A stretch of 45,906 nt of DNA from Candidatus Poseidoniaceae archaeon (GCA_028353405.1 JAOMOG010000011.1:1-45906); one strand, 5' to 3'. Positions 1 to 45,906 are shown, counted from the stretch's first letter. Numbers and translations are program-made. The notes: generated by a model not told the origin, from the letters alone.

Positions 1-2295
1 AAAAGAATCAGATTCATCTGTGCCACTCATACAACCTTGGCCGTTGATAGTCGGGTCATTGCCCAAAATAATGCCAGAAGAAGCAGGTGCATCTTGGCCT
101 AAATTCAAATCATTTTGTTGACCGCAATTGAATGTGTCTGGGTCAACTCCTTCGGTTTCAATAATCATCGTATATATCCCAACACCGCTGTAAGCCTCTA
201 TGCTGATATAGAAAATACCACCACTGCCTTCAAAATTAGGGTCGCCAATAGTTGCAACCTCTTCATCAAAGGAGCCACCCGTCCAAGAGCGATCAAACCA
301 TTCACCAGCATCGTCTCTTAGATATATATCGAAATCGGAATCTGGTGCATTTATCATAATCACTGTTAGATTAAGGCCAGCTGTGAGTGTAATCTTATAC
401 CAATCTTCATCATCAACGCCCTCTTCAATACAGCCCGTTATTGTGATTGAAGTATCACTTCCCAAATCATGCGAAGATGCCATATCAGCACCAGCATCAT
501 TTCCACTTGCAGCATCATCTTGGCTTGAGCAAGATGTTGCCATAGTATCTACTAATAATTGGTCAACTGCAAAGCCAATATTATTATCTTCACTTTTCTC
601 AATAATTTGTTCATCGTAATCAACTACTGCGATGAGAGAATAATTTCCTCCTTGTAGTCCAGCCGGTATCGTGGCCTGAAGTTGTACCAGTTGTGATTGA
701 TTTACATCAATAAAACCAGCGCTTAAATTTCCGATTTCAATATCATGGTCAGCAAAGTCATCATCGACTGATAAGAATACTGAAACAAGTGGCGATAGGG
801 CGCTGGAAGTACCAGTATTATTGATCATTACATCTATTGAAACCGGATTACCAGCAGCCGCGTTAAGTGGCCCTGAAACCTCACTGATCATCAGGTCGGG
901 CAGTGGGGTGGAATAGTTGGTCCAAACAGACATTGTCCAATCAACAGCATCTCCAGTACTGGACATGTTGACGAAATAAGTTCCTCCAATGCCATCAAAA
1001 CTAGTTCCCAAAGTTGTTGTCTTTAGAGTATTATTGCCCCAGCCGAAGCCACTGTCAACGATATTATTTCCTAGAGTTAATTCAGCATCTAGGGTTGAAC
1101 TTTTGTGACGAGTAATTTCAATTTCAATTGAATGGTTTGCCGGTACATCGAAGGAGAAAACATCGTTAGCATCAAGCCCGTCAATACATCCAGTATATTG
1201 TGAAGTGACGTTATTTCCTAATGGGGCTACAACCGAATTTGTATTATTAGGCGCATCACTACCGAGTCCAGCATCATCTAATCCATTTGGATGTCGATCT
1301 TGGCAAGACTGACCAATTAGCATTTGATTTGCAGAAACATTGTTGTTATTGGTTTCGCTCTTTTCACTTACATTGCCATATCCATCAGCCCACACAATCC
1401 AATAATATGTTCCATTAGCAGTATTGCTCGGAATGATCACCTGCGAATTCATGTTTCTGCTACTATTTTCGGTTAGGTCGGTTTCACTTTGAGATTCTGA
1501 GATTAACACATCACCCCAGTTGTATATCTGGTCAGAGGAAAGAATGAATTGGCTTTCAAAAGCGCCACTAGAAGAATTCCATTGATTGGATACCGTATAA
1601 TTGACATCGACGGTTTGCCCTGCTTGACCGGAACTAGGGCTGATAATATTTGAGATTGTTAAATCAGGCATTGGTGGAGAGTCGTTGGTCCAAGTGCGTA
1701 GAGTGTATTGCCCATCTCCAGACCAAACTGTCAATTGAATGTAAAATGTACCAGCGATGCCAGAGAGTGAAGTTCCGAGAGTACTCACCTTCTCCAATGG
1801 GTCAATGCTAGTAGAACTGTCGACAATGTTACCGCCTCCATCAATTAAGTACATATCAAAATCAGTACCAGCTGGAACTACCAATTCAATATCAGTATCT
1901 TTTCCAGAAGTAATTGCTACCTCATACCAATCATCAGCATCATTGGCATCCATACAACCTTGAGTGCCCGTTTGCCCAGAGTTAGGATTTGTCCCTAGAC
2001 TTCGTGAAGTATTCGCCGAATTACCAGCATCTCCACTAGCCCCAGCATCGGTTTGAACCAGTGGGCAAGCTGCTCTTGCACCGGCATTAGAACTGCTACG
2101 AGGTGTGATTTCATTCAAGGTAGTAGCAATGAGTTGCTGTCCATCGACTGTTGCTTTGGATTCTAGTTGCTGCAATTCTTGTTGCTGATTAATCGATTGT
2201 GGATTGATTGTTTCCGCTTCAGCCATTACTGGTGAAATGACAGTAGAAATCAGCAGCAAAGTCGCAAAGAGAGTCAATAAGCGTCTGTTGTCCAT
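1..2295 (-). CDS. Secreted PPC/CARDB repeat protein (3' end outside window)
   Basis: The frame is open from the ATG at 2295 to base 1, giving 765 codons with no stop seen; the C-terminus lies beyond the window. The N-terminus (MDNRRLLTLFATLLLIS, then VISPVMA) is a signal peptide with likely cleavage near residue 23. After a Gln-rich stretch come beta-rich modules. PPC-like (bacterial pre-peptidase C-terminal) domains have their GC[MI]xxxDxxD motif near residues 114, 369, 621 and 755. CARDB-like Ig domains of the type PDLTISNIISPSSGQAGQ lie between the first three. Modules repeat about every 252 residues, except the last two PPC copies, which are adjacent. The protein is probably extracellular or envelope-anchored and adhesive or carbohydrate-binding; no catalytic domain is visible. 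A weak TATA-like TTGATAA lies about 28 nt upstream. The secreted repeat architecture is clear; the function is not. Confidence 0.85.
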   Translation of the reverse strand, partial: MDNRRLLTLFATLLLISTVISPVMAEAETINPQSINQQQELQQLESKATVDGQQLIATTLNEITPRSSSNAGARAACPLVQTDAGASGDAGNSANTSRSLGTNPNSGQTGTQGCMDANDADDWYEVAITSGKDTDIELVVPAGTDFDMYLIDGGGNIVDSSTSIDPLEKVSTLGTSLSGIAGTFYIQLTVWSGDGQYTLRTWTNDSPPMPDLTISNIISPSSGQAGQTVDVNYTVSNQWNSSSGAFESQFILSSDQIYNWGDVLISESQSETDLTENSSRNMNSQVIIPSNTANGTYYWIVWADGYGNVSEKSETNNNNVSANQMLIGQSCQDRHPNGLDDAGLGSDAPNNTNSVVAPLGNNVTSQYTGCIDGLDANDVFSFDVPANHSIEIEITRHKSSTLDAELTLGNNIVDSGFGWGNNTLKTTTLGTSFDGIGGTYFVNMSSTGDAVDWTMSVWTNYSTPLPDLMISEVSGPLNAAAGNPVSIDVMINNTGTSSALSPLVSVFLSVDDDFADHDIEIGNLSAGFIDVNQSQLVQLQATIPAGLQGGNYSLIAVVDYDEQIIEKSEDNNIGFAVDQLLVDTMATSCSSQDDAASGNDAGADMASSHDLGSDTSITITGCIEEGVDDEDWYKITLTAGLNLTVIMINAPDSDFDIYLRDDAGEWFDRSWTGGSFDEEVATIGDPNFEGSGGIFYISIEAYSGVGIYTMIIETEGVDPDTFNCGQQNDLNLGQDAPASSGIILGNDPTINGQGCMSGTDESDSF

Positions 2296-2365
2296 CTAAC
2301 TTTGCTCAATACGGTGGGTTATCAAACCTTGTTCGCTAAGATTTGGAAAAAACCACCCAAATTAG

Positions 2366-2391
2366 TAGTTTCAGAATAAAAAATGAAACTA
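2366..2391 (-). terminator. Possible pckA terminator hairpin
   Basis: The inverted repeat TAGTTTCA / TGAAACTA (8 bp) lies just after the pckA stop, with a T-rich loop. A T6 run follows about 15 nt further along the transcript. The T-run inside the loop is atypical, so this may only be an A/T-rich 3' end that archaeal polymerase would stop at anyway. Confidence 0.4.
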
Positions 2392-2392
2392 A

Positions 2393-3997
2393 TTATTGAT
2401 TTTGGGGAGTTGGTGCAGCAGAATTGACAGCAGCGGAAACCCCGCCCTCATATCGTTCAAAGTTGGCCAAGAACATATTTGCTAATTTGTCCGCAGTATC
2501 ATCAAAATCACCCTTATCTGCCCAAGTATTTCTTGGTTGAAGAATATCATCTGGTACATTTGGACAACTCTGTGGAACTTCAAAGCCGAAACGTGAATCA
2601 ACGATGTATGCAACATCATCCAACTCTCCATCCAATGCAGCATTGAGCATTGCTCTGGTGTAACGAATCTTCATTCTATTACCGACACCATATGCTCCAC
2701 CTGACCATCCTGTGTTGATCAACCATGCATTTGCTCCATGCTCAGCCATTTTCAGTGATAGTAAATCAGCATAGACTCCAGGGTGCATTGGCATGAATGG
2801 TTCTCCAAAACAAGCCGAAAATGTTGCTTGTGGTTCTTTTACTCCAATCTCAGTACCAGCAACCTTTGCAGTATATCCTGAGATGAAGTGGTATGCTGCT
2901 TGAGCAGGCGTCAAACGAGAAATCGGAGGTAATACTCCAAAAGCATCACAGGTTAAGAAAATCACATTTTGTGGATGACCGCCCTTGGAATCTGCTGTTC
3001 TATTTTCAATAAATTCAATCGGATATGAGCCACGAGTGTTTTGAGTTTTTGAAGTGTCTGCGAAATCAGGTACTCCATCTTCATCCAAAACAACATTTTC
3101 TAAAACACTACCAAATTTGCGAGTTGTTGCAAAGATTGCTGGTTCGTCTTCAGCAGATAAATCAATTAATTTAGCATAACAGCCGCCTTCAAAATTGAAC
3201 ACACCATTGCTTCCCCAACCATGTTCATCATCACCGATGAGGGCACGTTTCGGATCTGCTGAAAGAGTAGTTTTCCCAGTACCAGAAAGTCCAAAGAAAA
3301 TTGCAGTATTTTCTCCCGTAGTATTTGCAGAGCAGTGCATAGGCAGAATCCCCTTTTTAGGAAGAATCAAATTCATGACCGAGAAAATAGATTTCTTTAC
3401 CTCTCCAGCATATCGTGTTCCACCGATGATAACTTCCTTTGCAGCATAATTAACAATTACAAAGCACTGTGAATTCAAACCATCTTTTTCTGCATCCGCT
3501 TCAAAATGAGGTGCATGGAATACAGTGAATTGCGGTTGGTGAGTCTCGAGTTGTTGCTCACTTGGTCGAATAAACATATTACGGGCAAATGCATTGTGCC
3601 ATGCAGTTTGATTGATTACTCGGATTGGTAAAGCTTCTGAAAAGTCTGCGCCACAGTATAAATCTTGAACAAAAAGGCCCTCTTGTGCTGATAAATATTC
3701 AATCACCTTTGCGCGCATTCTTTGAAAAGTATCTTCATCACAAGAAATATTGACATCGCCCCAGTTAACATCCTCATTAGTAGAAGGTTCATCGACGATA
3801 AATTTGTCATTTGGAGAACGTCCAGTTCTCTCTCCAGTTTCGGTAACGAATGCCTTATTAGCACTGTAAACCCCTTCACCGCGTTGAGATGCAATTTCAA
3901 TTAGAGCCTTTGCTTCGAGATTCCAGTGGACTAATCCGGAGGGGCTAATCCCGTTTTGCGAGAGGTCCCCCGAAGGAGTCCCGATGGTGCCTGCCAT
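2393..3997 (-). CDS. pckA: Phosphoenolpyruvate carboxykinase (ATP)
   Basis: Converts oxaloacetate and ATP to PEP, CO2 and ADP (EC 4.1.1.49), the cytosolic entry step of gluconeogenesis. The 534 residues match the usual length of the ATP-type family. Motifs in order: RTGRSPNDKF (57-66), substrate-site GGTRYAGEVKKS (192-203), P-loop GLSGTGKTTLS (236-246), metal-binding IGDDEHGW (254-261), NTRGSYPIEF (320-329), and the C-terminal TGWSGGAYGVG adenine-site region. All key Lys, Asp and Arg residues appear intact. It stands alone, divergent from the 1306-aa membrane protein. The start codon sits in the loop of a 6-bp hairpin. ATP-type PEPCK is mainly bacterial, plant and fungal; many archaea have the GTP type, so an old transfer is plausible. 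Confidence 0.97.
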   Translation of the reverse strand: MAGTIGTPSGDLSQNGISPSGLVHWNLEAKALIEIASQRGEGVYSANKAFVTETGERTGRSPNDKFIVDEPSTNEDVNWGDVNISCDEDTFQRMRAKVIEYLSAQEGLFVQDLYCGADFSEALPIRVINQTAWHNAFARNMFIRPSEQQLETHQPQFTVFHAPHFEADAEKDGLNSQCFVIVNYAAKEVIIGGTRYAGEVKKSIFSVMNLILPKKGILPMHCSANTTGENTAIFFGLSGTGKTTLSADPKRALIGDDEHGWGSNGVFNFEGGCYAKLIDLSAEDEPAIFATTRKFGSVLENVVLDEDGVPDFADTSKTQNTRGSYPIEFIENRTADSKGGHPQNVIFLTCDAFGVLPPISRLTPAQAAYHFISGYTAKVAGTEIGVKEPQATFSACFGEPFMPMHPGVYADLLSLKMAEHGANAWLINTGWSGGAYGVGNRMKIRYTRAMLNAALDGELDDVAYIVDSRFGFEVPQSCPNVPDDILQPRNTWADKGDFDDTADKLANMFLANFERYEGGVSAAVNSAAPTPQNQ

Positions 3998-4005
3998 GAG
4001 CAGGC
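3989..4005 (-). promoter_or_regulatory. Hairpin enclosing the pckA start codon
   Basis: On the minus strand GCCTGC and GCAGGC form a 6-bp GC-rich stem, and the 5-nt loop TCATG contains the pckA ATG. It could modulate start-codon access. Chance cannot be excluded. Confidence 0.4.
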
Positions 4006-4058
4006 CTTAAGCCGGCCCTCTTTGTCCCTTTGGGTCGTTATGATGAGAATAATAGTGG

Positions 4059-4068
4059 AAATATAAAT
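4059..4068. promoter_or_regulatory. TATA-like element in the pckA / membrane-protein divergent gap
   Basis: AAATATAAAT lies in the 133-bp gap between divergent starts at 3997 and 4131. Placing transcription about 26 nt away gives a leader of about 40 nt in either direction, so one AT-rich element could serve both genes. ACTATTATT (minus strand, near 4047-4055) is an alternative for pckA. Confidence 0.5.
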
Positions 4069-4117
4069 CGCAAGTAATGCTACAAGTGCTTCACAAGAGT
4101 TGAAGGGGGGCTCCCGT

Positions 4118-4134
4118 TCATGGCTGTGCCATGA
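4118..4134 (+). promoter_or_regulatory. Inverted repeat overlapping the start codon of the 1306-aa gene
   Basis: TCATGGC-TGT-GCCATGA is a perfect 7-bp inverted repeat whose right arm contains the ATG at 4131. A G-rich run (GGGGGG, 4105-4110) just upstream could act as a ribosome site. It is either an RNA hairpin that hides the start or a protein-binding palindrome. Confidence 0.4.
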
Positions 4135-7100
4135 GTGAAGAAGGCGAGGGGGGCAACAGCAACCCGCCAACTCATTCCAATCGTGATGAAGTATTGCGTA
4201 AGAAAGATTTCAACCGAGTAAAAGGATTGGACATATCTTCGTTCATGGTCTCTAATGATGAAGCGGAAACATCTCCAGCGACTCAGGCTCAGTCAGAACC
4301 TGTTGTCAAAGCCAAAGAGATCGTTGAAGAAGATATTGCAGTTGGGCAAGTAACTGAAATTTTCAGCCGCGACGACTCAAATTCTAATCAACCGGGCCAA
4401 ATTCAAAAAGATGGAACAGTTGCTGAACCGAGTGATCTTGATAGCGTTACTGATATGGCAGTGCATGGTGAAAAACAACTTAGCAAGGGCCTGATGGTCG
4501 CAATGATCGTCATCTGGACGATGATAGGAACTTTGATTGGAACCAATTCAGGAATCCCTCCGGTTCTAAGTTTAATCGGCCTAGCATCGATGGCTATATT
4601 CGGATTGCTTTGTGGTGAAAATTGGATTCCCAAAAAGAACATGAGATTACTCGGTGTTACTTGGGTGATAATTTCAATGAAGTTATTGTATGGATTAGCA
4701 TTAGATGCTTGGCACTGGGGCTGGTTTGATTCCTCACCCATCGGCCCTTCTCAAACATTAGGAATATCTCTTTTAACATTAGTTGGATTCAATATTGTAA
4801 TTGCCCAACGTCATAATGAAGATGCAATAGCAGCCCAAGCAACATTGGTTCTATTGGTGGTTGGAAGTGCAACCGGAGCACTCTATGGCGAAGTCGGTAT
4901 TGCAGCAATGATCGGCTTAGGAACTTTGATTTTCCACATTCTTGCCATATCAAGGAATTCTGGTAACTTAGCCTCTTTAGGTATTGCAGTGTCTTATTTG
5001 TGGATTGGAGTTCACGCAATATCAAGTGGTTGGAATATCTTTGGATTAGAGATTATTTCGTTCGAAGATGATTTACTTTTATTCTTGTTAATGGCAGGAG
5101 TCACTGGAACAAATGCAGCGATGGCAGCACATTTCGTCAAAGCAGAAAATTGGTTTTCAGATGGTTTGGATGCCCTTGGATTAGGCAAGCCAGGTCTGTG
5201 GGCAGTTTCTGTTAGCCTAGGTATGTTTGGAGCGTTATTGGCGATTGCAGAACATCGTCTAGAAACCGGTTATGCAATCGCCCAATTGGTTTTACTAATC
5301 ACTGCATTCACAGCATCATATCTAACCGTTAGAGGTATAGAATGGTCAAACATCGTTCCTTATGTAATCCTGCCAGCGCCTTTACTTCTCGGTATGCTGG
5401 CGTTACTCACGTCTAGCACCTTTGCTGTAGAATTACCGTGGGGTTTGCAACCATACACCCTCTATGCAGTATTTACTTCAATACTTACGAGTATTGTTTT
5501 GTTGAAAAATCAAACCGTTGTTTCAGATCATGTGTTGTGGATGGGCGGAATCGCTATTGTAATTCTTCTAACCCTATTAGTTCCAGCAGATGATGCTGGC
5601 AAAGGTGCTAGAACTCTACTGATTTCACAAGGTTTTGTTTGGGGTGGATTGGCATTTTTAGCCCTTAACAGAGATTCACCTTCGATAGCAGGAGTTGCGG
5701 TGTTAGCGCCTTGGGCATGGTTGTTAATATTCGCTACAGATGCTGAGAATCGTCTAATCTCTTCTGATTTTATTCCGATTAATATTGAACAATGGGATCT
5801 GGCAATTTGGATGGGAGTTCTTGTTTTCCAGCAAGTTTCTGTTAATATCAAACAAGGTGGGGTCGGAATAAATCTCGCAGCACGTTTACTCGGATTATCC
5901 GAAATAGGAGCCAGAATGAGAGACTCGGGTTTGCTCAAATTATGGAACTTGAGTTTCATACTCACTGTGCTTACAGTTTGGGCGATTGCCCGACCAGGAG
6001 CTTTACCCGCAGTAGGTGTTCTTTGGACATTAGGCGCTCTAATCATATCTCATTCATACATGGTTTTTATTGGTAAATACGATGGAAAACCACGGACATT
6101 GATGACAATGTGGGGAGTTTTTGCCATCATTCTCTCTTACTCATTTGGAATGGGAGGAATTTTTGCAATATTCCTCGTAATCGCAAGCCTTCTCCTACTT
6201 CTTCATGGCGATAACTTACGTAATCAAAACACCCATTTAGCGGAAATAGAAAAGGCTGAAGCTTTACCAGGGCAATTACTTTCTTTGATGATGGGGCTTC
6301 TAGCAGGATTATTCATCATCATTGCTTTGAAACCTCTAAATCAACAAACTTTAGCCGGAATCGAAATGTTACCCGATGCAACAAATAACCTGTTGATATT
6401 GGTATTTGTTTCCTATGTTGGTTTGGTACTATACTTGCGAAGAGCAGCCAAGGTTGAGAAGATGTTACCACCTGCTTTGGCAGCGATTTCATTAATCATA
6501 ATGATGGGTCTTGCAGGAAGGGCTGAAGAGGTTGCAATAGTAGATATTCTAACCCTTTTGGCTTTCATGGGTTCCGGGGCTTATCTTGCCTTCCAAGGTG
6601 AAGTTCGTTCTGGTTTGCGAGCACTGGCTCGTAAAGAAGACAGAATGGCAGAAATTGAACGTAAACAACAACGGATGCAACAATTATTGCAAGCAACACC
6701 CCAACAAAGCGATTCACCAGAGCAAAACAACTTGGATAGCAAGTCCAATTTGCGAATGATAGATACTCAAATGTTAGAACTGATTGAAAAGCAACGCAAG
6801 CGTTCTAAGCGCTCCGGTTCTATTGGAAAATATGATTTGGAAATCGGTGATATTCATCACCGCCCAACCATTGTGATGACTTTCTTGACAGTCACAATAT
6901 TGGCCTCCACATGGTTCTCCTTTACCACTGCTGACGGTTTTCTCGCCTTAGGGTTCAGCGTAGCAGTATCAATTCTATTCATTACATTATCACGTCTAAG
7001 GGCCAATCAAATTGGCTTACGCCTTCCAGACCTAATGGGAATTGAATTACCCGTAGCGATTTCGATGGCCGGTTTAGTACTGGTCCACATTGCAGGAAGG

Positions 7101-8051
7101 GTTTCTCAATCGGTAGTGACCCTTGAGGAAACCTATCACCTCCTGTTGTTATTTTTTGGATTAGCAGTACTCGCAGGAGTTGGCCTAATGGGAAGAAGCG
7201 ACCTTGGTGTTCGTATTCCAAACGCATTGGAAGGTGTGATTTACCTTTTCGCCTTCGACAGAATCTTAGCATTATTAATCGGTGGAGAAGTACCAATTCC
7301 ATTCCAAACCGATCCATTTGCTTACTCAGGGGCGATGTCTTGGACAATTCCATTATTGATTTTAGAAGTTCTAATTTTAGCAGCGGTGGTATTGTTTGAC
7401 TGGGTGGAAGCACAACGCCTATCGCGAGGACTTCCAGATCATAGAGGTGCAGCAGGGCGCAGCTCTTGGGTAATGATGACCTCATTACTATCATTCGGAC
7501 CAGCGGGGATTGTAGCGGTAATATTTACAATTCGCAGAGGAATAAATTGGACCCAACCAGCAGCCGCCTTAATCGCGTGGCTAATGGCCCCATTGATGCT
7601 CTTTTCCACTTTGTTTTGGCTACCAGAGTTGCTTTCACAATCAAGCCAATTTTACTTATCAGATATCGCCTTAACGTTTGGAATCGTTTCAATTGCTTTC
7701 TCAGCATGGACGGTTGTTTCAAAGCAAGGACTTTGGCTTACATCAGGACTTTGGGCTAGCCATCTACTAATTTTGCCAGCAGTGTTTGCAATGGGCAGTT
7801 TACTATTTGTCATAACAGCAGCATTCTGCCTCAGTACAGCAGCATGGGTAAGTGGAATTCTAACTTTAAGAAAAGGTTGGAGGGTTGTTGGCGCTGCTGA
7901 TTTAGTTCTCGGAATATTATTTGGTGGAATATTCTTCATTTCAGGGGCTGGAGTTGGAGCGATTCTCATCGTACTGGTTGGTTCAGCCGTATTGCTTGGA
8001 ACCGTTACATATCTAACTCAAACATATGAAGGACATCTTTCAGAAGATTGA
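4131..8051 (+). CDS. Giant polytopic membrane protein, function unknown
   Basis: The protein has 1306 residues. Residues 1 to about 115 are hydrophilic, acidic and without hydrophobic segments, so probably cytoplasmic. Two long arrays of hydrophobic helices follow (about 120-825 and 910-1300), well over twenty membrane spans in total. Between them, about 830-905, lies a charged segment (ALARKEDRMAEIERKQQRMQ and onward) that looks like a cytoplasmic coiled coil ending in a basic stretch (KQRKRSKRSG). The two-bundle layout is reminiscent of giant bacterial membrane proteins such as DUF2339, but I recognise no diagnostic motif and claim no family. It is divergent from pckA and ends 2 bp from the convergent glmM. 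It looks like a full gene: no internal stops and normal codon use. Confidence 0.9.
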   Translation: MSEEGEGGNSNPPTHSNRDEVLRKKDFNRVKGLDISSFMVSNDEAETSPATQAQSEPVVKAKEIVEEDIAVGQVTEIFSRDDSNSNQPGQIQKDGTVAEPSDLDSVTDMAVHGEKQLSKGLMVAMIVIWTMIGTLIGTNSGIPPVLSLIGLASMAIFGLLCGENWIPKKNMRLLGVTWVIISMKLLYGLALDAWHWGWFDSSPIGPSQTLGISLLTLVGFNIVIAQRHNEDAIAAQATLVLLVVGSATGALYGEVGIAAMIGLGTLIFHILAISRNSGNLASLGIAVSYLWIGVHAISSGWNIFGLEIISFEDDLLLFLLMAGVTGTNAAMAAHFVKAENWFSDGLDALGLGKPGLWAVSVSLGMFGALLAIAEHRLETGYAIAQLVLLITAFTASYLTVRGIEWSNIVPYVILPAPLLLGMLALLTSSTFAVELPWGLQPYTLYAVFTSILTSIVLLKNQTVVSDHVLWMGGIAIVILLTLLVPADDAGKGARTLLISQGFVWGGLAFLALNRDSPSIAGVAVLAPWAWLLIFATDAENRLISSDFIPINIEQWDLAIWMGVLVFQQVSVNIKQGGVGINLAARLLGLSEIGARMRDSGLLKLWNLSFILTVLTVWAIARPGALPAVGVLWTLGALIISHSYMVFIGKYDGKPRTLMTMWGVFAIILSYSFGMGGIFAIFLVIASLLLLLHGDNLRNQNTHLAEIEKAEALPGQLLSLMMGLLAGLFIIIALKPLNQQTLAGIEMLPDATNNLLILVFVSYVGLVLYLRRAAKVEKMLPPALAAISLIIMMGLAGRAEEVAIVDILTLLAFMGSGAYLAFQGEVRSGLRALARKEDRMAEIERKQQRMQQLLQATPQQSDSPEQNNLDSKSNLRMIDTQMLELIEKQRKRSKRSGSIGKYDLEIGDIHHRPTIVMTFLTVTILASTWFSFTTADGFLALGFSVAVSILFITLSRLRANQIGLRLPDLMGIELPVAISMAGLVLVHIAGRVSQSVVTLEETYHLLLLFFGLAVLAGVGLMGRSDLGVRIPNALEGVIYLFAFDRILALLIGGEVPIPFQTDPFAYSGAMSWTIPLLILEVLILAAVVLFDWVEAQRLSRGLPDHRGAAGRSSWVMMTSLLSFGPAGIVAVIFTIRRGINWTQPAAALIAWLMAPLMLFSTLFWLPELLSQSSQFYLSDIALTFGIVSIAFSAWTVVSKQGLWLTSGLWASHLLILPAVFAMGSLLFVITAAFCLSTAAWVSGILTLRKGWRVVGAADLVLGILFGGIFFISGAGVGAILIVLVGSAVLLGTVTYLTQTYEGHLSED

Positions 8052-8053
8052 TT

Positions 8054-9691
8054 TCACAAGCGCATATTCGTAGCAAGAATAGACGCTATCTCATCAAGGA
8101 TTGCTTCCATTCCGCTATGATCTAAGCCAATTCCCAATCGCAATGAAATACTAATTTTAGCCTGAGTTCCTGAATTGCGAATTCCGAGAGAAAGAGGGCA
8201 ATCGTTCAATGAAGCTTCGATTAACATTAGGTTTTCTTCACCCGCTAAACCATGTCTATTCCAATGAGTTAATTCACCGAGTTCATTCAATTGTTTGAAA
8301 GCAATATCGGCAATAGTATCTGATAATTGATTTCTACCATCCCATAGATTTCTGTCAACATTTGAAACTGAGATGCGTTTTTTCCAACCTCTAACCATCT
8401 CATCATTTCCAATACAAGATTTTGCCAATAAATATGAAACAAGTGTTGCCGCGCCATCTCCAACTAGAGACCAATGTTTTTCTAAAAGTGGATGAGGGCT
8501 AGGCAATACAACATGCCCCGAATCCTCTACACCGAATAATTTAGGCATCTGTTCTGCGAGCAAACCATCACCGCGTAATTCAACACTAAGCCATCTATCT
8601 CCAACAGCGGTTTCGCTAGTTTTGATTTCTAATCCCGGACAAGGATTGCTCAGTAATGCTAAATCAGATTCAATACTTGCTGCTAAATGCCATTGACAAT
8701 TTGGATTATTACGTGCAGCAGCCTTTAGCAACAAATCTGCAATGGCATCCCCGTCTACAACTTTGTAGCCAGTTTCAGTTGCTTCAATAATCAAACATCT
8801 ATCACCATCACCGTCCAATGCTGCACCAACAATAGTTCCGGCAGGAGCATGTTGGACATTTCTTAGCAGTAAATGGGATTCATTGCTAGCTTCATCGATT
8901 GTCCATGTATCGGTTGGTGATAATTCTCCAGCACCACATCCTTCATTCATTGCAGTTGCATCTTGACTTACTTCTTTGCTATTGATTCCACATTCACCTA
9001 ACCATGCTGCAAGCCAAGTTGATGGCGCTCCCTTTGAACAATCTAATAGCAAAGGGTCAGCGATATTAGCATGGGATAGAGACCGACCAAAATCACTCCA
9101 CCCTTGCATCCGCTTAGAAAGCCATAGTGGGTGTTGCTGTTGAGCCCAATTTCCACCATCGCTTAGATCAACATCAGCATTAGAGAAGTTTTCTCGGTCT
9201 ATATCATCAATTTCTCTTTCCTCTTGAGCTAATGCCTCTGCAATTAATGTAATTTCATCTTCTACTTGTGGACTTGTTTTGTATCCTTGATTATCAAATA
9301 CTTTGATTCCAGAATCAGATACTGGATTATGGGATGCAGTAATCATACAACCAATTCTTGCATTGTTTTGCAGAATTGAATAATGTAAGAATGGTGTTGA
9401 ACAAATGCCGATATGAGTTACTGAACAACCTGCAAGACGTAGACCGAGTGTTAAACTTGCAACTAATTCTTCATTACAAGGACGTTGGTCCCAGCCAATT
9501 ACTACATTTGCTCCTTCACCAGGCATTGTATCGCTAATTCTTGCTAATGATTCTCCAACCAATCTCATCAAAGTTGAACAGATTACTCTCTCATCGTGGA
9601 GAGCAGCAATAGCAAGTTTTTCTGATGAACTCGGGGCAACAAATTTTCCACGAATCCCATCGGTTCCAAATAATCGCTTGGAATTTACCAT
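8054..9691 (-). CDS. glmM: Phosphoglucosamine mutase-like phosphohexomutase
   Basis: Interconverts glucosamine-6-P and glucosamine-1-P on the way to UDP-GlcNAc; a phosphomannomutase role is possible. Alpha-D-phosphohexomutase signatures are present (numbers from the upstream Met at 9712; subtract 7 for this start): N-terminal RLFGTDGIRG (13-22, typical of GlmM), phosphoserine loop TASHNP (125-130, Ser127), metal loop DGDGDR (300-305), sugar-binding loop GVEDSGH (394-400, normally GExSGH) and phosphate-binding RNSGTQAK (512-519, normally SGTEPK). Two starts are possible. I chose 9691 because GGTGA sits 4 nt before it and the GlmM motif then begins near residue 6; an ATG at 9712 adds seven residues. 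It follows the acetyltransferase gene by about 25 nt, forming a two-gene operon. Confidence 0.9.
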   Translation of the reverse strand: MVNSKRLFGTDGIRGKFVAPSSSEKLAIAALHDERVICSTLMRLVGESLARISDTMPGEGANVVIGWDQRPCNEELVASLTLGLRLAGCSVTHIGICSTPFLHYSILQNNARIGCMITASHNPVSDSGIKVFDNQGYKTSPQVEDEITLIAEALAQEEREIDDIDRENFSNADVDLSDGGNWAQQQHPLWLSKRMQGWSDFGRSLSHANIADPLLLDCSKGAPSTWLAAWLGECGINSKEVSQDATAMNEGCGAGELSPTDTWTIDEASNESHLLLRNVQHAPAGTIVGAALDGDGDRCLIIEATETGYKVVDGDAIADLLLKAAARNNPNCQWHLAASIESDLALLSNPCPGLEIKTSETAVGDRWLSVELRGDGLLAEQMPKLFGVEDSGHVVLPSPHPLLEKHWSLVGDGAATLVSYLLAKSCIGNDEMVRGWKKRISVSNVDRNLWDGRNQLSDTIADIAFKQLNELGELTHWNRHGLAGEENLMLIEASLNDCPLSLGIRNSGTQAKISISLRLGIGLDHSGMEAILDEIASILATNMRL

Positions 9692-9715
9692 AGAATCACC
9701 AACATATATCATAGA

Positions 9716-10411
9716 TTAGGAATGTGTTGCAGATTGGTGGATTCCTGTTATTGTTGAATTCGCAGCAACCATACTATTTGGCCCCAGCACAACACCTGGA
9801 TTGGTTACACTATTGCATCCAAGTTGGCAACCTTCACCCAAAATAGCGCCGAACTTTCGCAATCCAGTTCCTATCCTTTCACCGTTTAATCGCGTGAATA
9901 CTTCACCGCCATCATTTCTAAGATTACTTAATTTTACACCAGCGCCCAGATTAACAGAGCTACCTAAGATTGAATCTCCGACATAATTGAAATGTGGTGC
10001 CTTAGCACCAGGCAATAGAATTGAATGTTTTACTTCAGAACAATGTCCAACGACTGCATCGCGACAAATCCACGAGTTTTGTCGAATGTAAGCACCATGA
10101 CGAATTTGCACATTAGCCCCAATATAGCAAGGGCCAATTATATGGGTTCCAGATTCAATAATGGCGCTTGGTTCAATGAAAATTACACCATTGGAATCAT
10201 CAAATGTTGCCGAACATTCACTTAAATCAAGGCTCTCCTGCTCATTACAACGGCTTAGTAATTCCAGCAATTGAGTTTTCAAACAGAGTTCTCCACTCGG
10301 TTCAAGAATATGCCAAACCGGCTGGTATTGGGAAAAGAATGGAGTTGTTTTTTCCGACTCATCCAGACTTGGAAAAAGTACCTTGGCCGTAGTAACATCA
10401 GGCCATTGCAT
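9716..10411 (-). CDS. GlmU C-terminal-like acetyltransferase (left-handed beta-helix)
   Basis: The 231-residue protein is dominated by hexapeptide repeats, from about residue 74 (GVIFIEPSAIIESGTHIIGP) to the C-terminus, forming a left-handed beta-helix. GHCSEVKHSILLPGAKAPHF followed by NYVGDSILG (122-149) matches the active-site turn of the GlmU acetyltransferase domain, where the His of the HxxYxGD motif is catalytic; here it is His140. The N-terminal 70 residues are too short for a nucleotidyltransferase fold. It probably acetylates glucosamine-1-P to GlcNAc-1-P from acetyl-CoA, using the product of the next gene, glmM. The uridylyltransferase for the last step is not in this window. Acetylation of a different amino-sugar phosphate cannot be ruled out. 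Confidence 0.82.
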   Translation of the reverse strand: MQWPDVTTAKVLFPSLDESEKTTPFFSQYQPVWHILEPSGELCLKTQLLELLSRCNEQESLDLSECSATFDDSNGVIFIEPSAIIESGTHIIGPCYIGANVQIRHGAYIRQNSWICRDAVVGHCSEVKHSILLPGAKAPHFNYVGDSILGSSVNLGAGVKLSNLRNDGGEVFTRLNGERIGTGLRKFGAILGEGCQLGCNSVTNPGVVLGPNSMVAANSTITGIHQSATHS

Positions 10412-10449
10412 AAGCAGCCCTAAGGGTTAATCTTCAAAGAACTTGGTAT

Positions 10450-10704
10450 TCAAACAGCCGCCAAGTGATAGATTCTCTTTCCTGTACTATTGTCTAACTT
10501 GAATCCGACTATATTTGCTAAATATCTCGGAATGAATAGGCCAATTTTACGAGTGGTCAATCCATGGTTCCGCATTCTTCTTTCATTTGAAAGGAAACTG
10601 ACAATATCAGCAGCACAACATCCTGGTGAATCACCAACATATTCTATGATCTCAAGTTTTAATCGATTTAACCTCGCAGCCTTTTGTGAACCTTTTCCTC
10701 TCAT
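10450..10704 (-). CDS. Small putative winged-helix DNA-binding protein
   Basis: An 84-residue basic protein starting MRGKGSQKAARLNRLKLEII. It has a predicted helix, then GCCAADIVSFLSNERRMRNH (helix-turn), then LTTRKIGLFIPRYLANIVGF as a likely recognition helix, and a short GKRIYHL strand that fits a winged-helix wing. It is probably a transcription regulator. A longer frame reaches 10773, but that start would lie 3 bp from the divergent gene's first ATG. The ATG at 10704 has an AATATACT TATA-like box (10733-10740) about 30 nt upstream, which fits a nearly leaderless transcript. The target is unknown; the divergent PLC-like lipoprotein is an obvious candidate. Confidence 0.65.
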   Translation of the reverse strand: MRGKGSQKAARLNRLKLEIIEYVGDSPGCCAADIVSFLSNERRMRNHGLTTRKIGLFIPRYLANIVGFKLDNSTGKRIYHLAAV

Positions 10705-10732
10705 CTTAATCAATATATATTGTGTTACTGAT

Positions 10733-10740
10733 AGTATATT
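10733..10740 (-). promoter_or_regulatory. TATA-like box for the small HTH gene
   Basis: AATATACT on the minus strand is centred about 32 nt before the ATG at 10704, giving a leader of only a few nt. The spacing supports the short start of the gene. Confidence 0.45.
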
Positions 10741-10777
10741 ATCAAAGCAAGGGTATGCCATGGGCTCCCCCAAAAAA

Positions 10778-10786
10778 TGTATACTA
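10778..10786 (+). promoter_or_regulatory. TATA-like box for the PLC-like lipoprotein gene
   Basis: TGTATACTA is centred near 10782, placing transcription near 10808. That rules against the first in-frame ATG at 10777, which overlaps the box, and favours ATG 10810 (leaderless) or 10825. Confidence 0.45.
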
Positions 10787-10824
10787 CCGACGCATTGATG
10801 CTCTCTTGCATGTTGGCAACTTAC

Positions 10825-11778
10825 ATGCGAAAAGGTCTATTGGCAGTAGTCGTGACCTTCATTATGATTTTTTCAGGTTGTCTTGCGCCGACAGTTGACA
10901 CTCTTTCTATGAACCAATCACAAGAGCCAGAACTCCCTTCTGAACCTTGTAATGGTTTACTGATTCTTTGCTTACGAACTTATGACAATGTGACATTTCC
11001 AGAAACGCATAACGCCTTTTCAACCCACCAAGATGGAATTTACTATCCAGCCAGCAATCATCAAACCGGACTTGATGCGCAATGGAATGCTGGAATGAGG
11101 GCTTTCATGATAGACACGCATTACGAGAATCTCGGCGATGAACGCGTTGAAACAGTTCGATTATGTCATGGAGATGACGATAGAGGATTCAGTCCTTGCA
11201 CCTATGGTAATGTTGATTCGGTAAATTGGCTAACCAACTTACGCGATAAAATGGAACAGAATCCTCGCGATATCGTCACCCTTTTGGTTGAAAATTATGT
11301 TCAAGTTGAACATCTTAAAGCGGTGTTTGAACTTTCACAATTATATGAGAAAGCTTTCATCCACGAAGCGAATAGCACTTGGCCAACATTGCAGGAATTG
11401 ATTGAACAAAACACTACTTTAGTTATCTTTTGGGAACAGGGTGGAGATGATTCACACCCCTGGATTCATGATTTCCTAACACATAGTTGGACGACCAATT
11501 ATGCTGAAGAAAATACTGAAGATATGAATTGCGATCTCTTACGCGGCGATATTGAACAAGAAGTTTACCACATGAATAACTGGTTGAGAGGCCCCTTAGG
11601 ATTATCTGACCCCTTGCGCGGAGATGAAGCAAACGATGTTGATTTCCTTATTGAAAGGGCTAAAGAGTGTTGGCAACAACATGGCAAACGACCAACTTTT
11701 ATCGCGGTTGACTGGTGGGAAGACGGCGACGTTGTAGCAGCGGCTAAAGCAATCAATGAACTTGAAGATTGGCAATAA
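10825..11778 (+). CDS. PI-PLC-like phosphodiesterase lipoprotein
   Basis: The 317-residue precursor begins MRKGLLAVVVTFIMIFSGC, a signal peptide with lipobox FSGC, so it is likely lipid-anchored outside the cell. The mature part resembles the PLC-like phosphodiesterase (PI-PLC X) barrel: TFPETHNAFS carries the first catalytic-type His (His62), MRAFMIDTHYE the metal/acid region, and VRLCHG the second His (His115); IVTLLVENYV and FIAVDWWEDGD match later barrel strands. In the family the two His residues cleave phosphodiester head groups. The substrate here could be archaeal inositol phospholipids or a surface glycolipid (inference). In-frame ATGs at 10777, 10798 and 10810 are upstream; promoter position favours 10810 or 10825. 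Confidence 0.8.
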   Translation: MRKGLLAVVVTFIMIFSGCLAPTVDTLSMNQSQEPELPSEPCNGLLILCLRTYDNVTFPETHNAFSTHQDGIYYPASNHQTGLDAQWNAGMRAFMIDTHYENLGDERVETVRLCHGDDDRGFSPCTYGNVDSVNWLTNLRDKMEQNPRDIVTLLVENYVQVEHLKAVFELSQLYEKAFIHEANSTWPTLQELIEQNTTLVIFWEQGGDDSHPWIHDFLTHSWTTNYAEENTEDMNCDLLRGDIEQEVYHMNNWLRGPLGLSDPLRGDEANDVDFLIERAKECWQQHGKRPTFIAVDWWEDGDVVAAAKAINELEDWQ

Positions 11779-11787
11779 GGAAAGTCA

Positions 11788-12576
11788 TCAAAGGGGTGCA
11801 GTCATGCTCCACATTGTGGTCGGTTTATGCCAATCTCGTAATTGATCAGTCTCAAGGCGTAATTGTAGGCCTTCACCGTTTTCAATATCCATGCTCAATA
11901 ACTCAAAAGGCACGTTGAGTTCGTTAACTCGAAATGTATCATCAAAAAGCACCTCTTGCCCGATTACCGAACCATCAATGGTGCGTTCAAGGATAATACG
12001 AACGTGACATTCTTGTAACGGATTCCGCAGAGTGCATGACTCACTACTTCCATCATGCTCCACAGTCACCACACCTTCGTAGGAAATAGTACCCGCTGAA
12101 GGAATGAGGTCAACAATAGTAGATTTTGCAGTGGGTGCGCAGACACACTCCATGTTATCTGACTCAACAGTAGCTTTTCTTTCCACCGTAATTTCAATGG
12201 TAGCAACTTCAATGGAATCAACCGAAGTTGATGTTGCAGTTACCGTATAATAGCCGGGTTGTGCAAAAGCATGTGATATAGTCATTCCAGTCCCAGAAGT
12301 TCCATCGCCGAAATCCCATGTCACAACATCTCCAGCGTAGTTAGTTTCAAACAAGAATTCGTGAAGTCGTTCAGTGATGGAATCTTCTTCATCATTATCA
12401 CCTTCATCAATTTCAACGAGAGTATAATCGTTGATTCCGTAAACAATAGGTGCTTCAACAGAAAAGAGTTCTGCCGAAGATGAAACTAATGGATTGAAGG
12501 ACATAAGCACTGCTCCAGTTGCTGCACTAAGGGTCAAAAGAAAGACAAGAGTTGCTGCGGATAGGGAGTACTTCAT
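11788..12576 (-). CDS. Secreted PKD-domain protein
   Basis: A 262-residue protein with an N-terminal signal or anchor helix (about residues 5-30, LVFLLTLSAATGAVLMSF). It has an acidic linker (EIDEGDNDEEDS) and one PKD domain, recognised by VTWDFGDGTSGTG (residues 85-97) and HAFAQPGYYTVTAT, an Ig-like fold common on archaeal surface proteins. The C-terminal 130 residues hold two cysteine pairs (ECVC, and SCTLRNPLQEC) and further beta strands with no family I recognise. It ends 9 bp from the convergent PLC-like gene. Probably an envelope protein; partner unknown. Confidence 0.8.
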   Translation of the reverse strand: MKYSLSAATLVFLLTLSAATGAVLMSFNPLVSSSAELFSVEAPIVYGINDYTLVEIDEGDNDEEDSITERLHEFLFETNYAGDVVTWDFGDGTSGTGMTISHAFAQPGYYTVTATSTSVDSIEVATIEITVERKATVESDNMECVCAPTAKSTIVDLIPSAGTISYEGVVTVEHDGSSESCTLRNPLQECHVRIILERTIDGSVIGQEVLFDDTFRVNELNVPFELLSMDIENGEGLQLRLETDQLRDWHKPTTMWSMTAPL

Positions 12577-12675
12577 GCCCCTAAACTAATGGGTCTGCTT
12601 TTGAACATCTGTTTCTTTCAACACCTTGAAAGTCTTTGATAACAACTCAAATACAATGCAGCATCCATAAACAGA

Positions 12676-12684
12676 GGTATAAAT
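12676..12684 (+). promoter_or_regulatory. TATA box of the SDR gene (leaderless)
   Basis: GGTATAAAT has its centre 27-28 nt before the ATG at 12708, the spacing expected when transcription starts at the start codon itself. This decides the start over the upstream in-frame ATG at 12636. Confidence 0.7.
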
Positions 12685-12707
12685 GCCAAAGCAATGATTT
12701 ACTCTTC

Positions 12708-13439
12708 ATGCCAGCCTCATACCTCATCGTCGGCGGAAGTAGCGATATCGCTCTTATTCTTGCCAAAAGACTACTCAAAGCTCAACACAATGTCACAGTT
12801 CTTGCTAGAGATATTGATAGGTGCTCCGAAATCGAAGCATTGGGGGCAGTAATCATTCAAGGTGATGCTTTGGATCCCTTGGCAGTGTCAACGGCAGTTC
12901 AGGTCACAAAAGAGCGTGGAGATGAATCTATAGCAGGAGTTGCCCATTTGGTTGGTTCATTACTAATCCGACCCCCTCACGCAGTCAAAATTGACGCTTT
13001 CAATGAAGTGATTCACACAAACCTTTCAACCGCTTTCTTAACACTTTCAACTGCCAGTAAGGTGATGCTTCGTTCAGGAGGGGGGCGTTTAGTGTTCATC
13101 TCTAGCGTTGCAGCAAGTCTCGGCCTTGTGAATCATGAAGCAATCGCTGCCGCAAAAGGTGGAATTGAATCAATGGTTCGTTCTGCAGCAGCAACATACA
13201 GTCAACGCAACATACGCGTTAACGCTATAGCACCAGGTTTGACCGAAACTCGACTGGCAGAAGCCATCCTCAAATCCGATGCAACCAGGGAAGCGGCGGT
13301 TGGAATGATTCCATCAAAAAGAATAAACCAACCTGATGAAATTGCATCAACTGTTGAATGGTTATTGTGTGGTGCTCCAGATAATATTACTGGACAGGTG
13401 CTGCATTTGGACGGAGGAATGTCCAATCTTCGTAATTGA
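12708..13439 (+). CDS. Short-chain dehydrogenase/reductase with altered active site
   Basis: A 243-residue classical-SDR-length Rossmann protein. The cofactor loop reads VGGSSDIA, in place of TGxxxGIG. HLVGSL, NLSTAFLTLSTAS and VFISSVAAS follow as usual, and NIRVNAIAPGLTETRL plus the terminal GQVLHLDGG motif confirm the family. The catalytic segment reads NHEAIAAAKGG: Lys is kept, and the Ser of ISS lies 13 residues before the expected Tyr position, but that Tyr is Ile. It may reduce or oxidise a substrate by a different route, or act as a non-catalytic or binding member. The start at 12708 is set by the TATA box. No operon partner; substrate unknown. Confidence 0.88.
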   Translation: MPASYLIVGGSSDIALILAKRLLKAQHNVTVLARDIDRCSEIEALGAVIIQGDALDPLAVSTAVQVTKERGDESIAGVAHLVGSLLIRPPHAVKIDAFNEVIHTNLSTAFLTLSTASKVMLRSGGGRLVFISSVAASLGLVNHEAIAAAKGGIESMVRSAAATYSQRNIRVNAIAPGLTETRLAEAILKSDATREAAVGMIPSKRINQPDEIASTVEWLLCGAPDNITGQVLHLDGGMSNLRN

Positions 13440-13622
13440 GATTTCGCCACTCATAATAGTGAAAACAGGGTCTAAAGATGCGGAAAATCGTTCACTAGGA
13501 ATGGCTTCACAAACTATATCCGAACTACAAATTAGTTCACTAATGAGTGATTAAATAATCCATTGGAACAAACAGTAGTTTAAGTGTGAAATCATATTTC
13601 ATTGGGCTAAGGTGGAAAAATT

Positions 13623-13799
13623 ATGAGTGGACAATTAGCAAAATTTGGATTAATGGCAAGTATGTTTTCAGTAGTAGGATCTCTGTACATATACTTCATT
13701 GGCGGCAACACAGACTTGGGGATATTTGTGGGTCTTTGGGCCCCTACACTAATTCTAGCAACCAAAGAAATAGAAGAATGGATGGAAAACAAATCCTAA
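13623..13799 (+). CDS. 58-aa two-helix membrane protein
   Basis: A short frame beginning MSGQLAKFGLMASMF. GGTGG (13611-13615) lies 7 nt before the ATG and serves as ribosome site. Two hydrophobic segments, about residues 8-26 and 32-46, are separated by a short polar turn (GGNTD), with an acidic, probably cytoplasmic tail (KEIEEWMENKS). The composition and ribosome site argue for a real gene. It precedes the GNAT gene at 13864 on the same strand by 64 nt. Function unknown; it could be a small subunit or regulator of a membrane complex. Confidence 0.7.
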   Translation: MSGQLAKFGLMASMFSVVGSLYIYFIGGNTDLGIFVGLWAPTLILATKEIEEWMENKS

Positions 13800-13863
13800 G
13801 TTTACTTCTAACAACAGCTCGGTTGAAAACAAACTTATCAACTGAAGTCATTGAGCAGTAACT

Positions 13864-14340
13864 ATGCAATTGCGTGAACTTAGTAGTCATGACATTCCTT
13901 TGATTTGGGAAATCAATGAACAAGGATTGCCTGGAACGGGTAAAGTTTCACAGCAAGAAATAGTCGAATTACTCCGTATTGCTGAATTGACAATTGGGGC
14001 TTTTGACGGTGAACAATTGCTTGGATTTGTGATATGTTTTCTTCCAAGAACCGATTACGCAAGTCTCAATTATGCTTGGTTCAATCAACGCTACCAAGAT
14101 TTTCTCTATGTAGACCGGATTGCAGTTTCAGAGAATCATAGAAACCGAACAATCGGTTCACTTCTCTATCAAGAAGTAATATCTTATGCTAAACAATACA
14201 ATTACCCAATAGCTGCAGAAGTTAGTCTAAATCCACCAAATCCTGGCTCAATGAGATTCCATTACCGATTTGATTTTGCAGAAATCGGAGTTCTTAATCA
14301 TCAAAATAAATCGGTAACAATGATGATGCGCGATTGCTGA
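13864..14340 (+). CDS. GNAT family N-acetyltransferase
   Basis: A 158-residue protein. LRELSSHDIPLIWEIN at the start and IGAFDGEQLLGFVICF fit GNAT beta strands 1-3. YVDRIAVSENHRNRTIGSLL (about 81-100) is motif A with the acetyl-CoA pyrophosphate loop (R-N-R-T-I-G, usually Q/RxxGxG/A). AAEVSLNPPNPGSMRFHYRF matches motif B, with an N-P-x-S/A-x-x-F/Y feature. It transfers an acetyl group to an amine; the acceptor cannot be read from sequence. It ends 12 bp from the convergent deacetylase gene. Confidence 0.88.
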   Translation: MQLRELSSHDIPLIWEINEQGLPGTGKVSQQEIVELLRIAELTIGAFDGEQLLGFVICFLPRTDYASLNYAWFNQRYQDFLYVDRIAVSENHRNRTIGSLLYQEVISYAKQYNYPIAAEVSLNPPNPGSMRFHYRFDFAEIGVLNHQNKSVTMMMRDC

Positions 14341-14352
14341 TAAATACCATAC

Positions 14353-15138
14353 CTATTGCAAAGGCGGAGACCACGTTGCTTGACTTCTTGAGTGATCTAA
14401 TAGATGCCAATACAGTGCAGTAATCTGCTTATTAGATTTCAAACATTCATCTAAACAATCTACAACTGGAGAATTCCTCCATTCTCGCTTAGCAATTGTT
14501 TTCAAGATTGGAATATGCAGAGCGGGTCCGTTTATTGGCAATGACCATTTTGTTTTCCAAGCAATTTCTCGGATTCCATTTTGTTTCATAGAGTCGATGA
14601 CCTTTGACCACGATTTATCTTTACCTGTCTTTCTTTTTAGTAACCAACTCGGATTGACTGATGAATCCACTTCAAATCCGTTTTTTGCTAATATCGGCGC
14701 CATCCAAGGCGCAATATATCCTGCAGGAGCGCGAAACCATGGGCGCAAATTAGGCCCGCAGTATTGCTGCAAAATTCTATTGGATTCAATTAAGGCTTGT
14801 TCAAATCCTGTAACATCTTCAGGCCAAGCAGACCAACTGCGATGGCTCAAACCATGGTTGCCAATTGTGATTCGCTGGGGATATTGTGAGATAATTGCTT
14901 GCAACCAAGTTGTGAAAGTTGGGTTTTCAAATAAATCTGCGATGATAAAAAAAGTCACTGGATAGTCATTCGAGTTTAACCACTTTTCAAGAGCGACCAT
15001 GCCTCTTTGGAAGTCACCGGATAACTCTTTTCCGACTGAAGTTTGGTGAGGTTTTTTCGAACGAGTTGGGTGACCTGAATACTTTGGCAGATGCCTAAGG
15101 TCATCAAAATCAATACTGATCCAAGTAGAGCCGGACAT
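14353..15138 (-). CDS. Polysaccharide deacetylase-like (NodB homology) protein
   Basis: A 261-residue NodB-fold protein. SIDFDD (8-13) is motif 1 with the catalytic Asp and metal-site Asp. GNHGLSHRSW supplies the metal-binding HxxxH pair (His95, His99), RAPAGY (136-141) is motif 3, and DSSVNPSW resembles motif 4. It has no signal peptide, so a cytoplasmic sugar-precursor or small-molecule amide substrate fits better than cell-wall chitin. I chose the ATG at 15138 because GGTGA, overlapping the stop of the preceding GNAT gene, lies 7 nt upstream; upstream Met codons fall inside that gene. Transcribed with the GNAT gene at 15146-15712. Confidence 0.85.
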   Translation of the reverse strand: MSGSTWISIDFDDLRHLPKYSGHPTRSKKPHQTSVGKELSGDFQRGMVALEKWLNSNDYPVTFFIIADLFENPTFTTWLQAIISQYPQRITIGNHGLSHRSWSAWPEDVTGFEQALIESNRILQQYCGPNLRPWFRAPAGYIAPWMAPILAKNGFEVDSSVNPSWLLKRKTGKDKSWSKVIDSMKQNGIREIAWKTKWSLPINGPALHIPILKTIAKREWRNSPVVDCLDECLKSNKQITALYWHLLDHSRSQATWSPPLQ

Positions 15139-15145
15139 TTTCAAT

Positions 15146-15712
15146 TCACCCATTTCGAGGTAAATCAATCAAATACACTTTGTGAGGAATAGTACGTCCA
15201 AATAATTCAACTCCAACAAAGTCTTCAAGGGTTTGGCCATTCCAATTCAAACAGATTTTCTCCGCGGTTGCTAGTCCTGCATCATTATGTGGGTGAACTG
15301 CAACTTCAATTCTAAAGTTTCCTCCTCTGCCTTCTAACCAAGATAATATTGAATCCACACTTCGTATTGCAATTCCTTTATTTCGAAAAGAAGGTTTTAC
15401 CCAGTATCCTAAATTATAATGGGAACTAGCGAATTGTAATTCATCACCAACTCCAACCATGCCAGCAAAAGTTCCGGCGTTATCATGAATAGACCAAAAG
15501 TGTAATCGGTCTTCATCCGAGGCAGTTTCAATATCAAAAAGCATGTCTGATAATTGGTGATTGATATCCTTTCTCATATCTATCCAAGGCAAGGCTGACA
15601 ATGCAGAATCAGGGTCTTCGTTAAACGCTTCAATTACGCTTGAAAGGATGGCTTTGTTGGCTGGGCGCAGATTATATTCGCCCGCGATTGACAGTTGGGG
15701 TGTCGTCGTCAT
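15146..15712 (-). CDS. RimJ/RimL-type GNAT acetyltransferase
   Basis: A 188-residue protein with the RimL-like core YNLGYWVKPSFRNKGIAIRS (about 99-118), followed by FRIEVAVHPHNDAGLATAEK, where an Asn/Asp and following helix are typical of motif B. FWSIHDNAGTFAGMVGVGDE forms the preceding strands. It acetylates an N-terminal amino group or a small molecule. First gene of a two-gene unit with the deacetylase, whose ribosome site overlaps its stop. An acetylase/deacetylase pair acting on the same amino-sugar class is possible (inference). Confidence 0.85.
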   Translation of the reverse strand: MTTTPQLSIAGEYNLRPANKAILSSVIEAFNEDPDSALSALPWIDMRKDINHQLSDMLFDIETASDEDRLHFWSIHDNAGTFAGMVGVGDELQFASSHYNLGYWVKPSFRNKGIAIRSVDSILSWLEGRGGNFRIEVAVHPHNDAGLATAEKICLNWNGQTLEDFVGVELFGRTIPHKVYLIDLPRNG

Positions 15713-15727
15713 ACCTCGCCCTCAACT

Positions 15728-16912
15728 TCACAGACGGGCTAGGGCTGATGAAACATACTCATCGTTTGGATAGGTTCTTTGAGCCATTGCAAGTGTCCAT
15801 TGTAGGTGTTCCTTGCGCCCCAAATAAGTCATAACAATGCCAATATGTAGCAACATGTCAAGGTTTTCTGAAAGATGAGGTCCCAAATTATCAAGAGTTT
15901 CAGCAGCATCTTTCAAATTTCCAGATTTAACTTGCTCAAGAGCGGAAACAACTTCCCTGTATACTTGTGCTGCACTCCACGCATCCTTGGCAGGCCATGG
16001 CCAAATTCGCCCATTCATTTGAGGAATAGGCGCTGGCTTTTCAGTTACTTGTTCTACAACTTCTTCTTTCTTTTCTTCTTCAACCGATAGTTCAGGAGTT
16101 GTTGCTTGAACAGATGGAGTTGATACGGTTGCGCTGACTGCAAATGGTAAGCTTGGTTTAGGTATTGCTTTTGGAATTGGAGCAGGTATTGTTTTTGGAA
16201 TTGGAGCAGGTATTGCTTTTGGAATAGGAGCAGGTATTGCTTTTGGAATTGGAGCTGGCAAAGGTGCAGGAATTGGTTTGCTAGTAGGGCGAGGCTGGTG
16301 CATGGCTGAAGCGAGCCCGCCTTTACTTGGCAACATATCTGGAATATCTGGGATATCAGGCGTCATTGCTACAGAAGATTTAGGACCAACAGAACCCAAT
16401 AGATCATCATCAGTTTCTGCCTTTACCATCGGAGAGTATAGATTGCCCAATCCAGAATGAACAGGTTCGGGGACATCTTGCAGTGGGTCATATTCATCCA
16501 ATTCAAAATTACTAGGTGTTGCTGGAGCATCGCTAACTTGTAATCGAACCTCTTCAGGTTTGACGTAATCAATAGTTTGAGCAAGTGTTGGGCCGGCACC
16601 GCCAATGAATTCAAACGAATCATCTTCGTTAGCGGTTTCATATTGACTGATTTCAACCGCTGCATCTTCAAGTGTTAATATTGCTTCAACCGCATATTCT
16701 TCTTCATCAGGACTTTCCAAGTCAGCTGATAGTAATAGTGACATTAACTCGTTGCCACTGGTTGAAGGAGCGGCAGTTGGTTGATCTCTCGCACTCGCAG
16801 CAAAAACATAGTAGCATTGAGAGCACGATTCAGCATTCTCTTGATTGACAAATTCGCAGTATGGACAAGCATTATCGTCATCGCCGCTAGACTTGTTGCG
16901 CCTCCCGAACAT
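15728..16912 (-). CDS. Zinc-ribbon protein with proline repeats and TPR-like tail
   Basis: A 394-residue protein starting MFGRRNKSSGDDDNACPYC. A zinc ribbon of the form CxxC-x10-CxxC lies near residues 16-33. An acidic, disordered middle (about 50-220) follows, then a Pro/Ala/Lys/Ile repeat (APIPKAIP units, about 218-252), an acidic linker, and a C-terminal helical region (about 305-394) ending MTYLGRKEHLQWTLAMAQRT, which looks like one or two TPR-type helical hairpins. The ATG at 16912 has GGGGAG 5 nt upstream; a longer frame to 16975 is less likely. It is probably a cytoplasmic scaffold. The gene is divergent from the SF1 helicase. Confidence 0.8.
   Translation of the reverse strand: MFGRRNKSSGDDDNACPYCEFVNQENAESCSQCYYVFAASARDQPTAAPSTSGNELMSLLLSADLESPDEEEYAVEAILTLEDAAVEISQYETANEDDSFEFIGGAGPTLAQTIDYVKPEEVRLQVSDAPATPSNFELDEYDPLQDVPEPVHSGLGNLYSPMVKAETDDDLLGSVGPKSSVAMTPDIPDIPDMLPSKGGLASAMHQPRPTSKPIPAPLPAPIPKAIPAPIPKAIPAPIPKTIPAPIPKAIPKPSLPFAVSATVSTPSVQATTPELSVEEEKKEEVVEQVTEKPAPIPQMNGRIWPWPAKDAWSAAQVYREVVSALEQVKSGNLKDAAETLDNLGPHLSENLDMLLHIGIVMTYLGRKEHLQWTLAMAQRTYPNDEYVSSALARL
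16161..16256 (-). repeat. Four tandem 24-bp repeats inside the zinc-ribbon gene
   Basis: Four head-to-tail copies of a 24-bp unit (GGTATTGCTTTTGGAATTGG + AGCA on the plus strand) differ at single positions. Each encodes the octapeptide APIPKAIP on the minus strand. The near-identity suggests recent slippage expansion. Confidence 0.9.
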
Positions 16913-17026
16913 ACTACTCCCCAATCTTCGCCCTCTCAGTTCCCGTTTAAGACATAGGGTACGATGATTAAACAAAACATCAAAAAAGAGGCATATTATG
17001 ATGAGGTATAATGCTTCGCAGTAATT

Positions 17027-19042
17027 ATGGCGGAACGGGGGCGGGTGCGGCGGATGAACAGTTCTACACCCTCTTCAAGCGGCGCATCAAGTACAGATTC
17101 TGAGGTGCCATTGATTTGGCAAAGAGGCCAGGACCATTTTTCATTATTTAGTAAATTGATAAAACAAGAATTAGATGATGAAACAGCAATGGTGGAAGAA
17201 CGCTGGAAGAAATGGACAAAGCAGCGATTAGTAGCTGCAGGATTAACTCTATTCGATTTGAATGGAAGGCCACAGGGGCGTTTTTTTGGAGATTATATAA
17301 TTACATTTGAATCTAGAACTGGCGGGAGAATGCCGCAACATCGCTTTGGTAATGGAGACATTGTCCTAATCAGCAGGACTAGGCCATGGGGTGAAAAAAT
17401 CCTCGAAGGAGTTGTATTGGATAGAGGTCCTACGCGGATCAGGGTCGTCGTTGCAGAAAGGCCTAGTGATTTACGTAAAGGAAATTGGCGATTGGATAGA
17501 GGGGCTAATCGCGTTGCACATGATAGAATGCATGAGGGATTGATATCATTTCATTCAATTGAAGATAGCACTGGGACTCCTTTGCGAGATTTATTACTAG
17601 GTTCAGTACATGACATTGCAACCTCTGCGCAAAGTCCCCCTGAAATCCATGGTCAGAAAAAACATGGACCTCTCGGCATATCACAACTACCACTAAACGA
17701 ATCTCAAAGAAATGCAGTTGAGTCGGCAATCGGCAAAAGATTGACTTTGATTCAAGGTCCACCGGGCACTGGAAAAACACATACAGCTGTGCAACTATTA
17801 CGCACTCTTGTCAAGATGGAAAGAGGCCCTATTTTAGCAACTGCAGAATCCAATGTTGCAGTAGATAATTTACTTGAAGGGTTACTTGACAATGGCGTCA
17901 ATGCGATTCGTATTGGTCGTCCAGTGAAAGTAAGAGAAGCCTTGAGAGAAGCAACACTCGATGCAATTTTAAAAAATCACCCCGCTCAAGAAGAAATAGA
18001 ATTTATTCGGAAAGAAAATGAAGCAGTCAAGCGTGGTCTAAGTGGTTTGAGAGGTAAAGAAAAAGGTTTAGCTCATAAGGAAGTCAATAATAATTACAAA
18101 GAAATACGCCGTCTTGAAAGAACTATGATAGATGGAGTTTTGAATAGCGCTGAAGTCATTTGTACAACAACCATTGGTTCAGGTCATAAATTATTAGGCA
18201 ATAGGAAATTTCCAGTTATTTTGATGGACGAAGCGACTCAAGCCAGTGAACCCAGCGCCCTAGTCCCTATCACCAGAGGTTGTAGACAACTCATTTTAGT
18301 CGGTGACCATAAACAATTACCACCAACTGTAATCAGCAGAGAGGCGGAGCGAGGAGGTCTGGGGAGGTCGTTATTTGATAGGTTGATCAAATGTGGAATG
18401 CCCACTCATATGCTAACTACACAATACAGAATGCATCCTACGATTAGGGAATTCCCAAGTGCAAGATTCTATGACAATAAATTGGAAGATGGTTGCACAC
18501 CTGCAGATAGGCCACCAGCAGCAGGATTCTTGTGGCCTGATTGGGACAAACCTGTTGCCTTTGTTCCAATCGAAGGGTTTGAAGTGGAAGATGAGGAAGG
18601 AAAGAGCAAATCAAATATCGATGAGGCTGCTAAAGTCGTATCAATCGTTGATGATCTGTTGGCGGCTGGAGATATTACTACGAAAGATATTGGTGTAATC
18701 TCACCATATAATGGTCAAGTTAGACTTCTTACGGACTTGTTTTATCAAGCTGGGGGATTTGAAGATGGTGAGCCATACCATGGGCTTGAAATTAAAAGTG
18801 TAGATGGTTACCAAGGCCGTGAAAAAGAGATTATTATATTCAGTGCAGTTCGCGCTAATGAAACCGGTGAAATTGGCTTTTTAAGTGACAAAAGGCGTCT
18901 TAATGTAGCGATTACAAGAGCGAGGAGAGGTTTGATTGTGTTGGGTAATCCTACCACTTTGCGCCACGATAGAACATGGCGTTCATATCTCGATTGGGCC
19001 GAAGAGCACAATCTATTCGCATGGCATATCACCCATAATTGA
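17027..19042 (+). CDS. UPF1/IGHMBP2-like superfamily 1 helicase
   Basis: A 671-residue ATP-dependent RNA/DNA helicase. The N-terminal domain (about 35-190) resembles the beta-barrel part of IGHMBP2-like helicases. Motifs: Q-type LNESQRNAVE (223-232), Walker A GPPGTGKT (244-251), DEATQ (401-405), GDHKQLPP (about 427-434), QYRMHP (about 463-468), SVDGYQGREKEIIIFSAVR, and NVAITRARRGLIVLGN (motif VI). All catalytic residues are intact. It likely works in RNA turnover, translation or DNA repair. Starts at 17027 and 17057 are both possible; TATA-like elements at about 16993-16999 and 17004-17011 favour one each. It leads a co-oriented run of genes to 23119. Confidence 0.93.
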   Translation: MAERGRVRRMNSSTPSSSGASSTDSEVPLIWQRGQDHFSLFSKLIKQELDDETAMVEERWKKWTKQRLVAAGLTLFDLNGRPQGRFFGDYIITFESRTGGRMPQHRFGNGDIVLISRTRPWGEKILEGVVLDRGPTRIRVVVAERPSDLRKGNWRLDRGANRVAHDRMHEGLISFHSIEDSTGTPLRDLLLGSVHDIATSAQSPPEIHGQKKHGPLGISQLPLNESQRNAVESAIGKRLTLIQGPPGTGKTHTAVQLLRTLVKMERGPILATAESNVAVDNLLEGLLDNGVNAIRIGRPVKVREALREATLDAILKNHPAQEEIEFIRKENEAVKRGLSGLRGKEKGLAHKEVNNNYKEIRRLERTMIDGVLNSAEVICTTTIGSGHKLLGNRKFPVILMDEATQASEPSALVPITRGCRQLILVGDHKQLPPTVISREAERGGLGRSLFDRLIKCGMPTHMLTTQYRMHPTIREFPSARFYDNKLEDGCTPADRPPAAGFLWPDWDKPVAFVPIEGFEVEDEEGKSKSNIDEAAKVVSIVDDLLAAGDITTKDIGVISPYNGQVRLLTDLFYQAGGFEDGEPYHGLEIKSVDGYQGREKEIIIFSAVRANETGEIGFLSDKRRLNVAITRARRGLIVLGNPTTLRHDRTWRSYLDWAEEHNLFAWHITHN

Positions 19043-19080
19043 CATGCTATTTTGTGCGTAGACTTGACAAAGGATACACA

Positions 19081-19659
19081 ATGGCGAGGGGTATGGCCGA
19101 AGAAGCAGTTACCATCCATCAAGGGCATGGGACTTTGGCTCAGACCATTATGGCAAATGCGCCAGATGGAATGTTAATCGCTCCTGCTTGGAAGCGAGCG
19201 GTTGCATATGTATTTGACATCATTTTAATTTCTCTTGTTTTAGAAGTGGTGAGCGGTTTTAACTTTCTTCAGGGAATTTCTTCAATTTCTTTGATACTGG
19301 AAGGTGGCAAATCAGCCGCCTTCTATTTCGTGAATTGGTTTCTCTTCATTTCAGCCAATTATCTGTATTTTAAATATACAGGGAAAACGATGGGACGTTC
19401 TCTAGCTCAAAGAAGTCTGAGAATAGCAATTGTTCACGATAATGGTTCGGCACTTGACGATCATCACTGGGGTCCGAGAGCCTTTTCAAAACTAATCTAC
19501 ATCATTCCATTCGTTGGAGCATTATGGTTTGGATTTAGAGATATAATGAGGGCCCAATCTAAGACCGCAGAATATAGGACTTCAATCGATATAAAGAACC
19601 ATACAGTTGCCGCTGTTGATTGGTCTTTACCATCTGACACACGTCTGAAACTTCATTGA
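19081..19659 (+). CDS. RDD family membrane protein
   Basis: A 192-residue protein with an extramembrane N-terminus (MARGMAEEAVTIHQGHG) and an RDD domain. PAWKRAVAYVFDIILI holds the Arg and Asp of the family's first helix, and YFKYTGKTMGRSLAQRSLRI the conserved GKTxGR-type turn. About three to four membrane helices are visible. RDD proteins are poorly understood; some act as ion exchangers. A TTG at 19039 would extend it over the helicase stop, but the ATG at 19081 is preceded by AAAGGAT. It is followed without a gap by the proline-rich protein gene. Confidence 0.85.
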   Translation: MARGMAEEAVTIHQGHGTLAQTIMANAPDGMLIAPAWKRAVAYVFDIILISLVLEVVSGFNFLQGISSISLILEGGKSAAFYFVNWFLFISANYLYFKYTGKTMGRSLAQRSLRIAIVHDNGSALDDHHWGPRAFSKLIYIIPFVGALWFGFRDIMRAQSKTAEYRTSIDIKNHTVAAVDWSLPSDTRLKLH

Positions 19660-19725
19660 ATGAGCAAACTAATTCGGCAAGCCCTTGAAGTACTGCCTAC
19701 TTTAGTGGTCTTCAAGGTGAGAGAT

Positions 19726-20799
19726 ATGAGTGACCAACATAGCCAGCGAGCCGCTTCTCTAGAAGCGAGACTTACCGATGTGAAAATGGAAATAGATGAT
19801 GATGATGAAGATGTTATTTTGGTAATGGTCAATTTAACAAATGAAGCAGCAATTCCGATGGGTGGATTGGACATCAAAATTACAACTAGTGATGGTCAAA
19901 AAGTATCTCCAAAAGAAGGAATCACTTCACTAGGACCTGGAGTTTCACGCTCGTTTACATTTGAATTCCCGCTTGATAATGGACAATGGTCGTTCAAAAC
20001 ATCCGGTGATGGGAAAAATATTTCTCTCGGACCATACGAAGCAGATTTCACTTACCATGAACAAGCAGGGCGTAGATTAAACAATGCCATTGGAAGTAAT
20101 TTATTCACTGGAGCATTTACAGAGCATCTAAGTGATTTCGGAAATACTGAAGAGAAAGAAATCATTGATTCCAGTTCGGTTGTACTCACTACCTATCACG
20201 GTGAAAACGCAGAAGGTGGAGCGACTAAAATCAATGTCGGCGCAGCAGATATTGAATCCGAGGAAGAAGACGCCCCTCGCACCCCTCCATGGCAAAAATC
20301 GGACACAGTAGAACCTGTTTCCGATTCACTTTCCACGCCCCTCTACCAACCTGCAAATGAAGTAAGGACGCCTTCTTGGGAAAATAATGAAGTGACTACA
20401 ACTGTGGCTGATAGCGCTCCAGTTGACTTGTTATCAGTTGCGGCAGCCACTGTTACAACTGAGCCAGAGGCCGAACCTAGTCCAGTTTCATCCGCTCCAA
20501 CAGGGCCACCAGCAGTTCCTTCAAAACCAGCTCCCGCTCATTCTTCAGCGCCTGCACCACCCTCCGGACCACCGGCGGGTCCACCTAGCGCTCCTCCATC
20601 CGGTCCACCAGCAGGACCACCAGCAGGACCACCATCGGGTCCACCATCAGGACCACCAGCGGGTCCACCTAGCGCTCCACCATCCGGTCCACCAGCAGGA
20701 CCACCATCGAGTCCACCTAGCGCCCCTCCATCCGGTCCACCAGCAGGACCACCATCGGGTCCACCTAGTTCCCCACCTTCTAGACCTAGTGATTTGTGA
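19726..20799 (+). CDS. Acidic beta-domain protein with long GPP-rich tail
   Basis: A 357-residue protein beginning MSDQHSQRAASLEARLTDVK. Residues about 15-105 alternate beta strands in an Ig/CARDB-like pattern (VILVMVNLTNEAAIPMGGLD, then a VSRSFTFEFPL strand), a domain type that usually binds or spaces. An acidic linker follows, and the last 90 residues are almost entirely Gly/Pro/Ser/Ala with collagen-like GPP steps. There is no signal peptide, so it is probably cytoplasmic or bound to the RDD membrane protein encoded just before. The ATG at 19726 has GGTGA 5 nt upstream; an in-frame ATG at 19660 directly after the RDD stop is the alternative. Function unknown. Confidence 0.78.
   Translation: MSDQHSQRAASLEARLTDVKMEIDDDDEDVILVMVNLTNEAAIPMGGLDIKITTSDGQKVSPKEGITSLGPGVSRSFTFEFPLDNGQWSFKTSGDGKNISLGPYEADFTYHEQAGRRLNNAIGSNLFTGAFTEHLSDFGNTEEKEIIDSSSVVLTTYHGENAEGGATKINVGAADIESEEEDAPRTPPWQKSDTVEPVSDSLSTPLYQPANEVRTPSWENNEVTTTVADSAPVDLLSVAAATVTTEPEAEPSPVSSAPTGPPAVPSKPAPAHSSAPAPPSGPPAGPPSAPPSGPPAGPPAGPPSGPPSGPPAGPPSAPPSGPPAGPPSSPPSAPPSGPPAGPPSGPPSSPPSRPSDL
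20563..20784 (+). repeat. GPPAGPPS-type proline repeat coding region
   Basis: Imperfect tandem units encode PSGPPAGPPSAP and variants, with CCACC recurring every few codons. The GC content is higher than its surroundings. It creates long antisense open frames that are not genes. Confidence 0.88.
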
Positions 20800-20808
20800 G
20801 GTGAATAA

Positions 20809-21081
20809 ATGAGCGACGGATATGTTATGGAATTATGCGGCAATAAGGCTGCATACCAGATCGTACCTGAAGGAATCAAATCTATCGATCTGGAGAAGGT
20901 CGGTGCAGCAATTGAATCCTGTGGATATCAAGTTGGAATTCGCAATCGCTTATGTTGGACTTTTTCTGGGCCATGCGAATTAACATTATACCCTAGTGGA
21001 AAACTATTGGTAAAAACTGAAGATAAGGGTGTAGCTGCAGAAGTTGCACAACAGCACGTTGAAGAATGGGCTCACGTATAA
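20809..21081 (+). CDS. Conserved-looking 90-aa protein, function unknown
   Basis: A compact soluble protein preceded by GAGGTGA 4 nt before its ATG. It has an alternating helix/strand pattern: IDLEKVGAAIESCGYQVGI (helix), RLCWTFSGPCELTLYPSGKL (two strands), LVKTEDK, and a final helix AAEVAQQHVEEW. The strand-turn-strand-helix ending recalls one half of a TBP-like fold, but this is an impression and no family is claimed. It shares a TAATG junction (1-nt overlap) with the YrdC-like gene, so translation is probably coupled. Confidence 0.75.
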   Translation: MSDGYVMELCGNKAAYQIVPEGIKSIDLEKVGAAIESCGYQVGIRNRLCWTFSGPCELTLYPSGKLLVKTEDKGVAAEVAQQHVEEWAHV

Positions 21082-21701
21082 TGCTGGAGGCGAGGAATTT
21101 GATTCCATCTTCTATTATTGAGATACTTAACGCTGGAGGAGTTGTTGCATATCCAACTTCTACTCAACCAGGACTAGCATCGCTGCCAACCCAACAAGGT
21201 TTGGATGCACTTTTTGCATTGAAACAAAGACCAGAACATATGCCTGTTAGTTTGGGAGTTGCTTCTATTGAACAGGCAAAACAATTTGTTGAATTCCCAG
21301 AATTAGCAGAAAAACTTCTCTCTGCTTTTGTTCAAGGCTCTATTACAGTAATATTGCCGGCGCTACAAAAATTTGATCAAAGGATAGGCGGTGAAAATAT
21401 TGCGATACGAATATTGGCCCACCCTGTGGCAAGAAAACTCGTAAAAAGTGTTGGTGCAATCACCGCTACAAGCGCAAATCAAAGCGGAGAATTACCAGAA
21501 AAAGATAGTGAAAGTGCTGGACTGAGGCTTGGATTGCAAGAACAAGCAATTCTTTCTGGAATATGTGGAGGGGGTGTACCTAGCACCATCATTCAGTTTA
21601 GTAGAGATGAAAGTCAAAGTAATGAGTTTTCGGTAACTATTATGAGAGAGGGGGTAATACCTCGCGAAGACGTGATGTTATGGTTGACGAAAGTGAATTG
21701 A
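21081..21701 (+). CDS. YrdC/Sua5-like threonylcarbamoyl-AMP synthase, divergent
   Basis: A 206-residue YrdC-fold protein. In the family it makes threonylcarbamoyl-AMP from Thr, bicarbonate and ATP for tRNA t6A37. GGVVAYPTSTQPGLASLP replaces the usual YPTETxYGLG; ALKQRPEHMPVSLGV matches the KxR nucleotide-binding segment, and TATSANQSGE matches the SANxSG motif. The C-terminal Sua5 domain is absent. The changed first motif leaves catalytic competence open; a related carbamoylation role or a YciO-like member is possible. An in-frame ATG at 21066 lies within the previous gene; I prefer 21081 in the TAATG overlap. Its 3' end overlaps map by 22 nt. Confidence 0.8.
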   Translation: MLEARNLIPSSIIEILNAGGVVAYPTSTQPGLASLPTQQGLDALFALKQRPEHMPVSLGVASIEQAKQFVEFPELAEKLLSAFVQGSITVILPALQKFDQRIGGENIAIRILAHPVARKLVKSVGAITATSANQSGELPEKDSESAGLRLGLQEQAILSGICGGGVPSTIIQFSRDESQSNEFSVTIMREGVIPREDVMLWLTKVN

Positions 21702-22693
21702 AATATTGGCGCGATGCTGGCCATGTCGCACGTCGAACATTGGAAGCAATGAAACTAGAACTTGAGCCTGGAAAAACCTTTCATGAGATAATTGAAAGTG
21801 CTGAACGGTTTATTCATCGCCATGGTGGAAAGCCCGCTTTCCCCGGAACAATTGCTACCAATGACTTAGCCGCTCATTTCACTACAAATCACTTAATTGA
21901 CGGAGTTGAGGATTGGCAAGGTAGCATGATTCTCGAAAAAGGAGATCTTGTAAAAATCGATTATGGAGTTCATATCAAAGGACATATTGGCGACAATGCA
22001 TTATCCTTTGAAATAGGTAATGGCAATAATCATACCGAACAAATCAAAGCTGCAAAAGAGGCACGAGATGCTGCAATTGAAGTAATGCACCCAGGAACTC
22101 CTTGGTGGAAAGTCGGAGCAGCTGCTGCACAACCTTCACTCGATGCTGGTTTCCAACCAATACGCAATTTATGCGGACATCAATTGAAACCATGGGAATT
22201 ACATGCTGGTGTTTCAATTCCATCATATGCTTGTGGCCCCGATAATAGGGGATTCAAAGGAGAGGTTGAAGCTGGTTCCGTATATGCAGTTGAACCCTTC
22301 AATACCACTGGTAAAACAGGAATGATAGAGAATATTGGAGGGCGAGAGTCCTCAAATATATACAGAGTAACAGGTAATACTACTTCTAAGAAGGCAAGAG
22401 CAAAGGGGCAATTAAAACCTCTAGGGGCGCAAATGGCGCGTAACCTGGAAGAGCGGTATGGAACATTACCATTCGCAGAACGTTGGGCCTACCCAATGTT
22501 AGGAAAACCATTCCCCGATGCAGATGAAGAAAGCCTTCAGAGTAAGTGGAATGCGTTGGTCAAGAAATTGATCTCGATACGATTTATAGAAACATACCAC
22601 GCCCTAAGATGTATTGACGGGGGAACAATCGCTCAGTTTGAACACACAGTACATATTACTGATGGCGGCCCAGAAATACTCACTGTAGAGTAG
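21680..22693 (+). CDS. map: Methionine aminopeptidase, type II
   Basis: Removes the initiator Met from nascent proteins in the cytosol. The 337 residues show the pita-bread fold metal ligands: Asp94 and Asp105 (DYGVHIKGHIGD), His167 (NLCGHQL), Glu205 (AVEPFN) and Glu321 (FEHT). The insertion between the last two ligands (about 225-300, with the helical KARAKGQLKPLGAQMARNLE) is the type II hallmark of archaea and eukaryotes. It overlaps the end of the YrdC-like gene by 22 nt, so the two are probably translated in tandem, as expected for housekeeping translation functions. Confidence 0.96.
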   Translation: MVDESELKYWRDAGHVARRTLEAMKLELEPGKTFHEIIESAERFIHRHGGKPAFPGTIATNDLAAHFTTNHLIDGVEDWQGSMILEKGDLVKIDYGVHIKGHIGDNALSFEIGNGNNHTEQIKAAKEARDAAIEVMHPGTPWWKVGAAAAQPSLDAGFQPIRNLCGHQLKPWELHAGVSIPSYACGPDNRGFKGEVEAGSVYAVEPFNTTGKTGMIENIGGRESSNIYRVTGNTTSKKARAKGQLKPLGAQMARNLEERYGTLPFAERWAYPMLGKPFPDADEESLQSKWNALVKKLISIRFIETYHALRCIDGGTIAQFEHTVHITDGGPEILTVE

Positions 22694-22732
22694 CACTCTA
22701 ATTCCTTAATAGGGGAAGATTACCTAAACTTG

Positions 22733-23119
22733 ATGGCCATGGGCTTGATAATGGCGACTATGGCATATCTGGCTAAAATCACCTTGACGGTTGCAATTAT
22801 TGTATTGATTACTGAAACCTCAAACCGTAGTTTATTCCTTGCCTCTCTTTTTGCAAGTATTCCAATCGTATCAATTCTAGCAATTCTTTGGATGCACAAC
22901 GACGGCAAGTCTGGTGAAGATATCGCTATTTTTGCTGATGGAGTGCTTTTATTGATTATTCCATCACTGATTTGCTTCTTCCTAATATCCTATCTTTTAC
23001 GAAACGGGTGGGACTTTTATCCAAGCCTTGGCATTGGAATCTTAGCCACAGTCATCGCTTATTTGGTTTTCATCAGAGTCATTGAACGGATGGGTTGGAT
23101 CGCTACGCAAACTTCCTAA
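22733..23119 (+). CDS. Small four-helix membrane protein, DUF3147-like
   Basis: A 128-residue protein, almost all hydrophobic, with four predicted membrane helices. The pattern FLASLFASIPIVSILAILWM, a polar loop (HNDGKSGEDI), then IIPSLICFFLISYLLRNGWD and a last helix looks like the DUF3147 family, whose function is unknown. It follows map by 39 nt on the same strand. Several ATGs (22733, 22739, 22751, 22760) could start it; 22733 is the first. Confidence 0.7.
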   Translation: MAMGLIMATMAYLAKITLTVAIIVLITETSNRSLFLASLFASIPIVSILAILWMHNDGKSGEDIAIFADGVLLLIIPSLICFFLISYLLRNGWDFYPSLGIGILATVIAYLVFIRVIERMGWIATQTS

Positions 23120-23225
23120 AAATAACATACACCGGTCAATAGGATGTATTAGATTTACTCAAACAACCATCTTTTGTATGTTTATCGCTTAAAAACGAAT
23201 ATAAACTGTGATGTTGTGGGGATTC

Positions 23226-23360
23226 ATGAACAGGGCTGTTGAAGTTCTCGTTGAGTGCATCCCATCCCCTCCGCGTTTTAAATTCTCACCCTGTTCACTT
23301 CTAATTCAACAACTGCCTATAGGCTATATTTTTACTAATAAATACAATTCACAAATTTGA
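23226..23360 (+). other. Candidate leaderless short ORF or small structured RNA
   Basis: A 44-codon frame beginning MNRAVEVLVECIPSPPRF starts 23 nt after the centre of a TATA-like box, as for a leaderless message. The same DNA carries a perfect 9-bp inverted repeat, TGAACAGGG (23227-23235) with CCCTGTTCA (23289-23297), whose 5' arm would sit at the predicted RNA start, and a T-rich stretch near 23327-23334. It is either a small peptide or a roughly 70-110 nt RNA closed by a terminal stem. It does not fold as a tRNA. Confidence 0.35.
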
Positions 23361-23557
23361 TATTTTTTCGATCCTATTCTTTAATCGGCTAGATTTGTTA
23401 ATTATTTTATATACTCTTTAATGAAAATGAGCCAAATTTCTTTACAAATAGAATGCTCTAATTAGAATGGCGCGGCAAAACCTAAAAAATAACATTTTGT
23501 AAAAACCCCCAAAACAGCATGATATGGCGTTTTCCTAGAATTAAGACTGCGGCGCGA

Positions 23558-23565
23558 CTATATAT
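23558..23565 (+). promoter_or_regulatory. TATA box of the pilin gene
   Basis: CTATATAT is centred near 23562, predicting a start near 23588 and a 30-nt leader that includes GGAGG (23605-23609) 8 nt before the ATG at 23618. Confidence 0.65.
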
Positions 23566-23617
23566 GATGATAAAGGTGGAAAGGATACTCCCGGCAACGG
23601 GTACGGAGGACAAAAAT

Positions 23618-24115
23618 ATGCAAAATGAAAACCGAAATGATGAAGCTGTAAGCCCGGTCATTGCTACCATTCTAATGGTCGCAATCACTGTGGTACTCGC
23701 TGGTGTACTGTATGTCTGGGCTGCAAGCCTAGCAGAAGGTAACACTGATGGAAACCTAGCACTATACGCCTTTGGTGGCGAAGATGCAACAGGATCTGTA
23801 AGCGACGGAATGAACGACGATTTAGTTCGTATTACAATGAGCCAAGGTGGCGACTTGAACTGGGCATCTATCTCAGTCAAGATCTCTGTCGACAACGGCG
23901 CACCTGTAACCTGCTCTAACGGAGACGCAAGCGGAAACTGCGACCTAGTAGAGTTCGGAAACACTGGAGACCAAGTTTGGTCTGTCGGTGACGGTGTAAC
24001 AATCGTTGAAAGCGGAATGGATCTATGCACAGAAGGAACATGTGTCATCAAGGTAACCATCACAGATACTCGTGAAGGAAAGACCCTAGATGAGACTACT
24101 GCAGTTGCAGAGTGA
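23618..24115 (+). CDS. Archaeal type IV pilin/archaellin-like protein
   Basis: A 165-residue secreted filament subunit. The short charged leader MQNENRNDEA is followed by VSPVIATILMVAITVVLAGV, the classic archaeal pilin N-terminal domain; a prepilin peptidase would cut just before the hydrophobic helix (about 11-37). The rest is acidic and beta-rich with two close cysteine pairs, CSNGDASGNC and CTEGTC, that may form disulfides. Codons are enriched in GAC, AAC and GGA compared with neighbours, a sign of high expression. GGAGG precedes the ATG at 23618; a longer in-frame start at 23519 would bury the leader and is unlikely. No assembly ATPase or platform gene is nearby. Confidence 0.92.
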   Translation: MQNENRNDEAVSPVIATILMVAITVVLAGVLYVWAASLAEGNTDGNLALYAFGGEDATGSVSDGMNDDLVRITMSQGGDLNWASISVKISVDNGAPVTCSNGDASGNCDLVEFGNTGDQVWSVGDGVTIVESGMDLCTEGTCVIKVTITDTREGKTLDETTAVAE

Positions 24116-24148
24116 AGTCAGTTACTGACTAAACATCAATTCAAGTAA

Positions 24149-24170
24149 ACGAATTTCTGCGGAAATTCGT
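24149..24170. terminator. First UNCG hairpin downstream of the pilin gene
   Basis: ACGAATTTC-TGCG-GAAATTCGT forms a perfect 9-bp stem with a C(UGCG)G loop, a very stable UNCG tetraloop. It lies 34 nt after the pilin stop and 6 nt before a second, stronger hairpin. Confidence 0.75.
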
Positions 24171-24175
24171 AATTC

Positions 24176-24207
24176 GCCCCTCCTATGGCTGCGGCCATAG
24201 GGGGGGC
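24176..24207. terminator. Strong hairpin terminator between convergent genes
   Basis: A 14-bp stem (GCCCCTCCTATGGC with GCCATAGGGGGGGC, one G-U pair) closes another C(UGCG)G tetraloop and is followed by CTCTTTTATTTTTT. It is a textbook intrinsic-terminator shape for the pilin transcript and, on the other strand, lies just after the GT2 stop. It would also protect the pilin message from 3' decay. Confidence 0.85.
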
Positions 24208-24218
24208 TCTTTTATTTT

Positions 24219-25448
24219 TTAATTCAAATCATTAGAATCAGCGAGAGCAATTCGCGTATCTATGTGTTGCTCCCACATGTGAAGTGATTGCCCTCTTGAT
24301 GATTTGGCCAGAGATAATAGCAATACCTCGCTGCCTGAATAAACAGTATCAAATGGTGAGAGGTAAGGTATTTTTAGGCCAAAGCGCCCATTCATCCAAG
24401 CTAGTATACTAATCAATTCTAAAACTGTAAAGACGTTGTGTATAGTCGATAATGATCCAGTTGGGTATCCTGCAATGGCAATAGTAATCCAACGAGTCGC
24501 TGCTGCAATTACAAAACCACCATACAATAACGGAGAGATGACGTGGAAATATGCTTCTCTTCTGAGAATTGTTGAAAACACTCCTAATCTTTTATCAAAA
24601 AATCTAGAGCGCTTGCTGATGAGAAGTCTTTGCAATCCTTGGCCCCTACGTATTTTCTGACGCCTTTGCCCCTTTAGGGTCGGGGGGGCCATATCCTCAA
24701 ACCAAACATTTTCATCAACAATACTGCGTAATCCTTGAAGACGAACAGCAGTAGCGATTTGCGCATCATCAGCATTCGCTCTAGCATTCAAGTCTGATGA
24801 AGATACAAGTTCAGTACGCCAAATCATACAAGATCCTTCTAAAAACGGAGTACTATCTGCTTTTGATTCCGCCACCCGTAATGCATCGAACGTTTTCCGA
24901 TGTGTTGTTTCTTCACTTCTAGAACCGATTCTTCTTGGTAGCGCACCAACAGCACCAATGGTCCTATCACTAAACCATCCAAGCAATCTACTGATGGCTT
25001 TAGGGGCTAAAGTTGCATCTGCATCGGTCATGCAAATATATTCAAATTTCTTTTCTGCTTGGATTTGATCAATCGCAGTTGCTACGGCAGTAGTTTTCCC
25101 CAACCTTACCGGCATCTCAATCAATTGAAATGAAGCAAATGCATTTGCATTATTATTTATCCATTGATTGCAGAGAGTTACAGTATTATCAGTGGAATTA
25201 GAATCGATTATGACCAGATGATATGGCCCTCCAAGTTGTTTGGAAAGATTGCCCAACTTCTTTTCAATAATCAAAGATTCATTCCAAACTGGGAGCAATA
25301 TAACACATTTATCCAGTTCCTTGTTTGGTTCTTCAGGATATTCAAGTTTGATTTTATTCCAATTTCTCATCGCTAACCAATGTTGGGCAAAAGGCACTGT
25401 TGCAGCGAGCCATAGGCTTGCTTCAATCAACATTGGAGCTAGCACCAT
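24219..25448 (-). CDS. Membrane-bound family 2 glycosyltransferase
   Basis: A 409-residue processive-type GT2. One N-terminal helix (MVLAPMLIEASLWLAATVPF) is followed by the GT-A domain: VILLPVWNESLIIEKKL, the nucleotide-binding VIIDSNSTDNT, TDADAT as the DxD metal site, and FLEGSCMIWR. RRQKIRRGQGLQRLL takes the place of the QxxRW acceptor motif. Two or three C-terminal helices (FHVISPLLYGGFVIAAATRW and TVLELISILAWM) anchor it. It adds a sugar to a lipid-linked or growing surface glycan. The ATG at 25448 has AGGT 5 nt upstream, overruling a longer frame to 25550. It is divergent from the GT4 gene at 25554. Confidence 0.88.
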   Translation of the reverse strand: MVLAPMLIEASLWLAATVPFAQHWLAMRNWNKIKLEYPEEPNKELDKCVILLPVWNESLIIEKKLGNLSKQLGGPYHLVIIDSNSTDNTVTLCNQWINNNANAFASFQLIEMPVRLGKTTAVATAIDQIQAEKKFEYICMTDADATLAPKAISRLLGWFSDRTIGAVGALPRRIGSRSEETTHRKTFDALRVAESKADSTPFLEGSCMIWRTELVSSSDLNARANADDAQIATAVRLQGLRSIVDENVWFEDMAPPTLKGQRRQKIRRGQGLQRLLISKRSRFFDKRLGVFSTILRREAYFHVISPLLYGGFVIAAATRWITIAIAGYPTGSLSTIHNVFTVLELISILAWMNGRFGLKIPYLSPFDTVYSGSEVLLLSLAKSSRGQSLHMWEQHIDTRIALADSNDLN

Positions 25449-25553
25449 GCTTACCTTGAAATGCGATTGTGCTTTGAGTCCTTGCCTAAAAACATAACAA
25501 AAAACATCAAAACTCCTTACATCTTTAGATTGCAAGACAGATTGCCTCACATT

Positions 25554-26570
25554 ATGAGACGGGTACTACATATTGGCCCGTGCCAATCAAATGGAGGTAT
25601 GAAAAATGTCATGCTATCGTTGGCAAATACTCCCCCAATCGGTTATGAGACATCATTGCTATCTACTCACAAGCCTGGTTCTACAATTGGTAAATGGAAG
25701 GCTTACAGAAAAGCGATGAAGGATTTATCGCTAATTATTTCTAATCCCGATAGCAAGCCAGATGTGATTCACATCCATACTGCAGCCGACTGGTCTTGGT
25801 ATCGGAAAAAGCGCTTTGTCGTCAAAGCGAGGCAGGCTAATATTGCAACAGTAATCCATATCCACAGTGGTAAATTCAACACCTGGCTCGACCCCAGTGG
25901 TAGAAATTCACCAACAGCAAATAGGGCAAAAAAAATGAAAACATTTCTCTCCCAACAAAAGGTGCAAACCGTTGTATTGAGTGATGAGTGGAAAGCAATA
26001 CTGGAACCGATGATCGGTGAAGTCAAGGTAATTTCTAATCCAGTCAATCCAATACTAGCAGTGGACTCTTCAATAGAACGGATTGAAGGAAAACTGTTGC
26101 TACTCGGGAGAAATGACCCAGTTAAAGGCCACGCTTTTGCAATTGAGGTTGCAACAATGGCTAGAAAAGCAAATCCAAAAATCACTCTTTCCTTGAGTGG
26201 AATAGAAAATAATGAGAAGGATTGGGTCGATGCCATGGGGTGGATTAGTGAAGCTCAAAAGATAGAAAACTTACAAAACTCAAGAATTCTTTTAGTTCCA
26301 AGTAAATGGGAAGGCCAACCTCTGGTTATTCTAGAGGCAATGGCCTGTGGATTAACTGTTATCGCTAATGAGGAACTTAACCAATTACCAGATAATATCG
26401 GTAAAGCCTCACTGCAAAATAAGCAACAATGGGTAGACCTCATCTTAGAAACATTACAATCCAGTACTGCTAATGTGGATTATTCACAACAATTAGTTGA
26501 ATACGAAATAGAAAATGTTCAACAAAAATGGTTGCAAATATATGAGCAACTTATTGAGAAACAGATTTGA
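25554..26570 (+). CDS. Family 4 glycosyltransferase (GT-B)
   Basis: A 338-residue GT-B enzyme. The N-terminal domain begins MRRVLHIGPCQSNGGMKNVM, with the glycine loop that contacts the acceptor; IHIHTAADWSW lies in its middle. The C-terminal domain starts GKLLLLGRNDPVKGHAFAIE, and LLVPSKWEGQPLVILEAMAC carries the E-x7-E nucleotide-sugar signature. Cytosolic or membrane-associated, retaining. The ATG at 25554 is chosen because it opens directly on the Rossmann strand; a start at 25461 lies within the divergent GT2 gene region. Its last 20 nt overlap the convergent GT gene. Confidence 0.9.
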   Translation: MRRVLHIGPCQSNGGMKNVMLSLANTPPIGYETSLLSTHKPGSTIGKWKAYRKAMKDLSLIISNPDSKPDVIHIHTAADWSWYRKKRFVVKARQANIATVIHIHSGKFNTWLDPSGRNSPTANRAKKMKTFLSQQKVQTVVLSDEWKAILEPMIGEVKVISNPVNPILAVDSSIERIEGKLLLLGRNDPVKGHAFAIEVATMARKANPKITLSLSGIENNEKDWVDAMGWISEAQKIENLQNSRILLVPSKWEGQPLVILEAMACGLTVIANEELNQLPDNIGKASLQNKQQWVDLILETLQSSTANVDYSQQLVEYEIENVQQKWLQIYEQLIEKQI

Positions 26571-27657
26571 GAATATTTTCAAGGGCATCTATGGAATGAC
26601 TCCAAGACATATTTTCTTCAGCATAATCTCTCGCCTGAGTTTGTAAAGTTTCTAGTTTTGAATTATTATTTGCTAGTATTTTCAACCACTTTATGCCCTC
26701 TTCAAGAAATTGTTCTTGACTAACCAACTTCATCCATTCAACTTCGCCACCCTCTAAGCGATGGCCGCTGTGATCTATTCCAAGGATTGCTAAACCTGAT
26801 GCAGCATATTCGCTTCGTTTCAAGGGACTTGCTAATGTCCAAACTTCTGACTCGGGCATTGGTAGTAATCCTATGTGGCATTGCGAGATGATTTGAGCCA
26901 AAGCATCTTGCGCTAATGAGCGATGGATTTCCAAATTATCATACTGTTGTGCCATAACTTCCAAACTATCAAACGCATCACCGTCGCCAATCATTTTCAA
27001 ACACAAATCGATTTCAATCTCTTTTGCCTTTTGTAGAAACTTCGGTAATGCCAAAACTCCACGGTTTCGGTCAAGTTTTCCATGATAAAGAAGAGTCAAT
27101 TTTGCAAAGCGTTTACTGGGTTTGAACCTATCCAAATTCACTCCAGCTGGTAATACGGTAATAGATGAAAGCAAAACGTTCGTTTTTTTATGAACAAAGT
27201 TACGATGTTCTTCCGAAACAACACATCCATGGCCCGAAGAATTGTTATGCACATATTTCCAACTTCTTTTCCACGAGGGCCATTGTAACAATGAAAGAAT
27301 TCCTTTATCAGCAGGAGGGCTTCTATCAATTAGTATCCATTTTATTTCTCTTTTTTGTAATATTGGAACAAGAGAATTAGCAATTCTCCAATCGAGTAAA
27401 GCAACCGAATCTGAACTGATTTCATTTTCTAATAACCATGAACTCATTTTTTTGGCGAGCGTCCGCGATTGAAGACCTCGTGGAGCTTTTGCAGGTAAGG
27501 ATTGGTGTTTCCAAGGGTGTTCTGCATGGCTATCAGGCGAGTCAGCATTGATGAAAGTCACCGGATATCCGCGTTGATTTAAACCAGTTGCAAGTGCAAT
27601 TTGAGTTGTAGAACATAGGTCGTTCAAGGAACGTCCAGTGAACCAGTAGATTTGCAT
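26551..27657 (-). CDS. Family 4 glycosyltransferase (GT-B), divergent
   Basis: A 368-residue protein. The N-terminal half starts with a Rossmann strand (MQIYWFTGRSLNDL); VLPAGVNLDRFKP marks the domain linker, TLLYHGKLDRNRGV begins the C-terminal domain, and ASPLKRSEYAASGLAILGID matches the E-x7-E region with the first Glu changed. It likely transfers a sugar in the surface-glycan pathway; donor unknown. Transcribed with the epimerase gene, which ends 12 nt upstream. Its 3' end overlaps the convergent GT4 by 20 nt. Confidence 0.85.
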   Translation of the reverse strand: MQIYWFTGRSLNDLCSTTQIALATGLNQRGYPVTFINADSPDSHAEHPWKHQSLPAKAPRGLQSRTLAKKMSSWLLENEISSDSVALLDWRIANSLVPILQKREIKWILIDRSPPADKGILSLLQWPSWKRSWKYVHNNSSGHGCVVSEEHRNFVHKKTNVLLSSITVLPAGVNLDRFKPSKRFAKLTLLYHGKLDRNRGVLALPKFLQKAKEIEIDLCLKMIGDGDAFDSLEVMAQQYDNLEIHRSLAQDALAQIISQCHIGLLPMPESEVWTLASPLKRSEYAASGLAILGIDHSGHRLEGGEVEWMKLVSQEQFLEEGIKWLKILANNNSKLETLQTQARDYAEENMSWSHSIDALENILKSVSQ

Positions 27658-27669
27658 ATATTATACACC

Positions 27670-28629
27670 TCATTTAAGACTCAACCGTTCTTGTATTAAT
27701 CCTTCAATACCTTCCTCAAAATCAATTATAGGATTCCAATCAAGCGTACTTCGAATTCGTTCAATATTCGCCATAGAGTGGCGAATATCTCCTGCTCGTT
27801 CTGCCCCATGTGTAGGGGTGATGTGAATATAACCTGGTAAGGCCGAACTTAGAGATTTATTGATCGCCCCAACAAGTTCAAGCAGTGTGATCTTGGTTTG
27901 AGTCGCTACATTGTAGACATGAAACTGTTCTGCCTTCCAATCGCCCTCAATCAATGAATATATTGCCCCACACACGTCATGAACATGAACAAAATCACGC
28001 GTCTGTAAGCCATCACCGTTGAGTTGAGGAATAATTCCTTGAGCCATCATATCTGCAAACTTTGGGATTATCGCAGCATATGCGCCATCAGTTCTTTGCC
28101 CCAAACCATAGACATTGAAAAAGCGCAATGCTGTTGCTTGTAGCCCCTTTTTTCTAGCATCATAAATTTGTGTCTCGTTTTCCCATTTTGATTGTGCATA
28201 GGGAGAGAGTACCTGTCCAGCATCTTCTTCTTTCAAGGGTAAACTATCAGCCTCCCCATAAACTGCAGCACTTGAAGCCATTACCAATCGCTTAACACCG
28301 TGTTTGAGACATGCTGCGATAACCTTCGATGTACCATCAACATTGATACTCATTGTTTCTTCTGGGTTTAAAACAGAAAGTGGAACGGATGCTTGAGCTG
28401 CTAGATGAACTACCGCATCGCAATCTTCCATAGCCTTGTCAAGTAAGGATTCATCACGGATATCTCCAATATGAACATCCATACCCATTTTTCTCAAAAC
28501 TTCTGCACTACTTTTTAACCCCGTAGAAAGGTTATCTAAAATCCTAACTTTCCATCCGTTGTTCATGGATTTTTGAGCGAAAGCCGCTCCAATAAATCCA
28601 GCCCCGCCCGTGATGAGAAGAGATGGCAT
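27670..28629 (-). CDS. NAD-dependent UDP-sugar epimerase/dehydratase (GalE-like)
   Basis: A 319-residue extended SDR. TGGAGFIG (7-14) binds NAD; VVHLAAQASVP, SSAAVYG (119-125) and YAQSK (Tyr144, Lys148) form the active site; RFFNVYGLGQR and GDGLQTRDFVHVHD are the UDP-sugar-binding motifs. It most resembles UDP-glucose/UDP-GlcNAc 4-epimerases and supplies galactose-type donors to the neighbouring transferases. The exact sugar cannot be fixed from sequence. First gene of a unit with the GT at 26551-27657. CATTAATACC about 40 nt upstream may be its TATA element. Confidence 0.92.
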   Translation of the reverse strand: MPSLLITGGAGFIGAAFAQKSMNNGWKVRILDNLSTGLKSSAEVLRKMGMDVHIGDIRDESLLDKAMEDCDAVVHLAAQASVPLSVLNPEETMSINVDGTSKVIAACLKHGVKRLVMASSAAVYGEADSLPLKEEDAGQVLSPYAQSKWENETQIYDARKKGLQATALRFFNVYGLGQRTDGAYAAIIPKFADMMAQGIIPQLNGDGLQTRDFVHVHDVCGAIYSLIEGDWKAEQFHVYNVATQTKITLLELVGAINKSLSSALPGYIHITPTHGAERAGDIRHSMANIERIRSTLDWNPIIDFEEGIEGLIQERLSLK

Positions 28630-28738
28630 GTGTCTGCTAATGGCTCATGATACTCTAGGCTTCGGGTATTAATGCAACATAATCCTCTCAGATAGAACAC
28701 ATCTTTGCTTGAATGAGCCACTGGGTTGAAAAAGTGGA

Positions 28739-28755
28739 GCCTACGCATTGTAGGC
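28739..28755 (+). promoter_or_regulatory. Hairpin abutting the start codon at 28756
   Basis: GCCTAC-GCATT-GTAGGC forms a 6-bp stem ending exactly one base before the ATG at 28756. It would occlude a ribosome site, or it may indicate that the upstream TTG at 28726 is used instead. Confidence 0.4.
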
Positions 28756-30120
28756 ATGGGTTCGCCACCTGAGTTTACCGAACTTGCGCTTAAGAGCAGG
28801 GATGACGAGGCCTCTGAGGAATACCTTCTTCAAATACGGAGGGAAAAAGCTTCCAGGGAAATTGATAGAATTAGAAATTCATTTTCATTTAGAATCGGGA
28901 CAATTATTGCAAATTGTCTAAAAATACCGATTCTAATCCCAATTATGCCTTTTTGGATTTTTGGATTCATCTTCAAATACGGATTTGAACGCTTAGGATT
29001 AATTTCTTCTCATCAAATCTCGAGTGAAAGAGAAATTGTAAATCCGAAGCGTTGTGTTGTATTATTTCCAACAAATGGTGTTGGTTTAGGTCATTTCACT
29101 AGATTATTTGCTGTTGCAAAACGAATAAGAAAACAAGATCCTGATGTAGAGATCGTATTTGTTACTACAATGTCGGCTCTTCACTTGGTTGAAAATGAGG
29201 GCTATCCAGCATATCATTTACCTGGGTCATATATGTTCAATGACATGACATCGGGGGAATGGAATGCCATCACTGAAGAAATACTTGCTACTGTTTTTGA
29301 AATTCACAGACCAAGTGTTTTTGTTTTCGATGGAGCATTTCCTTACAGGGGAATGCTGAATGCGATTAAAAACCGAAAGGGTTTGACCAATATTTGGTTA
29401 CGCAGAGGCACCTTTAAGAAAGGTGCAACAAAAATTCCTGTTGACAGTATCGAGCATTTTGATCTAGTAATTAGGCCAGGAGATAGTTCCTCGACACAAG
29501 AAGAAGAAATCACATTCTCAACACCATTAAAATTAGTAGAACCGATATTATTTGCAGATAAAGAAGAATTGTATTCTAAGGAATATGTTCGAACAAGATT
29601 AGGAATCCCACAAGATAGTTTAGTTGCATATGTGCAACTTGGTGCTGGCAAAATAAATGATATTGAAAGCGACCTTAAAAGAGTTATTCGGCTGCTAAAT
29701 GAACACGAAAATTTGCAGATTGTAGTGGGAGAGTCTTTGATCGGAGATAGAATGGAATTAGTAGGAGAAAGAGTTAGAATCATTCGAGATTACCCTAACT
29801 CACTTTCTTTCAATGGTTTTGATTTCGCGATTATGGCAGGTGGTTACAACTCTTATCACGAGGCCATTGAATTCGCATTACCGACTGTATTTATTCCAAA
29901 TACTAAAACTGGCATGGATGATCAAGTGGCCCGTGTACGGAAAGGAGAATCTAAGGGGTTATGTCTAATTTTAGAAGAAACTGGTGATGCCTCTATGAGG
30001 AAATCGATTGCTAAAGTAGTTCAATCTGATGTGCGCCATTCAATTGTTGAATCTTGTGAAGCCTTACATCAGAAAAATGGGGCTGTCCAAGTAGGTAAAT
30101 TGATAGTTAGTATGTTATAA
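28756..30120 (+). CDS. MurG-like GT-B glycosyltransferase
   Basis: A 454-residue protein with a charged N-terminal helix (LLQIRREKASREIDRIRNSF), a hydrophobic hairpin-like segment (LKIPILIPIMPFWIFGFIFK, about 55-75) that should dip into the membrane, then a GT28/MurG-like domain. FPTNGVGLGHFTRLFAVAKR is the glycine-rich N-domain loop. GAGKIND starts the C-domain, and IMAGGYNSYHEAIEFALPTV followed by FIPN is the UDP-sugar site characteristic of this group. It probably acts on a lipid-linked acceptor at the cytoplasmic face. A TTG at 28726 would add ten residues. It converges with the fusion gene at 30179. Confidence 0.82.
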   Translation: MGSPPEFTELALKSRDDEASEEYLLQIRREKASREIDRIRNSFSFRIGTIIANCLKIPILIPIMPFWIFGFIFKYGFERLGLISSHQISSEREIVNPKRCVVLFPTNGVGLGHFTRLFAVAKRIRKQDPDVEIVFVTTMSALHLVENEGYPAYHLPGSYMFNDMTSGEWNAITEEILATVFEIHRPSVFVFDGAFPYRGMLNAIKNRKGLTNIWLRRGTFKKGATKIPVDSIEHFDLVIRPGDSSSTQEEEITFSTPLKLVEPILFADKEELYSKEYVRTRLGIPQDSLVAYVQLGAGKINDIESDLKRVIRLLNEHENLQIVVGESLIGDRMELVGERVRIIRDYPNSLSFNGFDFAIMAGGYNSYHEAIEFALPTVFIPNTKTGMDDQVARVRKGESKGLCLILEETGDASMRKSIAKVVQSDVRHSIVESCEALHQKNGAVQVGKLIVSML

Positions 30121-30178
30121 GACTCTCATCCAATAAGTAATTATGAAGTTTATTCTTTCTTCAAGACTTTTTGTGATT

Positions 30179-33100
30179 TCAAAACATTTCCTCAGGCGCA
30201 GGGAATTTACGGGGATTATTTCCATCACATGAAATATAATAATTCCCGCTGAAATTTTCTGATTCGTGCCACTTAGTATATGCTTGCCGATATTCTAATC
30301 TCACACCAGATAGGCCCGACCACCCTATTGCAAATTTGCCTCCTTGAGAAAGAGAATCTGAACGTACACTCGCAATCATATACGGCTCTTGAAGGTACAC
30401 GACTCGTTCCTCACCAAATACAGCAAGGAGGCGATATTCATACTCTGAATCAGCTGAAACCCTCACATTATCAAAATAACCAAGAGTAGAGATTACTTGT
30501 TCACGACGCATGACAAGAGAAATACAAGCCTGTCTCACTGCACCGATGCCTCGGAAAAGGATGTTGCCGTTTTCATCGACTCTGAAATAGTTAGAGAATA
30601 CTGCAAGGATTTTCTCATCATTCTGAAGAGTATTTATGCTATCTTCTATTTTGCAAGGGTGGAGCCAATCATCAGAGTCATGAAATGCCACAAACTCCCC
30701 TTTGGCGATAGTCATCCCTCTGTTCTTTGCAAGATAGGTTCCACCGTTTTCTTCCATAGAAACTACGCGAATTCGGTCATCAAGTGATTCTTTTTCACGA
30801 AGATATTGCATTACATTGTCTGGGCTACAATCATCTACGATAATTAATTCAATGTTCCAATAGGTCTGCTTAAGAACTGAATTAATCGCCGCATCCAATA
30901 ACTCGTTTTCCATATAAACAGTCATTATTATGCTGACTAATGGTCCATCAATTGAATGGATTGCAGTACTTCTCAAGGATCCTACATCTATTCTTTTTCG
31001 CGAATCTATTGATTCAAAACATTCGCGTCCTTTGTTTTGCTCCTTGAATGCTTTACTTACGCTATCAAAGTGACCGATACCATCATGAGCATATGAGCAA
31101 ATTTGACTCTGTACTAAGTGATATTCGGAAACATTTCCAAACAACTCTTTATGCCTTTGTAGCAAGGTTTTAGCATCCTTAATTTCACCCTGCCGCCCTA
31201 GAGCAAGAGCAAGTTGAGATACAGGTATATGCCCATTATTTTCAAAGTGGAATTGGTCTAAATTTTTTTCAAGTAATAATTTACAAATAGTAATTATTTT
31301 TTCATCGTTCTGGAAATGATTGTATGCAATATTTATGCAATAAATTCCCGCTTCTCGAACGAAGCGTGTGACATCTTTTGTGATAATTGAAAATAATATT
31401 GGATAGGCTTCATCATATCGTTGTGAACGATAGTATGAACGTGCGACACCCATGTTTGCTCTTTCATATTGTGGATTTACCAATAGTATTTTTTGCCAAT
31501 GGTCTATTGCAGATGAGTAATCTCCCTGGGCTTCAAAAAGTGTTGCTTCTTCAGCTAATGCCCCTATATTCTCGGCATCAAGTTTCAAAGCCTTTCTGAT
31601 AAATTCTTTCGACTTAACATAATGCCCCTTTCTACGATAATGATTGGCGAGTGAAATAATCGTTGATGGTTCATTTGGCCGAAGAGAAATAGCATAATTC
31701 ATTACTTGTTCTCCTTGCTTATCATCTCCTAATGCTAATAGAAGCGTTGCGTATTGGTGGACATAATGAAAACGATCCGGCCTTTGGCGTAGTAATTCAT
31801 GATACAGGGGGAGCATCTCTTCATAGTTCTTCAACTTGTGATGATTACGGGCCAATCTGTATGTAGCAAGTATTGACAAAGGATTTAGCGAATGTGCGAG
31901 TAGAAGACGTTCATGTGCAGTATTATATTTCCCCAAATCAAAAAGACGGATTCCCGAATATAATAATGCTTTAAAGTTAGAAGGAGATTTTATTAGGACC
32001 TCCTCTAATTTTGACAATGAAAGAGTGGACAAGTTTGCATCGTCAATAATCATGTCCTTGTCAACATTTGCTTTCAGTATGCTTGGATTTTGGCCAAGAA
32101 TTTCTAAGGTTAACGATTGTAACGGTTCGCTAACCACAATATTCCCCTGCCGCCCGAAAGCCGACAGCGCCCAAGTCCAGTTGGAAACTCCAGCGTTGAA
32201 TATTTTCCCTCCGAGTATTTTTTGTGATGTTTGGGCAACAGTATATCTTAGGAATTTGTGCCTCCCCTTGCCAGAAATAATGATTTCTCTATCATCAGTA
32301 ACTCTATCCCACGATGAACCAACAATACCTTTAATTTTTTTATGGTCAATATTTTCTTTTCCAATAAATTGCATATTGCCCCATGGCGAACGGGGTTTTG
32401 AGCCCGATGGCCTTGAACCTGTTAATGGATTTACAAGACGTTCTTGAGCATCATCGCCATGAAAGAAAATTTTACCTGAAACTGGGTTGAATTGGATGAG
32501 GTGTTGCCCAGCTTCTGCTCCTAAATGTGCGTATACATTACCTTCCTTACTACAAAAGTCATTGACTGAATCATCAAAGGTGTGAGTCCAATATCTCATA
32601 GGCCCGACGGTAACAAGATTGGTTATTAGTTCAGGGATTTTCCCTTCCGCTTCAATATCAAGATCAGTGATATATGTCACTGGGATCTCGTGTCTTTCTA
32701 AAAACCGAACAAGAGGATATGCCCAACGTAAGAAGTCCCCGCCCCTGGCATTATACATCGGACGGTTGATAGAAATGGCTGGAGTGCCAATCGCATGGTA
32801 CAATTCTTTCTTGCGCTTAGGTTTACCATTAATCACTTGAGTGGCGCTAGCTCCACCCCACCAGTTCCTTGATTGAATATTTAGAGGGGAGAAGCAGATG
32901 GAAAGGCCTTCTGCTTCGCTGGGGCTTGTAAGCCAAAATGGAACTAAAATAGAACCCCCGTGGATAGACTCAACCCTTGCCACATACATTCCATCGCACC
33001 AATCATTTGGTACTATTTTTGAAAATATGACTGGCCATTTTGGGCCTTGTTCAATTAAGGAGTCATTAGGTAAATCAGCATCATTCCAAGTTTCACCATA

Positions 33101-33355
33101 ATTGATTGTCAATTCTTTTGAATCAAACACTGAGCGTGCACCGGTACCATGATACCACCCTAATCTGAATATCCTAACAGTACATTGACTACCTTCTAAA
33201 TTAGATGAAATGCCTCTAAAAATAATCTCTTGTCCTTTGTGAACCCCCCCTCCTTCAACAAAAACTTGTATTTCATTATTAATTTCTAACCCTTTTGGAA
33301 TGGTCCAATCAATAGACCCACGTAGTTTGTTTTCAAGGATGCTGTCAAACTTCAC
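30179..33355 (-). CDS. DMFase-like domain + TPR + GT2 fusion protein
   Basis: A 1058-residue cytoplasmic protein with three modules. Residues 1 to about 430 resemble the N,N-dimethylformamidase large-subunit-like domain: FRLGWYHGTGARSVF (63-77), NWWGG (164-168), FLRWAYPLVRFLERHEIPVT (208-227) with YITDLD, GPMRYW (251-256, where relatives as I recall have GHxEYW) and NAGVSNWTWAL (387-397). Residues about 450-770 form TPR helices (ALLYSGIRLFDLGKYNTAHE and similar). Residues 804-1035 are a GT2 domain with VSIIMTVYMENELLDAAINS, DDCSPD (841-846) and FHDSDDW (891-897). It is last in the Wzm-Wzt operon, 4 nt after wzt. Its role is probably glycan extension or capping tied to export. The meaning of the DMFase-like module is unknown. 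Confidence 0.85.
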   Translation of the reverse strand: MKFDSILENKLRGSIDWTIPKGLEINNEIQVFVEGGGVHKGQEIIFRGISSNLEGSQCTVRIFRLGWYHGTGARSVFDSKELTINYGETWNDADLPNDSLIEQGPKWPVIFSKIVPNDWCDGMYVARVESIHGGSILVPFWLTSPSEAEGLSICFSPLNIQSRNWWGGASATQVINGKPKRKKELYHAIGTPAISINRPMYNARGGDFLRWAYPLVRFLERHEIPVTYITDLDIEAEGKIPELITNLVTVGPMRYWTHTFDDSVNDFCSKEGNVYAHLGAEAGQHLIQFNPVSGKIFFHGDDAQERLVNPLTGSRPSGSKPRSPWGNMQFIGKENIDHKKIKGIVGSSWDRVTDDREIIISGKGRHKFLRYTVAQTSQKILGGKIFNAGVSNWTWALSAFGRQGNIVVSEPLQSLTLEILGQNPSILKANVDKDMIIDDANLSTLSLSKLEEVLIKSPSNFKALLYSGIRLFDLGKYNTAHERLLLAHSLNPLSILATYRLARNHHKLKNYEEMLPLYHELLRQRPDRFHYVHQYATLLLALGDDKQGEQVMNYAISLRPNEPSTIISLANHYRRKGHYVKSKEFIRKALKLDAENIGALAEEATLFEAQGDYSSAIDHWQKILLVNPQYERANMGVARSYYRSQRYDEAYPILFSIITKDVTRFVREAGIYCINIAYNHFQNDEKIITICKLLLEKNLDQFHFENNGHIPVSQLALALGRQGEIKDAKTLLQRHKELFGNVSEYHLVQSQICSYAHDGIGHFDSVSKAFKEQNKGRECFESIDSRKRIDVGSLRSTAIHSIDGPLVSIIMTVYMENELLDAAINSVLKQTYWNIELIIVDDCSPDNVMQYLREKESLDDRIRVVSMEENGGTYLAKNRGMTIAKGEFVAFHDSDDWLHPCKIEDSINTLQNDEKILAVFSNYFRVDENGNILFRGIGAVRQACISLVMRREQVISTLGYFDNVRVSADSEYEYRLLAVFGEERVVYLQEPYMIASVRSDSLSQGGKFAIGWSGLSGVRLEYRQAYTKWHESENFSGNYYISCDGNNPRKFPAPEEMF

Positions 33356-33359
33356 GTTT

Positions 33360-34100
33360 TCACCTCAAAATCAATTCATTGTACATTTTAATCGTTTCTT
33401 CGGGATCGCCAGACTGGACAATCTTGCCATTTTCCATTAGTACCAATCGATGGCAGACTTTCTTTAGATAATTCAGATTGTGTGAAACAATTACTACTGT
33501 AGAAGCATCATCGACCATTTCCTTTATTCGGTGGCGGCTTCTTTCTTTGAAAGAGGCATCCCCCACAGCCAACACTTCATCGATTAGAAGAATCTCTGGC
33601 TTTACAGCACTTGCCACAGAAAGGCCTAATCTAGCTTGCATACCGCTTGAATAAGTCTTAAGCGGTTGGTCGATAAAGTCTTCAAGTTCAGCGAATGAAA
33701 CGATTGAATCCATCATAGCAGTCATTTTTTCTCTTGAATGTCCAAGAATGCTCCCGTATAAATGTACATTTTCCCGACCGGATAAATTCCCGTTAAATCC
33801 AATTTTAACATTAGAAAGTAAATTGACAGTTGCCGAAGACATTGCTATTCCTCTATCTGGTTGATAAATTCCAGACATTATACGAAGAAGGGTACTCTTT
33901 CCTGACCCATTTCTACCTATTATGCCCACAACCTCTCCCTTAGAAATCGAAAGATTAACATTTTTTAGCGCCTCAAAAGGAAGAATTCTAGCATCCTGCC
34001 CCATTCTCCTTTTCAACCATCTGAAAAGTGAACCAATTCCAATCCGATGCCTTGGGAAAGACAAATCAACATTTTTGATTAGTAATGATAAATCACTCAT
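33360..34100 (-). CDS. wzt: Polysaccharide ABC exporter ATPase (Wzt/TagH type)
   Basis: A 246-residue ATPase that powers export of a lipid-linked polymer. Walker A GRNGSGKST (62-70), signature SSGMQ (151-155), Walker B with catalytic Glu LLIDE (171-175), D-loop AVGDASF, and the H-loop His in VIVSHN. The N-terminal extension (FPRHRIGIGSLFRWLKRRMG) is typical of O-antigen and teichoic-acid exporters. It lacks the C-terminal carbohydrate-binding domain of long Wzt proteins, so chain recognition must lie elsewhere, perhaps in the fusion protein encoded next. It overlaps the permease gene by 4 nt. Confidence 0.93.
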   Translation of the reverse strand: MSDLSLLIKNVDLSFPRHRIGIGSLFRWLKRRMGQDARILPFEALKNVNLSISKGEVVGIIGRNGSGKSTLLRIMSGIYQPDRGIAMSSATVNLLSNVKIGFNGNLSGRENVHLYGSILGHSREKMTAMMDSIVSFAELEDFIDQPLKTYSSGMQARLGLSVASAVKPEILLIDEVLAVGDASFKERSRHRIKEMVDDASTVVIVSHNLNYLKKVCHRLVLMENGKIVQSGDPEETIKMYNELILR

Positions 34101-34969
34101 AAGCGCTTCACCACCTTCGATTCAGTTTTCTTAAAAACTGTTAAACCTATGTAAACCGATAGTATAGAAAATAATACAGACCAAATTATTGCCCAGTTAG
34201 GGACTACGAGAGAAGTGCCATCAAAAGCACATCGCATCAATTCAAGTGGCACTACCATTGGGTTAAGAATGTAAAGATAATCTAAATAATAGGATTTAGG
34301 ACCTGCCTTTTCAATCGCCAAACTAACTTGCCACATTACGGGGGAAACGAAGAATCCAGCCCTGGTGACAAATCTTGTAAGATGAGCTATATCGCCATGA
34401 TGTACATTTGAAACTGCGAATAACCAACCAACTCCGAGAACCTGTAATGTCACTAGCATTAATGCGATTGGAGCAAACAATAACTGCCAAGTCGGCTGGA
34501 TTCCAAGTTTTATCATAAATGGAATTGCGACAACAAGGCTCATCGCCGTGACTACTAATTGTGCCATGACTTTAGAAACTGCGAATAATTCACGCGGAAA
34601 ATAAATTTGCTTAATCATATTTTTATTTCCAGTCAAACTGTTGACCGATGCATTCAACCCCTTGGAAAAGTATTGCCAAGTTATTACTCCAAGAATAATC
34701 CACAGTGGCAATCTCGAGTCGGTGGTATCCCTAAGTATCGTGAACAGGAAATAATATACTGCAGAAAGCAATAATGGTTCTAACACAGTCCAAAAGTATC
34801 CAACGATGGAATTCCTATATCGTTGAGAAATATCCCTACTGGTGAAATTGCGAATTAATCCTTTATGTATCCAAAAATTTGACAGGGCTTCCGGAAATGC
34901 AGTAATCGTTTTAGAAACAGGGTTTACAATTGTAAGGCCGCGTAAATCCTCATCGGCGGTACCCTTCAT
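34097..34969 (-). CDS. wzm: Polysaccharide ABC exporter permease (Wzm/TagG type)
   Basis: A 290-residue ABC-2 permease with six predicted helices. The cytoplasmic N-terminus LIRNFTSRDISQRYRNSIVG followed by YFWTVLEPLLLSAVYY is highly characteristic of the polysaccharide/teichoic-acid exporter family. GNKNMIKQIYFPRELFAVSK and LNPMVVPLELMR are the other conserved loops. With the ATPase it moves a finished lipid-linked glycan across the membrane. First gene of the three-gene unit; a TATA box lies 50-60 nt upstream. Confidence 0.93.
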   Translation of the reverse strand: MKGTADEDLRGLTIVNPVSKTITAFPEALSNFWIHKGLIRNFTSRDISQRYRNSIVGYFWTVLEPLLLSAVYYFLFTILRDTTDSRLPLWIILGVITWQYFSKGLNASVNSLTGNKNMIKQIYFPRELFAVSKVMAQLVVTAMSLVVAIPFMIKLGIQPTWQLLFAPIALMLVTLQVLGVGWLFAVSNVHHGDIAHLTRFVTRAGFFVSPVMWQVSLAIEKAGPKSYYLDYLYILNPMVVPLELMRCAFDGTSLVVPNWAIIWSVLFSILSVYIGLTVFKKTESKVVKRL

Positions 34970-35270
34970 GTCGCGGGGTTTGTATTCCGGTTTTCAAACT
35001 GTTTGGTCAATCAATGCCCGATATAAAGATTTAACAATAGATTGATTACGAACATCGTATTACCGAAGCCATAATACAGACTGTTAGAGAATTTTGTATT
35101 CTAGTCAAACGAATCCACCCAACGCCACTATATCTTATTGACCAATCGCACTTGTTATGAAACATTTCAACATCACCATCAGTGAAAATAAAAATCACCC
35201 GGATAATAATCAAATAATTAGGACGGGAATCTCTTTCAGGATCTAATAATTAATTCAAGGTGAGGAAAAG
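34970..35270. other. 301-bp divergent intergenic region
   Basis: It separates the exporter operon (minus) from the GT2-TupA gene (plus). It holds the exporter TATA element at 35021-35028 and, at the right end, an AT-rich stretch (TAATAATTAATTC, 35244-35256) and the strong ribosome site AAGGTGAGG (35257-35265) of the 35271 gene. I see no gene or RNA in the middle. Confidence 0.6.
35021..35028 (-). promoter_or_regulatory. TATA box of the exporter operon
   Basis: CTTTATAT on the minus strand is centred near 35025, predicting a start near 34999 and a 30-nt leader before the permease ATG at 34969. Confidence 0.6.
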
Positions 35271-36773
35271 ATGAAATTACTCAGAAAATTATTTCCTAGA
35301 AAGGATGTTATCACTGCTTCCATGGCGGCTGTACCATGGAGAGAGGACATATTAGAGCAAGTTGTAGAATCCTTATTACCCCAAGTAGATCGATTAAACA
35401 TTTATCTTAATGAATGGAATCAAATCCCTGAATTTTTAAATCATTCAAAAATAAATGCTGTAATGTCCCAAAAAGAAATCGGTGATTTAGGGGCTAGAGG
35501 TAAATTCTACTGGTGTCAAAATATCCGCGGATACCATTTGACAGTTGATGATGACATTTTGTATCCCCCTGACTATGTAGAACAGATTCTATTTAACCTC
35601 GGCAGATATCCCAATGCAGTGGTTTCGTACCATGGGTCAATCTTAAATTATCCAGTATTCAAGAAGAGAAATAACAAACTTACTCATTTCGTAAGAGACT
35701 CTCCAAAAGATATGAAAGTAACTTTGATTGGAACGGGAGTATTGGCGTATGATGCGAATAAATTGGCTATATCTTTTTCTAAATTTAAATCTAATAATTG
35801 GGCTGATGGGTGGTTTTCTCTTCAAGTAAGAAATGCGAATTTTCGATGTATCACCATTCGTCATAAGAAGGATTGGTTGAAACCCCTACCTACCGAAGGC
35901 CCAGATATTTGGTCAATGAATCGGGAGGAATCAAGAGATCAACAAATAAATCAATGGATAAATGAATACAAATTATGGGATGAAATGACTTTATTTTCTG
36001 AGCGTATACGAGATAGGAGTCTTAGATGGTGGGTTCACCGAGACGAAGTTCAAAACAAAAACGTCGGTGGAAAGATTAGTGGGCAAGATTTTGCAAAGTC
36101 ACTAGGAATACGAGTTCCTGCAATTTACAACGTAGTTTCATCACCCGAAGAAATTCCTACTTTTGAGAAACTAGGAGAATCTTTTGTGATTAAACCTGCA
36201 AGGGGGTATTCAGCAACCAACGTATTCTTGATGAATAATGGCGTGAATTTATTCGATGGAAAAACCTGGAACAGACAAGAAGTTATTGATGAATTTAGCA
36301 TTTCAAAACAATCACAATCGGATTCCAATAAAAAAATAATTATTGAAGAACTACTGATTCCATGGGACGGGGAGAAAAGAATACCATATGATTACAAATT
36401 CTATATGTTCGGCGAAAAAATCGCATATTGCCAAATTATCGATAGGAGAAGTAGCGCCAACACAAAACTCAACAAGACTTGGTACGTTGATTCGGAATTT
36501 AATATAATCAATAAACAAATAATGGTAGAATATTGGCTGGATGATAAGCAGCCTGCAATCATGAAGCCGGATTGTTGGAATGATTTAGTTTCTACTGCCA
36601 AGGTACTGGGGGCGGCTGTAAATCGTTTCACTAGAGTTGACCTATATGCTACCAATAATGGCCCAGTTTTTGGTGAATTTACCCCCACTCCACACGGTGG
36701 TCGCGGATTCACAAAATGGGCTGATAAGTGGCTTGGGGAAATGTGGGAAGGTGTGGAAGGTGCTGGAGATTAA
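35271..36773 (+). CDS. GT2-like domain fused to TupA-like ATP-grasp ligase
   Basis: A 500-residue cytoplasmic protein. Residues about 14-240 are a GT-A-like domain: MAAVPWREDILEQVVESLLP, LNIYLNEW, GDLGARGKFYW and VDDDILYPPDYV (92-103, DDD metal site). Residues about 255-495 match the TupA-like ATP-grasp family: VQNKNVGGKISGQDFAKSLG, ESFVIKPARGYSA with the ATP-binding Lys308, DYKFYMFGEKI, RVDLY (Asp457) and FGEFTPTPHGG (Glu469), which bind Mg-ATP. TupA of Bacillus halodurans is linked to teichuronopeptide synthesis; ATP-grasp ligases form amide bonds through acyl-phosphates. This single chain may add a sugar and an amino acid. AAGGTGAGG supports the start. It stands alone between the exporter and the O-acetylation genes. 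Confidence 0.85.
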   Translation: MKLLRKLFPRKDVITASMAAVPWREDILEQVVESLLPQVDRLNIYLNEWNQIPEFLNHSKINAVMSQKEIGDLGARGKFYWCQNIRGYHLTVDDDILYPPDYVEQILFNLGRYPNAVVSYHGSILNYPVFKKRNNKLTHFVRDSPKDMKVTLIGTGVLAYDANKLAISFSKFKSNNWADGWFSLQVRNANFRCITIRHKKDWLKPLPTEGPDIWSMNREESRDQQINQWINEYKLWDEMTLFSERIRDRSLRWWVHRDEVQNKNVGGKISGQDFAKSLGIRVPAIYNVVSSPEEIPTFEKLGESFVIKPARGYSATNVFLMNNGVNLFDGKTWNRQEVIDEFSISKQSQSDSNKKIIIEELLIPWDGEKRIPYDYKFYMFGEKIAYCQIIDRRSSANTKLNKTWYVDSEFNIINKQIMVEYWLDDKQPAIMKPDCWNDLVSTAKVLGAAVNRFTRVDLYATNNGPVFGEFTPTPHGGRGFTKWADKWLGEMWEGVEGAGD

Positions 36774-36869
36774 TTTCTAACAGTTATCGTAACCCAAATT
36801 ATGTGAATAATTTATCAAACTATTTATTTTATCAACCCAGGCTATTGCCTGTGCCGTTATGATTCAATG

Positions 36870-36884
36870 TGAACCTAAGGTTCA
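36870..36884 (+). promoter_or_regulatory. 15-bp palindrome upstream of the O-acetylation genes
   Basis: TGAACCT-A-AGGTTCA is a perfect 7-bp inverted repeat. It lies about 40 nt downstream of a TATA-like TTTATTTTA (36823-36831) and 34-52 nt before the possible starts. It could be an operator just inside the transcript; no regulator is identified. Confidence 0.4.
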
Positions 36885-36917
36885 AGATCATTCTCGCGGG
36901 GAATGGTTCATCCGTAA

Positions 36918-39209
36918 ATGCCGATTCGGACAGACATGGCAGTTGCTAAGCACACTGATTTCAGTTTTTCTGGACTCATTGTATCTGTATTATCATTATT
37001 CCTTTCTGCAATGTTTGTCCTATCATCTGTCGGTCCTGCAATCGTTACAGATTCTCTAGCTAGTACTAATCTGGTATCTAATACGAGGTATGGAGTTACA
37101 TTCCCAGCATTAAATAGCCTTGAAAATCATGATGAAGATTCTGTCATAGCAATTGGCTCTTCAATAATTCAGGCATCAGTTGATGGGAAATGCATTTCAG
37201 AATCAATGAAAAATAATGATATTGATGTATACAACCTAGCCATATCAGGTGCTAATCCATATACAGAAATTTTACAAATACCTGCCTTAATCCGAGCAGA
37301 TCCCGAACTTGTATTGCTCGATCTTGGCCCCAATGGATTATGGGATTTCAAGAGCGATTCTGACCTAGATGAATATATTCAATTTCGTTTTACGATAAAC
37401 AGTATCGCCATGCAACACGAAGACATTGGAAATTGGACAGATTTAATTAGAGAAGCAGACAGACCCTGGATTGCTTTTAATAATGCAGAGAGAATTGAAT
37501 TGACACAATCCTACTCTCAAAAGAGCTTTGAACTTTGGTTGCAGTCGGAATTTTCAGAACATTTCGATTCAATAAAATTTGAGCAGAAAGCACCTTTACC
37601 CGACGATGAAAATTGGATTGAATACTTGATGCAGCCGAATTGGCCAGCACCAAATTTTGAACTTAAGACTCAAGAAGAGGTTATGAAATATTTTGAAGAA
37701 AAAATGCCGAGAAAAGCCACTCAGGGTGTATATAATCCCAAATTAAATGATACGCTAAATCATAAATCATACGAATATATTATTTCAGAATTAACTAATG
37801 CCGGCATAGAGGTCCTACTTGTTGCTACACCACATCATCCAATGGTTTATCCATATCTAGAAGATGGCCAATTAGATAATTTCAATGATACCTTTGAGAG
37901 ATATTCTAGTTATGATGGAGTTAAAGGAGTCAACATGTTTTGGGAGGAATGGCACGATTCTATGTTCAGAGATAGGAATCATTTGGGAGTCAATGGGCGC
38001 GAATATTTCTGTCAAAGATTAGCACCCATCATTGATGGAGTTCTAGAGGGGAAAAACATATCTGACATAGACTCCACTATTGGGACTATTAATTTGTCGA
38101 ATTATCTTGAAGAAAGTTGCAAGGGAAGCGGTTTTACTAGCATTATTGATGGACAATACAAATTCATACAAGCTGAAAGTTATTCAAATTGTGCCAGGGG
38201 AGAAGGAGTCGCATTCCAAGATAGATGGGAATTTGAATCATCAAGCGATAATGAGGGTAGTGGTTTTTTACACGCACTTCCCGAAGATTCTTCCCAATAT
38301 AAAGGGGGAATTGCTGGTTCAAGATTAGATTATCAACTAGAATTTACTACCGATGGATCATATTATGTTTGGATAAATATGAAAGGAAATTCATATGGAA
38401 ATGATTCAATAGGAATTAGCTGGAAATTACAGGGCCAGGAATATTTACCAATAGAAAAATATGAATCGTTTGGTTGGTCTTCGGAGGGGCAATGGGAATG
38501 GGAGCCTGAATTTAATAGAGAGCCAATGATTATCAATGCCTCTGCTAATGACGATGTGACTCTCAGCATTTGGATGACAGAAGATGGAGTTATGATTGAT
38601 GAGATTCTAATAACTACTGACCCGAATTTGAAACCTAAAAATATTGACCCACACCAATTAATCAATCAGCAATTAAATTGTGAAGGTAGTGACAGTATTT
38701 GGCAAGCACAGTTTGATGGCGAAGTCACTATTGAGGCTGAAGAGTATTCAAGATGTAGTTATGGAGAGGGAGAATCTATTGCTCATCAGTGGATCATTGT
38801 GGAGGATATTAATTCGTCACAAGGAGCATATCTGGCTGCAATGCCTGATGAGAGAGTGCATATGAAAGAAGAAAGGGGGCCAGGGTTACATTATGACATA
38901 CATTTCCCAGCATCAGGAACATATTATGTTTGGATTTCCATGAGAGGAAATTCGTATGGAAATGATACGGTCGGGTTAAATTGGAATTTTAACGAAACTG
39001 ATGGAAACATGTCAGTTATTGCATCGTTTGCTTGGAACTCTTATGGTCAGTGGGAATGGGAGCCGCAGACATCTCAAGTACCCCTCAATATCTCGGTTTC
39101 CGGGGGGGATTTAGCTACACTAAGTGTATGGATGAGAGAAGATGGTGTTGAATTTGATCGTTTGATCATAACGAATGATGCAAGTTTTGACCCATACCAG
39201 GGGGATTAG
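36918..39209 (+). CDS. Membrane-anchored SGNH (AlgJ/DltD-like) protein with two carbohydrate-binding repeats
   Basis: A 763-residue protein with one N-terminal helix (about 18-42, LIVSVLSLFLSAMFVLSSV) and an outside-facing SGNH-type domain. IAIGSSIIQ (77-85) holds the nucleophile Ser, LGPNG (136-140) the block III Asn, and RDRNHLG (351-357) the catalytic Asp352/His355 pair. The C-terminus has two tandem beta modules (about 415-570 and 605-755), each with an EAE[SE]Y start, YYVWI[NS]M[KR]GNSYGND, GQWEWEP and a final W-M-[TR]-E-D-G-V motif, resembling the carbohydrate-binding C-terminal domain of GH115 enzymes. It likely transfers acetyl to an exported glycan delivered by the MBOAT partner 2 nt downstream. 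A start at 36936 is equally possible. Confidence 0.85.
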   Translation: MPIRTDMAVAKHTDFSFSGLIVSVLSLFLSAMFVLSSVGPAIVTDSLASTNLVSNTRYGVTFPALNSLENHDEDSVIAIGSSIIQASVDGKCISESMKNNDIDVYNLAISGANPYTEILQIPALIRADPELVLLDLGPNGLWDFKSDSDLDEYIQFRFTINSIAMQHEDIGNWTDLIREADRPWIAFNNAERIELTQSYSQKSFELWLQSEFSEHFDSIKFEQKAPLPDDENWIEYLMQPNWPAPNFELKTQEEVMKYFEEKMPRKATQGVYNPKLNDTLNHKSYEYIISELTNAGIEVLLVATPHHPMVYPYLEDGQLDNFNDTFERYSSYDGVKGVNMFWEEWHDSMFRDRNHLGVNGREYFCQRLAPIIDGVLEGKNISDIDSTIGTINLSNYLEESCKGSGFTSIIDGQYKFIQAESYSNCARGEGVAFQDRWEFESSSDNEGSGFLHALPEDSSQYKGGIAGSRLDYQLEFTTDGSYYVWINMKGNSYGNDSIGISWKLQGQEYLPIEKYESFGWSSEGQWEWEPEFNREPMIINASANDDVTLSIWMTEDGVMIDEILITTDPNLKPKNIDPHQLINQQLNCEGSDSIWQAQFDGEVTIEAEEYSRCSYGEGESIAHQWIIVEDINSSQGAYLAAMPDERVHMKEERGPGLHYDIHFPASGTYYVWISMRGNSYGNDTVGLNWNFNETDGNMSVIASFAWNSYGQWEWEPQTSQVPLNISVSGGDLATLSVWMREDGVEFDRLIITNDASFDPYQGD
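38360..38966 (+). repeat. Internal duplication in the SGNH gene
   Basis: The segments at about 38360-38406 and 38918-38966 still match at the nucleotide level (shared ATATTATGTTTGGAT and TATGGAAATGAT blocks). They mark the duplicated carbohydrate-binding modules, about 560 bp apart. Confidence 0.75.
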
Positions 39210-39211
39210 TA

Positions 39212-40666
39212 ATGGATTTCGTAGATTTGGATTATTATCTATACTTCTTACCGGCGGTATTCGTTCTTGCAATGTGGGTTTCCCTTGGAAAAAGAAAACC
39301 GCAAATCATAATATTACTCTTAATGAGTTATCTGTTTTTCTGGTTTGCTTCAGGCTGGTATATATTATTATTATTAATCTCAACATGCTTAGATTGGACT
39401 GCCGGTTCGAAAATGTATGCATCAGAAGATAATGTAATCAGAAAACGTTGGCTGAAAGCAAGTTTAATCACAAATCTAGGATTACTAGGTGTGTTTAAAT
39501 ATCTAGATTTCTTTATCGAGTCTTTGAACCTCGTATCTTTGAAATTCACAAATTCTGTAGAAATTGATACATTCGGACTTTTGCTTCCAGTAGGCATTTC
39601 ATTTTATACATTCCAGACCATGTCCTATTCAATTGACATATACCGGAAAAAACAGAAACCGTACGACTCATTTGTAGACTTTGCGTGCTATGCTGCGTTT
39701 TTCCCTCAACTTGTGGCAGGTCCGATAGTTAGAGCCGATCATTTTAGAAAAGAAATTGAAAATTCATTACGAATAGATTCTGTCCAATTTAGATTAGGAT
39801 TGACTCTAATCATTTATGGGGTCGCAAAGAAATTAATTATTGCCGATAATGTCGCCATTCACGCGAACTCAATTTTCGTCGAAGGTGAGCACTTGGCTAA
39901 TATTGGCTTAGTGTGGTGGGCGACATTGTGTTTTGGAATCCAAATTTACTGTGACTTCTCAGCCTACACCGATATCGCCATTGGTTCAGCATACCTACTG
40001 GGAGTTAGGTTACCAGAAAATTTCCAGACTCCATATGCTGCAACTTCTCCACAAGATTTCTGGAGAAGGTGGCATATCTCTCTTTCTACATGGCTAAGAG
40101 ACTATCTTTACATCCCCTTAGGTGGTTCAAGAAATGGTACAAAAAGAATGATTTTCGCTTTGATGATGACGATGTTACTTGGAGGATTATGGCATGGGGC
40201 ATCTTGGAATTTCGTTCTTTGGGGATTAGTACATGGATTACTATTGATAATTCATAGATTCGGGAAAAACATTGGATTCGTGAATAAGTTTTTCAACGTT
40301 ACCGGGAAATTTGGAGTTTTAATCTCTTGGTTTATAACACAAATTTGTGTCTTCTTTACATGGTTAATATTTAGAGTTGAAGAAACATCCATTTTAATTC
40401 CTTCAATGAAAACTTTCTTTGGTATCGGAGCTCATTTCGACTCAAGAGAGATGTATGATTTTCTTCCTGAGATCAAATTACTAACTGTAGTCATAGTTGT
40501 TGCTTTCATCCTATTACACGGAATAAGTGGGAAAGTGGGGGGTGGGAAAATGTGGCTTTCACGTAGACACCCAATTATTTGGGGAATTATTTGTGGAGTG
40601 ATGCTCTCACTTACATTCTATTTACGACCTGCTGAAACTGTTGATTTCATCTATTTTAGATTCTGA
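39212..40666 (+). CDS. MBOAT O-acyltransferase (AlgI/DltB-like)
   Basis: A 484-residue polytopic membrane protein with about ten or more helices. LPVGISFYTFQTMSYSIDIY (125-144), FFPQLVAGPIVRA (163-175), QIYCDFSAYTDIAIG (244-258) and FWRRWHISLSTWLRDYLYIP (283-302) are hallmarks of AlgI-type MBOATs. The catalytic His lies in GGLWHGASWNFVLWG (His328). It carries an acetyl group across the membrane for polysaccharide O-acetylation and hands it to the SGNH protein encoded 2 nt upstream, as AlgI does with AlgJ/AlgX. The pair is clearly one operon. Confidence 0.95.
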   Translation: MDFVDLDYYLYFLPAVFVLAMWVSLGKRKPQIIILLLMSYLFFWFASGWYILLLLISTCLDWTAGSKMYASEDNVIRKRWLKASLITNLGLLGVFKYLDFFIESLNLVSLKFTNSVEIDTFGLLLPVGISFYTFQTMSYSIDIYRKKQKPYDSFVDFACYAAFFPQLVAGPIVRADHFRKEIENSLRIDSVQFRLGLTLIIYGVAKKLIIADNVAIHANSIFVEGEHLANIGLVWWATLCFGIQIYCDFSAYTDIAIGSAYLLGVRLPENFQTPYAATSPQDFWRRWHISLSTWLRDYLYIPLGGSRNGTKRMIFALMMTMLLGGLWHGASWNFVLWGLVHGLLLIIHRFGKNIGFVNKFFNVTGKFGVLISWFITQICVFFTWLIFRVEETSILIPSMKTFFGIGAHFDSREMYDFLPEIKLLTVVIVVAFILLHGISGKVGGGKMWLSRRHPIIWGIICGVMLSLTFYLRPAETVDFIYFRF

Positions 40667-40764
40667 GGATGGTATATTGGGCAAAATAGATTACCTCTCA
40701 TATCTGCTCTCCGATTCAGAAATTACCGTTACATTCAATGGTGGAGTGCCTCGCACTTCCGTTT

Positions 40765-42120
40765 ATGAACTCGGTTTCTGATATTACGGCTAAGATTGCC
40801 TCCGGGCATCTGCGAGTTGGAATCATTGGTCTCGGTTATGTGGGTTTACCCACAGCTATCGGTTTCCATGATGCTGGATTTGAAGTCTGGGGTGTTGATG
40901 TTTCTCAAAGAACAGTCGACATGGTCAAAGCAGGAAAAAATCCAACCGGTGACCCAGATGTCGATGATATTATGCCAGCACCAGGTACGCCGAATTGGCA
41001 CATCACTAACTCCGCAGCAGAAGCAGTACCTCACTGCGATGTTATTTTAGTAACCGTTCCAACCCCAATTACTCATGACCTCAAACCAGATCTTTCCTAT
41101 GTTGCAGGTGCAGGACGCGATGTATTTCAAGCGATTTCAAAAGGTTCTCGAACGATTGTAGTTCTAGAATCAACTGTTTATCCAGGTGTCACAGCCCAGA
41201 CTTGGCACCCAATCATCGAAGAATTAGGTCTCGTCATTGGTGAAGATTTAGAAATCGCTTACTGTCCTGAACGATTCAATCCGGGGGACTCCGCTCACGG
41301 AGTTCGTCAAGTAGCGCGAGTCATCGGGTGCGAAAATCCAGAAATAGGTGAAGAACTTGTTCAACTATACTCCAAATTAACAACAGAAGATGTTCGCTAT
41401 GTCGGAAAACTCGAAGTGGCTGAGGCAGCCAAAGTCATTGAAAACGTTCAGCGCGACATCAACATCGCCTTAGTCAATGAATTAGCTCGAATATTCCCTG
41501 CCTTAGATGTCGATGTTGAAGATGTTTTATCAGCAGCAGCGACCAAATGGAATTTCCACCGCTACACACCTGGTGTTGGAGTTGGAGGACACTGTATTCC
41601 AGTTGACCCATATTACATGATACAAAGAGCGGCTGACGTTGGAATACCTGCTGAATTAATTACCGCAGCCCGCGCAGTAAATCGCAATATGCCAGTTCAT
41701 GTTGCTGAAGTGATTCGTAAATTGATGAGCAAGCATGGGGTTGAGGCAAACGATGCCAGAGTTCTACTTCTAGGTTGGTCGTATAAGGCAGAAGTTGGAG
41801 ATCCTAGAGAAACCCCAGCAGCACCACTGAGTGAGACATTATTGGCAAATGGAGTCAAAGTTAGCGCTTGGGATCCACATTTAGAACCAGGACAATTCCC
41901 TCAAGGAATTGATGTAGTTGAAGATATTTCTTCAGCTCAAGGATATGATATTGCAATATTGGTTACAGCACATAAAGCATGCTTGGAAATTGACTTTACA
42001 AAACTTGTTTCTAATATGAGAACTCCTTTGTTATATGATGGAAGAAGAGTCCTAAATTTGGATGAACTTACTGGAGCTGGGTGGATCTGTCATGCCGTCG
42101 GTCGCCCTAATGGACTGTGA
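40765..42120 (+). CDS. Nucleotide-sugar 6-dehydrogenase (WecC/TviB type)
   Basis: Oxidises the 6-OH of a UDP-sugar (UDP-ManNAc, UDP-GlcNAc or UDP-Glc) to the uronic acid with two NAD. It has 451 residues; IGLGYVGLPTA near the N-terminus binds NAD, VPTPI and ESTVYPG are conserved, CPERFNPGD marks the WecC/TviB subgroup, and GVGVGGHCIPVDPYY carries the catalytic Cys (residue 277 with this start). SYKAEVGDPRETPA lies in the C-terminal UDP-binding domain. An ATG at 40738 adds nine residues; 40765 gives a more usual N-terminus. It leads straight into the cysteate-synthase-like gene, suggesting both products enter one pathway. Confidence 0.92.
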   Translation: MNSVSDITAKIASGHLRVGIIGLGYVGLPTAIGFHDAGFEVWGVDVSQRTVDMVKAGKNPTGDPDVDDIMPAPGTPNWHITNSAAEAVPHCDVILVTVPTPITHDLKPDLSYVAGAGRDVFQAISKGSRTIVVLESTVYPGVTAQTWHPIIEELGLVIGEDLEIAYCPERFNPGDSAHGVRQVARVIGCENPEIGEELVQLYSKLTTEDVRYVGKLEVAEAAKVIENVQRDINIALVNELARIFPALDVDVEDVLSAAATKWNFHRYTPGVGVGGHCIPVDPYYMIQRAADVGIPAELITAARAVNRNMPVHVAEVIRKLMSKHGVEANDARVLLLGWSYKAEVGDPRETPAAPLSETLLANGVKVSAWDPHLEPGQFPQGIDVVEDISSAQGYDIAILVTAHKACLEIDFTKLVSNMRTPLLYDGRRVLNLDELTGAGWICHAVGRPNGL

Positions 42121-42124
42121 AAAA

Positions 42125-43366
42125 ATGCTACACCACAGATTAAAATGCCTAAAGTCGGGCGATATTATTGATGATCAATACACCTTGCACTATACAGATG
42201 GCGCATTACTCACTGCACAATATTCTAGACCATTAGTCCCAAAGAACCTATCTGGTGTTTGGAAATATGCTGATTGGTTGCCAACTAGTACCACTTCCAA
42301 ATATGTTGCTGGAACTATAACCTACAAATCTGAAAAATTAAATCAGGCCCTTGGAATGTCAAATCTTTGGATTACATTCCATGGATATTGGCCTGAGAAA
42401 GGAGGTCTTTGCCCTACTGGAAGTTTCAAAGATATGGAGGCAGTTCCAACCATACAACGACTTAGAGACCATGATTGCAAAGGAATGATTTGCGCCAGTG
42501 CAGGTAATACAGCACGTGCTTTCATCCACTTCTGTGGCTTGGATGATATGCCCCTGATTGTGGTTGTCGGAAAAGATCACGGCCACAGACTTTGGACCAA
42601 AAAAGGACATCCAACGGAGTCTGTGAAATTAGTTATTGTTGAAGACGGCGATTATTACGATGCAAAAACAATTGCAAAAGCCATCGCTAAAGAGTTGACA
42701 GGCTGGCAAATGGAGGGCAGTGTCCACAACGTGGCCCGTCGAGATGGAATTGGCTCCTTGATTCTCGATGCAGCGTTTGCTATGAATCGATTACCAGAAC
42801 ATTATTTCCAAGGAATTGGTGGCGGGCCAGGTCCTATTGGAGTGCATGAAATGGCACACCGGGCCATTGCTTCAGGGCAATTCGAGGGCCCCGTTCCACG
42901 CCAACATCTTTCTCAGAATATTGAGCACAGCCCAATCCATAATGCGTGGCAAGAGAAAAGAGATCACTTGTTGCCGGAAGATTTCCCCTCTGAAGAAGTG
43001 ACCGTCTATTCTGATTATCTGCTCAATAAGGGACCAGCCTATGGGCCGGTTGGCGGTGTACACGATATCCTCAAAGACTCAAACGGTCAAACCTACGTTG
43101 TCAAAGAGGCTGATGCGATACAGGCAAAGCAATTGTTTGAATCGATTGAAGGCATTGATATCATGACTCCTGGTGCAGTGGCCTTAGCAAGTTTACAACA
43201 GGCACTGGCTTCGGGTGAAGTAGAATCTTCTTCACCGACAGTTCTCAACATCAGTGGCGGTGGCGTCAATCGTTACAAGCAAGACCAAGAGACTGAAATT
43301 CTAGAGCCTTGGCTGAGGGTAAAGAAGGCGAACGGTGCTATGGAAATACTCGAAGCACTTCAGTGA
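42125..43366 (+). CDS. Cysteate synthase-like PLP enzyme (threonine synthase family)
   Basis: A 413-residue fold-type II PLP enzyme. TGSFKDMEA holds the Schiff-base Lys102, CASAGNTARAFIHF the phosphate loop, and NISGGGVNR the C-terminal cofactor loop. YKSEKLNQALGMSNLWITFH, GYWPEKGG, HNVARRDGIG, YFQGIGGGPGPIG and PIHNAWQ agree better, from memory, with methanogen cysteate synthase (O-phosphoserine + sulfite to L-cysteate + phosphate) than with threonine synthase. The N-terminal Cys cluster I recall for the methanogen enzyme is reduced to one Cys (RLKCLKSG). Starts at 42110 (overlapping the dehydrogenase) and 42125 are possible; 42125 fits the family N-terminus. A plain threonine synthase remains the alternative. 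Confidence 0.78.
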   Translation: MLHHRLKCLKSGDIIDDQYTLHYTDGALLTAQYSRPLVPKNLSGVWKYADWLPTSTTSKYVAGTITYKSEKLNQALGMSNLWITFHGYWPEKGGLCPTGSFKDMEAVPTIQRLRDHDCKGMICASAGNTARAFIHFCGLDDMPLIVVVGKDHGHRLWTKKGHPTESVKLVIVEDGDYYDAKTIAKAIAKELTGWQMEGSVHNVARRDGIGSLILDAAFAMNRLPEHYFQGIGGGPGPIGVHEMAHRAIASGQFEGPVPRQHLSQNIEHSPIHNAWQEKRDHLLPEDFPSEEVTVYSDYLLNKGPAYGPVGGVHDILKDSNGQTYVVKEADAIQAKQLFESIEGIDIMTPGAVALASLQQALASGEVESSSPTVLNISGGGVNRYKQDQETEILEPWLRVKKANGAMEILEALQ

Positions 43367-43385
43367 ATATGACGAAATTGCTTCT

Positions 43386-43706
43386 TCAAGCCTTGCGACC
43401 TGCATCAAACATTTCCTTTAGAGAACCATCTTCAAGCATTTCCAAAACGATGTCGGATCCTCCGACCAATTCGCCTTGAACAAACACTTGTGGCATTGTA
43501 GGGAAATCAGACCAAGCACAAACCGATGGAATTGCTCTAGGGTCGCTGAGAATATTTACTGCGGCGAATGGTTCACCAAAAGACTGCAAAACCTGTGCAG
43601 CTCTACTTGAGAATCCACATTGCGGTTCATTAGGGTCGCCTTTCATGAACAATACCAAAGCGTGTTCATCTACTATTGCTTGTAATTCTTCATCGGTCCA
43701 TTGCAT
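43386..43706 (-). CDS. grxD: Monothiol CGFS glutaredoxin
   Basis: A 106-residue glutaredoxin of the Grx4/GrxD class. LFMKGDPNEPQCGFSSRAAQ contains the active-site CGFS, which with a thiol ligand bridges a [2Fe-2S] cluster; the WSDFPTMPQVFVQGELVGGS segment supplies the cis-Pro and GG glutathione-binding loops. It carries or delivers Fe-S clusters. The ATG at 43706 has AAGGAG 8 nt upstream, inside the end of the bolA-like gene; a GTG at 43715 is the alternative. It is co-transcribed with that gene. Confidence 0.93.
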   Translation of the reverse strand: MQWTDEELQAIVDEHALVLFMKGDPNEPQCGFSSRAAQVLQSFGEPFAAVNILSDPRAIPSVCAWSDFPTMPQVFVQGELVGGSDIVLEMLEDGSLKEMFDAGRKA

Positions 43707-43711
43707 ATTTT

Positions 43712-44032
43712 TCACTCCTTGTTTAATTTCTCTATTCGGCGAATGTGGATTCCTTGTCCACCACCATGAGGGTCAAATGCAGTATCTCCAGCAGTTTCTG
43801 CTTGTGCAGGGGTCATACACTTCAGATCAAGTGCGTGTACTGGGTGAGGAATATGTTGCTTCATATGCGCCAAAACTTGCTTCTGGCGTTGTAGTGGGCG
43901 CATACCCTCAAATTCTGCAGAGATAATACGGACATGAAAATGGTCTCCTGAACCATGCAAATCGATGACTTCAACATCTGCATCTGGAACTGCTACAAGA
44001 ACTTCCTGTGCCAACCAATCAACTGTAACCAT
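43712..44032 (-). CDS. bolA: BolA family protein
   Basis: A 106-residue protein with the BolA core: DADVEVIDLHGSGDHFHVRI, AEFEGMRPLQRQKQVLAHMK and HPVHALDLKCMTPAQ, where the conserved His and following strand bind the shared Fe-S cluster with CGFS glutaredoxins. It has an extra C-terminal tail of about 25 residues (FDPHGGGQGIHIRR). Its last codons include the glutaredoxin ribosome site, and the two genes form one operon. The pair likely senses or traffics iron-sulfur clusters. Confidence 0.92.
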   Translation of the reverse strand: MVTVDWLAQEVLVAVPDADVEVIDLHGSGDHFHVRIISAEFEGMRPLQRQKQVLAHMKQHIPHPVHALDLKCMTPAQAETAGDTAFDPHGGGQGIHIRRIEKLNKE

Positions 44033-44090
44033 TGTCTCGCCCTATCATCGCCTCGCGCTAAATGGCTTTGAACCTGTGCTATGCAATACG

Positions 44091-45605
44091 ATGCTTGAAA
44101 ACTCACCAGCCGTTGCGATAACCATGTCACAACCGGGTGGATTCCGTCTACCCGATATGAAACGAGATTCAACTTGGCTTGCTGGTGCTGACCTATTTGC
44201 AGTGTTTTTGGCACTTGCCGGTCAAGTCATACTCACTCGTTCATTGCTATCAAGTGATTATGGTTTATTCATCATCCTGCTTGATTTATTTGCTACTACT
44301 TTCTTAATAATCGATTTAGGGCTTCCAACATTATTGGCTAGAGATGGGGTAAAAGCACCCCATCTAGTATGGCCCGCTGTTTGGCGAGTATACGGAATGC
44401 AACTAAAAATTGCCATTCCATTTTTTTTACTAACTCTGTTGTTAACACCTCAACTAATTCCATCTTGGCAAAACCAAATTTCACTATTGATTCTGACTTC
44501 CATTATAGCCATTGTCCACATCGCATCATATGCACCTAGAAGTGCACTAAGAGCAATAGGAGAGGCGCGTATTGAAGGTTTTACCAAAGTAATAGAACGC
44601 GCAATAACTACAATACTATACTGTATTCTATTTGTCAAAGGATATGATAATGTAGAGTATTTCGCTGCTGCATTTTTATCTGGAGCCTTTATTGCATGGG
44701 TATTCTCATTAATACAGTTGTCAAAAATATCCAGGCCACTTTGGCTATCTAAAGAGATATGGAATTGGAATGATTTAGGAGAATCATGGACAAGCCCTAA
44801 ACAACTGTTTTTTTCAGCAATGCCATTCGCAATAACATTAGGAATATTACCATATGTGATCAGAATTGAGAAGTTCATTTTAGCCGGATACATGGGTATT
44901 GATGCCGCCGCATTATTCCATGTAGCACAATTAGCATGGCTGGCCGGATTAGTTGTGCCTCAAGCGATGCGTTCTGCATTATTGCCTGTACTCGGCAATG
45001 TCCGTGATGACGAATCTGCATTCAAATCCGAAATGGAAAAGTCAATGTATTTTTGTTTCAATCTTATGCCGATTGGATTTTATTGCGGTGCTATCATCGT
45101 ATGGTTGCTTTTACCGATTGCCTTCCCGTCACAATACATCGATGGAAGCCTAGGTGCATCGGCTGTTGACATCTTTTTCATACTCTTATTTGGATGGTCG
45201 ATGACGATATTAGCTACTCCTTTTTACACTGCACTAAAGGCTGGAAAAAAACCTTGGAACTTCACTTTATTCATTTTACTAGTAGTGGTTTTCGGTAGCT
45301 TAGTTGGATGGTTTTTAATTTCATATTTCTCAGAAGTAGGTATAACTCAAGCGATTGCTTCAGCAGCCTTCGCTTCATCGCTAACTTCGTTATTCTTGCT
45401 AATAATTTCCATCCACTTGAGTCGCTCTTGGCCACTTGTCAAGGAAAATATGAGCGCTTGGATTCTATTGATTTCATCGGTAGCAATCGCAAGTTATTCA
45501 CTATGGAATACTGACTTTATTATCGGCGTTTCATTACCTGCAATTTACTTCATTGGTTCACTAATTTATTCAAAAGTGAATTCCAAGAGTCTTGACAATG
45601 CGTGA
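44091..45605 (+). CDS. Wzx-like polysaccharide flippase
   Basis: A 504-residue integral membrane protein of the MOP flippase type with about twelve helices. The first segment, STWLAGADLFAVFLALAGQV then ILTRSLLSSDYGLFI, matches Wzx-family helices 1-2 with the usual xxYGxF turn. YAPRSALRAIGEARIEGFTK and PFAITLGILPYVIRIEKFIL fit helices 4-7. It would flip lipid-linked oligosaccharides. In-frame ATGs at 44091 and 44124 are possible; further upstream starts run into the divergent bolA. Its last 56 nt overlap the convergent glycosyltransferase gene. Confidence 0.88.
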   Translation: MLENSPAVAITMSQPGGFRLPDMKRDSTWLAGADLFAVFLALAGQVILTRSLLSSDYGLFIILLDLFATTFLIIDLGLPTLLARDGVKAPHLVWPAVWRVYGMQLKIAIPFFLLTLLLTPQLIPSWQNQISLLILTSIIAIVHIASYAPRSALRAIGEARIEGFTKVIERAITTILYCILFVKGYDNVEYFAAAFLSGAFIAWVFSLIQLSKISRPLWLSKEIWNWNDLGESWTSPKQLFFSAMPFAITLGILPYVIRIEKFILAGYMGIDAAALFHVAQLAWLAGLVVPQAMRSALLPVLGNVRDDESAFKSEMEKSMYFCFNLMPIGFYCGAIIVWLLLPIAFPSQYIDGSLGASAVDIFFILLFGWSMTILATPFYTALKAGKKPWNFTLFILLVVVFGSLVGWFLISYFSEVGITQAIASAAFASSLTSLFLLIISIHLSRSWPLVKENMSAWILLISSVAIASYSLWNTDFIIGVSLPAIYFIGSLIYSKVNSKSLDNA

Positions 45606-45906
45606 TGCTAAAGCGCTCAGGTAGTTCGATTTTATCTTTTTTCCAGTCCGCCGCTATGGCATTTTCAACAGCATCGGCCAACTTCAACTCATCGTATTCT
45701 TTACTGATGAATTTACTAGGAAGCCATTCACTCAAATCACCGACATCAACTGCAACAACGGGAGTTCCACAGGCGATTGATTCGCGCGCTACCAATGGCC
45801 CCGATTCTCTCTTGGAAGTTATCAGCGTAACCGATGCTACAAGCATCCTATCCCAGACTATACTACGCGGTTGTTGATTTAGTGTTGTGACTCCTACAAC
45901 CCAACC
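45550..45906 (-). CDS. Family 4 glycosyltransferase (5' end outside window)
   Basis: The frame stays open from the stop at 45550 to the right edge (118 residues visible), so the N-terminus is missing. SKRESGPLVARESIACGTPV then VAVDVGD is the GT4 E-x7-E nucleotide-sugar signature, followed by a typical C-terminal helix (DSWNSLLNKLV). A Met at 45846 is internal, not the start. It overlaps the flippase 3' end by 56 nt on the opposite strand and is likely another member of the glycan island. Confidence 0.85.
   Translation of the reverse strand, partial: GWVVGVTTLNQQPRSIVWDRMLVASVTLITSKRESGPLVARESIACGTPVVAVDVGDLSEWLPSKFISKEYDELKLADAVENAIAADWKKDKIELPERFSITHCQDSWNSLLNKLVNQ

Follow-up and report, generated by a model that had tools for sequence, protein, structure and literature searches.

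Gene content of the island

The window, meaning the whole stretch of 45,906 nucleotides that was analysed, is contig C3 of an incomplete genome (66%) from a Poseidoniaceae (MGIIa) archaeon, whose relatives are named Candidatus Poseidoniaceae or Poseidoniales. Judged by its predicted genes, the window shows a variable surface-polysaccharide island of this archaeon, with the following features.

28726..30120, plus strand: glycosyltransferase-like protein (MJ1255/PseG/MGT-like; weak NCBIfam matches), recurring in these islands
30179..33355, minus strand: large fusion of a DMFA2_C-like domain, TPR repeats and a C-terminal GT2 (TuaG-like) domain (Pfam PF20254, PF00535)
33360..34100, minus strand: Wzt-like ABC exporter ATPase (galactan_ABC_ATP 2.9e-59, below the equivalog cut-off)
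34097..34969, minus strand: Wzm-like ABC-2 exporter permease (PF01061 4e-13; galactan_ABC_perm 7e-24, below cut-off)
35271..36773, plus strand: fusion of a KfiA/heparosan-synthase-like GlcNAc transferase with a TupA-type ATP-grasp domain (PDB 5z8b, 8vh7; PF14305)
36918..39209, plus strand: SGNH/DltD-like O-acyl-transfer protein with C-terminal GH115_C-like module(s) (PF04914 2e-5, PF17829 2.3e-14)
39212..40666, plus strand: MBOAT O-acyltransferase of the AlgI/DltB type (PF03062 4.8e-29; PDB DltB 1e-23)
40738..42120, plus strand: nucleotide-sugar 6-dehydrogenase, UDP-HexNAc-dehydrogenase-like (TIGR03026; PDB 4r16, Cap5O)
42125..43366, plus strand: cysteate synthase with a PLP fold (TIGR03844; PDB 9k3c by sequence and fold)
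43386..43715, minus strand: glutaredoxin, a fixed island border gene kept whether or not the locus has cysteate synthase (PF00462)
43712..44032, minus strand: small conserved protein adjoining glutaredoxin, island border (synteny only)
43965..45605, plus strand: predicted polytopic membrane protein, a fixed island marker present in 138 of 171 relatives

The five plus-strand genes from 35271 to 43366 named in the original prediction are present and coding as claimed. Its placement of a cysteate-synthase-like gene 4 nt after the dehydrogenase is exact: the stop codon TGA (42118-42120) is followed by AAAA and then by ATG at 42125. Beyond these genes, the marker membrane protein matched nothing in Pfam, NCBIfam or PDB, and its hydrophobicity and context allow a guess at a Wzx/MATE-type flippase. 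The glycosyltransferase-like protein at 28726..30120 has a 66% identical homologue in the island of G296, a genome from another genus. The fusion at 30179..33355 joins DMFA2_C (N,N-dimethylformamidase beta-like), TPR and GT2 in an unusual way and scores 108 bits against NCBIfam TuaG, below the cut-off; a full-length homologue occurs at locus L183, and full length is kept beside TupA in G296. The SGNH protein apparently carries two similar GH115_C-like modules, perhaps polysaccharide binding, the second of them seen as a double match of the G255 homologue.

The ATP-grasp fusion had been described as a GT2-TupA protein. Its TupA-type half stands (residues ~265-491; PF14305 1.9e-20, 73.9 bits against a gathering cut-off of 25). 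The GT2 label does not, since no Pfam GT2 model matched the N-terminal half (residues ~10-239). This half instead matches KfiA (PDB 5z8b, 1.5e-20 over residues 13-209) and heparosan synthase B, PmHS2 (8vh7, 5.3e-20), and is predicted to be a GlcNAc transferase of the KfiA/heparosan-synthase type. The dehydrogenase passes TIGR03026 (373 bits against a cut-off of 190) and is closer to PDB 4r16 (1e-56) and Cap5O (1.9e-55) than to UDP-glucose dehydrogenase (2e-38). It does not reach the UDP-glucose dehydrogenase equivalogs AglM (178.6 against 670) and TuaD (147 against 700). The top sub-family scores (246.8 and 245.7, below the cut-offs) belong to UDP-HexNAc 6-dehydrogenases (TviB/WecC/archaeal ManNAc dehydrogenase). 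Because the enzyme is nearest to this group, its product is likely to be a hexosaminuronic acid.

By profile score and modelled fold, the PLP enzyme belongs to the cysteate-synthase family and is not a threonine synthase, the identity on which the original prediction could have failed. It scores 416.5 bits against the curated TIGR03844 cut-off of 324.9, about 90 bits over, and its best score against threonine synthase models is 76.7 where 303 bits are required. Its sole strong solved relative by sequence, PDB 9k3c (7e-73), was deposited as a cysteate synthase. The first fold match of an AlphaFold2 model (pLDDT 84) is the same structure, CapA2 of Alistipes finegoldii (4.6e-39); threonine synthases follow from 1.3e-19, some 20 orders of magnitude weaker. 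The enzyme therefore probably makes cysteate from O-phosphoserine and sulfite.

Cysteate synthase and TupA in Poseidoniaceae islands

Among 293 Poseidoniales genomes, 39 have a cysteate synthase scoring over the cut-off, and every one of these belongs to the Poseidoniaceae. Carriers make up about 51 of 171 genomes of this family, and short remnants occur in two more (G010 and G241). The G010 remnant (locus L107) is 198 bases long, covers residues 347-412 at 73% identity and lies between the dehydrogenase and glutaredoxin, indicating that the gene was lost in place.

We compared 40 loci with cysteate synthase and 40 marked by the membrane protein; frequent contig breaks, usual for variable islands, limit the counts that follow. 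The usual order is (Wzt, Wzm), dehydrogenase, then cysteate synthase, a DegT aminotransferase or nothing, followed by glutaredoxin, the small protein, the membrane protein and a glycosyltransferase. Where the gene upstream of cysteate synthase was readable (33 loci), it was the dehydrogenase in 20, MBOAT in six, SGNH in two and TupA in one; in three further loci cysteate synthase lay behind the border genes, and in one elsewhere. The dehydrogenase or MBOAT/SGNH thus stands directly upstream in the same direction in 28 of the 33 loci with that gene on the contig, a grouping that is not chance. Linkage of dehydrogenase and cysteate synthase is robust across genera, which bears out that part of a predicted three-gene linkage; TupA, the third member, is not obligatory.

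WecB and heparinase II/III-like proteins turn up in sister islands, and DUF6395 proteins and further O-acylation genes are found there as well. Heparinase II/III-like proteins lie inside the export island at L068 (11077-13671) and L118 (7298-9280), one of them with a polysaccharide deacetylase domain, and their presence there hints at a uronic acid polymer. Taken with WecB, the KfiA-like glycosyltransferase and the UDP-HexNAc-type dehydrogenase, they lead us to infer a polymer of the hexosaminuronic-acid type. DUF6395 proteins bearing the PP-loop motif SGGVDS are found repeatedly in the islands (L060 8528-9664, L052 10975-12255 and others); twice such a protein lies directly behind cysteate synthase, and it is a candidate ligase.

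Cysteate synthase is an optional cassette of this polysaccharide island. In G086 (locus L079, compared with window positions 42450-43400), the flanks are 85-99% identical and most of cysteate synthase is only 51-71% identical, apparently the trace of an allele replacement by recombination inside the island. The fixed place of the gene in a glycan island is an association and no proof of use.

TupA follows a looser pattern. Some TupA-type gene is present in 58 of 171 Poseidoniaceae genomes and in 24 of the 51 carriers of cysteate synthase. It lies within ~12.4 kb of cysteate synthase in 14 carriers and was found nowhere in 27; with TupA missing from more than half of the carriers, no single ligase tracks cysteate synthase. 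Close homologues of the window's TupA (38-52% identity) occur in six genomes including the window, five of which have cysteate synthase. In all five, spread over genera g1, g2, g4 and g8, the two genes share a contig and lie within 14 kb of each other, in islands that hold Wzm/Wzt and mostly the dehydrogenase too. In the window, G255 and G237 this TupA forms a fusion with a glycosyltransferase; in G066 and G296 it sits directly behind one. One stretch of G296 unites cysteate synthase, Wzm/Wzt (71%), the GT2 fusion (52%), TupA (50%), the homologue of the 28726..30120 glycosyltransferase (66%) and the dehydrogenase (76%). Genus g2 has another TupA-like protein 1.6-2.5 kb from cysteate synthase. 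An obligatory pairing of the two genes was rejected, the genome-level association being weak (Fisher p=0.02 without kinship correction; p=0.5 outside g2). TupA lay near the island in 14 of 24 genomes with cysteate synthase and in 3 of 34 without (p=7.5e-5), in hand-made lists where ten of the 14 came from one genus and contig breaks bias the count. The link between TupA and cysteate synthase is weaker but real.

These distributions bear on where the cysteate goes. Cysteate synthase might serve a soluble pool, as a taurine or cysteate osmolyte, in sulfite detoxification or for release to the plankton, its place in the island being due to hitch-hiking in a recombination hot spot. Cassette exchange in the island and the want of a ligase common to every carrier would suit such a role. 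Against it, the recognisable genes from exporter to border genes are nearly all glycan genes, cysteate synthase repeatedly falls within the dehydrogenase or MBOAT transcription unit, and its neighbours in the loci include no recurrent decarboxylase or transporter. We consider a soluble pool unlikely, if the strongest of the competing explanations, and infer that cysteate ends in an exported polymer.

Substrate and sulfur supply of the enzyme

Our alignment set 37 Poseidoniaceae enzymes beside six coenzyme M- or CapA-type enzymes and seven that are associated with PAPS reductase. Thirty-nine positions are invariant across the three groups, namely the PLP lysine K102 and 38 more, and G127-N128, R205-R206-D207, Q264-N265 and the ARRDG region are kept in all of them. 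Six conserved positions split the Poseidoniaceae enzymes from the coenzyme M/CapA type, three of them near the active site by motif (C99G, S233G and T235P); G99 and P235 are also common to the PAPS-reductase-associated enzymes. In the tree, all Poseidoniaceae enzymes fall into one clade together with one protein from a Bacteroidota metagenome-assembled genome (MAG), on a long branch; the deep joins are unsure because of long branches.

Sulfate activation is scarce in the family. APS kinase is missing from 17 of 18 Poseidoniaceae genomes tested, and a full-length PAPS reductase is present in just 1 of 24. The scarcity of APS kinase agrees with the published finding that MGIIa mostly lack ATP sulfurylase and APS kinase (PMC6864105). 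The sister family has an APS-kinase-like gene in 10 of 10 genomes tested, and no cysteate synthase over the cut-off was found there in the search of 293 Poseidoniales genomes. The sole exception among the Poseidoniaceae is G025, which has cysteate synthase plus both PAPS genes. In this genome, PAPS reductase and APS kinase are neighbours (G025:C20:54088-56792), the only case of both among the Poseidoniaceae tested; G025 has likely acquired sulfate assimilation. PAPS reductase was rejected as the source of sulfite, being missing in nearly all carriers tested. Sulfite can be expected in the cell, given the sulfite reduction reported for MGII core genomes (PMC6336850). As for the other substrate, no gene passed the SerB cut-off and only matches below it were found, an uninformative proxy for phosphoserine, whose supply we therefore assume.

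The six clade-specific changes, three of them near the active site, together with the long branch mean that the nucleophile could differ. The enzyme would then use something other than sulfite on phosphoserine, or on a related substrate, and supply the glycan with some other unusual amino acid; most carriers, having no PAPS reductase, also have no canonical sulfite supply. This is improbable given a score well above the equivalog cut-off and a closest fold in CapA2. Moreover, G99 and P235 recur in enzymes fused to a sulfite-making PAPS reductase, and the reported core genomes handle sulfite.

Fusions of this kind were seen in Thermoplasmatota family f16 (L133-L138, L141, L132), where a PAPS reductase domain either forms one protein with cysteate synthase or comes after it. 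Several of these loci adjoin both a phosphatidylserine-decarboxylase-like gene (PF02666) and a protein resembling CapK/PaaK, which may point to an archaeal lipid with a taurine or cysteate head group or to a taurine pathway.

In Poseidoniaceae, a role of cysteate in a sulfonolipid of the capnine type, or in an archaeal lipid with a cysteate or taurine head group, strikes us as very unlikely. Bacteroidota do employ cysteate synthase for sulfonolipids (PMC11211663), and the closest non-archaeal relative comes from a Bacteroidota MAG. No lipid gene, and no cysteate fatty acyltransferase (alpha-oxoamine synthase), was recognised in the locus maps, in which part of the genes were searched against families, and the neighbourhood of the Bacteroidota homologue (L014) held no glycan or lipid genes among the genes searched. 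Service in coenzyme M biosynthesis, the role described for cysteate synthase in Methanosarcina and suggested by operons of HcyBio (MMP16-like), cysteate synthase and ComDE in related Thermoplasmatota, has practically no standing here, because the sulfopyruvate decarboxylase ComDE is missing from 24 of 24 Poseidoniaceae genomes (the positive control G414 has it) and the locus shows no partner genes for coenzyme M synthesis.

A possible sulfonated surface polymer

The reading that we prefer is a PAPS-independent sulfonation of a surface polymer of the hexosaminuronic-acid type in Poseidoniaceae that carry cysteate synthase, and we hold the chances for and against it to be evenly balanced. In the proposed route, the dehydrogenase would make a UDP-hexuronic acid, UDP-HexNAcA more likely than UDP-GlcA, and cysteate synthase would join O-phosphoserine and sulfite to L-cysteate. 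Glycosyltransferases, the KfiA-like domain among them, would assemble a GlcNAc/uronic-acid polymer in the cytoplasm, to which cysteate or a derivative would be attached. The attaching enzyme may be the TupA-type ATP-grasp protein, forming an amide, in some genomes and another enzyme in others; a uronic acid amide with cysteate formed by TupA is speculative. Wzm/Wzt would export the polymer, with O-acylation outside. A bolder version, in which MGIIa attach cysteate through amide bonds to a glycosaminoglycan-like surface polymer of hexosamine and hexosaminuronic acid, as a PAPS-independent stand-in for sulfated glycosaminoglycans encoded by a strain-swapped cassette of a surface-antigen island, is a tentative proposal that we doubt more than we believe.

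Parts of this route have counterparts in known systems. With the coenzyme M cysteate synthase (TIGR03844; Methanosarcina MA3297) and CapA2 (9k3c), the window's enzyme has family, fold and conserved catalytic positions in common; it differs in lying in a polysaccharide island and not beside ComDE/HcyBio, in forming a separate clade and in its six fixed differences. A model for the polymer is teichuronopeptide, in which amino acid and uronic acid together form an acidic chain (PMC8153356). The TupA-type ATP-grasp domain is the sole part that the window has in common with its synthesis by Bacillus halodurans TupA; in the window this domain is fused to a GlcNAc transferase, and a supply of a sulfonated amino acid lies nearby. 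The heparosan (K5) capsule system (KfiA/PmHS2) likewise combines a KfiA-like half, a 6-dehydrogenase and an ABC exporter, whereas the window's dehydrogenase is nearer to the UDP-HexNAc than to the UDP-glucose type and its transferase has ATP-grasp fused on.

Amides of uronic acids with amino acids occur in marine bacterial polysaccharides, for example the GalNAcA-D-Ala of Microbulbifer (PMC3210612). This is the chemistry proposed here, with an amino acid bound as an amide to a hexosaminuronic acid, except that the amino acid would be sulfonated; the literature searched held nothing to the point on cysteate or taurine amides in polysaccharides or on cysteate in MGII. A sulfonate on an archaeal surface glycan has a precedent in the Sulfolobus S-layer N-glycan, which carries sulfoquinovose (PMC2948927). 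There the sulfonate is on the sugar itself, and in our proposal it would be brought by an attached amino acid.

In a family mostly without APS kinase and PAPS reductase, and with sulfite expected in the cell, cysteate synthase would offer a way to a strong acid that bypasses PAPS. Cysteate on the coat may thus give strongly acidic groups that do not depend on the customary machinery of sulfate activation.

The uncultured MGIIa rank among the most abundant archaea in sunlit ocean waters; to our knowledge, almost nothing is known of their cell surface. If the proposed route is true, sulfonate reaches the MGIIa coat without PAPS. Organic sulfonate in the sea would then have a new source and the cell surface a new chemistry, and the cassette would make a surface trait variable, perhaps under selection by viruses or grazers.
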